In this document: positions 1-43,580 of the stretch, piece after piece
Position numbering within the stretch: the stretch's first letter is position 1
Layout of the letters: each line of letters begins with the position of its first letter
Assembly (NCBI GenBank): GCA_025454395.1
Contig: JALOOM010000033.1
Coordinates: forward strand, 1-43,580
Direction: 5' to 3'
Origin: Elainella sp. Prado103
Lineage (GTDB): Bacteria; Cyanobacteriota; Cyanobacteriia; Elainellales; Elainellaceae
Length of the DNA stretch: 43,580 bases
The notes under the pieces: model-generated
Told to the model about the DNA's origin: nothing
The model's database searches: none
The model's input: only the letters and a program-made list of their open reading frames with translations
Made by a program: the position numbers and the translations under genes

Positions 1-30
1 CCTCTCCCGATTCTTCCTCTCCTGATTCTC
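1..30. repeat. 15-bp tandem duplication in coding sequence
   Basis: Two near-identical 15-bp units (CCTCTCC[C/T]GATTCT[T/C]) sit at the window edge inside the partial reading frame. They encode a repeated Pro-Asp-Ser-Ser/Leu-Ser linker. The unit length is a multiple of three, so the frame is kept. Confidence 0.6.
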
Positions 31-797
31 TCTCCCCTTTAGAACAAGCCGCCCAAACTGCTGGAATTGACTATGGGTTTCTGGTGCAACTCACCGATGC
101 GACCTTTCGATCGCGCTATCCAGCCGCAGCCGATCGCACCCTGTCCGATCGTCCAGAAGATGCTGAGGGACGGCGGATTTGGGGCGAGATTGCCGATGCT
201 TGGCTGACGCAGCTTCCCCAGATTTTAAGTGACTCATCGCGGCAACAGTTAGGGCGCTATCGTCAGGCTGATCAAGAACAGTGGCAACAGACAATCTATC
301 CCCTTTATGTGGGTAATCGATCGCTGGAGTTTTTAACAGATGCGCAGTTTTTTCACCAGTTTCCGGAACAGCGTGATCAAGAGTTTTGGCAGCAGCCGAT
401 CGGTCAAGTTTGGTATGCGATGGCTGCCGATCAGGTGCAGGCACTGGTAGCAGGTGAAACTTTAGAAGAAATTCAATTTGCTCAGGGTACTTTTAGCGAT
501 CAGGTGGAGCACACTTTAGAGCCAGGGAGCGGCCGAGTTTACATTGCCAACCTGTCAGCCGAGCAAATCTTGCGGCTCAATTTGCAAGTGCCCCCTAACA
601 GTAGCCGCTTGTCGCTTTATCTACCTCGCCCTACAGCCGCCCAACCCTTTCTGCTAGATCAGTCGGATCAAACGACCTGGGTGGGTACATTACCTCAATC
701 GGGCTATTACGAGATTGTGGTGATCAATCAGTCTGAGCAACCGATCCGTTACCAGTTGAACTTAGCGGTGGATAATGTGATTTCCGAGCCCGATTAA
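1..797 (+). CDS. C-terminal part of a larger protein with a PPC-like domain (possibly a Ser/Thr kinase C-terminus), cut by the window edge
   Basis: The reading frame is open to the left edge (codons start at base 3), so the N-terminus is missing; a GTG at 84 is internal and not a convincing start. Two similar helical segments follow each other: one with FRSRYP...DRPEDA...W (about bases 105-225) and one with FFHQFPEQRDQ...QPIGQVW (about bases 350-430). The last ~90 residues look like a PPC-type beta-sandwich (GRVYIANLSAEQ..., TWVGTLPQSGYYEIVVIN, RYQLNL). From memory, this repeat-plus-PPC arrangement occurs at the C-terminus of cyanobacterial serine/threonine kinases, but no kinase motif lies within the window, so that assignment is an inference. 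The stop codon lies in the first copy of a 16-bp tandem repeat shared with the end of convergent murD. Confidence 0.55.
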   Translation, partial: SPDSSSPDSLSPLEQAAQTAGIDYGFLVQLTDATFRSRYPAAADRTLSDRPEDAEGRRIWGEIADAWLTQLPQILSDSSRQQLGRYRQADQEQWQQTIYPLYVGNRSLEFLTDAQFFHQFPEQRDQEFWQQPIGQVWYAMAADQVQALVAGETLEEIQFAQGTFSDQVEHTLEPGSGRVYIANLSAEQILRLNLQVPPNSSRLSLYLPRPTAAQPFLLDQSDQTTWVGTLPQSGYYEIVVINQSEQPIRYQLNLAVDNVISEPD

Positions 798-840
798 AGA
801 TGCTCCAAATTAAAGATGCTCCAAATTAAAGATGCTCCAA
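793..840. repeat. 16-bp tandem repeat, 3 perfect copies, spanning two convergent stop codons
   Basis: The unit ATTAAAGATGCTCCAA occurs three times without mismatch (793-808, 809-824, 825-840). The plus-strand gene stops in copy 1 (TAA 795-797) and murD stops on the minus strand in copy 3 (826-828). The last codons of murD (LEHL) are read from copy 3, so the array grew out of the murD 3' end into the spacer. Confidence 0.9.
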
Positions 841-2193
841 ACAGAGGCGGCGAAAATGCTCCCCTCGTTGCTCAAAATTGGCGTATTGGTCAAAACTGGC
901 GCAGGCCGGTGAAAGCAGCACCGCTTTGGCGTTGAGCGATCGGGCCAATTCAGCGCCCCGTTCTACGGATCGCTCCATGGTTTCAACAATTTCGTAGTTG
1001 GAATAACCCACCTGAGCTAGTCGTTCGGCAAACACCGGAGCAGCGCTACCGATCAATAAAACCGCAGCCGCCTTAACCTGGATGATATCCAACCAGCCCG
1101 AATCATCACCTGCTTTAGCTTCTCCACCCGCGATCAGCACCACGGGAGCAGCAACCGCTGCCAGACCCACCTGAGCGGCATCATAGTTTGTGGCTTTGCT
1201 ATCGTTGATGAAGTCAATCCCCTGCCAGGTGCAGATATGCTCTAAGCGATGGGGTACGCCTGGAAATGATTCGATCGCCTTCACAATGGCGGCTGGTGCA
1301 ATCCCTGCCAAGCGAGCAGCTAACGTCGCCATTAAGAGGTTCTGCTGATTATGTCCGCCTACCATTCGCAGAGCTTGCACTGGCACGATCGGTTCCCCTT
1401 GTACCACCACCCAATCCGACTCCAAATATGCCCCTCGCTCTGGTGGGCAAGGTAGACTATCTTTCCCGGTCACACTGGTCCAATAGGCATCCGGCCAGGT
1501 TCTGACAGTTTGGCGCAGGTAAGGATCATCCCCATTGAGGATGGCAAGCTGAGACTGGCGTAACAGTTTAGCTTTAATGCTGTAGTAGTTTTCTAGGGTG
1601 TAGTGGCGACTGAGGTGATCCGGCGTAAAGGTGGTCCAAACTCCAATTCGTGGTGCCACAGAAGTGGAAGATTCGATCTGGTAGCTACTCAGTTCCGCAA
1701 TCACCCAGTCAGGCTGTTTCTGCTCTGTCAAGGCTTGCAGAGCCACTTCCCCGATCGCATAGCCAATATTGCCACAGGCTGGGGCATCATAGCCTGCCGC
1801 TTGAAAAATCGCCGCGATCAAGGCCGTGGTCGTGGTTTTGCCATTGGTGCCGGTGATTCCTACCCAGGGAGCTTGTTTTAACACCTGCCAAGCTAACTCC
1901 ACCTCTCCAATCGTAGGAATGCCAAATTCGCGGGCTTTCACCAAACCCGGCAAATCCCAAGGCACTCCTGGACTAACCACCACCTGCTGCATTCGCCCTG
2001 GATCGGGTGTAAATCGATCGCCCAATTGCACCGTGATGCCTTCACTCGCTAACAGTTGTTGAGTGTGCTTCAAACCTTCTGATTGCCCTGCATCACTGAC
2101 AATCACCTGCCATCCTTGCTGTTTGAGCAATCTGGCTGCTGCCATTCCCGATCGCCCTAATCCAATTACATACGCAGTCGCCATAAGCACCAT
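826..2193 (-). CDS. murD: UDP-N-acetylmuramoyl-L-alanine--D-glutamate ligase (MurD)
   Basis: Cytoplasmic peptidoglycan-precursor ligase that adds D-glutamate to UDP-MurNAc-L-Ala using ATP. The N-terminal Rossmann-like domain begins [17 protein letters not shown]. The Mur ligase P-loop GTNGKTTTT is at about residues 115-122, followed by the central ATPase domain and a C-terminal domain with HRLEH and NDSKATN motifs typical of the family. The length (455 aa) is normal. Two starts are possible: ATG at 2193 (MVLMATAYV) or ATG at 2184 (MATAYV). The first lies inside a 17-bp tandem duplication, and neither has a clear Shine-Dalgarno, so 2184 may be the true start. glyS lies upstream on the same strand about 136 bp away and the two may be co-transcribed. 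Confidence 0.95.
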
Positions 2194-2225
2194 TCAAACC
2201 CACGCACCATTCAAACCCACGCACC
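2187..2225. repeat. 17-bp tandem duplication over the murD start region
   Basis: The unit GCACCATTCAAACCCAC is present at 2187-2203 and 2204-2220, with a partial third copy to 2225. Each copy carries a minus-strand ATG. The copy-1 ATG (2191-2193) is in frame with murD and the copy-2 ATG (2208-2210) is out of frame because 17 is not a multiple of three. Confidence 0.85.
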
Positions 2226-2329
2226 TGTCGTCCAAAACCTTGATGACTCGGCTTTCCTTGCCTGACCCATTGCCTAGCTGATCATCCCGTTTGCCGATCA
2301 CCGCGTTAACCTCCATTCTCCATTCAGAA

Positions 2330-4504
2330 TTATTCTCCTTTCACGATCGCGCCAAAGTCGGCTAATACTCGCGCCTGATTGCGCAATAGCCCTAGCAAAT
2401 TCAACCGATTTTGCCGAATGTCCAGGTTCTCATCCATCACCAACACGCTGGTCGATCCATCGAAAAACTGACTCACCACTGGCGCAATGTTAGCGAGGGC
2501 ATCGACCAAGCGTTGATAGTTGCGTTCAGCCTGGGCAGCCTGGGTTTCCGGCACCAGTTGAATCAGTGCCTCATAGAAAGCTTGCTCAGAGGGTTGCTGA
2601 AATTGCCGGGGATCGATCAAGCCGGTTGGCTCCAGGGTTGTTTTATCAAGCGTACCTTGGGCAGCTAGCCGTGAGGCTCGATTCACCGTTTCGTAAATGG
2701 CAGTAAGTTGACCATTTTGGCGAATTGATTGCAAAAATTCAGCCCGATCGCGCACATCCAGCAGATTTTGCAGGGCTCGGGCCGTATAGTCGGGATCGCT
2801 CTCCCCCAGTACCGCATTCACCAAATCGTAGTCGATCGATCGATCTTCTTGTAAGAGGGTGCGCACCCGCTGCAAGAAAAACTCCTGGAGTTGCTGCAAC
2901 AGTGAGGCCGCATCGGTTTTAGGAGGGGTTGATCCAGCCAGGAAAGCAGAGACAGCCTGGTGTAAAAGCTGCTCCAGGTTCAACTCCAGGTTGGCAGCCC
3001 AAGTGATGTTGACGATGGCAGTGGCGGCTCGTCGTAAGGCAAAGGGATCGGAAGAGCCACTAGGCACCATACCGATGCTAAAAATGCCAATCAGGGTATC
3101 CAGGCGATCAGCAATTCCCACGACTTGCCCTCCCAAGGTCAGCGGCAGTTGATCATGGGCACCCCGTGGCAAGTAATGTTCAAAAATGGCGGTGGCCACG
3201 GCTTCCGATTCTCCCGAACTGCGGGCATATTTTTCGCCCATCACCCCCTGTAATTCCGGAAACTCACCGACCATTTGCGTCACCAGATCGGCCTTACAGA
3301 GCAAGGTCGCCCGATCGATCGCTGATTGGGTTGCCGCATTGACTTGAAGCTGAGAGCCAATCATCTGAGCAATTTCTCCCATTCGATCGACCTTGGCTCG
3401 TACCGATCCCAAATCGGCTTGAAAGGTGACGGTTTCCAGTCGCGGTAGATAGTCCTCTAGTGATTGCTTGCGATCGAGGTCGAAAAAGTATTTACCATCC
3501 GAAAGCCGAGCCCGAATTACCCGTTGATTGCCTGCGGCGATCAGATCCGTCTTGGCAGGATCACCATTGGCAATCGTAATGAAATAGGGCAGCAGGGTAG
3601 GACGATCCGCCGCTTTGCGGATTGGGAAATAGCGCTGGTGGCTCTCCATTTCAGTGGTGATTACTTCTGGAGGCAGCTCCAAAAATTCTGGATCGAACTG
3701 GCCCACTACAGCCGTTGGATATTCAACCAGATCCCGCACCTCTGCCAACAGTCCCGGATTGATGGTAGCTACGCCTTTTACCGATCGGGCTGCCTTTTCG
3801 GCTTGGGCGACGATCTGGGCTTCCCGTTGGGCTGGATCCACTTCTACAAATGCTTGACGCAGACATTCGACATACTGCGCTGCGCTGGGGATGAGAACTG
3901 GATCGGGATGTAGCACGCGATGTCCTTGGGAAATTCGATCGCTGGTGCAACTTTCTGACCCATTCACCAGCCTGATCGGCAATACGGCCTCATCTAGCAG
4001 ACTCACCAACCAGCGGATCGGGCGGGGAAACCGCAAATCCCCATCTCCCCATCGCATAAACCGCTTGCCTTCCAGTCCAAAAATCCACTGGGGTACCAGC
4101 TCGGTCAAAATTTCGGCAGTGGGTCGTCCAGCAATCTGCTGCCGCACAAAGACAAAATCACCCTTATCGGTCGATCGCACTGCTAAATCGGCCACCGCGA
4201 TCCCACGTGATCGAGCAAATCCTTCCGCCGCCTTGGTGGGTTTACCGTCTTTAAAGGCCGCTTGGGCAGATGGGCCCTTCACCTCTTCTTCTCGATCGGG
4301 CTGTTGGGTCGGCAATCCGGCAATCAACACAGCCAAGCGGCGAGGCGTTCCATAAAACTGAATCGATTCACTGCTGAGAAACGACTCGGCCAAACTAGCT
4401 GGAATGCGGGATCGCCATTGATTGAGGGCATCTGCCACGAAACTCGCGGGCAGCTCTTCTGTGCCAACTTCTAATAAAAAAGTCACCATACCAGCCTTAG
4501 CCAT
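2330..4504 (-). CDS. glyS: Glycine--tRNA ligase beta subunit (GlyS)
   Basis: Beta subunit of the bacterial alpha2beta2 glycyl-tRNA synthetase, which charges tRNA-Gly and pairs with GlyQ (not in this window). The N-terminus has the family signature [14 protein letters not shown]. Further family blocks include [39 protein letters not shown] and DPFALRRAA, and the C-terminal ~150 residues form the DALR-like anticodon-binding region ([16 protein letters not shown]). The length (724 aa) is normal. The start may be the ATG at 4489 (MVTFLLEVG), which fits family N-termini better and has AAGG upstream. It is transcribed away from the divergent exported-protein gene at 4761 and toward murD. Confidence 0.95.
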
Positions 4505-4693
4505 GCATCAAAATAAACGGGAGCATCAAAAGGGTGGAGTGAAGCGGAGCATCACCCATCGCCTCACCAGCTTCAACAGTTTACCGCGTCGGTGGGGTTC
4601 CCAAGCAGGTCGGTTTGAGTTGCTCAACTTGACGCGACTGGGATGCTCTCGAATCAGACAGGCTGACATCAAACCAGCCTGAATCGAAATGAA

Positions 4694-4724
4694 TTGTCTA
4701 CAAATTGTGAAAGATTACTATAAT
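4694..4724 (+). promoter_or_regulatory. Candidate sigma70-type promoter for the 4761 gene
   Basis: A perfect -10 hexamer TATAAT is at 4719-4724 with a -35-like TTGTCT at 4694-4699, 19 bp apart (slightly long). Predicted transcription would start near 4731, giving a ~30-nt leader before the ATG at 4761. It lies in the AT-rich divergent spacer shared with glyS. Confidence 0.45.
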
Positions 4725-4760
4725 CAAGGAATTTACTCTCGTTAGCGATTTATTCTTACG

Positions 4761-5366
4761 ATGTGTAACTGGGGTTGGAGATGGGGGCGGAGATGGCTCG
4801 GAATGCTGTTGGCAGTTGCCACGATCGGACTAGATGATCGGGCCCATGCGCTGCCAGGAGAGACGGTCGGAGAGGTGGCAACTTGGATCCAGATGCATCC
4901 CACTCTCCAACCTGCACCTGGAGAAACTCTGCTGATCCGCCGCACTGATAGTCCTTCCCGCCGCTTTACCTTTGAAGCTTCGATCCGGCCACCCGGACGA
5001 GCGGTGAGAGGCGATCGACGAGACATCATTCGCAGTGAGCAGATCAGTCTGTTTGATACCGTGTACGGGGTTACGCCAGATCGCCTAGAGGAATCCCTCG
5101 ACATTCTGTATGGGGCTGAGCTGTTGGCAGATTATCAGCAAGCTGAAGTGGTGTATCAGTATCCTACGCCTGAGTTGATTGAACGTGCCGATCGAGAAAA
5201 TCTGCCTCTGCTGCGGTTAAGCCAGGGGGAAGTACGGCGAGGCGATCGATTTGCCTATTGGATTGAAACAGTACAAATCCCCGATCGTAGACCGCAATCT
5301 GGCAGAGTCGTGGTGTTTTTACTAGAGGATCTGCCCAAGGTTTTGACCGAACTAGAAGCTCGTTAA
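4761..5366 (+). CDS. Exported protein of unknown function, 201 aa
   Basis: I do not recognise the family. The N-terminus has a basic start (MCNWGWRWGRRW), a hydrophobic stretch (LGMLLAVATIGL) and a likely signal-peptidase site near AHALPG, so export to the periplasm or thylakoid lumen is likely. The mature part has mixed alpha/beta composition, is rich in Arg and Glu, and contains LFDTVYGVTPDRLEESLDILYG. No lipobox, catalytic motif or further membrane segment is visible. It is preceded by a good -10 box and followed after 28 bp by a doubtful small ORF. Confidence 0.7.
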   Translation: MCNWGWRWGRRWLGMLLAVATIGLDDRAHALPGETVGEVATWIQMHPTLQPAPGETLLIRRTDSPSRRFTFEASIRPPGRAVRGDRRDIIRSEQISLFDTVYGVTPDRLEESLDILYGAELLADYQQAEVVYQYPTPELIERADRENLPLLRLSQGEVRRGDRFAYWIETVQIPDRRPQSGRVVVFLLEDLPKVLTELEAR

Positions 5367-5394
5367 GGGTTCTCTCCCATCGTCACTAGGGGAG

Positions 5395-5664
5395 ATGCGG
5401 CGGAGTCGATTTCTTGGAGCCGTTGCCCGGCTCATTAATTTAGGGAATGCTAGGGGTACGCTTACAGTAGGTTCCTCAGGGGGTTCCTTAGGGAGTTTTT
5501 CAGGGGGTCTCTCAGGGGGTCTCTCTCAGGTGATTTCTGAAGGAATCCCCAGGGTAATCTTGGGGCGATTCATGCTCGATCGACCGCCTCAGGTAGCCTT
5601 TCGTCAGTATGAAATGAGTATTAAATACTTCTCTGAACGGCTAGGAATACGGAGAGGGGGATAG
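5395..5664 (+). CDS. Doubtful small ORF with a Gly/Ser repeat, 89 aa
   Basis: It starts 28 bp after the preceding gene. A purine run AGGGGAG abuts the ATG, which is too close for a normal ribosome site. The middle is a four-residue-periodic Gly/Ser tract (GGSLGSFSGGLSGGLSQ) made by a degenerate 12-bp array. The C-terminal part (ILGRFMLDRPPQVAFRQYEM, then SIKYFSERLGIRR) looks like ordinary protein sequence. It could be a small co-transcribed protein or a chance frame, and no family is recognised. Confidence 0.35.
   Translation: MRRSRFLGAVARLINLGNARGTLTVGSSGGSLGSFSGGLSGGLSQVISEGIPRVILGRFMLDRPPQVAFRQYEMSIKYFSERLGIRRGG
5476..5523. repeat. Degenerate 12-bp tandem array (4 units)
   Basis: Units begin at 5476, 5488, 5500 and 5512. 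The last two are identical (TCAGGGGGTCTC) and the first two are diverged. Read in the frame of the small ORF, they give repeated Ser-Gly-Gly-Leu-like tetrapeptides. Confidence 0.65.
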
Positions 5665-5976
5665 GCGATTGGACGGCAGTAATGGGGATTTTTGCCTGTC
5701 AATCAGACTGACCATCAGAATCTCCGTAGCGCCAGATCTAGCCAATACTGCGGATATGAGCGATCCTGTAAAATGGGTTCACTGAGTTTTACAAACTCTT
5801 TACTGACATGCGGTATCAAAAATTACGAATGATCCGTCATAACTAGAAGTAATCCTGCACTGATGAGATCGAGTGCATTCAGCATCTGCCAAACAGGATG
5901 CCTCGCAAAAAATAGAGCTTTGCGATCGGTCTCACTGTTCCTTTCTCCTCTTACGGTTTTTAACTCGGTTTCCTCT
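5665..5976. other. Spacer before the aminotransferase, with an inverted repeat
   Basis: This 312-bp spacer has no convincing gene. An inverted repeat TGTAAAA / TTTTACA (arms 5767-5773 and 5787-5793, 13-bp spacer) sits about 185 bp upstream of the start and could be an operator. No clear -35/-10 pair at good spacing was found. Confidence 0.4.
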
Positions 5977-7176
5977 ATGGACTATTCCACAGCTTCTATC
6001 CCCTTCGTCGATCTGACGGCTCAGCACCAGCCCATTCAAGCCAAATTGGAGCAAGCTGTGCAATCGGTTATCCAAGCGGGTGATTATGTTTTAGGGCAGG
6101 CATTGCGTGAGTTTGAGACCGCATTCTCTCAGGCTTGTGGAACCCATTATGGTGTAGGTGTCGCTTCTGGGACAGATGCGATCGCCTTAGGCCTCCAAGC
6201 TTGTGGAATTGGCACAGGTGACGAGGTGATTTTACCTGCCAATACTTTTGTTGCAACGCTGATCGGGGTGATTCGATCGGGTGCCACCCCCATTTTTGTA
6301 GATTGCGATCCCCATACCGCCCTGATCGATTTAATGGCGGCGGAAAAGGCAATCACGCCGCGCACCCGTGCCATTATTCCCGTCCATTTATATGGGCAGA
6401 TGGTTTCGCCACGTAAATTGTTGGATCTGTCCAGCACTTACGATTTGTTGATCTTTGAAGATGCAGCCCAAGCTCACTTGGCAGAACGGGAAGGCTATCG
6501 GGCTGGATCGATCGGGATGGCGGCTGCTTTTAGCTTCTACCCCAGCAAAAACTTGGGAGCGATGGGTGATGGTGGCATGTTGGTGACCCGCTCCGAAATC
6601 GTTGCCCAAACGATGCGATCTTTGCGCAACTATGGTGCAACTCGTAAGTATTTTCACACTGACTTTGGTACCAATAGCCGCCTGGATACGATCCAAGCTG
6701 CTGTTTTGCAGGCTAAGTTACCCTATCTTTATGATTGGAATTGTGAGCGTAACTGCATTGCTCAGCAGTATGACCAGCTACTCGCTCCCCTGTCTGCTTA
6801 TGGAATTGTCCCGATCGCAAATCATTGTGGAATCGGTCATGTCTATCATCTCTATGTGATCCGGGTATTAGAAACCTGTCCGATCGAACGCACCCTGTTG
6901 CAATCTGCCTTAGCAGAATTAGATATTCAAACTGGAATTCACTATCCCATTCCCTGTCATCTTCAACCTGCTTTTCACAACCTCGATTACCAGGCAGGTG
7001 ACTTCCCCCACGCGGAAGCGTTAAGCCAGGAGATTCTCTCCTTACCGATGTATCCAGGACTCCAATCCGACCAGATTGAACGGGTTGTGAGTAGCATTCG
7101 ATCGCTCCTCGAAGCAGAGTTGGGCATGACGCGCTTGCCCGATGGATCGATCATTCCTTCGCTGATTTCAACTTAG
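5977..7176 (+). CDS. DegT/DnrJ/EryC1-family PLP-dependent sugar aminotransferase
   Basis: Predicted to transfer an amino group to a nucleotide-linked keto-sugar, supplying amino sugars for exopolysaccharide or lipopolysaccharide. Family landmarks are IPFVDL at the N-terminus, GVGVASGTDAIALGLQACGI, GDEVILPANTFVAT, IIPVHLYGQ, FEDAAQAHLAE (cofactor-binding Asp) and FSFYPSKNLGAMGDGGM containing the PLP Schiff-base lysine. TNSRLDTIQAAVL and GIHYPIPCHLQPAF follow in the usual order. The ATG at 5977 (MDYSTASIPFVDL) is preferred over an in-frame ATG at 5863, because the extra 38 residues have no family counterpart. The protein is then 399 aa, normal for the family. Downstream exosortase and polysaccharide-export genes support an envelope-glycan role. 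Confidence 0.9.
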   Translation: MDYSTASIPFVDLTAQHQPIQAKLEQAVQSVIQAGDYVLGQALREFETAFSQACGTHYGVGVASGTDAIALGLQACGIGTGDEVILPANTFVATLIGVIRSGATPIFVDCDPHTALIDLMAAEKAITPRTRAIIPVHLYGQMVSPRKLLDLSSTYDLLIFEDAAQAHLAEREGYRAGSIGMAAAFSFYPSKNLGAMGDGGMLVTRSEIVAQTMRSLRNYGATRKYFHTDFGTNSRLDTIQAAVLQAKLPYLYDWNCERNCIAQQYDQLLAPLSAYGIVPIANHCGIGHVYHLYVIRVLETCPIERTLLQSALAELDIQTGIHYPIPCHLQPAFHNLDYQAGDFPHAEALSQEILSLPMYPGLQSDQIERVVSSIRSLLEAELGMTRLPDGSIIPSLIST

Positions 7177-7190
7177 GAATGAACGTTAAA

Positions 7191-7259
7191 TTACTGGCAA
7201 AAAATTACTGGCAGAAAATTACTGGCAGAAAATTACTGGCAGAAAATTACTGGCGAAAA
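7191..7259. repeat. 14-bp tandem array, 5 copies
   Basis: The unit TTACTGGCAGAAAA begins at 7191, 7205, 7219, 7233 and 7247 with only one or two substitutions. It begins 15 bp after the aminotransferase stop codon. Confidence 0.9.
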
Positions 7260-7333
7260 GCAATGTTCTGTACAGGTACAGTCTGTTCCTAACCCATTTC
7301 GGCAGCGCTCTTCTGATCTTTTGCCACGGCAAC

Positions 7334-7387
7334 GCTGATACAGAAGGCTGAGCTGATACGAAAGGCTGAGCTGACACGAAAGGTTGA
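7334..7387. repeat. 18-bp tandem array, 3 copies
   Basis: The unit GCTGATACGAAAGGCTGA begins at 7334, 7352 and 7370 with a few substitutions. A further truncated copy (GTTGATACGAA) follows at 7383. Confidence 0.85.
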
Positions 7388-7508
7388 TACGAATTGTTGC
7401 TCGCCACCTTTTTTGGGGCACTCTAGGAATGCCTGAAGCAGGTCGATCGCCTCTCCCCTGGGGCTGATCTGTTTCTCTCGCGCTGCAACCCCATGCCAGT
7501 TCGCTATC

Positions 7509-8498
7509 ATGCAGATTCGTCAAACCTTTACACCGGAACGACCGATCGCCTTCCTCGGAGGGGCGCTGTTGTCCATTCTTTACCTACCGCTGCTCTTTCA
7601 TTGGGTAGAGGGGTGGCTCAACAAAAGTATTAGTACTGAGCATGAGTATTTCAGCCATGGATTAATTGGGCTACCGTTTGCGGCCTATTTAGCTTGGCAT
7701 AGTCGTCAGGCTTGGCAGATGTTGCCACATCGAACCCATCCACTCGGGCTGATGTTGTTGATCCTGGGTGTTGGTGGCTATTTGAGTCGTCTACCCGATC
7801 TGATTAACTTCTCTTTCGTTGCAATTCTGGCAGGATTGAGCCTCTGGCTGAAGGGTATGGCCGGGTTGCGTCTGATGGGCTTCCCACTGCTGTTAGTGCT
7901 ACTGGCCACGCCCAACTCAATTCCTTATTTAATTGCGCCCTACACCTTACCCTTACAGAAGCTGATTGCTGGAACTGCGGGATTTATCTTGGTGCAGTTG
8001 GGGATGGAGGTACGGGTTGACCAAATCTATCTCTTCGTGAACGATCGCATTGTAGAGGTTGCGCCTTACTGTGCCGGTCTCAAAATGCTGTTCACCAGCC
8101 TCTATGTCGGCTTGATGTTGCTCTACTGGACAGGAGCCTGGATCTCGCGAGCTAAAGTGATTTGGTTTTACAGCGGTTTGGTGGGGCTAAGTGTGGCTGC
8201 TAATATCATTCGCAACACGTTGTTGACCTATTTCCACGGCACCGATCAAACAGCCGCTTTCCATTGGCTGCACGACAGTTGGGGCGGCGATCTTTACTCG
8301 GCCGGCATGTTAGGGGTGCTAGTGATTTGGCTACGCACTCTCGAAGATTGGATCGACGCAGCCGAATTTGATGAAATTTCGGATGACGATGAAGCCGATT
8401 ACCCAACGGAAATGGCTGCTGAGACTGCGATTCAGCCAGAGATGGAATCCCTGAACCTTGAGATTGCACTTGATATGGCAGATGAGGCTGGATCATGA
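7509..8498 (+). CDS. Cyanoexosortase B (membrane transpeptidase for PEP-CTERM-type proteins)
   Basis: Polytopic membrane protein (about eight hydrophobic segments, residues ~15-275) of the exosortase family, which cleaves and processes C-terminal sorting signals during export. The three family catalytic blocks are present: Cys188 in VAPYCAGLKM, Arg235 in ANIIRNTLLTYFHG and His255 (with His252) in FHWLHDSWGG. The C-terminal ~50 residues form an acidic cytoplasmic tail (EISDDDEADYPTEMAAE). The next gene overlaps it by 4 bp (ATGA) and matches the protein that accompanies cyanoexosortase B, which is why the B type is chosen. Position next to sugar aminotransferase and polysaccharide-export genes fits the usual link between exosortases and exopolysaccharide. 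No PEP-CTERM target is encoded in this window. Confidence 0.88.
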   Translation: MQIRQTFTPERPIAFLGGALLSILYLPLLFHWVEGWLNKSISTEHEYFSHGLIGLPFAAYLAWHSRQAWQMLPHRTHPLGLMLLILGVGGYLSRLPDLINFSFVAILAGLSLWLKGMAGLRLMGFPLLLVLLATPNSIPYLIAPYTLPLQKLIAGTAGFILVQLGMEVRVDQIYLFVNDRIVEVAPYCAGLKMLFTSLYVGLMLLYWTGAWISRAKVIWFYSGLVGLSVAANIIRNTLLTYFHGTDQTAAFHWLHDSWGGDLYSAGMLGVLVIWLRTLEDWIDAAEFDEISDDDEADYPTEMAAETAIQPEMESLNLEIALDMADEAGS

Positions 8499-9232
8499 CA
8501 TTGACGCAAACCCCGTCCCGATCGCCCCTGATCAAGCGATTACTTGTGTTATTTCTCCTGGCGATCGCCCTCTCTGCGGCAATCCCTGGCTATCTGCACC
8601 AAGCCTGGGGATGGCAACAGGTTCCACCTCTGCCTCAAGCCCAACAGCTTAAACAGTTGCGGCAGTCCGGTTTGACTTTACCCGGTTGGCAAACTGTGGA
8701 ACAACGGATAGTCGAAATTGGCGGGCACAAATGGTCGGCTCAGGCGATCGTCCCCGACTCTCTGACCGACCCAACCCTGGAAGCAGCCACTTGGCTCCTG
8801 TTACGGCCCCAGGTGTGGGAACAAGATTTGCCTCAGATTGATTGGGTCGATATCGATGGGGCTCGGCAGTGGCAGGTTGATTCTCAACACCAGCTTCGTT
8901 TCGCAGCATCCGCCGCCGCACCCTCTGATGTTACTTATTCGGTCAATGCCCGATTTTTTCGAGGTTGGACGACTAGACGTACCGATGCCGTTTTACAGTG
9001 GTATAGCTGGGCCGATGGGGGTAGCTCGGCTCCAAGTCACTGGTTTTGGGCTGATCAGTGGCAGCAACTCCGCAATCGCCAACGTTTAGCCTGGGTGGCA
9101 GTCAGTATTCAAATGCCGATTCCTCCTTTCAGCGAAATTCAAGCGGTACAACCTGAAGCGGCAGCTTTAGCCAAACTGGTGCAATCCACCTTAATCACCA
9201 CTATCTTTCAACCTGCCGACTTGCCATCTTAA
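8495..9232 (+). CDS. Cyanoexosortase B system-associated protein
   Basis: Protein of 245 aa whose start overlaps the exosortase stop by 4 bp, so the two are translationally coupled. A single hydrophobic segment (about residues 12-30, RLLVLFLLAIALSAAIPGYL) anchors it with the rest probably outside the cytoplasm, as in EpsI-like partners of exosortases. The mature part has WQTVEQRIVEIGGHKWSAQ, AATWLLLRPQ and VDIDGARQW, and ends in a stretch resembling the EpsI-type domain (RLAWVAVSIQMPI). The exact biochemical role of this family is unknown; the assignment rests on position and general resemblance. Confidence 0.8.
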   Translation: MTLTQTPSRSPLIKRLLVLFLLAIALSAAIPGYLHQAWGWQQVPPLPQAQQLKQLRQSGLTLPGWQTVEQRIVEIGGHKWSAQAIVPDSLTDPTLEAATWLLLRPQVWEQDLPQIDWVDIDGARQWQVDSQHQLRFAASAAAPSDVTYSVNARFFRGWTTRRTDAVLQWYSWADGGSSAPSHWFWADQWQQLRNRQRLAWVAVSIQMPIPPFSEIQAVQPEAAALAKLVQSTLITTIFQPADLPS

Positions 9233-9380
9233 ATGGGTCATTCAGCTTGTCATTCTCGCCTTAATTTACCCCCTAGTTCTAGATTGCAGTCGGTTATGCC
9301 GCTCACTGAATTTTGCCTGAACTGTCACTGAATTTTATCTGAGCCCCGATCGCCAAAGTTTCTGATTGCCACTTCCCCCT

Positions 9381-10586
9381 ATGGTTTTCCCTTCTCGTCT
9401 TACTGTTGCCCGAGTCAGTTGCGGGGCTGCTTCTCTCCTCTATGCCCTCGCTGCTGGGTTGCCGAGTGCGCTGCTGATTAGCTTACTGATGGAACCGGCC
9501 CTAGCTCAGGGTTCACCGGCTTTGATCACTCCTCCTGTTTCGCCGCAGGATCTCCTCGAAGATGCCCGCCAACGGTTGCAATTGCCTGATGCCTTTGATG
9601 GAATTGATCTCGACCCAACTCCAGAATTTGATGTCTATCGGCTTGGCCCCGGAGACACCTTATTTGTTAATGTGCTGCGGTTCCCCGATCTCACCTTTCA
9701 AAATACGATTGATCTAGAGGGCAATCTGATTGTGCCGTTGGTGGGATCCCTGTCACTGGAAGGTCTCACTGTGCCAGAAGCCCGCCAGCAGATTCGCCAA
9801 GCCCTGGATCGCTATGTGGTTGATCCGCAAGTGGATGTAATTTTGGTGGCTCAACGGCCCGTACAAGTAACCGTGCTCGGAGAAGTGGTACGACCCGGTC
9901 TTTATCCCCTCAATGCGCCTCAATTATCCGTGGCTCTAATTTCGGCAGGCGGAGCAACCACATTTGCTGATCTGCGCATGATACGGGTTCGACGACAGTT
10001 ACAGAATGGCAAGCTGATCGAGCGGGATGTGGATTTGTTTACACCGCTGCAAACGGCTGAAACCTTACCAGACCTCCAGCTTGCGGATGGTGACACAATT
10101 GTGATTCCGACTTTGACGGCGAATGAGGGATACGATCGCAACTTGATTGCTCGATCGACCTTAGCTCAACCGCAAATCAATGTTCGTGTTCTCAACTACG
10201 GCACTGCGGCTCGAGGCGGGAGTTTGGGAGCCGTGCAGTTACCCAATGGCAGCACGTTTGCTGATGCGTTGACCTCCATTTCTCCAGATCTGTCCAATGC
10301 GGATATTCGCAACATTGCCTTGATCCGGTTTGATGTGCAACAGGGCAAAGCCATCACCCAAGAACTGGATGGCAAAAAGGCGATCTTGGGCGATCAGTCT
10401 CAGAACCCTTTGTTAGAGCATAATGATGTGATTATCGTAGGAAGAACCCTGGTTGCACGTATTACCTATGCCCTCAATACATTTACGCAACCTTTCCGGG
10501 ATATATTAGGATTTGTCTTATTTTTCCAATCCCTTGCCAATAGTGCATCGAATCTGTTTAGCCCTGCGGGAAGTAGTGGAGACTAA
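9381..10586 (+). CDS. Wza-like polysaccharide export protein (Poly_export + SLBB)
   Basis: Likely outer-membrane or periplasmic component of an exopolysaccharide export channel. A signal peptide covers residues ~1-43 (hydrophobic LLYALAAGLPSALLISLL, cleavage near ALAQG). The Poly_export domain runs from about residue 85 to 160 (YRLGPGDTLFVNVLRFP, GNLIVPLVGSLSLEGLT), followed by an SLBB domain (PVQVTVLGEVVRPGLYPL, AGGATTFADLR) and a second C-terminal repeat-like region with a hydrophobic end. The ATG at 9381 is chosen; an in-frame TTG at 9366 would add only five residues. It lies 9 bp upstream of the Wzz/Wzc-like gene, its expected inner-membrane partner. Confidence 0.9.
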   Translation: MVFPSRLTVARVSCGAASLLYALAAGLPSALLISLLMEPALAQGSPALITPPVSPQDLLEDARQRLQLPDAFDGIDLDPTPEFDVYRLGPGDTLFVNVLRFPDLTFQNTIDLEGNLIVPLVGSLSLEGLTVPEARQQIRQALDRYVVDPQVDVILVAQRPVQVTVLGEVVRPGLYPLNAPQLSVALISAGGATTFADLRMIRVRRQLQNGKLIERDVDLFTPLQTAETLPDLQLADGDTIVIPTLTANEGYDRNLIARSTLAQPQINVRVLNYGTAARGGSLGAVQLPNGSTFADALTSISPDLSNADIRNIALIRFDVQQGKAITQELDGKKAILGDQSQNPLLEHNDVIIVGRTLVARITYALNTFTQPFRDILGFVLFFQSLANSASNLFSPAGSSGD

Positions 10587-10595
10587 ATTACAGCC

Positions 10596-12791
10596 ATGGT
10601 TGCACCTTTTATTAAACGATATTTAATTGCGCTCGATCGGCATAAGTGGGCTGGGCTGGCCGGGTTTGTCCTAGTGAGCGGCATTTCAGGTGTGGTTGCG
10701 GCTTTACAATCTCCACCTCCCGATCAGTATCAGTCTCGTGGTGTACTCACCTATAGCGCCCCACCTGATACTTTTTCGGCAACCAGTGCGGCACTTCAAC
10801 AACAGGGGCAAGCCGTCACCAAAGAAATTTTGCTGTCTAATAATGTGTTGCAGTTAGCTACCGATAAACTGGCTGTGCAGGCGATCAGCGTCGATCCTGA
10901 AACCATTTTAGAAAGAACTAAACTCACCATTGATGGACCAATGGCGGCCGCCAGTAGTCCTGCCCCTAAAGATAAACCTCCTTCACCGGTTCTGCGAGTG
11001 TTGGTGGGTTATCTAGATAATCAAAAAGATCAGGCAAACGTGATCACGAATGCGCTGATGGATGCCATGGTGGAGCAAAGTCGGCAATTTAATACGGAGC
11101 AGTTAACCCGAATTATCGACAACCTGAATCAAATTCTGCCGAAGGTCGATCGGGAACTCCGGGAAGCAGAGCAACGACTTCAGCAGTTTGTCCAGCGAGA
11201 GGGCACCACGATTCAGACGGCCCAAAGTGGTAGTCTGCTGCAAGCATTAACCAGTAATCAGGCTCAGCAACGCCAACTGAAACTGGAAATTGCCGGAGTT
11301 GATGCCCAGTTACAGAGTTTGCAAGATCGCTTGGGGCTCACACCGGATGAAGCCTATGCCTTTTCTGCCTTAAGTGCTGATCCGATCATTGCTGATTTGC
11401 GAGCTAAAATTTATCAGGCTGAACAGCAACAACAGATCCTGGCAAAAACCCTCAGACCAGATCATCCAACGATGGTCGATCTGCAAAATCAACTCGAATC
11501 TTTTGAGCGCTTGCTTCAGGCTCGCGTGACTGAAGTGATCGGAGGAGGCAGAGCAGCCCCTTTGCGTGCCACTGAGTCGATCCGGCAAGCGAGTAGCCTC
11601 GATCCAGCTCGGCAAGCCTTGGCTTCTACGCTGGTTAATCTCAAAACCCAGCGAGATGCTCTGCAAAATCAACTGGTCAATTTAACTCGGGCTGAGCAAG
11701 AGCTGCGCCAGGAATATGTGGGTATTCCGAACAAACAACTGGAGCAGCAGCGGTTACAGCAACAAGTTGCCCTCAAACAAACGTTTTATGACCAAGTGCA
11801 GGCCAGACTAGCAGATGCGAGACTGGCTCAGGAAGAAGCCGTGGGTAGCTTAATTGTGGTGCAGCCAGCCCAAGCAGAACTCTTGCCTCAAACCAGTATT
11901 GATAGCCTGGTGATTGTGATTGTTGGTAGCGGTGTGGGGCTTTTGGTCGGTGCTGGGTTAGTGATGCTGCTGGGATCGCTCGACTCTACTTTCTACACGC
12001 TGGAAGACATCCAGTCGGCCTTGCGGCAAGAAGAGGTGCCCGTCCTGGGAGTGCTGCCCTTACTGCCTGGAGATGACGATCGCCTCCCTGTGATAGATGA
12101 ACCCGCTTCGGCCTACCTGGAACCCTACGAGCGGTTGCGGAGCACCCTGCGTCGATTGGTCGATGGTAAAGCCAAGGTGGTGCTGCTCACAAGTGCCATG
12201 GGGCAGGAAGGCAAGAGTGTGACGGCTTACAATTTGGCGATCGCCTCAGCCCGGGCAGGCAAACGTACCCTATTACTGGAGGCGGATTTGCGCTCTTCTT
12301 CCAATGTGGATAGCTTCAAAATTGCTATCGATCCGGTGAGCATTATCGATCCCCTTCGCTATTACGGCAACCTGAATGATTGTGTACGGCTTGTACCGGA
12401 CATTGCCAACTTATACATCGTGCCGAGTGCCGGGCCCCAACGCCATGCCGCAGCAATCTTAGAATCCAGTGAAATGCGACGGTTACTGGAAGATGCTCGC
12501 GGCCGCTTTGATCTGGTGATTCTGGATACTCCAGCGCTCAATCGCTGCAATGATGCCTTGCTACTAGAACGGCTTTCGGATGGGTTAGCCATGGTGACGC
12601 GACCGGGTATCACCGAAGAAGGATTACTGACTGAAACGATCCGTGAGTTTGTTGAATCTCAGCAAATTCGTTTCCTCGGCACCATCATTAACGGGGCGGA
12701 TATTCCAATTCAGGAGATCGAGCATGGGATCGATGAGGATGAATTGGATTTTTCAGACCATGATGTTGAAGAAATTGAATTAGTTTCCTAA
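10596..12791 (+). CDS. Wzz/Wzc-like exopolysaccharide co-polymerase with C-terminal BY-kinase-like ATPase domain
   Basis: Inner-membrane protein controlling polysaccharide chain length and export. An N-terminal membrane segment (about residues 17-36) is followed by a long periplasmic coiled-coil region, a second membrane segment near residues 430-455 (LVIVIVGSGVGLLVGAGLVM) and a cytoplasmic ATPase domain. Walker A is GQEGKS (residues 536-541), the Walker A' position reads LLLEADLR (Glu562, Asp564, Arg566), and Walker B is VILDTPA with Asp644. In BY-kinases the first acidic residue of Walker A' is usually Asp. The tail (DELDFSDHDVEEIELVS) is acidic and has no tyrosine cluster, so autophosphorylation of the classical type is doubtful. 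It forms an operon with the Wza-like gene 9 bp upstream. Confidence 0.88.
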   Translation: MVAPFIKRYLIALDRHKWAGLAGFVLVSGISGVVAALQSPPPDQYQSRGVLTYSAPPDTFSATSAALQQQGQAVTKEILLSNNVLQLATDKLAVQAISVDPETILERTKLTIDGPMAAASSPAPKDKPPSPVLRVLVGYLDNQKDQANVITNALMDAMVEQSRQFNTEQLTRIIDNLNQILPKVDRELREAEQRLQQFVQREGTTIQTAQSGSLLQALTSNQAQQRQLKLEIAGVDAQLQSLQDRLGLTPDEAYAFSALSADPIIADLRAKIYQAEQQQQILAKTLRPDHPTMVDLQNQLESFERLLQARVTEVIGGGRAAPLRATESIRQASSLDPARQALASTLVNLKTQRDALQNQLVNLTRAEQELRQEYVGIPNKQLEQQRLQQQVALKQTFYDQVQARLADARLAQEEAVGSLIVVQPAQAELLPQTSIDSLVIVIVGSGVGLLVGAGLVMLLGSLDSTFYTLEDIQSALRQEEVPVLGVLPLLPGDDDRLPVIDEPASAYLEPYERLRSTLRRLVDGKAKVVLLTSAMGQEGKSVTAYNLAIASARAGKRTLLLEADLRSSSNVDSFKIAIDPVSIIDPLRYYGNLNDCVRLVPDIANLYIVPSAGPQRHAAAILESSEMRRLLEDARGRFDLVILDTPALNRCNDALLLERLSDGLAMVTRPGITEEGLLTETIREFVESQQIRFLGTIINGADIPIQEIEHGIDEDELDFSDHDVEEIELVS

Positions 12792-12800
12792 CATAATGCC

Positions 12801-12855
12801 TTAACTCGCCGTTGACCAGCCGTTAACTCGCCATTGACTGAGCCGTTAACCGAGG
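12801..12855. repeat. Degenerate 22-23-bp tandem repeat
   Basis: Copies of a unit built on TTAACTCGCCRTTGAC begin at 12801, 12823 and 12846 and diverge progressively, directly after the Wzc-like gene. Confidence 0.55.
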
Positions 12856-13238
12856 CGTTGAGCTGCATTCCTTTGTCTTTTTTGGCACTCATCTTGGCAG
12901 TGGGAAGAGGCTAGATGATGTCGCTAAAGACCTGTTTTAGACCCAACTTGGATAAATTATTCTTAATTAATCCAGCACTTTTTCCGCCTTTTCAGGCTGA
13001 CAACGTGGAGGACAGATGAATAACTGTAGCTTTTTGAGGATTTGTTAATTGAATCATTGCTAATTCATTACCTGAAAAGATTAAGAATTCCTTTAATCCA
13101 ACTTGAATTCAATGTTATTTTTTAGTACGCTAAAGAGCACTTTCAAAGGTGCATTGCTAAGGTGTATTAGCAAATATTCTGCGTTTTTTCCCTGTACTTA
13201 GAGCAGGCTAATAGCAAAGCGGTATCTTTTGAGATGAA

Positions 13239-13254
13239 TTGTGAGCGGTCACAA
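13239..13254. promoter_or_regulatory. Perfect inverted repeat, candidate operator of aqpZ
   Basis: TTGTGA-GCGG-TCACAA is a perfect dyad with 6-bp arms and a 4-bp spacer, about 115 bp upstream of the aqpZ start and 14 bp upstream of a TATACT box. The half-sites resemble CRP-type TGTGA/TCACA, but the spacing is 4 bp rather than the usual 6, so the binding factor is unknown. Confidence 0.4.
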
Positions 13255-13369
13255 ATTCGATCCGGAAGTATACTCAATTGCACGGAATGATTCGGGCGGT
13301 AGTTGAAAGAGTCTCTCAGTTTTTCGAGCTACCATTTGATCATTTTTATCATGTTCAAGGAGTGTATAA

Positions 13370-14125
13370 ATGCCGCTAACAAAGCGCTGTATCGCTGAAT
13401 TTATTGGAACATTTTGGTTGGTGTTAGGGGGATGTGGTAGTGCAGTTTTGGCTGCTGCCTTCCCCTATGATGCTAGCTTTCCGCAAAGCTCTAATTTCTT
13501 CGGGCTTGGCTTTTTAGGAGTTGCTCTCGCCTTTGGATTAACCGTATTGACAATGGCCTATGCAGTGGGTCATATCTCCGGTGGACACTTCAATCCGGCT
13601 GTATCTTTTGGGCTATGGGCTGCTAAGCGTTTTCCCTCTTCTTCTTTGTTGCCTTACATTGTTGCCCAGGTGTTGGGGGCGATCGTGGCAGGTGGGCTCA
13701 TCTACCTGATTGCCTCTGGGCGGCCAGGTTTCGAGCTAACCGGTTCCAATCCTCTAGCAACAAATGGCTTCGGTGAGCATTCGCCAGGTGGCTATACTCT
13801 GTTGGCTTGCCTGATTACTGAAGTTGTGATGACTTTCATGTTCTTGTTGGTGATTCTGGGCTCAACAGATTCACGAGCTCCAGCAGGTTTTGCCCCGATC
13901 GCGATCGGGCTTTGTCTGACCTTGATCCACCTGATCAGCATTCCAGTTACCAACACCTCGGTGAATCCGGCCCGCAGCACTGGGGTTGCCCTGTTTGCCG
14001 GTTCAGTCTTCATCCAACAACTCTGGCTATTCTGGTTGGCACCCATTGTCGGGGCGATTTTAGCCGGGTGGGTCTACTCCTCCGTATTTGAATCAACCAC
14101 CTATGAGGAGCGGGTTTTAGAGTAA
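13370..14125 (+). CDS. aqpZ: Aquaporin Z (water channel)
   Basis: Six-helix MIP-family channel in the plasma membrane. Both NPA boxes are present: [11 protein letters not shown] (Asn75) and [10 protein letters not shown] (Asn199). The constriction residues correspond to those of orthodox water-selective AqpZ: Phe55, His187, Thr196 and Arg202. The spacings (Phe-Asn 20, His-Thr 9, His-Arg 15) equal those of E. coli AqpZ, so water rather than glycerol is expected. The length (251 aa) is slightly longer than E. coli AqpZ because of an extended loop around residues 120-140. It has a strong Shine-Dalgarno (AAGGAG), its own terminator downstream, and appears monocistronic. Confidence 0.95.
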
Positions 14126-14179
14126 TCCCTCTGCACGCTTGCAGGTCGATTGCGGGTGCGATTCTGAATATTAACTGGT

Positions 14180-14200
14180 GGGGGCTAAGCCCCCTTTTTT
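14180..14200 (+). terminator. Rho-independent terminator of aqpZ
   Basis: The hairpin GGGGGC-TAA-GCCCCC (14180-14194) is followed directly by six T. It lies 55 bp after the aqpZ stop and before the convergent DUF3067 gene. Confidence 0.85.
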
Positions 14201-14240
14201 GGTGATCCTGAAGGGGGTATGCCAGATGAAACGGCTGCGT

Positions 14241-14636
14241 TCAAGGCTCCAGAATCCACTCGGAAGCCCGTTCACCCAAATCGATCGGAATACTCACGGC
14301 TTTGCCCAACCGGGGACGTTCACGGGTTTGCTCAATAAACGCTTGCACTTGAGCCCCACCGCCCAATCCATTCACATAGTTGGCGATCGTATTCAGATGC
14401 TCCAGATATTCTGCTTCACTCATGGGAAATGAAGCCTGTTCCAAATACTTCCACATCACCTGGAGATAGACTTTATCTTGAACACGGCGAATTTGCAGAT
14501 CAAACGATCGCCCCCATTTAGTTAGCAATAGCTGGTGTAGTTCATCGCCTGTCATGATTTTTGCTCGCTTTCCCACCCGTTGAGCAACCTGCCCTCTAAA
14601 CGTTATCTCACTGGCTTCCGTTTGAGAAGATCGCAT
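14241..14636 (-). CDS. DUF3067-family protein of cyanobacteria and plastids
   Basis: Small conserved protein of unknown function. Recognisable family sequence runs from MTGDELHQLLLTKWGRSFD through VMWKYLEQASFPMSEAEYL and QTRERPRLGKAVSIPIDLG to the C-terminus ASEWILEP. The ATG at 14555 (MTGDELHQ) matches family N-termini and would give about 104 residues; the longer start at 14636 adds 27 residues of unremarkable sequence. No signal peptide or membrane segment. The family is largely limited to oxygenic phototrophs, which suggests a housekeeping role there, but no activity is known to me. Confidence 0.85.
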   Translation of the reverse strand: MRSSQTEASEITFRGQVAQRVGKRAKIMTGDELHQLLLTKWGRSFDLQIRRVQDKVYLQVMWKYLEQASFPMSEAEYLEHLNTIANYVNGLGGGAQVQAFIEQTRERPRLGKAVSIPIDLGERASEWILEP

Positions 14637-14797
14637 TCAAGATCAGCCCCATTCAAGCCCCATGCAAATCACGATTTGCGACGGGAAGCAGTCTGAAGAG
14701 AAACTTTGCAATTTGTGGAAAAACATCAGATTCTTTCATCGGAATCCATTCCCTCCGGTAGGATAAGAAAACATGGGTTCACCGAGTATGTGCGGGC

Positions 14798-14825
14798 ATG
14801 GAAATTCGGCAATGGAAATTCGGCA
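14798..14825. repeat. 14-bp tandem duplication of a start-codon region
   Basis: ATGGAAATTCGGCA occurs twice in a row (14798-14811, 14812-14825). The second ATG begins the downstream gene. The first opens an out-of-frame 11-codon mini-ORF that stops at 14831-14833, overlapping the real start. Confidence 0.9.
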
Positions 14826-15174
14826 ACAGCTAAATCGGCAGCGAGTCAAACATATTGTCAGCAGTTATCAACTGGATGGAAATGAACCATCCCAATTTGC
14901 CTTGTATTTGGAAGAATTGCTGCAAATCTATCCCCATCCATTGGTGGAATTGGCCCTGGTGGAGACGCTGATCGATCGCTGGCTTTCCGTCCCCCTGATC
15001 CGTGGCATCGAGTTTTTGGCCCAAACCCATGACAAATTAAAACTATGGGAAGATCAGCCAATCGTCAGCACTATTACGCCGGATCAGTTCCAACATATTG
15101 CCGGACTGGATCCTACCCCGATTTTTGGCTCCACTGAAGTGCCACCGACTTGCCCGATCGTCCGCCCCCTGTAA
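14812..15174 (+). CDS. Small hypothetical protein, 120 aa
   Basis: I do not recognise the family, but the sequence looks like a real conserved cyanobacterial protein: a basic amphipathic start (MEIRQQLNRQRVKHIVSSY), a helical middle with LYLEELLQIYPHPLVELALV and LIDRWLSVPLIRGIEFLAQ, and a Pro-rich C-terminus (PPTCPIVRPL). No signal peptide or membrane segment is evident. The ATG at 14812 is preferred; an in-frame ATG at 14773 would add 13 residues with low-complexity sequence. It is divergent from the DUF3067 gene and 127 bp upstream of the AspH-type gene on the same strand, so co-transcription with the two oxygenases is possible. Confidence 0.7.
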   Translation: MEIRQQLNRQRVKHIVSSYQLDGNEPSQFALYLEELLQIYPHPLVELALVETLIDRWLSVPLIRGIEFLAQTHDKLKLWEDQPIVSTITPDQFQHIAGLDPTPIFGSTEVPPTCPIVRPL

Positions 15175-15301
15175 GGAATCTACGTTTCTCAATCTCAGCA
15201 CTTTTAGCCACAGCCCATTCTCCAATCGGTGAATTAGTTTACAAACAATCTAGTTTGCGAAACACTGGTTACGGATATGGGTGAGGAGCAACAGAAGCAG
15301 T

Positions 15302-16066
15302 ATGAATAACATCTTGAAAGGCGCGATCGAACGAATTGAGCGATTTTCGCCGAATCAAGGAACCTTGGGGCAGATCGTGCGTTACTTAGAGAGTTTGGTG
15401 CCCAAATATTCAAAGGTCGGAGATGCGGTTTTCTTTCATAACGATCAATTTCCCTGGTCGTATGAGTTGGAGTCCCATTGGTCAGTGATTCGCCAAGAGC
15501 TTGATCAAGTGCTACCCTACGCTGAGGCATTACCCAACTTTCAAGATATTTCGCCTCGCCAAGGCAATATCGCCGAGGACGATCGCTGGAAGACTTTCTT
15601 TTTCTGTGCCTTTGGTTATCGATCAGAGAAAAATTGTGAACGCTGTCCCCAAACGGCCCGGCTACTCGAACAGATCCCAGGTTTGAAGGTGGCTTTTTTT
15701 TCGATCCTGGCACCTGGCAAGCATATTCCGCGTCATGCCGGAAAGCACAAGGGAATTATTCGTTACCATCTCGCTCTGAAGGTGCCCGAACCCCGCGAGC
15801 AATGCCGTATTCAGGTGGCGGATCAGGTTGTCTACTGGGAAGAAGGTAAAAGTCTCATTTTTGATGACACCTTTCCCCATGAAGTCTGGAATGATACCGA
15901 CGATTATCGAGTTGTATTGTTTTTGGATATTGAACGTCCCCTGCGATTTCCACTGTCTGTAGTGAATTGGTCGATTAACCAACTGGTGGGCTTGTCGCCG
16001 ATTATTCAGGTGGCGAAAGGCAATCACGAAAGTTGGGAAAAACAGTTTGAGGCAATGCTGCGCTAA
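15302..16066 (+). CDS. Aspartyl/asparaginyl beta-hydroxylase-type Fe(II)/2-oxoglutarate oxygenase
   Basis: Soluble oxygenase of the AspH family (254 aa), which hydroxylates side chains with O2 and 2-oxoglutarate. The key residues are at family spacing: His145 in PRHAGKHKG, Arg154 nine residues later (IIRYHLAL), then His193 in FDDTFPHEVWND and Arg203 ten residues after it. In mammalian AspH the matching residues are the two iron-binding histidines and two co-substrate arginines. A Cys pair (NCERCPQT) precedes the core, as in other bacterial members. The ATG at 15302 has GAGGAG 13 nt upstream; a GTG at 15281 would add seven residues. The substrate is unknown. The next gene is another, unrelated 2-oxoglutarate oxygenase. 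Confidence 0.88.
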   Translation: MNNILKGAIERIERFSPNQGTLGQIVRYLESLVPKYSKVGDAVFFHNDQFPWSYELESHWSVIRQELDQVLPYAEALPNFQDISPRQGNIAEDDRWKTFFFCAFGYRSEKNCERCPQTARLLEQIPGLKVAFFSILAPGKHIPRHAGKHKGIIRYHLALKVPEPREQCRIQVADQVVYWEEGKSLIFDDTFPHEVWNDTDDYRVVLFLDIERPLRFPLSVVNWSINQLVGLSPIIQVAKGNHESWEKQFEAMLR

Positions 16067-16124
16067 GGTGTGAACACTGGTGAGGTGTGGAAAGAGGTGT
16101 GGAGAATAGTGAGGATTCAAAACA

Positions 16125-17222
16125 ATGCCCCATCTGTCAAGTAGTCCGAATTTACCGGATTCGTCGGCGTTGTCAGATTTGTCAGATTTATCAGATGTGA
16201 ATCAGGTGCTGAATGCCAATCTGCCGAGTGCAGTTCGCCCGATCGATCGGGTCGCACTATCCGATCTGGATGCGACTCAGTTTGCCCAACGCTATCAACG
16301 GCGAGGGGTGCCAGTCATCCTGACCGGATTGCTCCAACCCGAGTGGGATTGGCATCTAGACTATCTACGGGAAATGTTGGGCGATCGAGCTTTTCTGCTG
16401 CGTTACTACGGTCGGGATCGCTACCAGCAAGACAAGCGGAACTGGACGAGCATTGGCAGTGGGGTACAAACTCAAAGTAAGTCCTTCAACGACTATGCTG
16501 ATCTGATCCAATCTGGAGTTGCACAGGCGGAAGATATTTATTTAGCAAAATGTTCGCTGCAAAGCACTCCTCTGGCGGATACCGCAGCAATCACCACCCT
16601 TAAAACTGCGCTGGGTCAATTGGGGTTGCAAAAACCAGCCAGCAGCCTGAATCTTTGGGTTGGCCCGATCGGTCATCTCGAATGTTTGCATTACGATCCG
16701 ATGGATGGCACCCTCGTCCAACTCCATGGCTACAAACGAGTGGTGATGTTTCCCCCCAGCCAGACCTTCAATCTCTATCCTTACCCGTTCTATGCCCATC
16801 TGCGCTATGGGTTGAGGTTACGCTCCTGGTTTAGCCGAGTCTATCCCGATCGCCCAGATTTTGAGGCTTTTCCTAGACTGCGGCAGGCAATGCAACACAA
16901 ATATGAGCTGATGCTTCAGCCCGGCGAAGTATTGTATATTCCGGCAGGCTGGTGGCATGAAATTAGTGCCGTCGCCGATCCTAATGCAGGTGATGCTGGG
17001 GTGGCTAAGTTCGAGGATGCTACTTCGAATCAAGACATGGTTTGCTCGGTCAACCGATTTTGGCGAGTTTATCCGACGCGACGGGCCTGGTTTTTCTGGG
17101 GACGATGGCGGGCCTATTTGGGCAGTGCTTGCGCCGTCCCCAATGTCTTGTTTCAATTAATGGTTGCTTTATTGAGCCCCGATCGCCAACAAAAAATTAA
17201 AGCCATTCTGCAAATGTTGTAG
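16125..17222 (+). CDS. Cupin-like/JmjC-type Fe(II)/2-oxoglutarate oxygenase
   Basis: Protein of 365 aa related to the cupin_8/JmjC hydroxylases (FIH, JMJD5 and similar). The N-terminal block RYQRRGVPVILTGLL is typical of the family. Metal ligands are visible as His189-x-Asp191 in CLHYDPMDGTLVQLHGYK and His278 in LYIPAGWWHEI, with a Lys in HGYKRVVMFPP suited to 2-oxoglutarate binding. After the core there is a ~50-residue C-terminal extension with a hydrophobic end (VLFQLMVALLSP). The first ~30 residues include a Ser-Asp-Leu repeat from a 9-bp array and may be disordered. It lies 58 bp after the AspH-type gene, so the two are likely co-expressed. The substrate is unknown: protein, tRNA-modification and small-molecule roles all occur in the superfamily. 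Confidence 0.82.
   Translation: MPHLSSSPNLPDSSALSDLSDLSDVNQVLNANLPSAVRPIDRVALSDLDATQFAQRYQRRGVPVILTGLLQPEWDWHLDYLREMLGDRAFLLRYYGRDRYQQDKRNWTSIGSGVQTQSKSFNDYADLIQSGVAQAEDIYLAKCSLQSTPLADTAAITTLKTALGQLGLQKPASSLNLWVGPIGHLECLHYDPMDGTLVQLHGYKRVVMFPPSQTFNLYPYPFYAHLRYGLRLRSWFSRVYPDRPDFEAFPRLRQAMQHKYELMLQPGEVLYIPAGWWHEISAVADPNAGDAGVAKFEDATSNQDMVCSVNRFWRVYPTRRAWFFWGRWRAYLGSACAVPNVLFQLMVALLSPDRQQKIKAILQML
16168..16194. repeat. 9-bp tandem repeat in coding sequence, 3 copies
   Basis: TTGTCAGAT / TTGTCAGAT / TTATCAGAT near the 5' end of the JmjC-type gene encode three Leu-Ser-Asp triplets. The frame is kept. Confidence 0.8.
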
Positions 17223-17254
17223 TTTTAACTGCTCTCGAAGCCCAGTGGTTTATT

Positions 17255-17290
17255 TGAGTTGAGCCCTGAGTTGAGCCCTGAGTTGAGCCT
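17255..17290. repeat. 12-bp tandem array, 3 copies
   Basis: The unit TGAGTTGAGCCC begins at 17255, 17267 and 17279; the last copy ends with T instead of C. Confidence 0.9.
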
Positions 17291-17332
17291 TGAGATGATC
17301 ACAGCCTGGATCGACCCTAATGTGATCGAACC

Positions 17333-17373
17333 TCAAGACACCTATCAAGATACCCATCAAGACACCCATCAAG
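17333..17373. repeat. 12-bp tandem array, 3.4 copies
   Basis: The unit TCAAGACACCCA begins at 17333, 17345 and 17357 with single substitutions, followed by a partial copy TCAAG. Confidence 0.88.
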
Positions 17374-17385
17374 TGGAATGCTCAA

Positions 17386-17505
17386 CTGGATTCTCGCCTA
17401 AATCCTGAGCTGAATTCCGAACTAGATCTCTAGCTAGATTCCTGGCTAGATTCCTGGCTGAAATCCGAACTGAAATCTGAACTGAAATCTGAACTGAAAT
17501 CTGAA
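17386..17505. repeat. Degenerate 12-bp tandem array, about 10 units, graded divergence
   Basis: Reading in steps of 12 from 17386 gives ten units, nearly all beginning CTRRAT or CTGAAA. The distal units are diverged. Two central ones are identical (CTAGATTCCTGG at 17434 and 17446) and the last three are identical (CTGAAATCTGAA at 17470, 17482, 17494). The array ends 12 bp before the MFS start codon. Confidence 0.75.
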
Positions 17506-17517
17506 CCTGAATTTGGC

Positions 17518-18738
17518 ATGGCAACGACAAAAGACCAATCAAAACTTTGGGTATTACTTGCAGCCGGTTCTTTAGCCGTGATGCCAGGAGCCGTGATTAT
17601 TCCGGTGTTGGGAGACATCAAAACGCAGCTTTTGAATGACAGCTTACAGCAGGCCAGTTGGCTAGCCAGTGCTCATTATTCAATGACCGCTCTGTTTAGT
17701 CCGCTGTTGGGCTTTTTAGCGAATCGAATTGGCTGGGTGCGAGTATTGGTCATGTCACTCGTGCTCTTTGCGGTTTTTGGAATTGCAGGCACTTGGGCAA
17801 CGAGCTTTTTACCCATGCTCATCTCTCGCTTGCTTTTAGGAGCAGCAACGGGTGGAATTGCGGCTGCCAGTTTGGGAATTTTGGCTCAAATGTATGATCA
17901 AGCGGCCGATCGCTCCCATGCCATTGCTCTAGCATCCAGCGCCATTTCCCTCTCCAATATTGTGTTTCCCCTACTGGCAGGTATTTTAGGAGCCGATCGC
18001 TGGCAGGTGGCCTTTTATCTGTATGGCATTAGTATTCCGATCGCCATTGCGGCGGTGATGTTGTTTCCTAAACAAGCAGGCTCAACGGCGGCTGGGTTGG
18101 ATCGAGTCGCCGCTAAACCCGTTTTGGTAGCCATGAGCCATCCAACGGTATTGCGATTTTTCCTGACCCTGTTACTGACCTCTGCCACTGCTTTGGCCAC
18201 AGTCACAAACCTATCGATCTACTTAAGAAATGCGCCAATTAGTGCGGCCACTCCCATCATTGGCTTGATTTTAGCTTCCCAGGCGATCGGGTCAGCCGCC
18301 ATTTCGGCCTTTAGTTTGAAAGGCCTGACTCGCCGATTTGGAGCCGTGCTATCGATCGGGATTGGGTTAGGTTTGATGGCTTTCTCCTTAGTAGCGATCC
18401 CAAATCTGCAACAAGTTTCACTGTTGTTACCTGTGGCGATGTTGTTTGGCATCGGACTGGGGATTGTCATTCCAAGCCATTATGCCGCCCTCGCTAATGT
18501 CACCGCCCCTGAACTACAAGCGATCGTCCTGGCCGTGGGCACCGGCATGACCTTTTTAGGGCAATTTCTCTCGCCAGGGCTGTTTGGCTTCGTGCTACGG
18601 GCCCTCCCCACCCCCTGGTCAGAACAACCCATGACCGTTTTCTACCTCGCTGCGGGGTTAGTGTTGAGCATGGGATTTTTGCTGGTGGCTAGCTCCCGCC
18701 ACCTGATTCAAGCGGAACTGGCAGGTCGCTCCCAGTAG
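17518..18738 (+). CDS. Major facilitator superfamily transporter
   Basis: Plasma-membrane protein of 406 aa with about twelve hydrophobic segments and the usual cytoplasmic loop near the middle (about residues 185-200, FPKQAGSTAAGLDR). The loop between helices 2 and 3 has the MFS-A-like pattern GFLANRIGWVRVLVMS. An acidic residue (Asp32 in VLGDIKTQL) lies in the first periplasmic region, common in proton-driven drug or metabolite exporters. The substrate cannot be inferred. The ATG at 17518 follows immediately after a 12-bp tandem array with no good Shine-Dalgarno. It is convergent with the GH3-type gene downstream. Confidence 0.85.
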   Translation: MATTKDQSKLWVLLAAGSLAVMPGAVIIPVLGDIKTQLLNDSLQQASWLASAHYSMTALFSPLLGFLANRIGWVRVLVMSLVLFAVFGIAGTWATSFLPMLISRLLLGAATGGIAAASLGILAQMYDQAADRSHAIALASSAISLSNIVFPLLAGILGADRWQVAFYLYGISIPIAIAAVMLFPKQAGSTAAGLDRVAAKPVLVAMSHPTVLRFFLTLLLTSATALATVTNLSIYLRNAPISAATPIIGLILASQAIGSAAISAFSLKGLTRRFGAVLSIGIGLGLMAFSLVAIPNLQQVSLLLPVAMLFGIGLGIVIPSHYAALANVTAPELQAIVLAVGTGMTFLGQFLSPGLFGFVLRALPTPWSEQPMTVFYLAAGLVLSMGFLLVASSRHLIQAELAGRSQ

Positions 18739-18791
18739 TTTCATCTCAGACGCTTCAAGTAGTCACTTGCAAGCAGCCCCACTCACGAAAC

Positions 18792-20525
18792 CTAACGCAG
18801 AATGGCATCGATCGGGGCATCCAGGGGCAAATCGGACGGTAACCGAAACTCTTGTAACACTTCCAGGTCTCGCAAAAACTGCCGATCCTCAGTCAGGTGA
18901 GGAATTTTGAGTTGAGAATCGGAGGTGCCGCGCTGGAGTTGGCGTTGCCGCACAATCCCAAAACTGCCAGGAGCCAACCAGCGTAAGCGCGGCGGTGGGA
19001 CTTGACTCTGACGCACAAGGCGATATTGGTCGTTGAATTCTCCTAACCAATAGTCAAACTGTTCTAAAAAGCGTTGTGGATCGCTGAGGGTTTGACCTTC
19101 GGCTAGCTCAATATTGACCAGATAGTGAGCCGGAAATTCCTGTGCAGACAGGGTGACACAAAAATCATCCAGGGCAATGCCAAACTCCTGCTGTAACACC
19201 TGCATCGTCTGAGTCAGGTGATATTCGGTTGTTTTCTCCGTGGTTGAAGAGAGCAATCCACCGCGACGATGCCGGAAAACGATAATTGGTGTATTTTCGT
19301 AAAAGCCTAATACTTCCACCACATCGCCAATATCATAACGGTAAAAGCCGCTATAGCTCGTCAGCAGAATCCGGTAAAATTCACCGGGCTGCACCTCAGT
19401 GGGCAGCAGGGTTTGGGGCTGTTCCACCTCCCACTGATCTTGAGGCACAAATTCGTAGAAGCCGCTTTCGATCGCCAAAATGCAGCCTTCTGTATTGAGG
19501 TCATAGTAAACCCCAAAGTTAGCTTCTGCGGTGCCATACACTCCGCCAAACACAGGGGTATCACCTAAGTATTCTGGAAACCGCTCCAGATAAAACTGGG
19601 AAGTTCCCCCCATAGCGGTGCCAATCATTGACAGGTTACTCCAGGCTAATCGAGGAGTCAGTCGTCCCTCCCGCTCCAGAATCTGCCGCAATTCGGTGGC
19701 TCGTTGGGGATTCGCCCGCCAGCCTCGCTCTAAGGTTTGTCGGAGCGCTGGCTCGATCGTCAACCAATCCGCGATCGTCCCTGCGGCAATATCCTGAATC
19801 AGATCGGCGGCAAACTTTTCCAGACATTGACAGACCTTTAGAACCAGCATTGGAAAGTTAGAGGTGATGCCACGGGTCGCCGGATTGGTGAGGGCAAACA
19901 GCAGACAAACATAGTGGCGGCTGATCGTATCTGCCACTTCCATCGCCTCTAGCGGTTGGGCAAAACCATGGCGGCAGAGGAGGCGATTCATCCGAAAGCT
20001 GCCTGCGGTAACGGGCCCATATTCCACGCCAGCCGCCGTGCGCCCTTGCAACCGAATCGAGTTAGCCGACATCAGCTTGCCGAACTCCAGTTTGCGTCCG
20101 ATTTTCCGGGAATGTTCCGGTACCGCATCCAGGAAAAACCCCAAAGCGGCTGCATTGGCTTTGCCTAAAGAGCGTTTGAAACGGTGGGTCACAGGTACCA
20201 TTTTCTGTTTGCCGGTGGTACCGCTGGTCAAATTGATGTAAATCACTGGGTCAGCCGTCAACACATTGGGTTCTGCCTGTGCAACCCGATCGGTATAGGG
20301 CTCATAGTTAGAGTAGGGCAAAATCGGCACCCGCTCCCGAAACTGGTCGATCGTTTGAATCTCCCCTAACCCGAACAGTCTTCCCAGCGCTGTATCCTGC
20401 TGTACCTGAAGCAACTGCTGCAAAAACTCAGACTGCGTCCGCATGGGATCGTGGGTTTTGCGGATGAAATTGTCTTTTGCGTAAATTGCGTAGGTTTTTG
20501 CGATCGCCAGTACTGGGTTTGCCAT
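18792..20525 (-). CDS. GH3-type acyl-acid-amido synthetase family protein
   Basis: Member of the GH3 branch of adenylate-forming enzymes (577 aa). In plants these join carboxylic acids to amino acids; bacterial substrates are mostly unknown. Visible landmarks are the ATP-binding loop INLTSGTTGKQKMVPVT at about residues 96-112, the RVPILPYSNYEPYTDRV segment before it, FGGVYGTAEANFGVYYDL in the middle and YSGFYRYDIGDVVEVLGFY before the C-terminal lid domain, which has FRHRRGGLLSSTTEKTTEYH. No signal or membrane segment. It is divergent from the Rieske gene across an 847-bp repeat-rich spacer. Confidence 0.88.
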   Translation of the reverse strand: MANPVLAIAKTYAIYAKDNFIRKTHDPMRTQSEFLQQLLQVQQDTALGRLFGLGEIQTIDQFRERVPILPYSNYEPYTDRVAQAEPNVLTADPVIYINLTSGTTGKQKMVPVTHRFKRSLGKANAAALGFFLDAVPEHSRKIGRKLEFGKLMSANSIRLQGRTAAGVEYGPVTAGSFRMNRLLCRHGFAQPLEAMEVADTISRHYVCLLFALTNPATRGITSNFPMLVLKVCQCLEKFAADLIQDIAAGTIADWLTIEPALRQTLERGWRANPQRATELRQILEREGRLTPRLAWSNLSMIGTAMGGTSQFYLERFPEYLGDTPVFGGVYGTAEANFGVYYDLNTEGCILAIESGFYEFVPQDQWEVEQPQTLLPTEVQPGEFYRILLTSYSGFYRYDIGDVVEVLGFYENTPIIVFRHRRGGLLSSTTEKTTEYHLTQTMQVLQQEFGIALDDFCVTLSAQEFPAHYLVNIELAEGQTLSDPQRFLEQFDYWLGEFNDQYRLVRQSQVPPPRLRWLAPGSFGIVRQRQLQRGTSDSQLKIPHLTEDRQFLRDLEVLQEFRLPSDLPLDAPIDAILR

Positions 20526-20649
20526 AAAAGTTGTTAACCGTAGAAATTTAAGTCAATCAGGGATGCAAGCAAGGAGATTTAAGCAGAGAGGTTTAAGCAA
20601 AGGGATTCCAGCCAATATTGCTGTCACACTCGATCCCCAGCAACCTTCG

Positions 20650-20713
20650 ATGCAGAAAACTAATAATGCAGAAAACTGAACAATGCAGAAAACTGAATAA
20701 TGCAGAAAACTGA
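20650..20713. repeat. About 17-bp tandem array, 4 copies
   Basis: The unit ATGCAGAAAACTGAAYA begins at 20650, 20666, 20683 and 20700; the first step is 16 bp and the others 17. Confidence 0.88.
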
Positions 20714-20765
20714 CTCATGCCAAAGAGTTACCATTCCCGCGATTCCACCCTTCTGTAAGGATAGT

Positions 20766-20825
20766 TTGAAGGAGCATAGCTTGAAGGAGCATAGTCTGGA
20801 GGAGCCAAGTCTGAAGGAGCAAGGG
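20766..20825. repeat. 15-bp tandem array, 4 copies
   Basis: The unit TTGAAGGAGCATAGC begins at 20766, 20781, 20796 and 20811 with increasing substitutions in the later copies. Confidence 0.85.
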
Positions 20826-21372
20826 ATTATCAGTCAAAACCCGATGATCCCGAAAGACAATTGGGCGGACAGAGCCGGGGATAGACCACTTGAGAGAAAG
20901 TAGATCAGGAGGAGAATAATCATACAGCCTTGACCTGACGCTTTTCAGCCCAGTTAGTTGCACTTGATCTCGCGACCAACTGCTGCTCGACACCTCGGAT
21001 GACACCGATTCCGCGCAAAAGGTACCCATTCTAATCACCAGCAGGGAGAGAGCCAGCCAGGTTAAGCGAAGCAAAGTTGTAAAATCGCTAATGACAATCA
21101 GGAAGATTTATCTAATTTCTTTACAATTGTTTATCATATTGTCACTTGTTGTATGGCTTTACGGCTCGGAACAAAACCGGCTCAAAACTTTTCCAACTTC
21201 TTAAGTCCCATGCAGTCTCAAGTGAAGGGAGCTAGTCAGTGAAGTAATCCAGTAGAGTAAACCATGAGGTGATGTTTTGCGATCAGAGTCTTGCCAAGGC
21301 TGATTAGCAACCTTACGGCCGAACACAAATTTCGTTGAGAATTGATTCAGGTAAACAGCAGGTGACGAGTCC

Positions 21373-22533
21373 ATGGAACTGTCTACGACCTTAGTGGAGC
21401 AAACCATCCAAAACCGGGTGCGAGAGATTGGTATTAATCCCAATTATTGGTATCCGGTGGCTTGGGCGGATCAACTACAGACTGGACAGGTCATGCCGAT
21501 CACCATCTGGCAGCAATCGATCGCCCTCTACCGCGATGAGCAGGGGCAGGTTCATGCCTTAGAAAATGCCTGTCCGCACAAAGGGGTGGAACTGCACAAG
21601 GGGGAAGTCAAGGCCGATCGACTAGTTTGCCCTTATCACGGTTGGGAGTTTAATCCAAACGGCGAATGTGTCAGAATTCCCTATTTTCCCCCGCAACAAA
21701 AACTGCCTTGCGCCCAAGCTCGCAGCTATCCAGCCGATGAAAAATATGGCATTCTCTGGGTTTTTCCGGGCGATCCGGATCTGGCAACCGCAGGTCAGAT
21801 TCCAGAGGTACCAGAGTATAGCGATCCAGGATGCTTGATGATCCCGATTACAGGGCGATTCAAATCGCATTTTTCGATCAGCAACGAAAATACCATGGAT
21901 GTGTTTCATGGCTTTTTACACAAAAACTTGCAGGGCTGGTTCGATCCGGTTTTGTTGAAGCTGAAGCAGTCTGATTCCAGCGTTGAAGCCGAGTACCGGG
22001 TTTCCTATCGCGGCGTTTTAACTAAATTTTTAGGGCTCAGCACCCAGGATGGCGTGACAACTCGCACGGTTTCCATTCACTACCAATACCCCCACTACCA
22101 CAGCACGATGGAAGGGGTTTCTTCTCTCTATCTGATGCGATTACCAGTGAGTGCTCAAGAAACCCGCTCTTTCAGTCTCCTATTTTTGCCTCAGGTGCGA
22201 CTGCCAAAGCAACTTCTGCAAATCATTAAACCCATCCTGATGCCGATCGTCCGGAAACTCCTGTTCATGCCCTTTTTGGAACAGGATGTGGAAATGATGG
22301 AAAGTGAACAGCAAACCTTTTCACGTAATCCGCAGCGGCGATACGTAGAGGTAAATCCAGCAATTTTGGCACTTCAACGGGTGCTGATCCGGCAATATGA
22401 ACAATTTGTGCAACAATCTAGTCAACTGGAGCAAAAGACTGATCGGTCTGATCGGTTCAAGCCGCGTGAATCTGCCCAAGCTCTTGAGGTTTTAGCCACC
22501 TCAGAGCAAACACTGGGCGGCTCTGGGCGGTGA
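21373..22533 (+). CDS. Rieske [2Fe-2S] non-heme iron oxygenase, alpha subunit type
   Basis: Oxygenase of 386 aa that should accept electrons through a Rieske cluster and insert oxygen at a mononuclear iron. Cluster ligands are Cys67-x-His69 (CPHKG) and Cys86-xx-His89 (CPYHGW), with the usual 16-residue gap. The probable catalytic iron site is Asp176, His179 and His183 in ENTMDVFHGFLH; the two histidines are separated by three residues, whereas four is more usual. The C-terminal half lacks obvious sequence identity to well-known ring hydroxylases and is nearest in style to pheophorbide a oxygenase/Tic55-like proteins. No ferredoxin or reductase gene is adjacent. The AONS-family gene follows 229 bp later. 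Confidence 0.88.
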   Translation: MELSTTLVEQTIQNRVREIGINPNYWYPVAWADQLQTGQVMPITIWQQSIALYRDEQGQVHALENACPHKGVELHKGEVKADRLVCPYHGWEFNPNGECVRIPYFPPQQKLPCAQARSYPADEKYGILWVFPGDPDLATAGQIPEVPEYSDPGCLMIPITGRFKSHFSISNENTMDVFHGFLHKNLQGWFDPVLLKLKQSDSSVEAEYRVSYRGVLTKFLGLSTQDGVTTRTVSIHYQYPHYHSTMEGVSSLYLMRLPVSAQETRSFSLLFLPQVRLPKQLLQIIKPILMPIVRKLLFMPFLEQDVEMMESEQQTFSRNPQRRYVEVNPAILALQRVLIRQYEQFVQQSSQLEQKTDRSDRFKPRESAQALEVLATSEQTLGGSGR

Positions 22534-22572
22534 ATGTGACTGTAGGGTAACTGTACCAGTCTATGATTTACC

Positions 22573-22607
22573 ATTTATCAAGTCATGGCAAAGTGATAAA
22601 TATTTTT
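22573..22607 (+). terminator. Possible AT-rich terminator after the Rieske gene
   Basis: Arms ATTTATCA (22573-22580) and TGATAAAT (22594-22601) pair perfectly across a 13-nt loop and are followed by a run of six T. The stem is AT-rich and weak, so it could instead be an operator upstream of the next gene. Confidence 0.35.
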
Positions 22608-22762
22608 TGTCTATGCCGTGTTAATGCCAAAGGTCGCTAGGAGGTGGAGTGGATGTCGAGACCGCTGGCAGCGCCCCGTTTAATCAGGTGCTTTGACCTG
22701 GAGTCTATCTTCTGAAACTAGCGGCAATTAGCGACCAAACCAAGGTGAGGGGAGTTTGAACT

Positions 22763-24049
22763 GTGCAAGTTGTTAAAGAATATGTTCAACGCTGGTATGA
22801 AAGCGGGCTTGACCCAGACGAATACATTTGTCACGGCAAAAAGCAAGGCAATTTCGTCGAGATCGAAGAAGCAAAAACGGGTCTGCGGCGAACCGTTCTC
22901 ACTTTCTGCACCAACGATGTGCTAGGGCTAACGCAAAGTAAAGCGGTACAGCAGGCTGCCATCAATGCCATTTTGGATTACGGGACATCCAACAGTTCAA
23001 CATCCGTATTAAGTGGGCGCATTGACCTGCACCGTCAGCTCGAAGATGAGATCTCTGCTTTTAAGCATCTCAACCACACGCAGCTCTTCTTGAATGCCTG
23101 GATGGCCATGCAGGCCCTGATGGATGCGTTTTGCCACCTGGCGATCCCAGTGCCTGGCTTTCAACATACCCGCGAAACACTAATCCTGACCGATGTTTTG
23201 AACCACGGCTGCATCGTCTCAGCGATTGCCAATTCAGGAACCCGATCGGGCAAACTATTTGGGCATAGTCCACGGGTGCGGGTACGGGCCTACCGTCACT
23301 GCGACATGGAAGACTTGGCCCGTAAGCTTCAGCGCTATGCCCGCCCAGGCGATCGGATCATGGTTGTCTCAGATGCGGTCTTTTCAATGGATGGCGATCT
23401 GGCTCCCCTACCGGAGATGATTGATATTCTGGCTAATAATTACGAAGGCAGCGTCTTAGTGATGGATGAGGCCCATGCCACCGGGGCAATCGGAGCAACA
23501 GGGCGCGGCATTTATGAGCATTTTGGCATTTTGCCGCAAGATGTGATCGAACGCGGGGTTATACCGCTGATCATGACCACATTCTCCAAGTTTGGAGCAT
23601 CGGTGGGCGCTGCCATTAGCACTCATGTGGCTGAGCTGAAGCCGTTATTGGATGTATCTCCGACCTCGATCGGCACCTGTTCACTGGCTCCCCCGTTAAC
23701 TGCGGCCGCGTTAGAAAGTATTCGACAAGTGCGGCAACATCCAGAAATTGTGCAACGCTTACAGGAAAATACGCGCTATATGCGGTCTCGCCTGATTGAG
23801 CACGACTTCGAGGCGATCGGGGAAACCAATGTCGTACCCGTCATCCTCCCCAATGATGTCAACCCGAAGCATTTCGCACGCCAGTTGATCAGCGAGCATG
23901 GGATCTGGGTTTCGCCCATCTGGTTTATTGCCAAACCCCGGCTCCGGCTCACAGCCAATGCCCTGCATACCAAAGAAGAGATCGATCGAATGATATCAGC
24001 CATGACCGCAGTACGGGAAGCCACCTATAAGACCACGATCAGTGCTTGA
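22763..24049 (+). CDS. AONS/KBL-family PLP-dependent acyl-CoA:amino acid condensing enzyme
   Basis: Alpha-oxoamine synthase family protein of 428 aa. The family includes BioF, serine palmitoyltransferase, KBL and ALA synthase, which condense an amino acid with an acyl thioester. Landmarks are FCTNDVLGL, YGTSNSSTSVLSGRIDLHRQLE, DVLNHGCIVSAI, VVSDAVFSMDGDLAPLPEM, VMDEAHATGAIG (PLP-binding Asp and His) and TTFSKFGASVG with the Schiff-base Lys276. The usual GYxAN motif is replaced by FLNAWMAMQALMDAFC, so this is a divergent subgroup and probably not the housekeeping BioF. The start is GTG at 22763 with a strong GAGGGGAG ribosome site eight bases upstream. The substrate is unknown. Confidence 0.85.
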   Translation: MQVVKEYVQRWYESGLDPDEYICHGKKQGNFVEIEEAKTGLRRTVLTFCTNDVLGLTQSKAVQQAAINAILDYGTSNSSTSVLSGRIDLHRQLEDEISAFKHLNHTQLFLNAWMAMQALMDAFCHLAIPVPGFQHTRETLILTDVLNHGCIVSAIANSGTRSGKLFGHSPRVRVRAYRHCDMEDLARKLQRYARPGDRIMVVSDAVFSMDGDLAPLPEMIDILANNYEGSVLVMDEAHATGAIGATGRGIYEHFGILPQDVIERGVIPLIMTTFSKFGASVGAAISTHVAELKPLLDVSPTSIGTCSLAPPLTAAALESIRQVRQHPEIVQRLQENTRYMRSRLIEHDFEAIGETNVVPVILPNDVNPKHFARQLISEHGIWVSPIWFIAKPRLRLTANALHTKEEIDRMISAMTAVREATYKTTISA

Positions 24050-24078
24050 TCCAATGGGCTTCAGCCTGCTAATTGGAT
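24049..24078. terminator. Possible bidirectional hairpin between convergent genes
   Basis: Arms ATCCAAT (24049-24055) and ATTGGAT (24072-24078) enclose a nested GGCT-TC-AGCC stem. It overlaps the stop of the AONS-family gene and faces the convergent hisA end. No T-run follows on either side. Confidence 0.35.
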
Positions 24079-24151
24079 GAGATGTCCCAGATTGGAAAGA
24101 GTGGTTTAAGCGAGGAGAGGGAGCGATCCTTCTCCTTTCTGGTTCGTAATC

Positions 24152-24925
24152 TTAAGCGAAGGCAGAAGATCCTAAATCAGGAGGCACATCTTGCCAGCGG
24201 CCATTCCCCACCGCTCGGATGGCTTCCCGCAACGAGAGATCCCCCGTGTAAAGAGCCCGACCTACGATCGCCCCACTCACTCCCAGGGACTCTAGCGGCA
24301 GCAAGTTGAGTAGATCGGTCACCGAACTGACCCCCCCAGAAGCAATGACTGGGATAGAAATTGCCTGGGCTAATTCTCGCAATGCCTCGCGATTCGGACC
24401 TTGCAGGGTTCCATCACGATAAATATCGGTATAGATGATCGCAGCTACGCCAAACTGAGACATTTGTTGCGCTAGAGGTACCGCTTCCACCGCCGAAGTT
24501 TCCAGCCAGCCCCGCGTCGCCACCTTGCCGTTACGCGCATCGATCCCGACAACAATCTGCTGGGGAAATCCCTCACATAACTGAGCTACCAGATCGGGTT
24601 GTTCAACGGCTACCGTGCCTAAAATAATGCGCTGCACCCCCAATCCCAGTAAGCCTGCCACACTCGATCGATCGCGCAAGCCCCCGCCCACCTGTACCGG
24701 GACATCGACTGCTCGCACGATTGCCTCGATCGCTTGCTGATTGACCGGATGGCCAGCCTTAGCACCATCCAAATCCACCAGATGGAGCCTTGTTGCACCT
24801 TGTTCTACCCACTGCCGCGCCACAGCAACCGGATTTTCGTCAAAAACCTCCGATCGGGCATAGTCGCCTTGATATAACCGTACACAGCGCCCTTCTAATA
24901 GATCGATCGCTGGAATCACTTCCAT
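24152..24925 (-). CDS. hisA: 1-(5-phosphoribosyl)-5-[(5-phosphoribosylamino)methylideneamino]imidazole-4-carboxamide isomerase (HisA)
   Basis: Cytoplasmic TIM-barrel isomerase of histidine biosynthesis (ProFAR isomerase). The start [17 protein letters not shown] carries the catalytic Asp8, and the second catalytic Asp is in [13 protein letters not shown]. Phosphate-binding motifs VQVGGGLRD and VIASGGVSS are both present, and the GAIVGRALY block ends the barrel. The length (258 aa) is normal. The ATG at 24925 matches family N-termini; an ATG two codons upstream (24931) is also possible. No other his gene is nearby, as is usual in cyanobacteria, where his genes are scattered. Confidence 0.95.
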
Positions 24926-25126
24926 GGTCACCTTGCCCCTCCCGACACAAATCAGAGTTGATTCTATCGCCTATCTGGAGCCCTGGAGCATCTCACATAC
25001 TGGAGCCAACTCTAAAATCAATCTGCATCTCCTAGGCAACTGCCCCAGACTTCGCCTACGCTCTAAAGAAAGCCTTTGCCCCAGGGGACTCTCCTTACCC
25101 TCCGGTCTTTATCCTTCATTTTTGCT

Positions 25127-27628
25127 ATGCAAACCATTTCCGAAACTTCCCCAGCCGTTTCCTCGCCGATCGCCACGGTCATGCTAGATGTGGATGGCAT
25201 GAAATGTGCAGGTTGTGTCAGAGCTGTAGAAAATCAACTGCGGCACCAACCTGGGGTGGTGACTGCTACCGTTAATTTAGTTACGCAGGCAGCCATGGTG
25301 GAATGTGAACCGAGTGTTGATCCGCAGGCATTGGCGCAAAAGCTAACTGAAACTGGATTTCCGACTCAGGTGCGGGGGGATGATGAACCCGCGTCGATCG
25401 GGCTGACCCCGGCCGAAAAGCAACAGCAGGAAACCCAACGGCAAATAGGGCAATTGGTGATCGCGGCTTTACTCCTATTCTTTTCAGCGATCGGGCATCT
25501 CGATCACTTGGGTTGGATCACGGTGCCCGGCTTCAACAACATCTGGCTGCATTGGGGATTAGCCACCGTCGCGCTGCTCTTTCCGGGTCGGACTATTTTA
25601 GTCGATGGCTGGCGAGGTCTGCGCCACAACATGCCCAACATGAACACACTGGTGGGGTTAGGCACCCTAACCGCCTATGTGGCCAGTCTAGTCGCACTGT
25701 TGTTTCCCAACTTAGGTTGGGAGTGCTTTTTTGATGAGCCAGTCATGTTAGTGGGGTTTATTCTGTTAGGACGAGCCCTAGAGCAGCAAGCCAGAAGTCG
25801 GGCTACCGGCGCTTTGCAATCTCTGATTGCTTTACAACCTGCGCTGGCACGCTTAGTTAAAGACCCGATCGATCCTACCCTACCGTCTGGAGCGGGGGAT
25901 CCGCCGATCGAGCCAGCCTCCTCCGTAATCCCAACCCTGGATAGTGTCGAAATTCCGGCCCGCTTGGTAAAAGTGGGTGAGTGGTTACAGGTGTTGCCCG
26001 GCGAAAAAATGCCGGTGGATGGCGAAGTGGTGTCCGGACAGACAACTGTAGATGAATCGATGTTGACCGGCGAAGCATTACCCGTGGTCAAATCAGCCGG
26101 TGCTCCCGTCACGGCAGGCAGCCTGAACCTGACCAGCCTGATTACCATTCGTGCCACTCGCACTGGGCGGGACACCACCCTGGCCCAGATTATTGCCTTA
26201 GTGGAGGCAGCTCAAACCCGCAAAGCCCCGATCCAGCGACTGGCCGATCTGATTGCCGGATACTTTACCTACGGGGTTATGACCCTGGCAGGATTCACCT
26301 TTTGTTTCTGGTACTGGATCGGTCTACCCCTGTGGTCTGATGTCATTGATGCTCACCTGCCGCAAATACCGAGTGTCCATGCCATGATGCCGATGGGGGC
26401 TGAGATGGCCCAGGAAATTCCTGAGTTTGGCCATCCCTCTCCCTTGTTGCTTAGCTTGAAGCTAGCCATTGCAGTTTTGGTGATCGCCTGTCCTTGTGCC
26501 CTCGGATTAGCCACCCCAACGGCCATTTTGGTGGGATCGAGTTTGGGGGCTGAGCAAGGCTTGCTGATTCGGGGCGGGGATGTGCTGGAAAAAGTGCATC
26601 GATTGCAAACGATCGTATTTGACAAAACGGGTACCCTGACGGTCGGACAGCCTACGGTGACAGACTGTGTGGCGATCCATCCAGATTGGTCAGCCGCTAA
26701 ACTTCTGCAAGTGGCAGCTACGGTGGAGCGAGGCACTCAACACCCGCTCTCTCTCGCGATTCAGCAAGCTGCCCTCCAGCAAAACCTGCCGTTGCTTCCT
26801 GCCGAGGCCTTCCAGACTGAGCCTGGTTATGGCATTGCGGCGATCGTGGCAGGTCAACCGATCGCGATCGGCACAGCAGAATGGTGCCAACAACAGGCAG
26901 TTATGGGGCTGGAGCAGGGAGTCGATGCCGTAACAGCCTGGGAAGCCGCCGGAAAAACCCCCATTTATGTGGCCGCCGCAGGGGAGCTGGTTGGTCTGAT
27001 CGCTGCGCAGGATCGGTTGCGTCCGGATGCCCGAACCACTGTGCAGCAACTTCAGCAAATGGGTCTGCAAGTACACCTTTTAACGGGCGATCGGCCCCAA
27101 GTTGCCCAGGCCATTGCGGATCAACTGCAACTTGATGCCACAGCCGTGTTTGCCAATGTTCGCCCTGCCCAGAAAGCGGCGATCATTCAAAGCCTGCAAG
27201 CTCCCGACTCTGCCATCGGACTGGATTCCCAACCTGACCCATCCTCTCGTAACCGCTGTGTGGCAATGGTAGGAGATGGTATTAACGATGCTCCAGCTCT
27301 GGCCCAGTCCGATATTGGCATCGCGGTTCATTCCGGTACGGATGTCGCGATCGAAACGGCAGATATTATTTTGATGCGCGATCGGCTCAGCGATGTGGTA
27401 GCGGCAATCCAGCTTAGCCGGGCCACTTTTAACAAGATTCAGCAAAATCTCTTTTGGGCCTTCATCTACAATGCGTTAGGCATTCCGATCGCGGCTGGTG
27501 TGTTATTGCCGTTGGGGATTCTCCTCAGCCCAGCAACCGCAGGAGCTTTTATGGCCTTCAGCTCGGTGAGCGTTGTCACGAATTCCTTGCTGCTGAGAAG
27601 TTTTAAGCCAAACAAAAAGGCGCAGTAG
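25127..27628 (+). CDS. Copper-type P1B ATPase (CtaA/PacS/CopA family)
   Basis: Heavy-metal-transporting ATPase of 833 aa. The N-terminal HMA domain has GMKCAGC with Cys27 and Cys30. Eight membrane segments follow; the transmembrane Cys455-Pro-Cys457 motif (IACPCALGLATPTAI) marks a Cu(I)-type transporter. The actuator motif is MLTGEALPV, the phosphorylation site is Asp499 in FDKTGTLTVGQPTV, and hinge motifs LLTGDRPQV and MVGDGINDAPALAQ are intact. The conserved HP dipeptide is in GTQHPLSLAI. The GMKCAGC box resembles the CtaA branch (copper delivery to photosynthetic electron transport) more than PacS, but this cannot be settled by eye. The ATG at 25127 fits the family; an earlier in-frame ATG at 25076 would add 17 unrelated residues. 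Confidence 0.92.
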   Translation: MQTISETSPAVSSPIATVMLDVDGMKCAGCVRAVENQLRHQPGVVTATVNLVTQAAMVECEPSVDPQALAQKLTETGFPTQVRGDDEPASIGLTPAEKQQQETQRQIGQLVIAALLLFFSAIGHLDHLGWITVPGFNNIWLHWGLATVALLFPGRTILVDGWRGLRHNMPNMNTLVGLGTLTAYVASLVALLFPNLGWECFFDEPVMLVGFILLGRALEQQARSRATGALQSLIALQPALARLVKDPIDPTLPSGAGDPPIEPASSVIPTLDSVEIPARLVKVGEWLQVLPGEKMPVDGEVVSGQTTVDESMLTGEALPVVKSAGAPVTAGSLNLTSLITIRATRTGRDTTLAQIIALVEAAQTRKAPIQRLADLIAGYFTYGVMTLAGFTFCFWYWIGLPLWSDVIDAHLPQIPSVHAMMPMGAEMAQEIPEFGHPSPLLLSLKLAIAVLVIACPCALGLATPTAILVGSSLGAEQGLLIRGGDVLEKVHRLQTIVFDKTGTLTVGQPTVTDCVAIHPDWSAAKLLQVAATVERGTQHPLSLAIQQAALQQNLPLLPAEAFQTEPGYGIAAIVAGQPIAIGTAEWCQQQAVMGLEQGVDAVTAWEAAGKTPIYVAAAGELVGLIAAQDRLRPDARTTVQQLQQMGLQVHLLTGDRPQVAQAIADQLQLDATAVFANVRPAQKAAIIQSLQAPDSAIGLDSQPDPSSRNRCVAMVGDGINDAPALAQSDIGIAVHSGTDVAIETADIILMRDRLSDVVAAIQLSRATFNKIQQNLFWAFIYNALGIPIAAGVLLPLGILLSPATAGAFMAFSSVSVVTNSLLLRSFKPNKKAQ

Positions 27629-27635
27629 CTGCGCC
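27614..27635 (-). terminator. Minus-strand terminator for the 27725-28339 gene, overlapping the ATPase 3' end
   Basis: GGCGCA-GTAGC-TGCGCC (27619-27635) reads as a hairpin. On the minus strand it is followed by five T (A-run at 27614-27618). It includes the stop codon of the plus-strand copper ATPase, so it may influence both transcripts. Confidence 0.6.
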
Positions 27636-27681
27636 CGATCATGCAGAGGAGGAGAGCGTTATCTTGGCTTGGAATGGTTAC

Positions 27682-27723
27682 CAGCTTGAAACGCTACAGC
27701 TTGAAACGCTACAGCTTGAAACG
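27682..27723. repeat. 15-bp tandem array, 2.8 copies
   Basis: The unit CAGCTTGAAACGCTA begins at 27682, 27697 and 27712 (last one truncated). The array is bracketed by GGTTACCAG on both sides; the right-hand bracket holds the stop codon of the minus-strand gene. Confidence 0.9.
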
Positions 27724-27724
27724 G

Positions 27725-28339
27725 TTACCAGAGAGCCGGAACGGGCTGAGGAGAGGATGGGCGCTGAGAGGGAGTACCCGCATCTCCGGGGGCGGCTGGA
27801 GCAGGCTCGACCACGCTCGGACGGCGAATCGACGGAAAGGGTTCTAACGGACTGATCGGTTCTTCCGTGATCACCAGGGGAGTGGTTAAAACAGAGCCGG
27901 TGTAGGGGTTGGGCAGATCAGGCGTGCGCAAAGTTGGATCGCTGGTTAACTGTTGCTCGAGCACTTCTTTGTACAGTCGGTTGACTGCCCGACCATCTTG
28001 AGAAATGGAATTCTCCACATAGTTAGGAATACCAAAAATGAGCCGGAAGCCTTGCCAGATCCCTCGGTTATCAAAATAGTTGCCGGTATGACTATAGAAA
28101 GCTTGGTTAAACCGCTGGGGAATGGTTGGAGGAAGGGATTCTGTATAGAAGTAGGGATCGTAAGGATCGGCATAACGGGCGGGATAGTCCGATCGGGATC
28201 CAGCCACCAAGGCATTTTGGGTTTCCTGGGCCAAGGCTTGCTCCGGTGAGATGTCCTGGGCCAGGGATTGCGATGAAGATCCGATCAAAATTCCCAATCC
28301 TGTTCCCACTAGCCCGATCCATTGGCATGTTTTGCTCAT
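27725..28339 (-). CDS. Exported proline-rich protein of unknown function, 204 aa
   Basis: A clear signal peptide covers residues 1-28 (hydrophobic WIGLVGTGLGILIGSSSQ, cleavage near SLAQD). The mature protein has an aromatic-rich region (YARYADPYDPYFYTESLPP style, Tyr and Pro frequent) and a plausible folded core (FDNRGIWQGFRLIFGIPNYV). The C-terminus from about residue 145 onward is Pro/Ser-rich and likely disordered. I do not recognise a named family. It is divergent from pyrE with 321 bp between them and convergent with the copper ATPase; a hairpin terminator lies about 90 bp past its stop. Confidence 0.75.
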   Translation of the reverse strand: MSKTCQWIGLVGTGLGILIGSSSQSLAQDISPEQALAQETQNALVAGSRSDYPARYADPYDPYFYTESLPPTIPQRFNQAFYSHTGNYFDNRGIWQGFRLIFGIPNYVENSISQDGRAVNRLYKEVLEQQLTSDPTLRTPDLPNPYTGSVLTTPLVITEEPISPLEPFPSIRRPSVVEPAPAAPGDAGTPSQRPSSPQPVPALW

Positions 28340-28660
28340 GACGATTGCCCTCTCATTTCAATTGCTGACACAAACCTGCTTCTATTGATAGTTCTGCTGA
28401 TGATATTTTTGCTCAGCCCATTCTGGCTGCATCGATCCCAAGCCAATGACTGAATCGCCAATTACTTAATTTCAACCTCGTCTGCATCCCAGTGAGCCTA
28501 TATCCTGATCGGCACAACCCAACCACGATTTTTCTCTCCCTCCTAATTAATCATAAATTCTTCTGGACAAGTTGGCACAGATTCGCTGCGAAAAATTCTG
28601 GCATCGCTTGTTATAGTGTTGTGTTGATCTATTTGAGCACAGACAATTTGTGCATATATC
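28340..28660. other. Divergent promoter region between the exported protein and pyrE
   Basis: This 321-bp AT-rich spacer has no gene. A TATAGT box lies at 28612-28617 without a good -35. A small inverted repeat GCACA-GACAATT-TGTGC (28637-28653) sits just before the pyrE ATG, where a ribosome site would normally be; no Shine-Dalgarno is visible. Confidence 0.4.
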
Positions 28661-29254
28661 ATGCCATCCTCCCCGATCGTTCAAGCTGAATTGCCCGTTT
28701 TGCGTCAATATCTTCTCGATCTGTTTTGTCAGGTTGCTTACCAAGAAGGGGATTTCACATTGTCATCCGGACAACGCAGCACCTATTACATCAATGGCAA
28801 GCAGGTCACCCTCCATCCGGAAGGGGGAGCGGTAGTCGGGAAGGTGTTACTGTCAATGTTGCCGCCAGACACGCAAGCCGTAGCAGGATTGACCCTCGGA
28901 GCCGATCCCATGGTGACCGCGACTAGCGTTGTGGCGACCTATGAAGGGCGATCGATCGCTCCCCTGATTGTGCGCAAAGAAGCTAAAGGCCATGGCACCC
29001 AGGCTTACATTGAAGGGCTCGCTTTACCGGCTGATACGCCCGTCGTGATCCTGGAAGATGTGGTGACGACCGGACAATCTGCCCTCAAGGCAGTTGAGCG
29101 AATTCGATCCGCAGGCTATCGGGTTACGCAAATTTTAGCGTTGGTCGATCGAGCCCAAGGGGGAGCTGAACTTTATCAGCAGCAACAAATTCCGTTTCAA
29201 GCTGTTTTTTCGATCGAAGATCTGCAAAAGCATTGGGCTCACTTGCACCCATAG
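28661..29254 (+). CDS. pyrE: Orotate phosphoribosyltransferase (PyrE)
   Basis: Pyrimidine biosynthesis enzyme joining orotate to PRPP to give OMP. The family landmarks are FTLSSGQRSTYYINGKQVTL, the flexible-loop region VRKEAKGHGTQAYIEG and the PRPP-binding signature VVILEDVVTTGQSALKAVE. The length (197 aa) is normal for the bacterial form. The ATG at 28661 is the only reasonable start, though it lacks a clear Shine-Dalgarno. Its stop codon lies in the first copy of a 16-bp tandem repeat. Confidence 0.95.
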   Translation: MPSSPIVQAELPVLRQYLLDLFCQVAYQEGDFTLSSGQRSTYYINGKQVTLHPEGGAVVGKVLLSMLPPDTQAVAGLTLGADPMVTATSVVATYEGRSIAPLIVRKEAKGHGTQAYIEGLALPADTPVVILEDVVTTGQSALKAVERIRSAGYRVTQILALVDRAQGGAELYQQQQIPFQAVFSIEDLQKHWAHLHP

Positions 29255-29292
29255 GAAATAGCACCCATAGGAAATAGCACCCACAGGAGATA
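29245..29292. repeat. 16-bp tandem repeat, 3 copies, containing the pyrE stop codon
   Basis: The unit GCACCCATAGGAAATA begins at 29245, 29261 and 29277 (third copy with two or three changes). Copy 1 encodes the last residues and TAG stop (29252-29254) of pyrE. Confidence 0.9.
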
Positions 29293-29320
29293 TCTTTGAT
29301 CGAGTGAGATACTAATCCCT

Positions 29321-30343
29321 ATGACGACTCGTTTTCTCTCCCTCCCCCTGGATCGCCTGACGGAAGCCACCTCGATCGCCCTGGCCCAACAAATTCAGCT
29401 CGCTGAGGTTCAAACTCCCTTAAGTCCAGTTCCCATTACGACTGCTTTGGTGCATTGTGATGGGGCTTGTGATGGGGCTTGTGATGGGGATAATGCATCA
29501 GTTTCGACCGCGCAAACTGCGGATGAGCAAACCCCGATCGTGATGCTACACGGTTTTGACAGCTCAGTGTTCGAATTCCGGCGGCTCTTACCGTTGCTGG
29601 CTGCGACGCATCCGGTGTGGGCGATCGATCTGCTGGGGTTTGGCTTTACTGATCGATCGATCGATTTGGCCTTTAGTCCTGCGGCGATTAAAACCCACCT
29701 GTATTACACCTGGAAAACGCTGATCGGCAAACCGATGGTTTTAGTGGGGGCTTCCATGGGCGGTGCAGCGGCGATCGATTTTGCCCTCAGTTATCCTGAG
29801 GCGGTGCAGCAACTGGTCTTGATCGACAGTGCCGGATTCACGGCTGGGCCAGCCTTAGGCAAATATCTAATTGCGCCCTTAGGCTACTTGGCGACCGCTT
29901 TTTTGCGAAATCTTAAGGTGCGGCAAAATATTAGCCTGAAAGCGTATCATGATCCGAGCTTTGCTTCCCCTGATGCATTGAGTTGTGCAGCCTTGCATCT
30001 CGATCGCATCGGTTGGCGGCAGGCGTTAATTGCCTTTACCCGCAGTGGTGGCTACGGCTCCTTTCAGCAGCAATTGCCCCAGCTCCGGATGCCAACCTTG
30101 ATTGTTTGGGGACGGTGCGATCGAATTTTAGGCACGACCGATGCCGAAAGATTTCAGCAAGCTATCCCAAACAGTCAACTGGTTTGGATTGAAGCCTGTG
30201 GTCATGTGCCCCATTTGGAAAGCCCCCAAACCACTGCCAACCGGATTCTGGAGTTCATTGGTCTGAGCGGAACTGGGATCACCTCAACGCCAATTCGATC
30301 CACTCCAGTCGATCCCCATTCAGCGATCGATCCCAATTCATAG
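29321..30343 (+). CDS. Alpha/beta-fold hydrolase
   Basis: Protein of 340 aa with a complete alpha/beta-hydrolase core: [18 protein letters not shown] (oxyanion region), the nucleophile elbow GASMGGAAA, an acid in [15 protein letters not shown] and the catalytic His in [13 protein letters not shown]. No signal peptide. The substrate is unknown; ester, haloalkane and thioester hydrolases share this scaffold. Residues ~45-60 contain a [12 protein letters not shown] repeat produced by an in-frame 12-bp tandem array, probably a tolerated loop insertion. It lies 66 bp after pyrE and 11 bp before the ParA-type gene, whose ribosome site (GAGGAGG) overlaps its stop. Confidence 0.85.
29459..29489. repeat. 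12-bp tandem repeat in coding sequence, 2.6 copies
   Basis: The unit GATGGGGCTTGT begins at 29459, 29471 and 29483. It inserts Asp-Gly-Ala-Cys tetrapeptides into the hydrolase, and the frame is kept. Confidence 0.88.
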
Positions 30344-30354
30344 AGGAGGTTTGG

Positions 30355-31002
30355 ATGGCCACCGCTTCGCCCAAAGTGATTGCAGTACTCAACGGTAAAG
30401 GGGGGGTTGGCAAAACCACCACTGCGGTTAACTTAGCGGCAGTGCTATCTGAATCCACGTCGGTGTTGCTGGTCGATGCGGATCCACAAGGTTCGGCAAC
30501 CTGGTGGGTGGAGCAAAGCAATATGGGGTTTGATTTAACCCAGGAAACCGATCCCCAATTGTTGAAGCAATTGCGTGAGGTCAATCACTATCCGGTGATT
30601 ATTGTTGATATGCCACCTGCCCTCGATTCTCGCTCCCTCAGTGCTGTGATACCAGCGGCAGATTACTTGCTGCTGCCCACTCCACCAGCAGCCATGGATC
30701 TCTCTGCTTTGATTGAGACGATCAAACGCACGGTGTTGCCAGCGGGCATTCGGCATCGGGTATTAATTAGTCGAGTCGATCCGCGTAGTCAAACGGATGC
30801 CATTGATGCTCAAACCACCCTGACCGAGTTAGGCATTCCCGTCTGTCAAACCTTCGTCCGATCCTATAAAGCCCATGAACGAGCGGCTTTGGAGCGAGTC
30901 TCCATTTTGCAATGGCGCGGCAGAAATGCCAAAGAGGCTCAAGCAGACTATCGCAAAGTTGCTGCTGAAGTCGCACAGGATTTGAGCGATGATAGAAAGT
31001 AG
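30355..31002 (+). CDS. ParA/MinD-type ATPase, probable carboxysome-positioning McdA (type 2)
   Basis: ParA-family ATPase of 215 aa with the deviant Walker A motif KGGVGKTT (Lys15 signature, Lys20), Walker A' region [13 protein letters not shown] and Walker [15 protein letters not shown]. No N-terminal DNA-binding domain and no parB or parS-like gene nearby, which argues against a plasmid partition locus. The following gene encodes a coiled-coil protein with features described for McdB: a basic start with RKRLSDLLREE and a Trp within the last four residues. ParA-type McdA uses McdB to space carboxysomes on the nucleoid. Assignment is by gene pair and motifs from memory, not by alignment. A strong GAGGAGG ribosome site precedes the ATG. 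Confidence 0.78.
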
Positions 31003-31020
31003 AAGCTAGGAGGGGATGTC

Positions 31021-31878
31021 ATGGCGAGGAAGCGATTGTCAGATTTACTCAGAGAGGAAGGACAAAAGCCAGAAAAATCCCCTGATTTGCCTACCGATCT
31101 CCCATCCGCTGATTCTGCCCAAGATACCGATCCGATCGAACCTGTGATCGCGGTTGAGGCGGAATTGCTCGAACCGCCAGCGACCCCTGTAGCCGATTTT
31201 GTGGATGATTTACGCCAAGCGACGGAGCCAGAAGGGGCTGATCTCTCCAGTTCCGATCGGGCAGATTTATCCCAGTCCACCCGGATCGCTGAATTAGAAC
31301 ATCAATTGACTGAATTGGCGCATCAATTAGCTGATGCTCAGTCCGCCCTGGTTGCTCAAAAACGGACTGCCCAAAACAAAGAAGCCGACCTCCAGGAGCT
31401 GATTGCCAACCTAGAAGCCAAAATTGCGCATCAAGCCGAAGAGATGCAACAGTGGCAGGCGGAATTGCAAGCGGAGGCAGCGCAAGCCAAGCAAACTGCC
31501 AAACAACTGCAAGCTGAACTGGAGGATGCGCGACAAACGATTTTGCAACTCTCGCAAGCCAATGCTAAACCGACCCCGCGCGTGATTGAATCGCCTCGAG
31601 CTGCTGAACCAGAGTTAGAACCCAGCAAACATCAACTCGTCTTACCCAGTCGCCCGATCGGTACCCCCCGCCCTGCCAGCCCTAGCTTTCCGAGCCAACC
31701 GGCTGCCTCCCAGCCCGTCCCTGCCTCCGATCGCCCCCCGGTGCATCAGTTAGCCCTGCGGAAAATGCTCGATCACCCGACTCAACCTGGTTCTCTCCCG
31801 CCTATGCCGTCGGAGCCTCGTCCACCTCAACCCGAAACCGTGAAATTAACTGAAACTGATGTGGGTTGGATGGATTAG
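31021..31878 (+). CDS. Coiled-coil protein, probable McdB (type 2) carboxysome-positioning partner
   Basis: Protein of 285 aa. It begins MARKRLSDLLREEGQKPEKS (basic motif), then has an acidic, probably disordered segment (residues ~20-90). A long Gln/Ala/Glu-rich coiled coil follows (~90-185; DLQELIANLEAKIAHQAEEM and similar), and then a Pro/Ser-rich C-terminal third. It ends in DVGWMD with Trp third from last. Basic N-terminus, Gln-rich coiled coil and terminal Trp together match the description of type 2 McdB proteins, which self-associate, bind carboxysomes and stimulate McdA. It lies 18 bp after the ParA-type gene with a strong AGGAGG ribosome site. The alternative is another ParA-partner adaptor. 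Confidence 0.72.
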   Translation: MARKRLSDLLREEGQKPEKSPDLPTDLPSADSAQDTDPIEPVIAVEAELLEPPATPVADFVDDLRQATEPEGADLSSSDRADLSQSTRIAELEHQLTELAHQLADAQSALVAQKRTAQNKEADLQELIANLEAKIAHQAEEMQQWQAELQAEAAQAKQTAKQLQAELEDARQTILQLSQANAKPTPRVIESPRAAEPELEPSKHQLVLPSRPIGTPRPASPSFPSQPAASQPVPASDRPPVHQLALRKMLDHPTQPGSLPPMPSEPRPPQPETVKLTETDVGWMD

Positions 31879-31964
31879 GGGGCGATTGATGCAGATCCAG
31901 TTCGCTGGATCGGGATTTCTAGCTGAGCGACGGTTCCAATTGTTCGATCCTATTGATCCTCAAG

Positions 31965-32028
31965 CAGAGTTTGAGCCAGGACAGAGTTTGAGCCAGAGCA
32001 GAGTTTGAGCCAGGACAGAGTTTGAGCC
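31965..32028. repeat. 17-bp tandem array, 4 copies
   Basis: The unit CAGAGTTTGAGCCAGGA begins at 31965, 31982, 31999 and 32016 with one or two substitutions. Confidence 0.9.
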
Positions 32029-32124
32029 GGTAAAGTGGGATCGACTCCCGTTCATGACCTAGCAACATATTTAGAATCCTAATCATTCAGGAATCCCCAG
32101 CTAAATCGTAAATCAGGTTACAAA

Positions 32125-32156
32125 TTTACTCAGTAAGGTAGCGTTTACTGAGTGAA
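32125..32156. promoter_or_regulatory. Strong inverted repeat upstream of the permease gene
   Basis: ACTCAGTAA (32128-32136) and TTACTGAGT (32145-32153) are perfect 9-bp arms around an 8-nt loop. The stem can extend to about 12 pairs including one G-T. No T-run follows, so an operator or RNA element is as likely as a terminator of the upstream operon. Confidence 0.45.
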
Positions 32157-32222
32157 CTGTGACCAAATGTTTGTAGCTCGTCCTGAAAGATTGCGGATGT
32201 ATACAGTACACTGCAACCTCCA

Positions 32223-32254
32223 ACTGCACTGTCGGTACACTGCACTGTCGGTAC
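32223..32254. repeat. 16-bp tandem duplication
   Basis: ACTGCACTGTCGGTAC occurs twice without mismatch at 32223-32238 and 32239-32254. A related GTACACTGCA lies just upstream. Confidence 0.88.
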
Positions 32255-32483
32255 TTTGAAGTGGGTCAACACTCTAGCTCAACGATGCTAGGGCCATTTT
32301 GCAGTGAGTTTTGAAGCATTAACTGCACAGTTGAGGTATCTCGTTCATTAACACTGGTTTGATTTGGCACGATCCTGCACTTTATCGTTTTCCATTCTTG
32401 ATAGAATCACCTGTTTTTACAGGTTGATTGCAATTTGCAGATTGGTTGCGATCGAATTATCAACTGCTGATTAACTACTGGTA

Positions 32484-32516
32484 CTGATCAACTACTGATC
32501 AACTACTGATCAATTA
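32484..32516. repeat. 11-bp tandem array, 3 copies
   Basis: The unit CTGATCAACTA begins at 32484, 32495 and 32506. Diverged relatives (CTGATTAACTA upstream, CAATTACTGG downstream) flank it. Confidence 0.85.
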
Positions 32517-32559
32517 CTGGTGACAACTAGCATCAACTAGCGACTATTGGAGAGGCTGA

Positions 32560-34005
32560 ATGGCTCAGGCAAATCGTGAATTGGGTCTTGAAGGAGAACT
32601 GTCAGAGGAAGATCTGCCCAAAAGTAGATCAGAACTCATTTATGGCTTAACAGACAAGCCACCTGTTGCTGAATCATTATTCGTTGCTCTACAGCATGTA
32701 TTAGCCGCATTTGTCGGAATTATTACTCCGCCTTTGCTCATCTGTAGTTCGCTGGGATTAGATCCGGTCAATACCAGTTACATCATTAGTATGTCGCTAT
32801 TTGCATCTGGTATCTGTACTTTCATTCAATGTAAAAAGATTGGCCCAGTAGGTTCAGGTTTGTTGAGCTTGCAAGGAACCAGTTTTGCCTTTTTGGGCCC
32901 CATTATTGGCGTTGGTACTTTTGCCCTGAATGGCGGACGCACCCCCGAACAAGCATTGGCACTCATTTTTGGGGTTTGCTTCTTTGGTTCAGCCATCGAA
33001 ATTATTCTGAGCCGATTTCTCCATCTGATGAGCAAAATCATTACGCCAGTAGTTTCAGGTACGGTCGTGATGATCATTGGCTTAGGGCTCATTAAGACGG
33101 GTGTAACCAGCATGGCGGGCGGCGTGGCAGCCCAAAAAGCAGGCACATTCGGCAGCGTGCAAAATTTGGCATTGAGTGGATTTGTATTGCTATTGGTGGT
33201 TGTGCTCACCGTTTCAGGTAATCGCTTTCTGCGGATGGGGGCGATCGCGATCGGTTTAGCGGCGGGCTACATTATTTCCATCTTCCTGGGCATTGTCGAT
33301 TTCAGTGCATTGAGTAGTCTGCCATTCATTCGTTTGCCAATTCCATTCCGCTATGGCATGAGTTTTGACTTCACAGCATTTTTGCCATTCATTTTGCTCT
33401 ATGTGCTCACGGCAATTGAAACCGTCGGTGATTTGACTGCCACCTCTGCCGTTTCGGGAGAACCCGTTAAAGGTGCGCTCTATGTTCGGCGAATCAAAGG
33501 AGGGGTTTTGGGGGATGGGGTGAACTCTGCCCTTGCTGCGGTGTTGAATACCTTTCCGAATACGACCTTCAGCCAGAATAACGGGGTTATCCAAATGACC
33601 GGGGTTGGAAGTCGTTATGTCGGCTTCTACGTGGCAGGCATCTTTGCCCTGTTGGGTTTAGTGCCGATTGTGGGTGGCATTTTTCAAGCTCTACCTCAGC
33701 CAGTCTTGGGTGGTGCCACCACGGTGATGTTTGGCTCGATCGCCGTGGCTGGACTCAACATTGTCTCTTCGGTTCATCTCGATCGCCGTTCCATGATTAT
33801 TGTGGCTGTTTCATTGGCGATGGGTTTAGGAGTGCTTTATGCTCCCGAAATCTTTGATGACAAACCCGCGATCATCAAAAATCTGTTTGGTTCCAGTATT
33901 TCGACGGGTGGTTTAACAGCAATTTTGCTGAGTTGGCTCTTACCCGGTGGGCATTCTAGCAGTCAATCTGCTGCCGCTGAGACAGAAGTGGAAGCTGAAG
34001 TGTAG
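32560..34005 (+). CDS. NCS2-family xanthine/uric acid-type purine permease
   Basis: Nucleobase:cation symporter of 481 aa with about fourteen hydrophobic segments. The N-terminal block SLFVALQHVLAAFVGIITPP carries the family QH motif. The substrate-specificity motif at residues 339-348 reads QNNGVIQMTG, the pattern of the xanthine/urate-type branch (XanQ, UapA) rather than uracil permeases. The acidic residue in LTAIETVGDLTATS corresponds to the conserved Glu of the binding site. The C-terminus is a short acidic tail (AAAETEVEAEV). No purine-catabolic gene is adjacent. A hairpin terminator follows at 34127. Confidence 0.88.
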   Translation: MAQANRELGLEGELSEEDLPKSRSELIYGLTDKPPVAESLFVALQHVLAAFVGIITPPLLICSSLGLDPVNTSYIISMSLFASGICTFIQCKKIGPVGSGLLSLQGTSFAFLGPIIGVGTFALNGGRTPEQALALIFGVCFFGSAIEIILSRFLHLMSKIITPVVSGTVVMIIGLGLIKTGVTSMAGGVAAQKAGTFGSVQNLALSGFVLLLVVVLTVSGNRFLRMGAIAIGLAAGYIISIFLGIVDFSALSSLPFIRLPIPFRYGMSFDFTAFLPFILLYVLTAIETVGDLTATSAVSGEPVKGALYVRRIKGGVLGDGVNSALAAVLNTFPNTTFSQNNGVIQMTGVGSRYVGFYVAGIFALLGLVPIVGGIFQALPQPVLGGATTVMFGSIAVAGLNIVSSVHLDRRSMIIVAVSLAMGLGVLYAPEIFDDKPAIIKNLFGSSISTGGLTAILLSWLLPGGHSSSQSAAAETEVEAEV

Positions 34006-34126
34006 GATGCTCTTGAGCAGGATCGCGATCGTGATTTTTGATGGCGATATTGATACGTTGCACCATGCTCGATCGCGTTGTAATTTTTGCTGCCATCTTC
34101 CTTCAAACTGAAAGCCAGTCCATTGC

Positions 34127-34149
34127 GGGGCATCTTGCCCCCTTTCTTG
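34127..34149 (+). terminator. Probable terminator of the NCS2 permease gene
   Basis: The hairpin GGGGCA-TCT-TGCCCC (34127-34141) is followed by CTTTCTT. It lies about 120 bp after the permease stop codon. Confidence 0.55.
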
Positions 34150-34172
34150 TCGGTACATTTCCAATCCGTGCT

Positions 34173-34223
34173 TTTACCTGAGCGCATTTACCTGACCAGA
34201 TTTACCTGAGCGTATTTGCCTGA
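34173..34223. repeat. 14-bp tandem array, 3.6 copies
   Basis: The unit TTTACCTGAGCGYA begins at 34173, 34187, 34201 and 34215 with several substitutions. It ends 17 bp before the antiporter start codon. Confidence 0.85.
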
Positions 34224-34240
34224 TCCCAAAGGAAAGAGTC

Positions 34241-35698
34241 ATGAGTTTCGATTCGTTGTTGTTGGAACCAGTCATATTCGATCCAAGTCTGTGGGGATCG
34301 CCTCTTTTAGCAGAAACCCTAGAGTCCGAGACCAGCCCATTGGTATTAGCCAGCGTTTTGTTGAGTTTGGCCGTAGTATATCTAGCTAGCAAACTAGGGG
34401 GTGAACTCTGTGCGCGGATCGATCTGCCGCCAGTTTTAGGGGAACTGGTTGGGGGTGTAGTGGTTGGCATCTCGGCACTCCGTCTGCTGATGTTTGCAGA
34501 AGCCGGTGAGGATGGCAGTCATTCGGTGATCATGCAGCTTTTGCAGGTTACGGCCCACATGTCTCCTGCGGCTTTCAGCCATGTGTTTACGGCCCAAAGC
34601 GAAGTGCTCTCGGTACTGGCAGAGATGGGAGTTGTGGTACTGCTGTTTGAGATCGGGCTAGAGTCTGATCTGGCTGAACTCCTGAAAGTGGGGATTCAAT
34701 CCACTGTTGTCGCTGTAATCGGCGTGGTTACTCCGTTTTTGTTGGGCACGGTTGGGTTGATGACGCTATTTCACGTTCCAGCGATCCCAGCCATTTTTGC
34801 TGGAGCCGCCCTCACTGCGACTAGCATTGGCATCACAGCGAAAGTGCTGGCAGAAATTCAAAAGCTCTCAACTCGCGAAGGGCAAATTATCGTCGGAGCG
34901 GCCGTTATTGATGATGTGTTGGGCATTATTGTGCTAGCGGTGGTTGCTGGTTTGGCCAGAGATGGGCAAATTGTTGTGAAAGATGTGGCTTTTTTAATCG
35001 TGAGTGCCGCTGTGTTTTTTGTCGCGGCGATCGGGCTAGGTCGGCTCCTAAACCCTTTGTTCATCGAAATGGTCAACCAGATGAAAACTCGCGGGCAGGT
35101 GTTGTTGTCAGCTTTGTTTTTCACCCTGATCCTGTCTTACATCTCAGATATTATCCACCTGGAAGCGATTTTGGGAGCATTTGCGGCTGGACTGGTGCTG
35201 GCTGAAACGGAAAAGCGAGAAGAATTACAATCACAAATTGCCCCGGTTGCCGATGTGTTGGTACCCGTATTTTTTGTATTGGTGGGGGCTCGCACTGATG
35301 TCAGTGTGCTGAATCCCTTTGAGCCAGCTAATTGGGAAGGGCTAATTATTGCATCTTTCCTGATTGTGGTCGCGATCGTGGGTAAGCTGGTTACTGGGTT
35401 AGGCGTATTTGGGCAACCGGGGATCAATCGTTTGGCGATCGGGGTGGGAATGGTGCCTCGGGGTGAAGTGGGTCTGGTATTTGCAGCGATCGGAGCAGCC
35501 ACCGGAGCCCTCAGCGATTCACTCAATGCGGCCATTATTGTCATGGTGATTCTGACCACCTTCGTTGCCCCTCCCCTCCTCCGACTGACCTTTGCGGTTG
35601 GGCAGGCTGAGGCTGCAACTGAACCGATCGCAACTGAACCGATCGCAACTGAACCGATCGCAACTGAACCGATCGCAACCAATCCAGAGCAAAGCTAA
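34241..35698 (+). CDS. CPA2-family cation/proton antiporter
   Basis: Integral membrane protein of 485 aa with about twelve to thirteen hydrophobic segments. The paired acidic residues Asp224-Asp225 in AAVIDDVLGIIVLAVVAG are the ion-binding signature of electrogenic CPA2 exchangers (NapA-type). Other family blocks are SKLGGELCARIDLPPVLGEL at the N-terminus, LFEIGLESDLAELLKVG, and GMVPRGEVGLVFAAIG near the end. No C-terminal TrkA-N domain. The C-terminus carries four ATEPI repeats made by a 15-bp tandem array. Expected role: Na+ or K+ exchange against protons at the plasma or thylakoid membrane; the exact ion is not known. AAAGGAA precedes the ATG. Confidence 0.9.
   Translation: MSFDSLLLEPVIFDPSLWGSPLLAETLESETSPLVLASVLLSLAVVYLASKLGGELCARIDLPPVLGELVGGVVVGISALRLLMFAEAGEDGSHSVIMQLLQVTAHMSPAAFSHVFTAQSEVLSVLAEMGVVVLLFEIGLESDLAELLKVGIQSTVVAVIGVVTPFLLGTVGLMTLFHVPAIPAIFAGAALTATSIGITAKVLAEIQKLSTREGQIIVGAAVIDDVLGIIVLAVVAGLARDGQIVVKDVAFLIVSAAVFFVAAIGLGRLLNPLFIEMVNQMKTRGQVLLSALFFTLILSYISDIIHLEAILGAFAAGLVLAETEKREELQSQIAPVADVLVPVFFVLVGARTDVSVLNPFEPANWEGLIIASFLIVVAIVGKLVTGLGVFGQPGINRLAIGVGMVPRGEVGLVFAAIGAATGALSDSLNAAIIVMVILTTFVAPPLLRLTFAVGQAEAATEPIATEPIATEPIATEPIATNPEQS
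35615..35674. repeat. 15-bp tandem array in coding sequence, 4 perfect copies
   Basis: GCAACTGAACCGATC is repeated four times at the 3' end of the antiporter gene (35615, 35630, 35645, 35660). It encodes Ala-Thr-Glu-Pro-Ile in each copy. Each unit junction also creates a CGATCG, the HIP1 core. Confidence 0.95.
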
Positions 35699-35732
35699 CT
35701 GAGAGCAGCCAGAACTCGAATCAGGGATGATT

Positions 35733-35797
35733 CATCTGGATAGTGCAATTTGGATAGTGCCATCTGGATAGTGCCATCTGGATAGTGCCATCTGGAC
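35733..35797. repeat. 14-bp tandem array, 4.6 copies
   Basis: The unit CATCTGGATAGTGC begins at 35733, 35747, 35761 and 35775, with a partial copy from 35789. Copy 2 is the most diverged. Confidence 0.92.
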
Positions 35798-35810
35798 AAG
35801 ATTAAACAAG

Positions 35811-35838
35811 CCGTGAAATTCACGGGTTTTGACTTTTT
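35811..35838 (+). terminator. Probable terminator of the antiporter gene
   Basis: The hairpin CCGTGA-AAT-TCACGG (35811-35825) is followed by GTTTTGACTTTTTC. It is positioned between the antiporter and the M16 protease gene. Confidence 0.6.
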
Positions 35839-35901
35839 CTTGAGCAACTGCTTTTGTTAAACACTAAGATAGGTAAAGAGATTTGCCTACATGATTACCG
35901 C

Positions 35902-37200
35902 ATGACTTCAATCCTGGTTAATTCGTCTGCATCCCGGCTGAATACTCCAACCATTCACCGCTTACCGAACGGACTGACGATCGTGGCAGAGCAAGTGCCG
36001 GTCGAGGCAGTCAACCTGAGTCTTTGGCTTGGGGTAGGATCGGCAGTAGAGTCTGATGAGATCAATGGCATGGCCCATTTTTTGGAGCATATGATCTTCA
36101 AAGGCACGGGCAGACTAGAAAGCGGCGAGTTTGAACGACAGATTGAGCAGCGGGGAGCAGTCACCAACGCCGCCACCAGCCAAGATTACACCTACTATTA
36201 CATCACTTCTGCACCCCAGGATTTTGCCGAGTTGGCCCCACTCCAGATTGAGGTGGTGTTGAATGCTGCCATTCCGGATGAAGCCTTTGAACGTGAGCGG
36301 TTTGTGGTGCTAGAAGAAATTCGTCGATCGGAGGATAATCCCCGTCGTCGCACTTACTACCGATCGATGGAAGCCGGATTTGATCGCTTACCCTATCGTC
36401 GGCCGGTGCTGGGCCCAACTCAGGTGATCGAGCAACTTCAACCTCAACAAATGCGAGATTTTCATGCCACCTGGTATCGTCCCCAGTCGATTACTGCTTC
36501 AGTGGTTGGAAACCTGCCAGTAGAGCAGCTCATCAAGATTGTGGCAGAAGGGTTTGCGCAAGCAGAAGCGCATCAAAGTGCTCCGATCGATCGGTGTCCG
36601 CCCGAATTTTCCCAACTCAGTGCGGAGGCTTCCTTCGAGTCAATCAGCCGTCAAGAGCATGTGGATGAAAGCTTGCAACAGGCGCGTCTAGTCATGTTGT
36701 GGCGCGTTCCCGGCATGGCGGATCTGCACCAGACCTATGCGCTGGATGTCCTATCTTCAGTTTTATCCCATGGGCGAACAGCTCGCCTTGTCCGGGATCT
36801 CCGCGAAGAACGCGGACTGGTTTCTGGGATCTCGGTTAGCAACATGACCTATATTCGGCAAGGGTTATTCTATATCTCGGCGCAGTTGCCGGTTGAAAAC
36901 CTTGAAGCGGTGGAAGCCGCTATTTTAGAACATATTCATCGTCTGCATGTTGAACCGATCAGTGCAGCCGAGATTCAACGAGTCCGTACGCTGGTGGCCA
37001 ACCGCTATATTTTTGGTAATGAGACACCGAGCGATCGAGCTAGTCTCTACGGCTATTATCAATCTGTGATTGGCGATCTACAGCCTGCTTTCAACTACCC
37101 AGCTATTGTGCAGTCGATGGATGCCGACACCTTACAAGCCGCCGCTTGTCAATATCTCGATCCATCAGCCTACCGATGCGTGGTTTTGAAACCACAATAA
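35902..37200 (+). CDS. M16-family zinc metallopeptidase (processing-peptidase-like)
   Basis: Insulinase/pitrilysin-type protease of 432 aa. The inverted zinc motif HFLEH spans residues 59-63 (His59, Glu62, His63), with the downstream Glu-rich block RFVVLEEIRRSEDNPRR supplying the third ligand. The C-terminal half has RLVRDLREERGLVSGISV and the aromatic segment QGLFYISAQLP, which shape the substrate chamber. This is the catalytic type of subunit. Many cyanobacteria have a second, zinc-less M16 gene directly beside it, but none is present here. The ATG at 35902 (MTSILVNSS) is preferred; an earlier ATG at 35854 adds 16 unlikely residues. No signal peptide. Confidence 0.92.
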   Translation: MTSILVNSSASRLNTPTIHRLPNGLTIVAEQVPVEAVNLSLWLGVGSAVESDEINGMAHFLEHMIFKGTGRLESGEFERQIEQRGAVTNAATSQDYTYYYITSAPQDFAELAPLQIEVVLNAAIPDEAFERERFVVLEEIRRSEDNPRRRTYYRSMEAGFDRLPYRRPVLGPTQVIEQLQPQQMRDFHATWYRPQSITASVVGNLPVEQLIKIVAEGFAQAEAHQSAPIDRCPPEFSQLSAEASFESISRQEHVDESLQQARLVMLWRVPGMADLHQTYALDVLSSVLSHGRTARLVRDLREERGLVSGISVSNMTYIRQGLFYISAQLPVENLEAVEAAILEHIHRLHVEPISAAEIQRVRTLVANRYIFGNETPSDRASLYGYYQSVIGDLQPAFNYPAIVQSMDADTLQAAACQYLDPSAYRCVVLKPQ

Positions 37201-37223
37201 CGAAATCGGGTCAGGTAGATACC

Positions 37224-38129
37224 ATGTGGACTTCCATTGCAACAGCACTGAGCACTCAAATTAGCCAGGCGATCGGTGAACCTTTTGAAATTACCCAGCA
37301 TCGATCGATCGGCGGCGGTAGTATCAACCAGGCCTATGGGGTTTCTGGTCAGTTGACGAACCGTTCAGGTCGCGAGGATAGCCAGCAGACTTACTTTGTG
37401 AAGCTGAATCAAGCCAGCAAAGTGACCATGTTTGAAGCCGAGGCAATCGGGCTGAAACAAATGGCCGCGAGCCAAACCATCCGGGTGCCGCAACCCCTGA
37501 TTTGGGGCGTGATCGATCGATCGGCCTACTTAATCTTAGAATGGTTAGACCTCGGCAATAGCAACGCTCAAAGCTGGGCCCAAATGGGTCAAAATTTGGC
37601 AGCGATGCATCGGGTCACCAGTGGGCAAGGCTTTGGTTGGTCTGACCATAACACGATCGGTGAAACCCCTCAAATCAATTCCTGGACTGCAAGCTGGGTG
37701 GAGTTTTTTACAGAACATCGGCTGGGTTATCAATTCCGGCTCGCCAATCGACGCGGCGGCCACTTGCCGCAGCAAGCCCAACTGTTGGCAGCGGTGCCCG
37801 ATCTCCTGGCAGACCATATACCGCAACCAGCCCTGGTACATGGAGATCTATGGAGCGGGAACGCAGCCGTGACTCGGGCCGGCGAACCTGTGATTTTTGA
37901 TCCAGCTCCCTATTATGGCGATCGAGAAGTGGATATTGCCATGTCTCAACTGTTTGGTAGTTTCCCAGCACCGTTCTATGAAGCGTATCAAAAAGCATAT
38001 CCCTTAGCTGCTGGATTTCAACGCCGCAAAATTCTTTATAATCTCTACCACATTCTTAATCACTTCAACTTATTTGGTGGTAGCTATCTGGCTCAAGCCA
38101 ATCAGATGATTGCCAGTTTGCTGAAATAG
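37224..38129 (+). CDS. Fructosamine kinase-family protein
   Basis: Protein of 301 aa of the FN3K/FrlD-unrelated fructosamine kinase family, which phosphorylates ketoamine adducts on proteins (ribulosamine or fructosamine repair). The kinase-like fold shows the nucleotide loop SIGGGSINQAYGVSG, the conserved lysine in TYFVKLNQ, the catalytic loop ALVHGDLWSGNAAV (Asp208, Asn213) and the metal-binding Asp in VIFDPAPYYGDREVDIAM. The ATG at 37224 follows the M16 stop by 23 bp; a longer frame from 37146 overlaps the M16 gene and is unlikely. Probable operon with the protease, which would suggest a protein-quality role. Confidence 0.88.
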   Translation: MWTSIATALSTQISQAIGEPFEITQHRSIGGGSINQAYGVSGQLTNRSGREDSQQTYFVKLNQASKVTMFEAEAIGLKQMAASQTIRVPQPLIWGVIDRSAYLILEWLDLGNSNAQSWAQMGQNLAAMHRVTSGQGFGWSDHNTIGETPQINSWTASWVEFFTEHRLGYQFRLANRRGGHLPQQAQLLAAVPDLLADHIPQPALVHGDLWSGNAAVTRAGEPVIFDPAPYYGDREVDIAMSQLFGSFPAPFYEAYQKAYPLAAGFQRRKILYNLYHILNHFNLFGGSYLAQANQMIASLLK

Positions 38130-38232
38130 ACCAGACTGGTTGAAGTTGCGATCGAGCTAGTCAAAGCATCAATAGACTGCATCATCGATTTAGGACTGCT
38201 ACATACGACGACTACCTAGTATCAAAACCATC

Positions 38233-39837
38233 ATGAATTACGACGCAGATGTATTAGTGATCGGTAGTGGGATCGGTGGATTAACAGCGGCAGCTTTATT
38301 GGCTCGCTATGGTAAAAAAGTGATCGTTTGTGAGAGCCATGGGATTCCAGGGGGAGCCGCTCACAGTTTTCAGCGACGTGGCTTCCATTTTGACTCAGGC
38401 CCGTCCTTCTACTGCGGCTTGAGTGATCCCAACTCCTTGAACCCCTTGCGGCAGGTGCTGGATGCGATCGAAGAGTCCGTGGCAGCGGTGGCATACGATC
38501 CCTTAGGACACTACCATTTTCCCGAAGGAACGATCCCGATCTATGGAAATGCTGATCGCTATCGAGCCACGATCGCCCAGGTCACCCCTCAAGGTGCGGT
38601 TGAGTTTGCCCAATTTGAGCGCGATTTGCTTCAGCTCTATCAAGCCCTACGCAATATTCCCACGATCGCCCTGCGAGCCGATTGGCAACTGATCACGGTG
38701 CTGCTGGGTCAATATCCTTGGGCAACCCTAAAACTTTTACCCCAATTCGGCAACATTCAAGCTTCCGTCGGGCGAGTAATGGATCGGTGGGTGCGCGATC
38801 CCTGGGTACGCCGACTGATCGATCTAGAATGCTTTTTACTCTCTGGCTTGAAAGCCCATGGCACAGTTGCACCAGAGGTCGCCTTTATGCTGGGAGAACG
38901 AACCGAATCGCTCATCGATTACCCGATCGGTGGCAGTGGTGCGATCGTGCAGGCTTTAGTGCGAGGCTACAAAAAATGGGGCGGTGAACTGCGGCTGAAT
39001 ACGCATGTAGACCAAATTGTGATTGAACAAAATCGAGCCGTTGGCATTCGACTGCAAGGAGGATCCGTCTTACGCGCCCCCATCGTGATTTCAAATGCCA
39101 CTATTTGGGATACCTATAATCACTTGATTCCAGCGACCGCTATTCCAACCCAGCAATTTGCTCAGCAACGGCAAACCGCCCTGAAAACGCCAGCGATCGA
39201 TAGCTTTATGCATCTCCATTTGGGTATTCGATCAGAGGGGCTGGAGGGCTTAACCGGACATCATGTGGTCGTTCACGATGCCGCTCAAGATATCACGACC
39301 CCAGGAAACACCTGCATGATTTCAATTCCATCGGTTTGGGATGCCCAACTCGCCCCTGTAGGGCACCATGTGGTTCATGCTTACACGCTAGAGCCTTATG
39401 CCAACTGGCAAGATCTGAGTCATGCGGACTATCCGATCGATGCAGCGAACCCGTCAATTTACCCAAATAGATCGGTTTACCCAAATAAACAAGAGTATCA
39501 AAACCCCGACTACGAAAGCCGCAAAACTCGCCAAGCAGCCCCCTTATTTCGGGCGTTAGAAAAGATTATTCCAGATCTACGATCGAGAATTAGCCTCGAA
39601 CTCATTGGCACACCCCTCACCCATGCCCGTTATCTTCGTCGTTACCAAGGCACCTACGGAGCCGCAATTGCTGCGGGACAAGGCACCTTTCCTAGTTGTC
39701 ATACACCGATCGCTGGGCTCTATCAAGTTGGAGATAGCACGATGCCAGGGATTGGGGTTCCCGCAGTGGCTGCCTCTGGAATACTTTGTGCAAATACGCT
39801 GGTAACGCTGAGGCAAACCTTTCAGCAACAAAAATGA
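38233..39837 (+). CDS. FAD-dependent oxidoreductase, CrtISO/phytoene desaturase-like
   Basis: Flavoprotein of 534 aa with the N-terminal dinucleotide fold VLVIGSGIGGLTAAALLARY and the following acidic ligand in KKVIVCESHGIPGG. The central region has LLSGLKAHGTVAPEVAFML and YPIGGSGAIVQALVRGYKKW, and the C-terminus ends with the second FAD motif GLYQVGDSTMPGIGVPAVAA. These are hallmarks of the carotenoid isomerase/desaturase and amine-oxidase-like superfamily. Several CrtISO paralogues exist in cyanobacteria, so the substrate (carotenoid, quinone or other) is uncertain. A short low-complexity insertion (PSIYPNRSVYPNKQEYQNPD) sits near residues 405-430. It has no obvious operon partner. Confidence 0.85.
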   Translation: MNYDADVLVIGSGIGGLTAAALLARYGKKVIVCESHGIPGGAAHSFQRRGFHFDSGPSFYCGLSDPNSLNPLRQVLDAIEESVAAVAYDPLGHYHFPEGTIPIYGNADRYRATIAQVTPQGAVEFAQFERDLLQLYQALRNIPTIALRADWQLITVLLGQYPWATLKLLPQFGNIQASVGRVMDRWVRDPWVRRLIDLECFLLSGLKAHGTVAPEVAFMLGERTESLIDYPIGGSGAIVQALVRGYKKWGGELRLNTHVDQIVIEQNRAVGIRLQGGSVLRAPIVISNATIWDTYNHLIPATAIPTQQFAQQRQTALKTPAIDSFMHLHLGIRSEGLEGLTGHHVVVHDAAQDITTPGNTCMISIPSVWDAQLAPVGHHVVHAYTLEPYANWQDLSHADYPIDAANPSIYPNRSVYPNKQEYQNPDYESRKTRQAAPLFRALEKIIPDLRSRISLELIGTPLTHARYLRRYQGTYGAAIAAGQGTFPSCHTPIAGLYQVGDSTMPGIGVPAVAASGILCANTLVTLRQTFQQQK

Positions 39838-39892
39838 ATGCACGCCCAACTCAGGCGATAACCATTGTGTGCCCCCTTTTTTGACTGAGCTG

Positions 39893-40609
39893 CTAACCAA
39901 TTAAGCCGGAACGTAAGGCCAAAACTGCCGCCTGAGTGCGATCATCGGCACACAACTTATTCAAAATGTTGCGAACATGGGTTTTAACAGTTCCCACAGT
40001 AATATAAAGCTTTTCAGCGATCGTGGCATTGCTACAACCCGCCACAATCAGCTCAAGCACTTCCAACTCCCGTTCAGTTAAGGGGTAATTTTCCAGGAGC
40101 TGCTCATATTCGGGCTCCACCGCACCGATCGAGACTTTCTTAGCAGCTTCATCGCTGGCTGCCGCAGGAGTTTGCCGCATCTGACGCAATACAATACTGG
40201 CAATGGCTGGATCAATCCAAGAATTACCCCCATAGGTGGATTGTAATGCTTCTACCAATCGATCGGTGCTGATGTCTTTCATGCAATAGGAATCTGCACC
40301 CGCCGCAAAAGCAGCCAGCACGGAATCCTCGCTATCATGCATGGTTAGAATGAGAACCTTAGTGCGCTCCTCACCGGGTTCGGGATGAGATTGCTTAAAC
40401 CGCCGCGTTAACTCAATGCCATCCATATCTGGCAAGCCAATATCGACGATCGCAACATCCGGTTTTGAAGACTCCAATAACTTCAACCCTTGCCCTGCAT
40501 TTGCGGCTTCACCCACAACCCGAATCCCTTCTTGGCGTTGTAAAGCAGCTTTTAACCCTACTCTGGTCAAATCATGATCTTCAATTAGAGCGACGGAAAT
40601 TTCACCCAT
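39893..40609 (-). CDS. NarL/LuxR-type response regulator, Rre1/Ycf29-like
   Basis: Two-domain transcription factor of 238 aa. The receiver domain has the acidic pair Glu10-Asp11 (ALIEDHD) and phospho-acceptor Asp56 in VAIVDIGLPDMDG, with Lys in SYCMKDISTD. The C-terminal LuxR helix-turn-helix reads LTERELEVLELIVAGCSNAT and then ITVGTVKTHVRNILNKL. The sequence closely resembles what I recall of cyanobacterial Rre1 (plastid Ycf29), which works with the histidine kinase Hik2 in redox, salt and heat responses. The histidine kinase at 41298 is divergent from it but is not obviously Hik2. Confidence 0.9.
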   Translation of the reverse strand: MGEISVALIEDHDLTRVGLKAALQRQEGIRVVGEAANAGQGLKLLESSKPDVAIVDIGLPDMDGIELTRRFKQSHPEPGEERTKVLILTMHDSEDSVLAAFAAGADSYCMKDISTDRLVEALQSTYGGNSWIDPAIASIVLRQMRQTPAAASDEAAKKVSIGAVEPEYEQLLENYPLTERELEVLELIVAGCSNATIAEKLYITVGTVKTHVRNILNKLCADDRTQAAVLALRSGLIG

Positions 40610-40808
40610 TGCACTTACCAGTGACTATTTATATGGTGGACGAGATTAATCAGAATTATGGAGGATGCTGCCCCTTTTGACTTCCACCAATAGGTAGAAG
40701 AATGCTCTGCTCTCAGAGATATTCTCTCACTTTGGATAGAAAATTCTAGTTTCTATAACCTCTATCCTAGACCCAATGCTGAATTGATGATTGACTGACC
40801 AATCTTTT

Positions 40809-40909
40809 CCCCTCATCCCTAAATCCCTTCTCCCACTAGGGGCGAAGGGACTTGCAATCAAATCCTGGTTCGAAAGCCCCTCTCCCGCTCTGGGAGAGGG
40901 GTTGGGGTG
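40809..40909. repeat. Dispersed GC-rich palindromic element (REP-like)
   Basis: Two nested hairpins lie in tandem. CCCTTC...GAAGGG has arms at 40825-40830 and 40844-40849. CCCCTCTCCC-GCTCT-GGGAGAGGGG has arms at 40877-40886 and 40892-40901. They are flanked by CCCCTCATCCC and GGTTGGGGTG. This family of sequences is common between genes in filamentous cyanobacteria, from memory. Confidence 0.7.
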
Positions 40910-41046
40910 TAGCTTGCTTCTGCGTAGCAGTGGGTAGTTTGAGTTTTGTCAGTTAATCAGGCTGAATTGATGAGCCATGCCCTAAATTCATTCCGACTCA
41001 ATCGATCCAATATCGATTTCTATAAAAGGATTGTCCCCCGAAATAC

Positions 41047-41108
41047 CCTGAAACCGTCCTGAAATTGCCCTGAAATCGCCCTGAAATTACCCTGAAATTA
41101 CCCTGAAA
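41047..41108. repeat. 11-bp tandem array, about 5.6 copies
   Basis: The unit CCTGAAATTAC begins at 41047, 41058, 41069, 41080, 41091 and 41102. Substitutions are concentrated in the last four positions of the unit. Confidence 0.9.
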
Positions 41109-41297
41109 ACGCGCTGTTCTCGCTTAATTGATTGGGTTTAAGTGGATCAACGGCTGGCTCTACACCGACTTCTAACCCACGACTGAGGACAATCTAGGGG
41201 AGATTTTCCACAATCAAATCAAGGTTTAAAAAATCAAAATATAGACCCATGTGTTTAAGAAGATCTTTAAGAAATTTGATGGAAAGGGCTTTTAACC

Positions 41298-42656
41298 ATG
41301 TTGAGGGTTTTACTCGTTACCAACCAGAATTTGGTACAGGCGATCGTAGCACCATGGCTGCAATCTTTTGCAATGGGTTTCTTTTGCCAGTCCGATCGAG
41401 CCTGCATTCTCTATCACTTAGAGCGCTATGCCATTAACTGTATTGTTGTCGATATCACAGATTCAGATCGAGCAGAATTGCTGACTCTCATGACCGCACT
41501 GCAACCTTATGGCTTACCACCGATCGTGGGGTTGACTGGAGTAGCCCCCCTTGAAGCAGGAGATGGTTCGTTAGAGCAACTGACAGCAGCCGGAGTCTGG
41601 GAAGTGTTTCGTCTACCGGGTGCTGTTAAAGCTGGTGCTGCTAAAGCTGGTAATCCTGAGAGCGACGCTGAAGCCAGTAATGCTGAAGCCTTTGTCCGCC
41701 TAATTCGATGGGTAATTCGGACTCATCAAGCCGAAAAGCAGGCGAAATTGGCGCATCAGCAATTGGAGCAGGATGAAGCCCAACTTAAACAGCAAGTTCA
41801 GGTGATCGATCGGCAGATGCAACGAATCCAGCAGCTCAATCTTCAGCTATTAGAAGCCACTCAACTGAAGGGGCAATTTCTTTCGACCATCTCCCATGAG
41901 TTGAGAACTCCCATGAATGCGATTCTAGGATTCTCACAGATTCTATTGCGGCGTGGTTCGATGCTACTGTCTACCCACCAAATGGAAATGATCAGTCGCA
42001 TTCATGACAACGCAAAGCGGCTACTCCATGCGATCGAAGAAATTCTCACCTTTTGCAATATTGAAGCAGGACATCTCAAACTTCATCCCCGTTGGATTAA
42101 TCTCGACCAGTTGATCCGGTCAGTTGTCCAAGAGCTAGAAAGCGAGGCCGCAGTTAAGCAACTGCCAATCTCGATTGAAGTAGATTTGCCGAGCCCCTTG
42201 GTTATGGTCGATCCAACTCAGCTTCAGCAAGTGCTGTTTACCTTGATCTCAAACGCGATCAAATTTACCCCCCATGGCATCGTTCAAGTCTCGGTCACCC
42301 ATCAAGTTGCAGATGAGCAGTACATCATTTCTATCCGCGATACTGGGAATGGGATACAACCCACAGAAATAGAACATATTTTTGAGCCCTTTCGTCAAGG
42401 AGATCAATCCATCACTCGGATTCACAACGGGATTGGACTGGGACTGGCGCTAACAGCGGCGCTTGTTGAACAAATGCAAGGCACCATTCAAGTGCGCAGT
42501 GTGGTGGGTCAAGGTTCTGAGTTTCGCGTTATTTTGCCTTATTGGAGTCAACAAAGTGACATGAATCGTTGGCAAAATCAAGAAAGGCAATGTCGAGCCG
42601 GACAAGATCTGGAACGACACCCTGCGGAATTACAAATTGCCGATCGAGCCGATTAA
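41298..42656 (+). CDS. Sensor histidine kinase with receiver-like N-terminal domain
   Basis: Protein of 452 aa without membrane segments. Residues ~1-120 resemble a receiver fold, but the acidic pair expected after the first strand is missing (VLLVTNQNL), so it is probably a pseudo-receiver. A coiled coil follows (~140-190). The H-box STISHELRTPMNAILGFSQ has the phospho-acceptor His200. N-box (FTLISNAIKFTPHG), G1 (RDTGNGIQPTEIE), F-box (IFEPFRQGDQS) and G2 (GIGLGLALTAALV) are intact, so the kinase should be active. The Ala/Gly-rich linker around residues 113-133 contains short repeats. It is divergent from the Rre1-type regulator across a 688-bp spacer; pairing is not established. Confidence 0.9.
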   Translation: MLRVLLVTNQNLVQAIVAPWLQSFAMGFFCQSDRACILYHLERYAINCIVVDITDSDRAELLTLMTALQPYGLPPIVGLTGVAPLEAGDGSLEQLTAAGVWEVFRLPGAVKAGAAKAGNPESDAEASNAEAFVRLIRWVIRTHQAEKQAKLAHQQLEQDEAQLKQQVQVIDRQMQRIQQLNLQLLEATQLKGQFLSTISHELRTPMNAILGFSQILLRRGSMLLSTHQMEMISRIHDNAKRLLHAIEEILTFCNIEAGHLKLHPRWINLDQLIRSVVQELESEAAVKQLPISIEVDLPSPLVMVDPTQLQQVLFTLISNAIKFTPHGIVQVSVTHQVADEQYIISIRDTGNGIQPTEIEHIFEPFRQGDQSITRIHNGIGLGLALTAALVEQMQGTIQVRSVVGQGSEFRVILPYWSQQSDMNRWQNQERQCRAGQDLERHPAELQIADRAD

Positions 42657-42734
42657 GCTTTGATTGCTTAACCTAATGATTGCAAGAGTATCCGAGGCGT
42701 TAGATGGGCTTGATGTAGATGTTTCGATCGATTC

Positions 42735-43460
42735 GTGAAGGCTGAAGGCAAGAAGAATAGCATGAAGAATGGCATGAAGGGCAATCCTATAAAAGCGGGC
42801 TTGAGTTGGGTTCGCCCTGGGATTCTGCTGGTTGGGATCTGTACAGGTTGTTCTTCTCTGGCTGAGACTCCTGTTCCTCGCACAGTGCCATCTACGGTGC
42901 TATCCGATCCTCAGCCTAGTGCAATCAATCAGGCACCGATCGCTAGGGCGGAATCTGTTTCGATCGCATCGAGTTCATCGGCAAAGCTGCCGACCCGGTC
43001 ACTTCAGCAAGCCAGCAAACTTCAGCAAGCCAGCAAACTTCAGCAAGATTATGGCTCTGCAGAACCGATCGCCGCAACCGGACGAATTACCCAACGTTAT
43101 TCAATTCGGGATCTTCGTCTCTCCCAGTTGATCGAGCCCTGCCCCACCGACTCAGCTCCCTATGCCTTTGCCGAAAGCACCAACTATCGGATTCAGATCT
43201 GCTCCCAAGAGTATGATCCTTGGCTACCGAAATACTATATTGGGCAGGCAAAAGATGGCAGTGGAGAATTACGGATTACCAACTTGAATCCACAGGAAGC
43301 ACGCCAACTTATTTTTCGGAATGAAGGTTATACATACATTCTGTACCGAGATAGTGCACGCCCAGAACAAAGTAATGCCTATTTAGAAATTTATACTCCC
43401 AATGGCGAGAATTATGCAGAAGCGCTGTGGCAAATTTATGAAGCTAGCCCTGTCCGATAG
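42735..43460 (+). CDS. Probable exported lipoprotein-like protein of unknown function
   Basis: Protein of up to 241 aa. The N-terminus is basic, followed by a hydrophobic segment (GILLVGICTG) and CTGCSS, which resembles a lipobox with an unusual Cys at -3. The next ~80 residues are Ser/Ala/Gln-rich and include an 18-bp in-frame repeat. The C-terminal ~140 residues look folded (TNYRIQICSQEYDPWLPKYY, NEGYTYILYRDSARP) but match no family I recognise. The start is uncertain: GTG 42735, ATG 42762 or ATG 42774 are in frame; the later ATGs give a more typical signal length. An insertion-sequence edge begins ten bases after the stop. Confidence 0.7.
   Translation: MKAEGKKNSMKNGMKGNPIKAGLSWVRPGILLVGICTGCSSLAETPVPRTVPSTVLSDPQPSAINQAPIARAESVSIASSSSAKLPTRSLQQASKLQQASKLQQDYGSAEPIAATGRITQRYSIRDLRLSQLIEPCPTDSAPYAFAESTNYRIQICSQEYDPWLPKYYIGQAKDGSGELRITNLNPQEARQLIFRNEGYTYILYRDSARPEQSNAYLEIYTPNGENYAEALWQIYEASPVR
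43002..43045. repeat. 18-bp tandem repeat in coding sequence, 2.4 copies
   Basis: The unit CTTCAGCAAGCCAGCAAA begins at 43002, 43020 and 43038 and encodes repeated Leu-Gln-Gln-Ala-Ser-Lys. The frame is kept. Confidence 0.9.
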
Positions 43461-43469
43461 TCGCGCGAC

Positions 43470-43580
43470 GGCTTTGTTGCATGATTAGAGAAGGTCATGG
43501 AGACCGATTGGCGAGGGTTTGCGACTAAGCTTCAATGACATAGCTGTCCGGCTTAGCAAGTTGAATCATGCGATTGAGCG
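43470..43580 (-). mobile_element. Terminal part of an IS5-family (IS903-like) insertion sequence, running off the window
   Basis: From 43470 the sequence GGCTTTGTTGCATGA resembles the terminal inverted repeat of IS903-type elements (which begin GGCTTTGTTG). A minus-strand frame stopping at 43525 matches a transposase tail, and the ~55-bp gap between stop and terminus is also typical. Only about 111 bp are visible, so completeness cannot be judged. Confidence 0.6.
43525..43580 (-). CDS. C-terminal fragment of an IS5-family transposase
   Basis: The minus-strand frame entering from the right edge reads LNRMIQLAKPDSYVIEA and then stops (TAG complement at 43525-43527). This resembles C-termini of IS5/IS903-type DDE transposases as I recall them. 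The catalytic part lies outside the window. Confidence 0.5.
   Translation of the reverse strand, partial: LNRMIQLAKPDSYVIEA

Follow-up and report, generated by a model that had tools for sequence, protein, structure and literature searches.

A probable beta-McdAB type 2 carboxysome-positioning pair in Elainella sp. Prado103, and an N-terminal McdB segment likely to dock on McdA

McdAB carboxysome-positioning systems are a known class and are spread over many beta-cyanobacteria. The beta-McdB type 2 of PCC 7002 is found to be a dimer (PMC8262871), the C-terminal Trp has a demonstrated role in other McdBs (PMC11321042), and the basic residues of S. elongatus McdB are reported to act in condensate formation (PMC10554743). 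Orphan McdBs in cyanobacteria have already been reported in PMC8406218, which cites a 2020 survey. A literature search, conducted mostly at title level and on papers other than the 2020 survey itself, returned no statement on loss of the McdB N-terminus or on a link to plasmids.

Based on PMC6328274, PMC12204374, and PMC10554743, a pair of this class would work as follows, all biochemical steps being transferred from S. elongatus and H. neapolitanus. McdA would bind ATP, dimerise, and coat the nucleoid. McdB would anchor on the carboxysome shell via its C-terminal Trp/acidic motif and self-associate via its coiled coil, and its N-terminal KRLSDLLREE segment would dock on the McdA dimer and free McdA from DNA. 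Carboxysomes would then drift up the McdA gradient, resulting in even spacing. The present analysis covers a gene pair, its sequence features and their conservation, its genome context, the pattern of McdA loss in relatives, and an N-terminus shared with plasmid partners.

The pair lies in a 43,580-nucleotide stretch of DNA, referred to as the window, that is contig C143 of a cyanobacterial genome assembled into 157 contigs with a total of 5.84 Mb. With a probability of roughly 90%, the pair is a beta-McdAB type 2 carboxysome-positioning system, because it combines the signature lysine, the lack of an extension, an mcdB just downstream, a basic N-terminus, a central coiled coil rich in Gln, and a terminal Trp. 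The defining features of the type are taken from PMC8262871 and PMC11321042. The initial annotation, made from the letters of the window, had arrived at the same reading, and every sequence feature of the type that could be tested is present. It had described an ATPase with the motif KGGVGKTT, an 18 bp gap, and a second protein with a basic RKRLSDLLREE start, a Gln-rich coiled coil, and a Trp third from the C-terminus. All of these were recovered: the motif starts at residue 15, 18 nt separate the two open reading frames (ORFs), the predicted long helix holds 19 Gln in 102 residues, and Trp283 of 285 lies in the end LTETDVGWMD. Its remarks on the surroundings also agree with what was found. 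No ParB stands beside the pair in the ORFs read, the ParA that is linked to a real ParB being another gene on contig C21, and both the alpha/beta hydrolase and, preceding it, pyrE are found upstream of the pair.

Table 1. Coordinates of the pair, its sequence features, and the adjoining hydrolase gene in the window.
Feature	Position	Strand	Basis or remark
Alpha/beta hydrolase	29321..30343	+	Ends 11 nt upstream of mcdA; homologue between mcdB and ccmK3-ccmK4 in some Nostocales
mcdA, ParA-type ATPase, 215 aa (probable beta-McdA type 2)	30355..31002	+	Orthologues across the class; belongs to the 96/94 group
Deviant Walker A KGGVGKTT with signature lysine, residues 15-22	30397..30420	+	Invariant in 14 aligned orthologues
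mcdB, adaptor protein, 285 aa (probable beta-McdB type 2)	31021..31878	+	Met1 and Trp283 sole invariants in 46 aligned McdBs (alignment A4; rows mostly chosen by Trp-ended ORF, Trp invariance partly by construction)
Candidate McdA-docking segment RKRLSDLLREE, residues 3-13	31027..31059	+	Seen with McdA, mostly lost without McdA, shared with plasmid ParA partners
Predicted coiled coil/long helix, residues 81-182, 19 Gln	31261..31566	+	Long helix of the AF2 model, not output of a coiled-coil predictor; pLDDT ~97 over most of it
C-terminal motif TDVGWMD, presumed carboxysome-binding	31855..31875	+	Conservation of the Trp end

Nearly the whole ATPase can be aligned with ParAs of ParF size (~205-214 residues), and the mid-protein extension of type 1 is absent. 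Its AF2 model has a ParA/ParF fold (mean pLDDT 77.5) and is closest to the solved structures 3cwq (a Synechocystis ParA) and ParF, the solved Cyanothece McdA ranking 14th. The entry 3cwq, which is also the best PDB sequence match, was considered as an McdA structure and rejected, as the ParB-linked ParA on C21 fits it better (140 versus 96 bits). The ATPase has one close match in its own genome. A ParA-like ATPase is also encoded on contig C51 (L042:5640-6284); VirC1 is among its Pfam matches, it has no obvious partner, and it adjoins an apparent pentapeptide-repeat protein.

McdB starts with the basic sequence MARKRLSDLLREE (in longer form MARKRLSDLLREEGQK) and is poorly conserved overall, with a mean column identity of 15%. 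In its AF2 model (pTM 0.41), residues 6-14 form a short helix of low confidence (pLDDT ~66) and residues 280-283 a turn. Naming the protein by NCBIfam, Pfam, or PHROGs was abandoned since only weak coiled-coil matches were obtained, and the Pfam search returned no DNA-binding match.

The genome encodes a beta-carboxysome: ccm shell genes are present on C75 (ccmK2-K1-L-M-N-O in a row) and C99 (ccmK3-K4) and the single RbcL match of the genome is on C55. BMC-domain matches fall on C75 and C99, and the ccm gene names were given by reading translations. The initial annotation had called for a search for these genes and had placed the pair away from Rubisco and ccm genes; the window's contig indeed has no BMC-domain or RbcL match, and by gene position the mcdAB pair is unlinked to carboxysome genes. 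Promoter and terminator scans gave results at chance level. Short tandem repeats, for the most part 11-18 bp in unit size, are numerous in the window (1-43580; for example, 7188-7259, 31963-32028, and 35615-35679). One tandem array directly follows mcdB, and another codes for the terminal (ATEPI)n of a cation-antiporter-like protein.

Among 36 genomes of the window's order, 25 gave an McdB match at 1e-3 with a single-sequence query, two of them spurious (L035, L036), and 33 gave some ParA match at 1e-20, the orthologues being set off from the other matches by their 63-82% identity. The class was sampled with 289 genomes, each at least 95% complete. An McdA match at E <= 1e-35 is present in 159 of these and an McdB profile match at 1e-3 in 153; some of the weakest profile matches are coiled coils hit by chance. 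Family f2, which its small genome size suggests to be alpha-cyanobacterial, has 51 genomes in the sample and contributes to neither set; PMC8262871 likewise reports alpha-cyanobacteria without these genes. Several McdB candidates were dropped as chance matches: L035/G022, L036/G020, L059/G272 (OmpA-like), L314, L315, and the profile matches of G062 and G075, which are far from their McdA. L312/G112 was not counted as it has no terminal Trp.

A partner with both the start motif and the Trp is encoded no more than 700 nt downstream of McdA in 57 of 65 loci hand-picked from the class McdA match list, and in 75 of the best 80 named loci out of 431 confirmed; the count uses the best-scoring ORF after McdA, and the two sets share some genomes. 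Picosynechococcus sp. PCC 7117 (L128) is one of the loci with such a partner. The eight exceptions among the 65 comprise L096, in which the motif lies behind a non-ATG start, L098, which is cut by a contig end, and six McdA orthologues without an adjoining McdB (L101, L103, L120, L122, L123, L125). The five exceptions among the best 80 are an assembly gap and four Microcystis loci without an adjoining McdB (L157, L165, L169, L170). The McdB of such McdA-only loci may be elsewhere or missing.

Carboxysome neighbours were searched for in 194 loci. Nine carboxysome queries gave no match within 3 kb in 75 of the best 80 named loci. In the other five (Amazonocrinis, Mojavia, two Komarekiella, and Nostoc sp. 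B), ccmK3-ccmK4 is found within 3 kb, and the order is mcdAB, then a close homologue of the alpha/beta hydrolase, then ccmK3-ccmK4. As this homologue stands beside the shell genes in relatives, the window's neighbourhood connects with them. In L123, mcdA adjoins ccmM-ccmN, and in the McdA-less loci L050, L305, and L308, the hydrolase gene and ccmK3 adjoin mcdB. An mcdAB much like the cyanobacterial ones is also present in L141, a record titled Candidatus Gracilibacteria that is possibly a mislabelled or mixed metagenome bin.

Plasmids carry related pairs. Of 53 plasmid records with a match, nine were examined. The proteins right after McdA-like ParAs begin like McdB on three Thermus plasmids, an Oscillatoria plasmid, three Nostoc plasmids, and a Geminocystis plasmid, as well as on contig C18 of genome G010, where the ParA adjoins a replication initiator; on the ninth plasmid (Arthrobacter), the partner is partly alike only. 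The Thermus partners begin with the kind of segment KRLAELVREE, and the starts across the whole set read KRKRLAELVREE, KRRRLSDVV, ARRRLSDLVHEETQK, ARKKNLSNLIGEA, and VKRRLSDLV. At their C-terminal end, the plasmid-type partners have a common domain around PKYLTYVRKE..GERITENTLIRWAVDLLL, which is absent from the window's McdB. A ribbon-helix-helix name for this domain, suggested by likeness to the eye, was rejected for want of Pfam support. To assess how common the start is, mechanical ORFs of at least 120 aa in the examined loci served as background, those ending in the Trp motif being set aside: the strict motif occurs within the first 20 residues of 8 of 791, namely two cut McdBs, five plasmid ParA partners, and one chance case. 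In locus L067, an ordinary ParB stands beside the ParA. Two Nostoc plasmids (pNe_2 and pNOS3756_2; L344, L345) encode a partner in which a long repetitive linker, TEQQTS..VTDLQTSEVTKS-like, joins the docking segment to the C-terminal domain.

McdBs also occur in genomes without an McdA orthologue. Thirty such genomes were scored, in which ParA matches (E <= 1e-8) spanning the ATPase domain reach no more than 38% identity; shorter matches are found in G253 (a 49-residue Walker A stretch at 53%) and G114 (88 residues at 41%). Of the 30, 22 have lost the LSDLL(R)EE segment and kept the Trp end, and the other eight, all of family f30, retain the segment. Segment-less McdBs start, for example, with MVRRRSTGSTDS, MVRKRGSHLSSS, and MATQRQRKTPAQNGK. 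Residues 1-8 hold on average 2.7 K/R (range 1-4) in 21 motif-less McdBs, 3.0 in 14 McdBs of the window's order that have McdA, and 2.4 in seven f30 keepers. The LIVMF content of residues 5-16, on the other hand, averages 0.7 in the motif-less proteins versus 3.1 and 3.3 in the latter two sets. A Trp-ended ORF follows McdA in 157 of 169 McdA-bearing loci, and each of these ORFs has the segment. (In L075 and L119 a longer neighbour gene was picked at first; the McdBs there have the segment and are included in the 157.) In the draft genome G012, which belongs to the genus of the window, the two genes lie on separate contigs and McdB keeps the segment; therefore, the presence of McdA, rather than adjacency, may be what counts.

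A search of all frames in the 240 nt preceding 20 motif-less orphan McdBs revealed no hidden motif, and a search of 28 orphan loci gave no mcdA remnant, L300 and L310 lying outside these tests. The McdB-like ORF of L310 (G060, McdA-less) is 562 aa long, far above the usual length, and ends SELGWFD. Two genomes were rejected as McdA-less: G291, because of two McdA fragments, one of them at the edge of a contig, and G097, because of an McdA stretch (55% over 96 residues) beside its McdB. G017 has an McdB without McdA and stands outside the 30 scored genomes, as its N-terminus is not visible. G098 (L313), also unscored, encodes a motif-bearing, Trp-containing McdB-like protein and has no McdA match at 1e-8, with a 2e-5 ParA match in the locus; if the protein is a true McdB, it is a further exception to the loss rule. 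G116 was initially taken as the lone exception; a wider search revealed a whole exception group, and the loss rule is weakened thereby.

Loss events were counted on a tree built from the SecA of 78 genomes: 53 that have McdA, 18 that lack both McdA and the motif, and seven that lack McdA and have the motif. The 53 were chosen because the motif had already been seen in them, and the 157 of 169 locus count serves as the unselected check. McdA presence changes nine times on the tree, six changes being forced by well-supported branches; McdA has been lost several times. The motif changes seven times, five of these forced for the motif-less group. Of the 25 McdA-less tree genomes, 18 keep basic first residues and the terminal Trp but have lost the segment, and the seven keepers are close kin. 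Independent pairs on supported branches gave five differences of the motif in the same direction, none opposite, and one pair without a difference (two-sided p 0.0625); an earlier 76-genome tree gave the same 5:0:1. The tree is of a quick kind, and the long branches of G228, G117, and G060 are unsurely placed. Left off it were the unscored G020, G022, G213, G150, G185, G046, and G031, as well as G018, which has a broken SecA; scored orphans outside the tree are G016, G242, G250, and G162 (motif lost) and G151 (kept). The seven keepers (G116, G229, and five genomes of genus g89) stand together with the McdA-bearing G206, and G116 has no McdA-like ParA at E <= 1e-8. The five g89 genomes, counted as kept, have LSNLI instead of LSDLI. 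Segments in the McdA-less f30 keepers (L050, L298, L301, L304-L308) read LTELL, LTDLL, LADLI, and LSNLI. These keepers are real exceptions, due to either recent McdA loss or another use of the motif.

How far the identification holds depends on what else the pair could be. The ATPase is ~61-62% identical to the Thermus plasmid ParAs and 57% to the McdA of Picosynechococcus PCC 7117, and its best NCBIfam family, ParA_partition, scores below the cut-off (121 versus 180 bits). Taken by itself, the ATPase resembles Thermus plasmid ParAs as closely in sequence as it does many McdAs and does not prove the case, and it is the partner and the tree that carry the identification. The initial annotation had named best matches to plasmid ParA families as evidence against itself. 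Such matches do exist at the level given above, but the chromosomal McdAs group apart from them: in a 39-row tree, 26 chromosomal McdAs form one group versus 13 plasmid-type and other ParAs with support 96/94, the very long outgroup branches leaving root and direction of descent unsure. Moreover, the partner lacks the plasmid C-terminal domain and ends in the McdB Trp motif, the chromosomal neighbours are conserved, no replication gene was noticed by eye in the ORFs at 25-37 kb, and no DNA-binding ParB or centromere-binding partner, the mark of ParAB, was found beside the ATPase gene. It is hardly credible, then, that the pair is a plasmid or integrated-plasmid partition pair (ParA and a small centromere-binding protein) unrelated to carboxysomes. 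Only marginally more credible, and still very improbable, is that it positions another cargo such as a storage granule, a chemotaxis array, or the division site. The assignment of cargo does rest on comparison, and the pair is unlinked to ccm genes in its own genome; however, in every feature tested the partner agrees with McdB, ccmK3-ccmK4 or ccmM-ccmN stands beside the pair in some relatives, and family f2 yields no match.

If the pair is accepted as beta-McdAB type 2, the loss pattern bears on the function of the McdB start. The N-terminal segment, and not charge alone, is likely the ParA dock, as judged by comparative sequence evidence: it is lost in most McdA-less lineages while the basic residues stay, and it is common to plasmid ParA partners. 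The basic residues kept in orphans fit the condensate role reported for S. elongatus McdB in PMC10554743. One could argue instead that the segment is no McdA dock and is lost by chance as McdBs evolve rapidly. The low overall conservation of McdB, the eight f30 genomes that keep the segment, and the modest statistics of the loss pattern (paired test 5:0:1, p 0.06) all allow for this. Against it, all 157 Trp-ended ORFs after McdA have the segment while the rest of the chain varies, and the segment recurs in plasmid ParA partners. Chance decay is thus unlikely, though a less distant prospect than either of the alternatives for the pair as a whole.

The comparative result on the docking segment, together with the plasmid link, is the part that is worth the attention of specialists. 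The repeated losses of McdA constitute a natural experiment in which the basic residues mostly stay and the amphipathic segment mostly goes, and the contact between McdA and beta-McdB is thereby made directly testable. Because plasmid partners share the start segment but end in a DNA-binding-like domain, type 2 resembles a partition module with a swapped cargo end. We regard it as an even bet that type 2 McdAB arose from a plasmid-partition module, in which the ParA and the [KR]xLSDL[LV]RE dock were kept and the DNA-binding half was exchanged for a coiled coil and a shell-binding Trp. In that scenario, McdA would recognise the segment rather than the charge, and upon McdA loss the segment would usually decay while charge and Trp stay, so that orphan McdBs would keep an McdA-independent carboxysome job. 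If true, this would be a route for re-aiming a DNA-partition motor at a protein organelle.

Among known systems, the closest is beta-McdAB type 2 of Synechococcus sp. PCC 7002 (reviewed in PMC8262871). No essential difference from it was seen, in a comparison made with Picosynechococcus PCC 7117, presumably of the same genus, in place of the PCC 7002 record. The likeness consists of the signature lysine, the lack of a mid-protein extension, and mcdB just downstream; it extends to the basic N-terminus, the central coiled coil, the C-terminal Trp, and a beta-carboxysome host. Type 1 McdAB of S. elongatus PCC 7942 shares the inferred job and the C-terminal Trp. Its McdA is without the signature lysine and has a mid-protein extension, as described in PMC8262871, whereas the window's McdA has the lysine and is 215 aa long. 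In the alpha-McdAB of Halothiobacillus, the alpha-McdB is a disordered monomer without a coiled coil (PMC8262871), unlike the window's McdB. The Thermus, Nostoc, and Oscillatoria plasmid ParAs with their small partners are alike in the ATPase, which is up to ~62% identical, and in the kind of partner start, and ParF of TP228 is a solved relative. The C-terminal half of the plasmid partner is a conserved domain, by eye ribbon-helix-helix-like, and in its place the window's McdB has the predicted coiled coil and the Trp.
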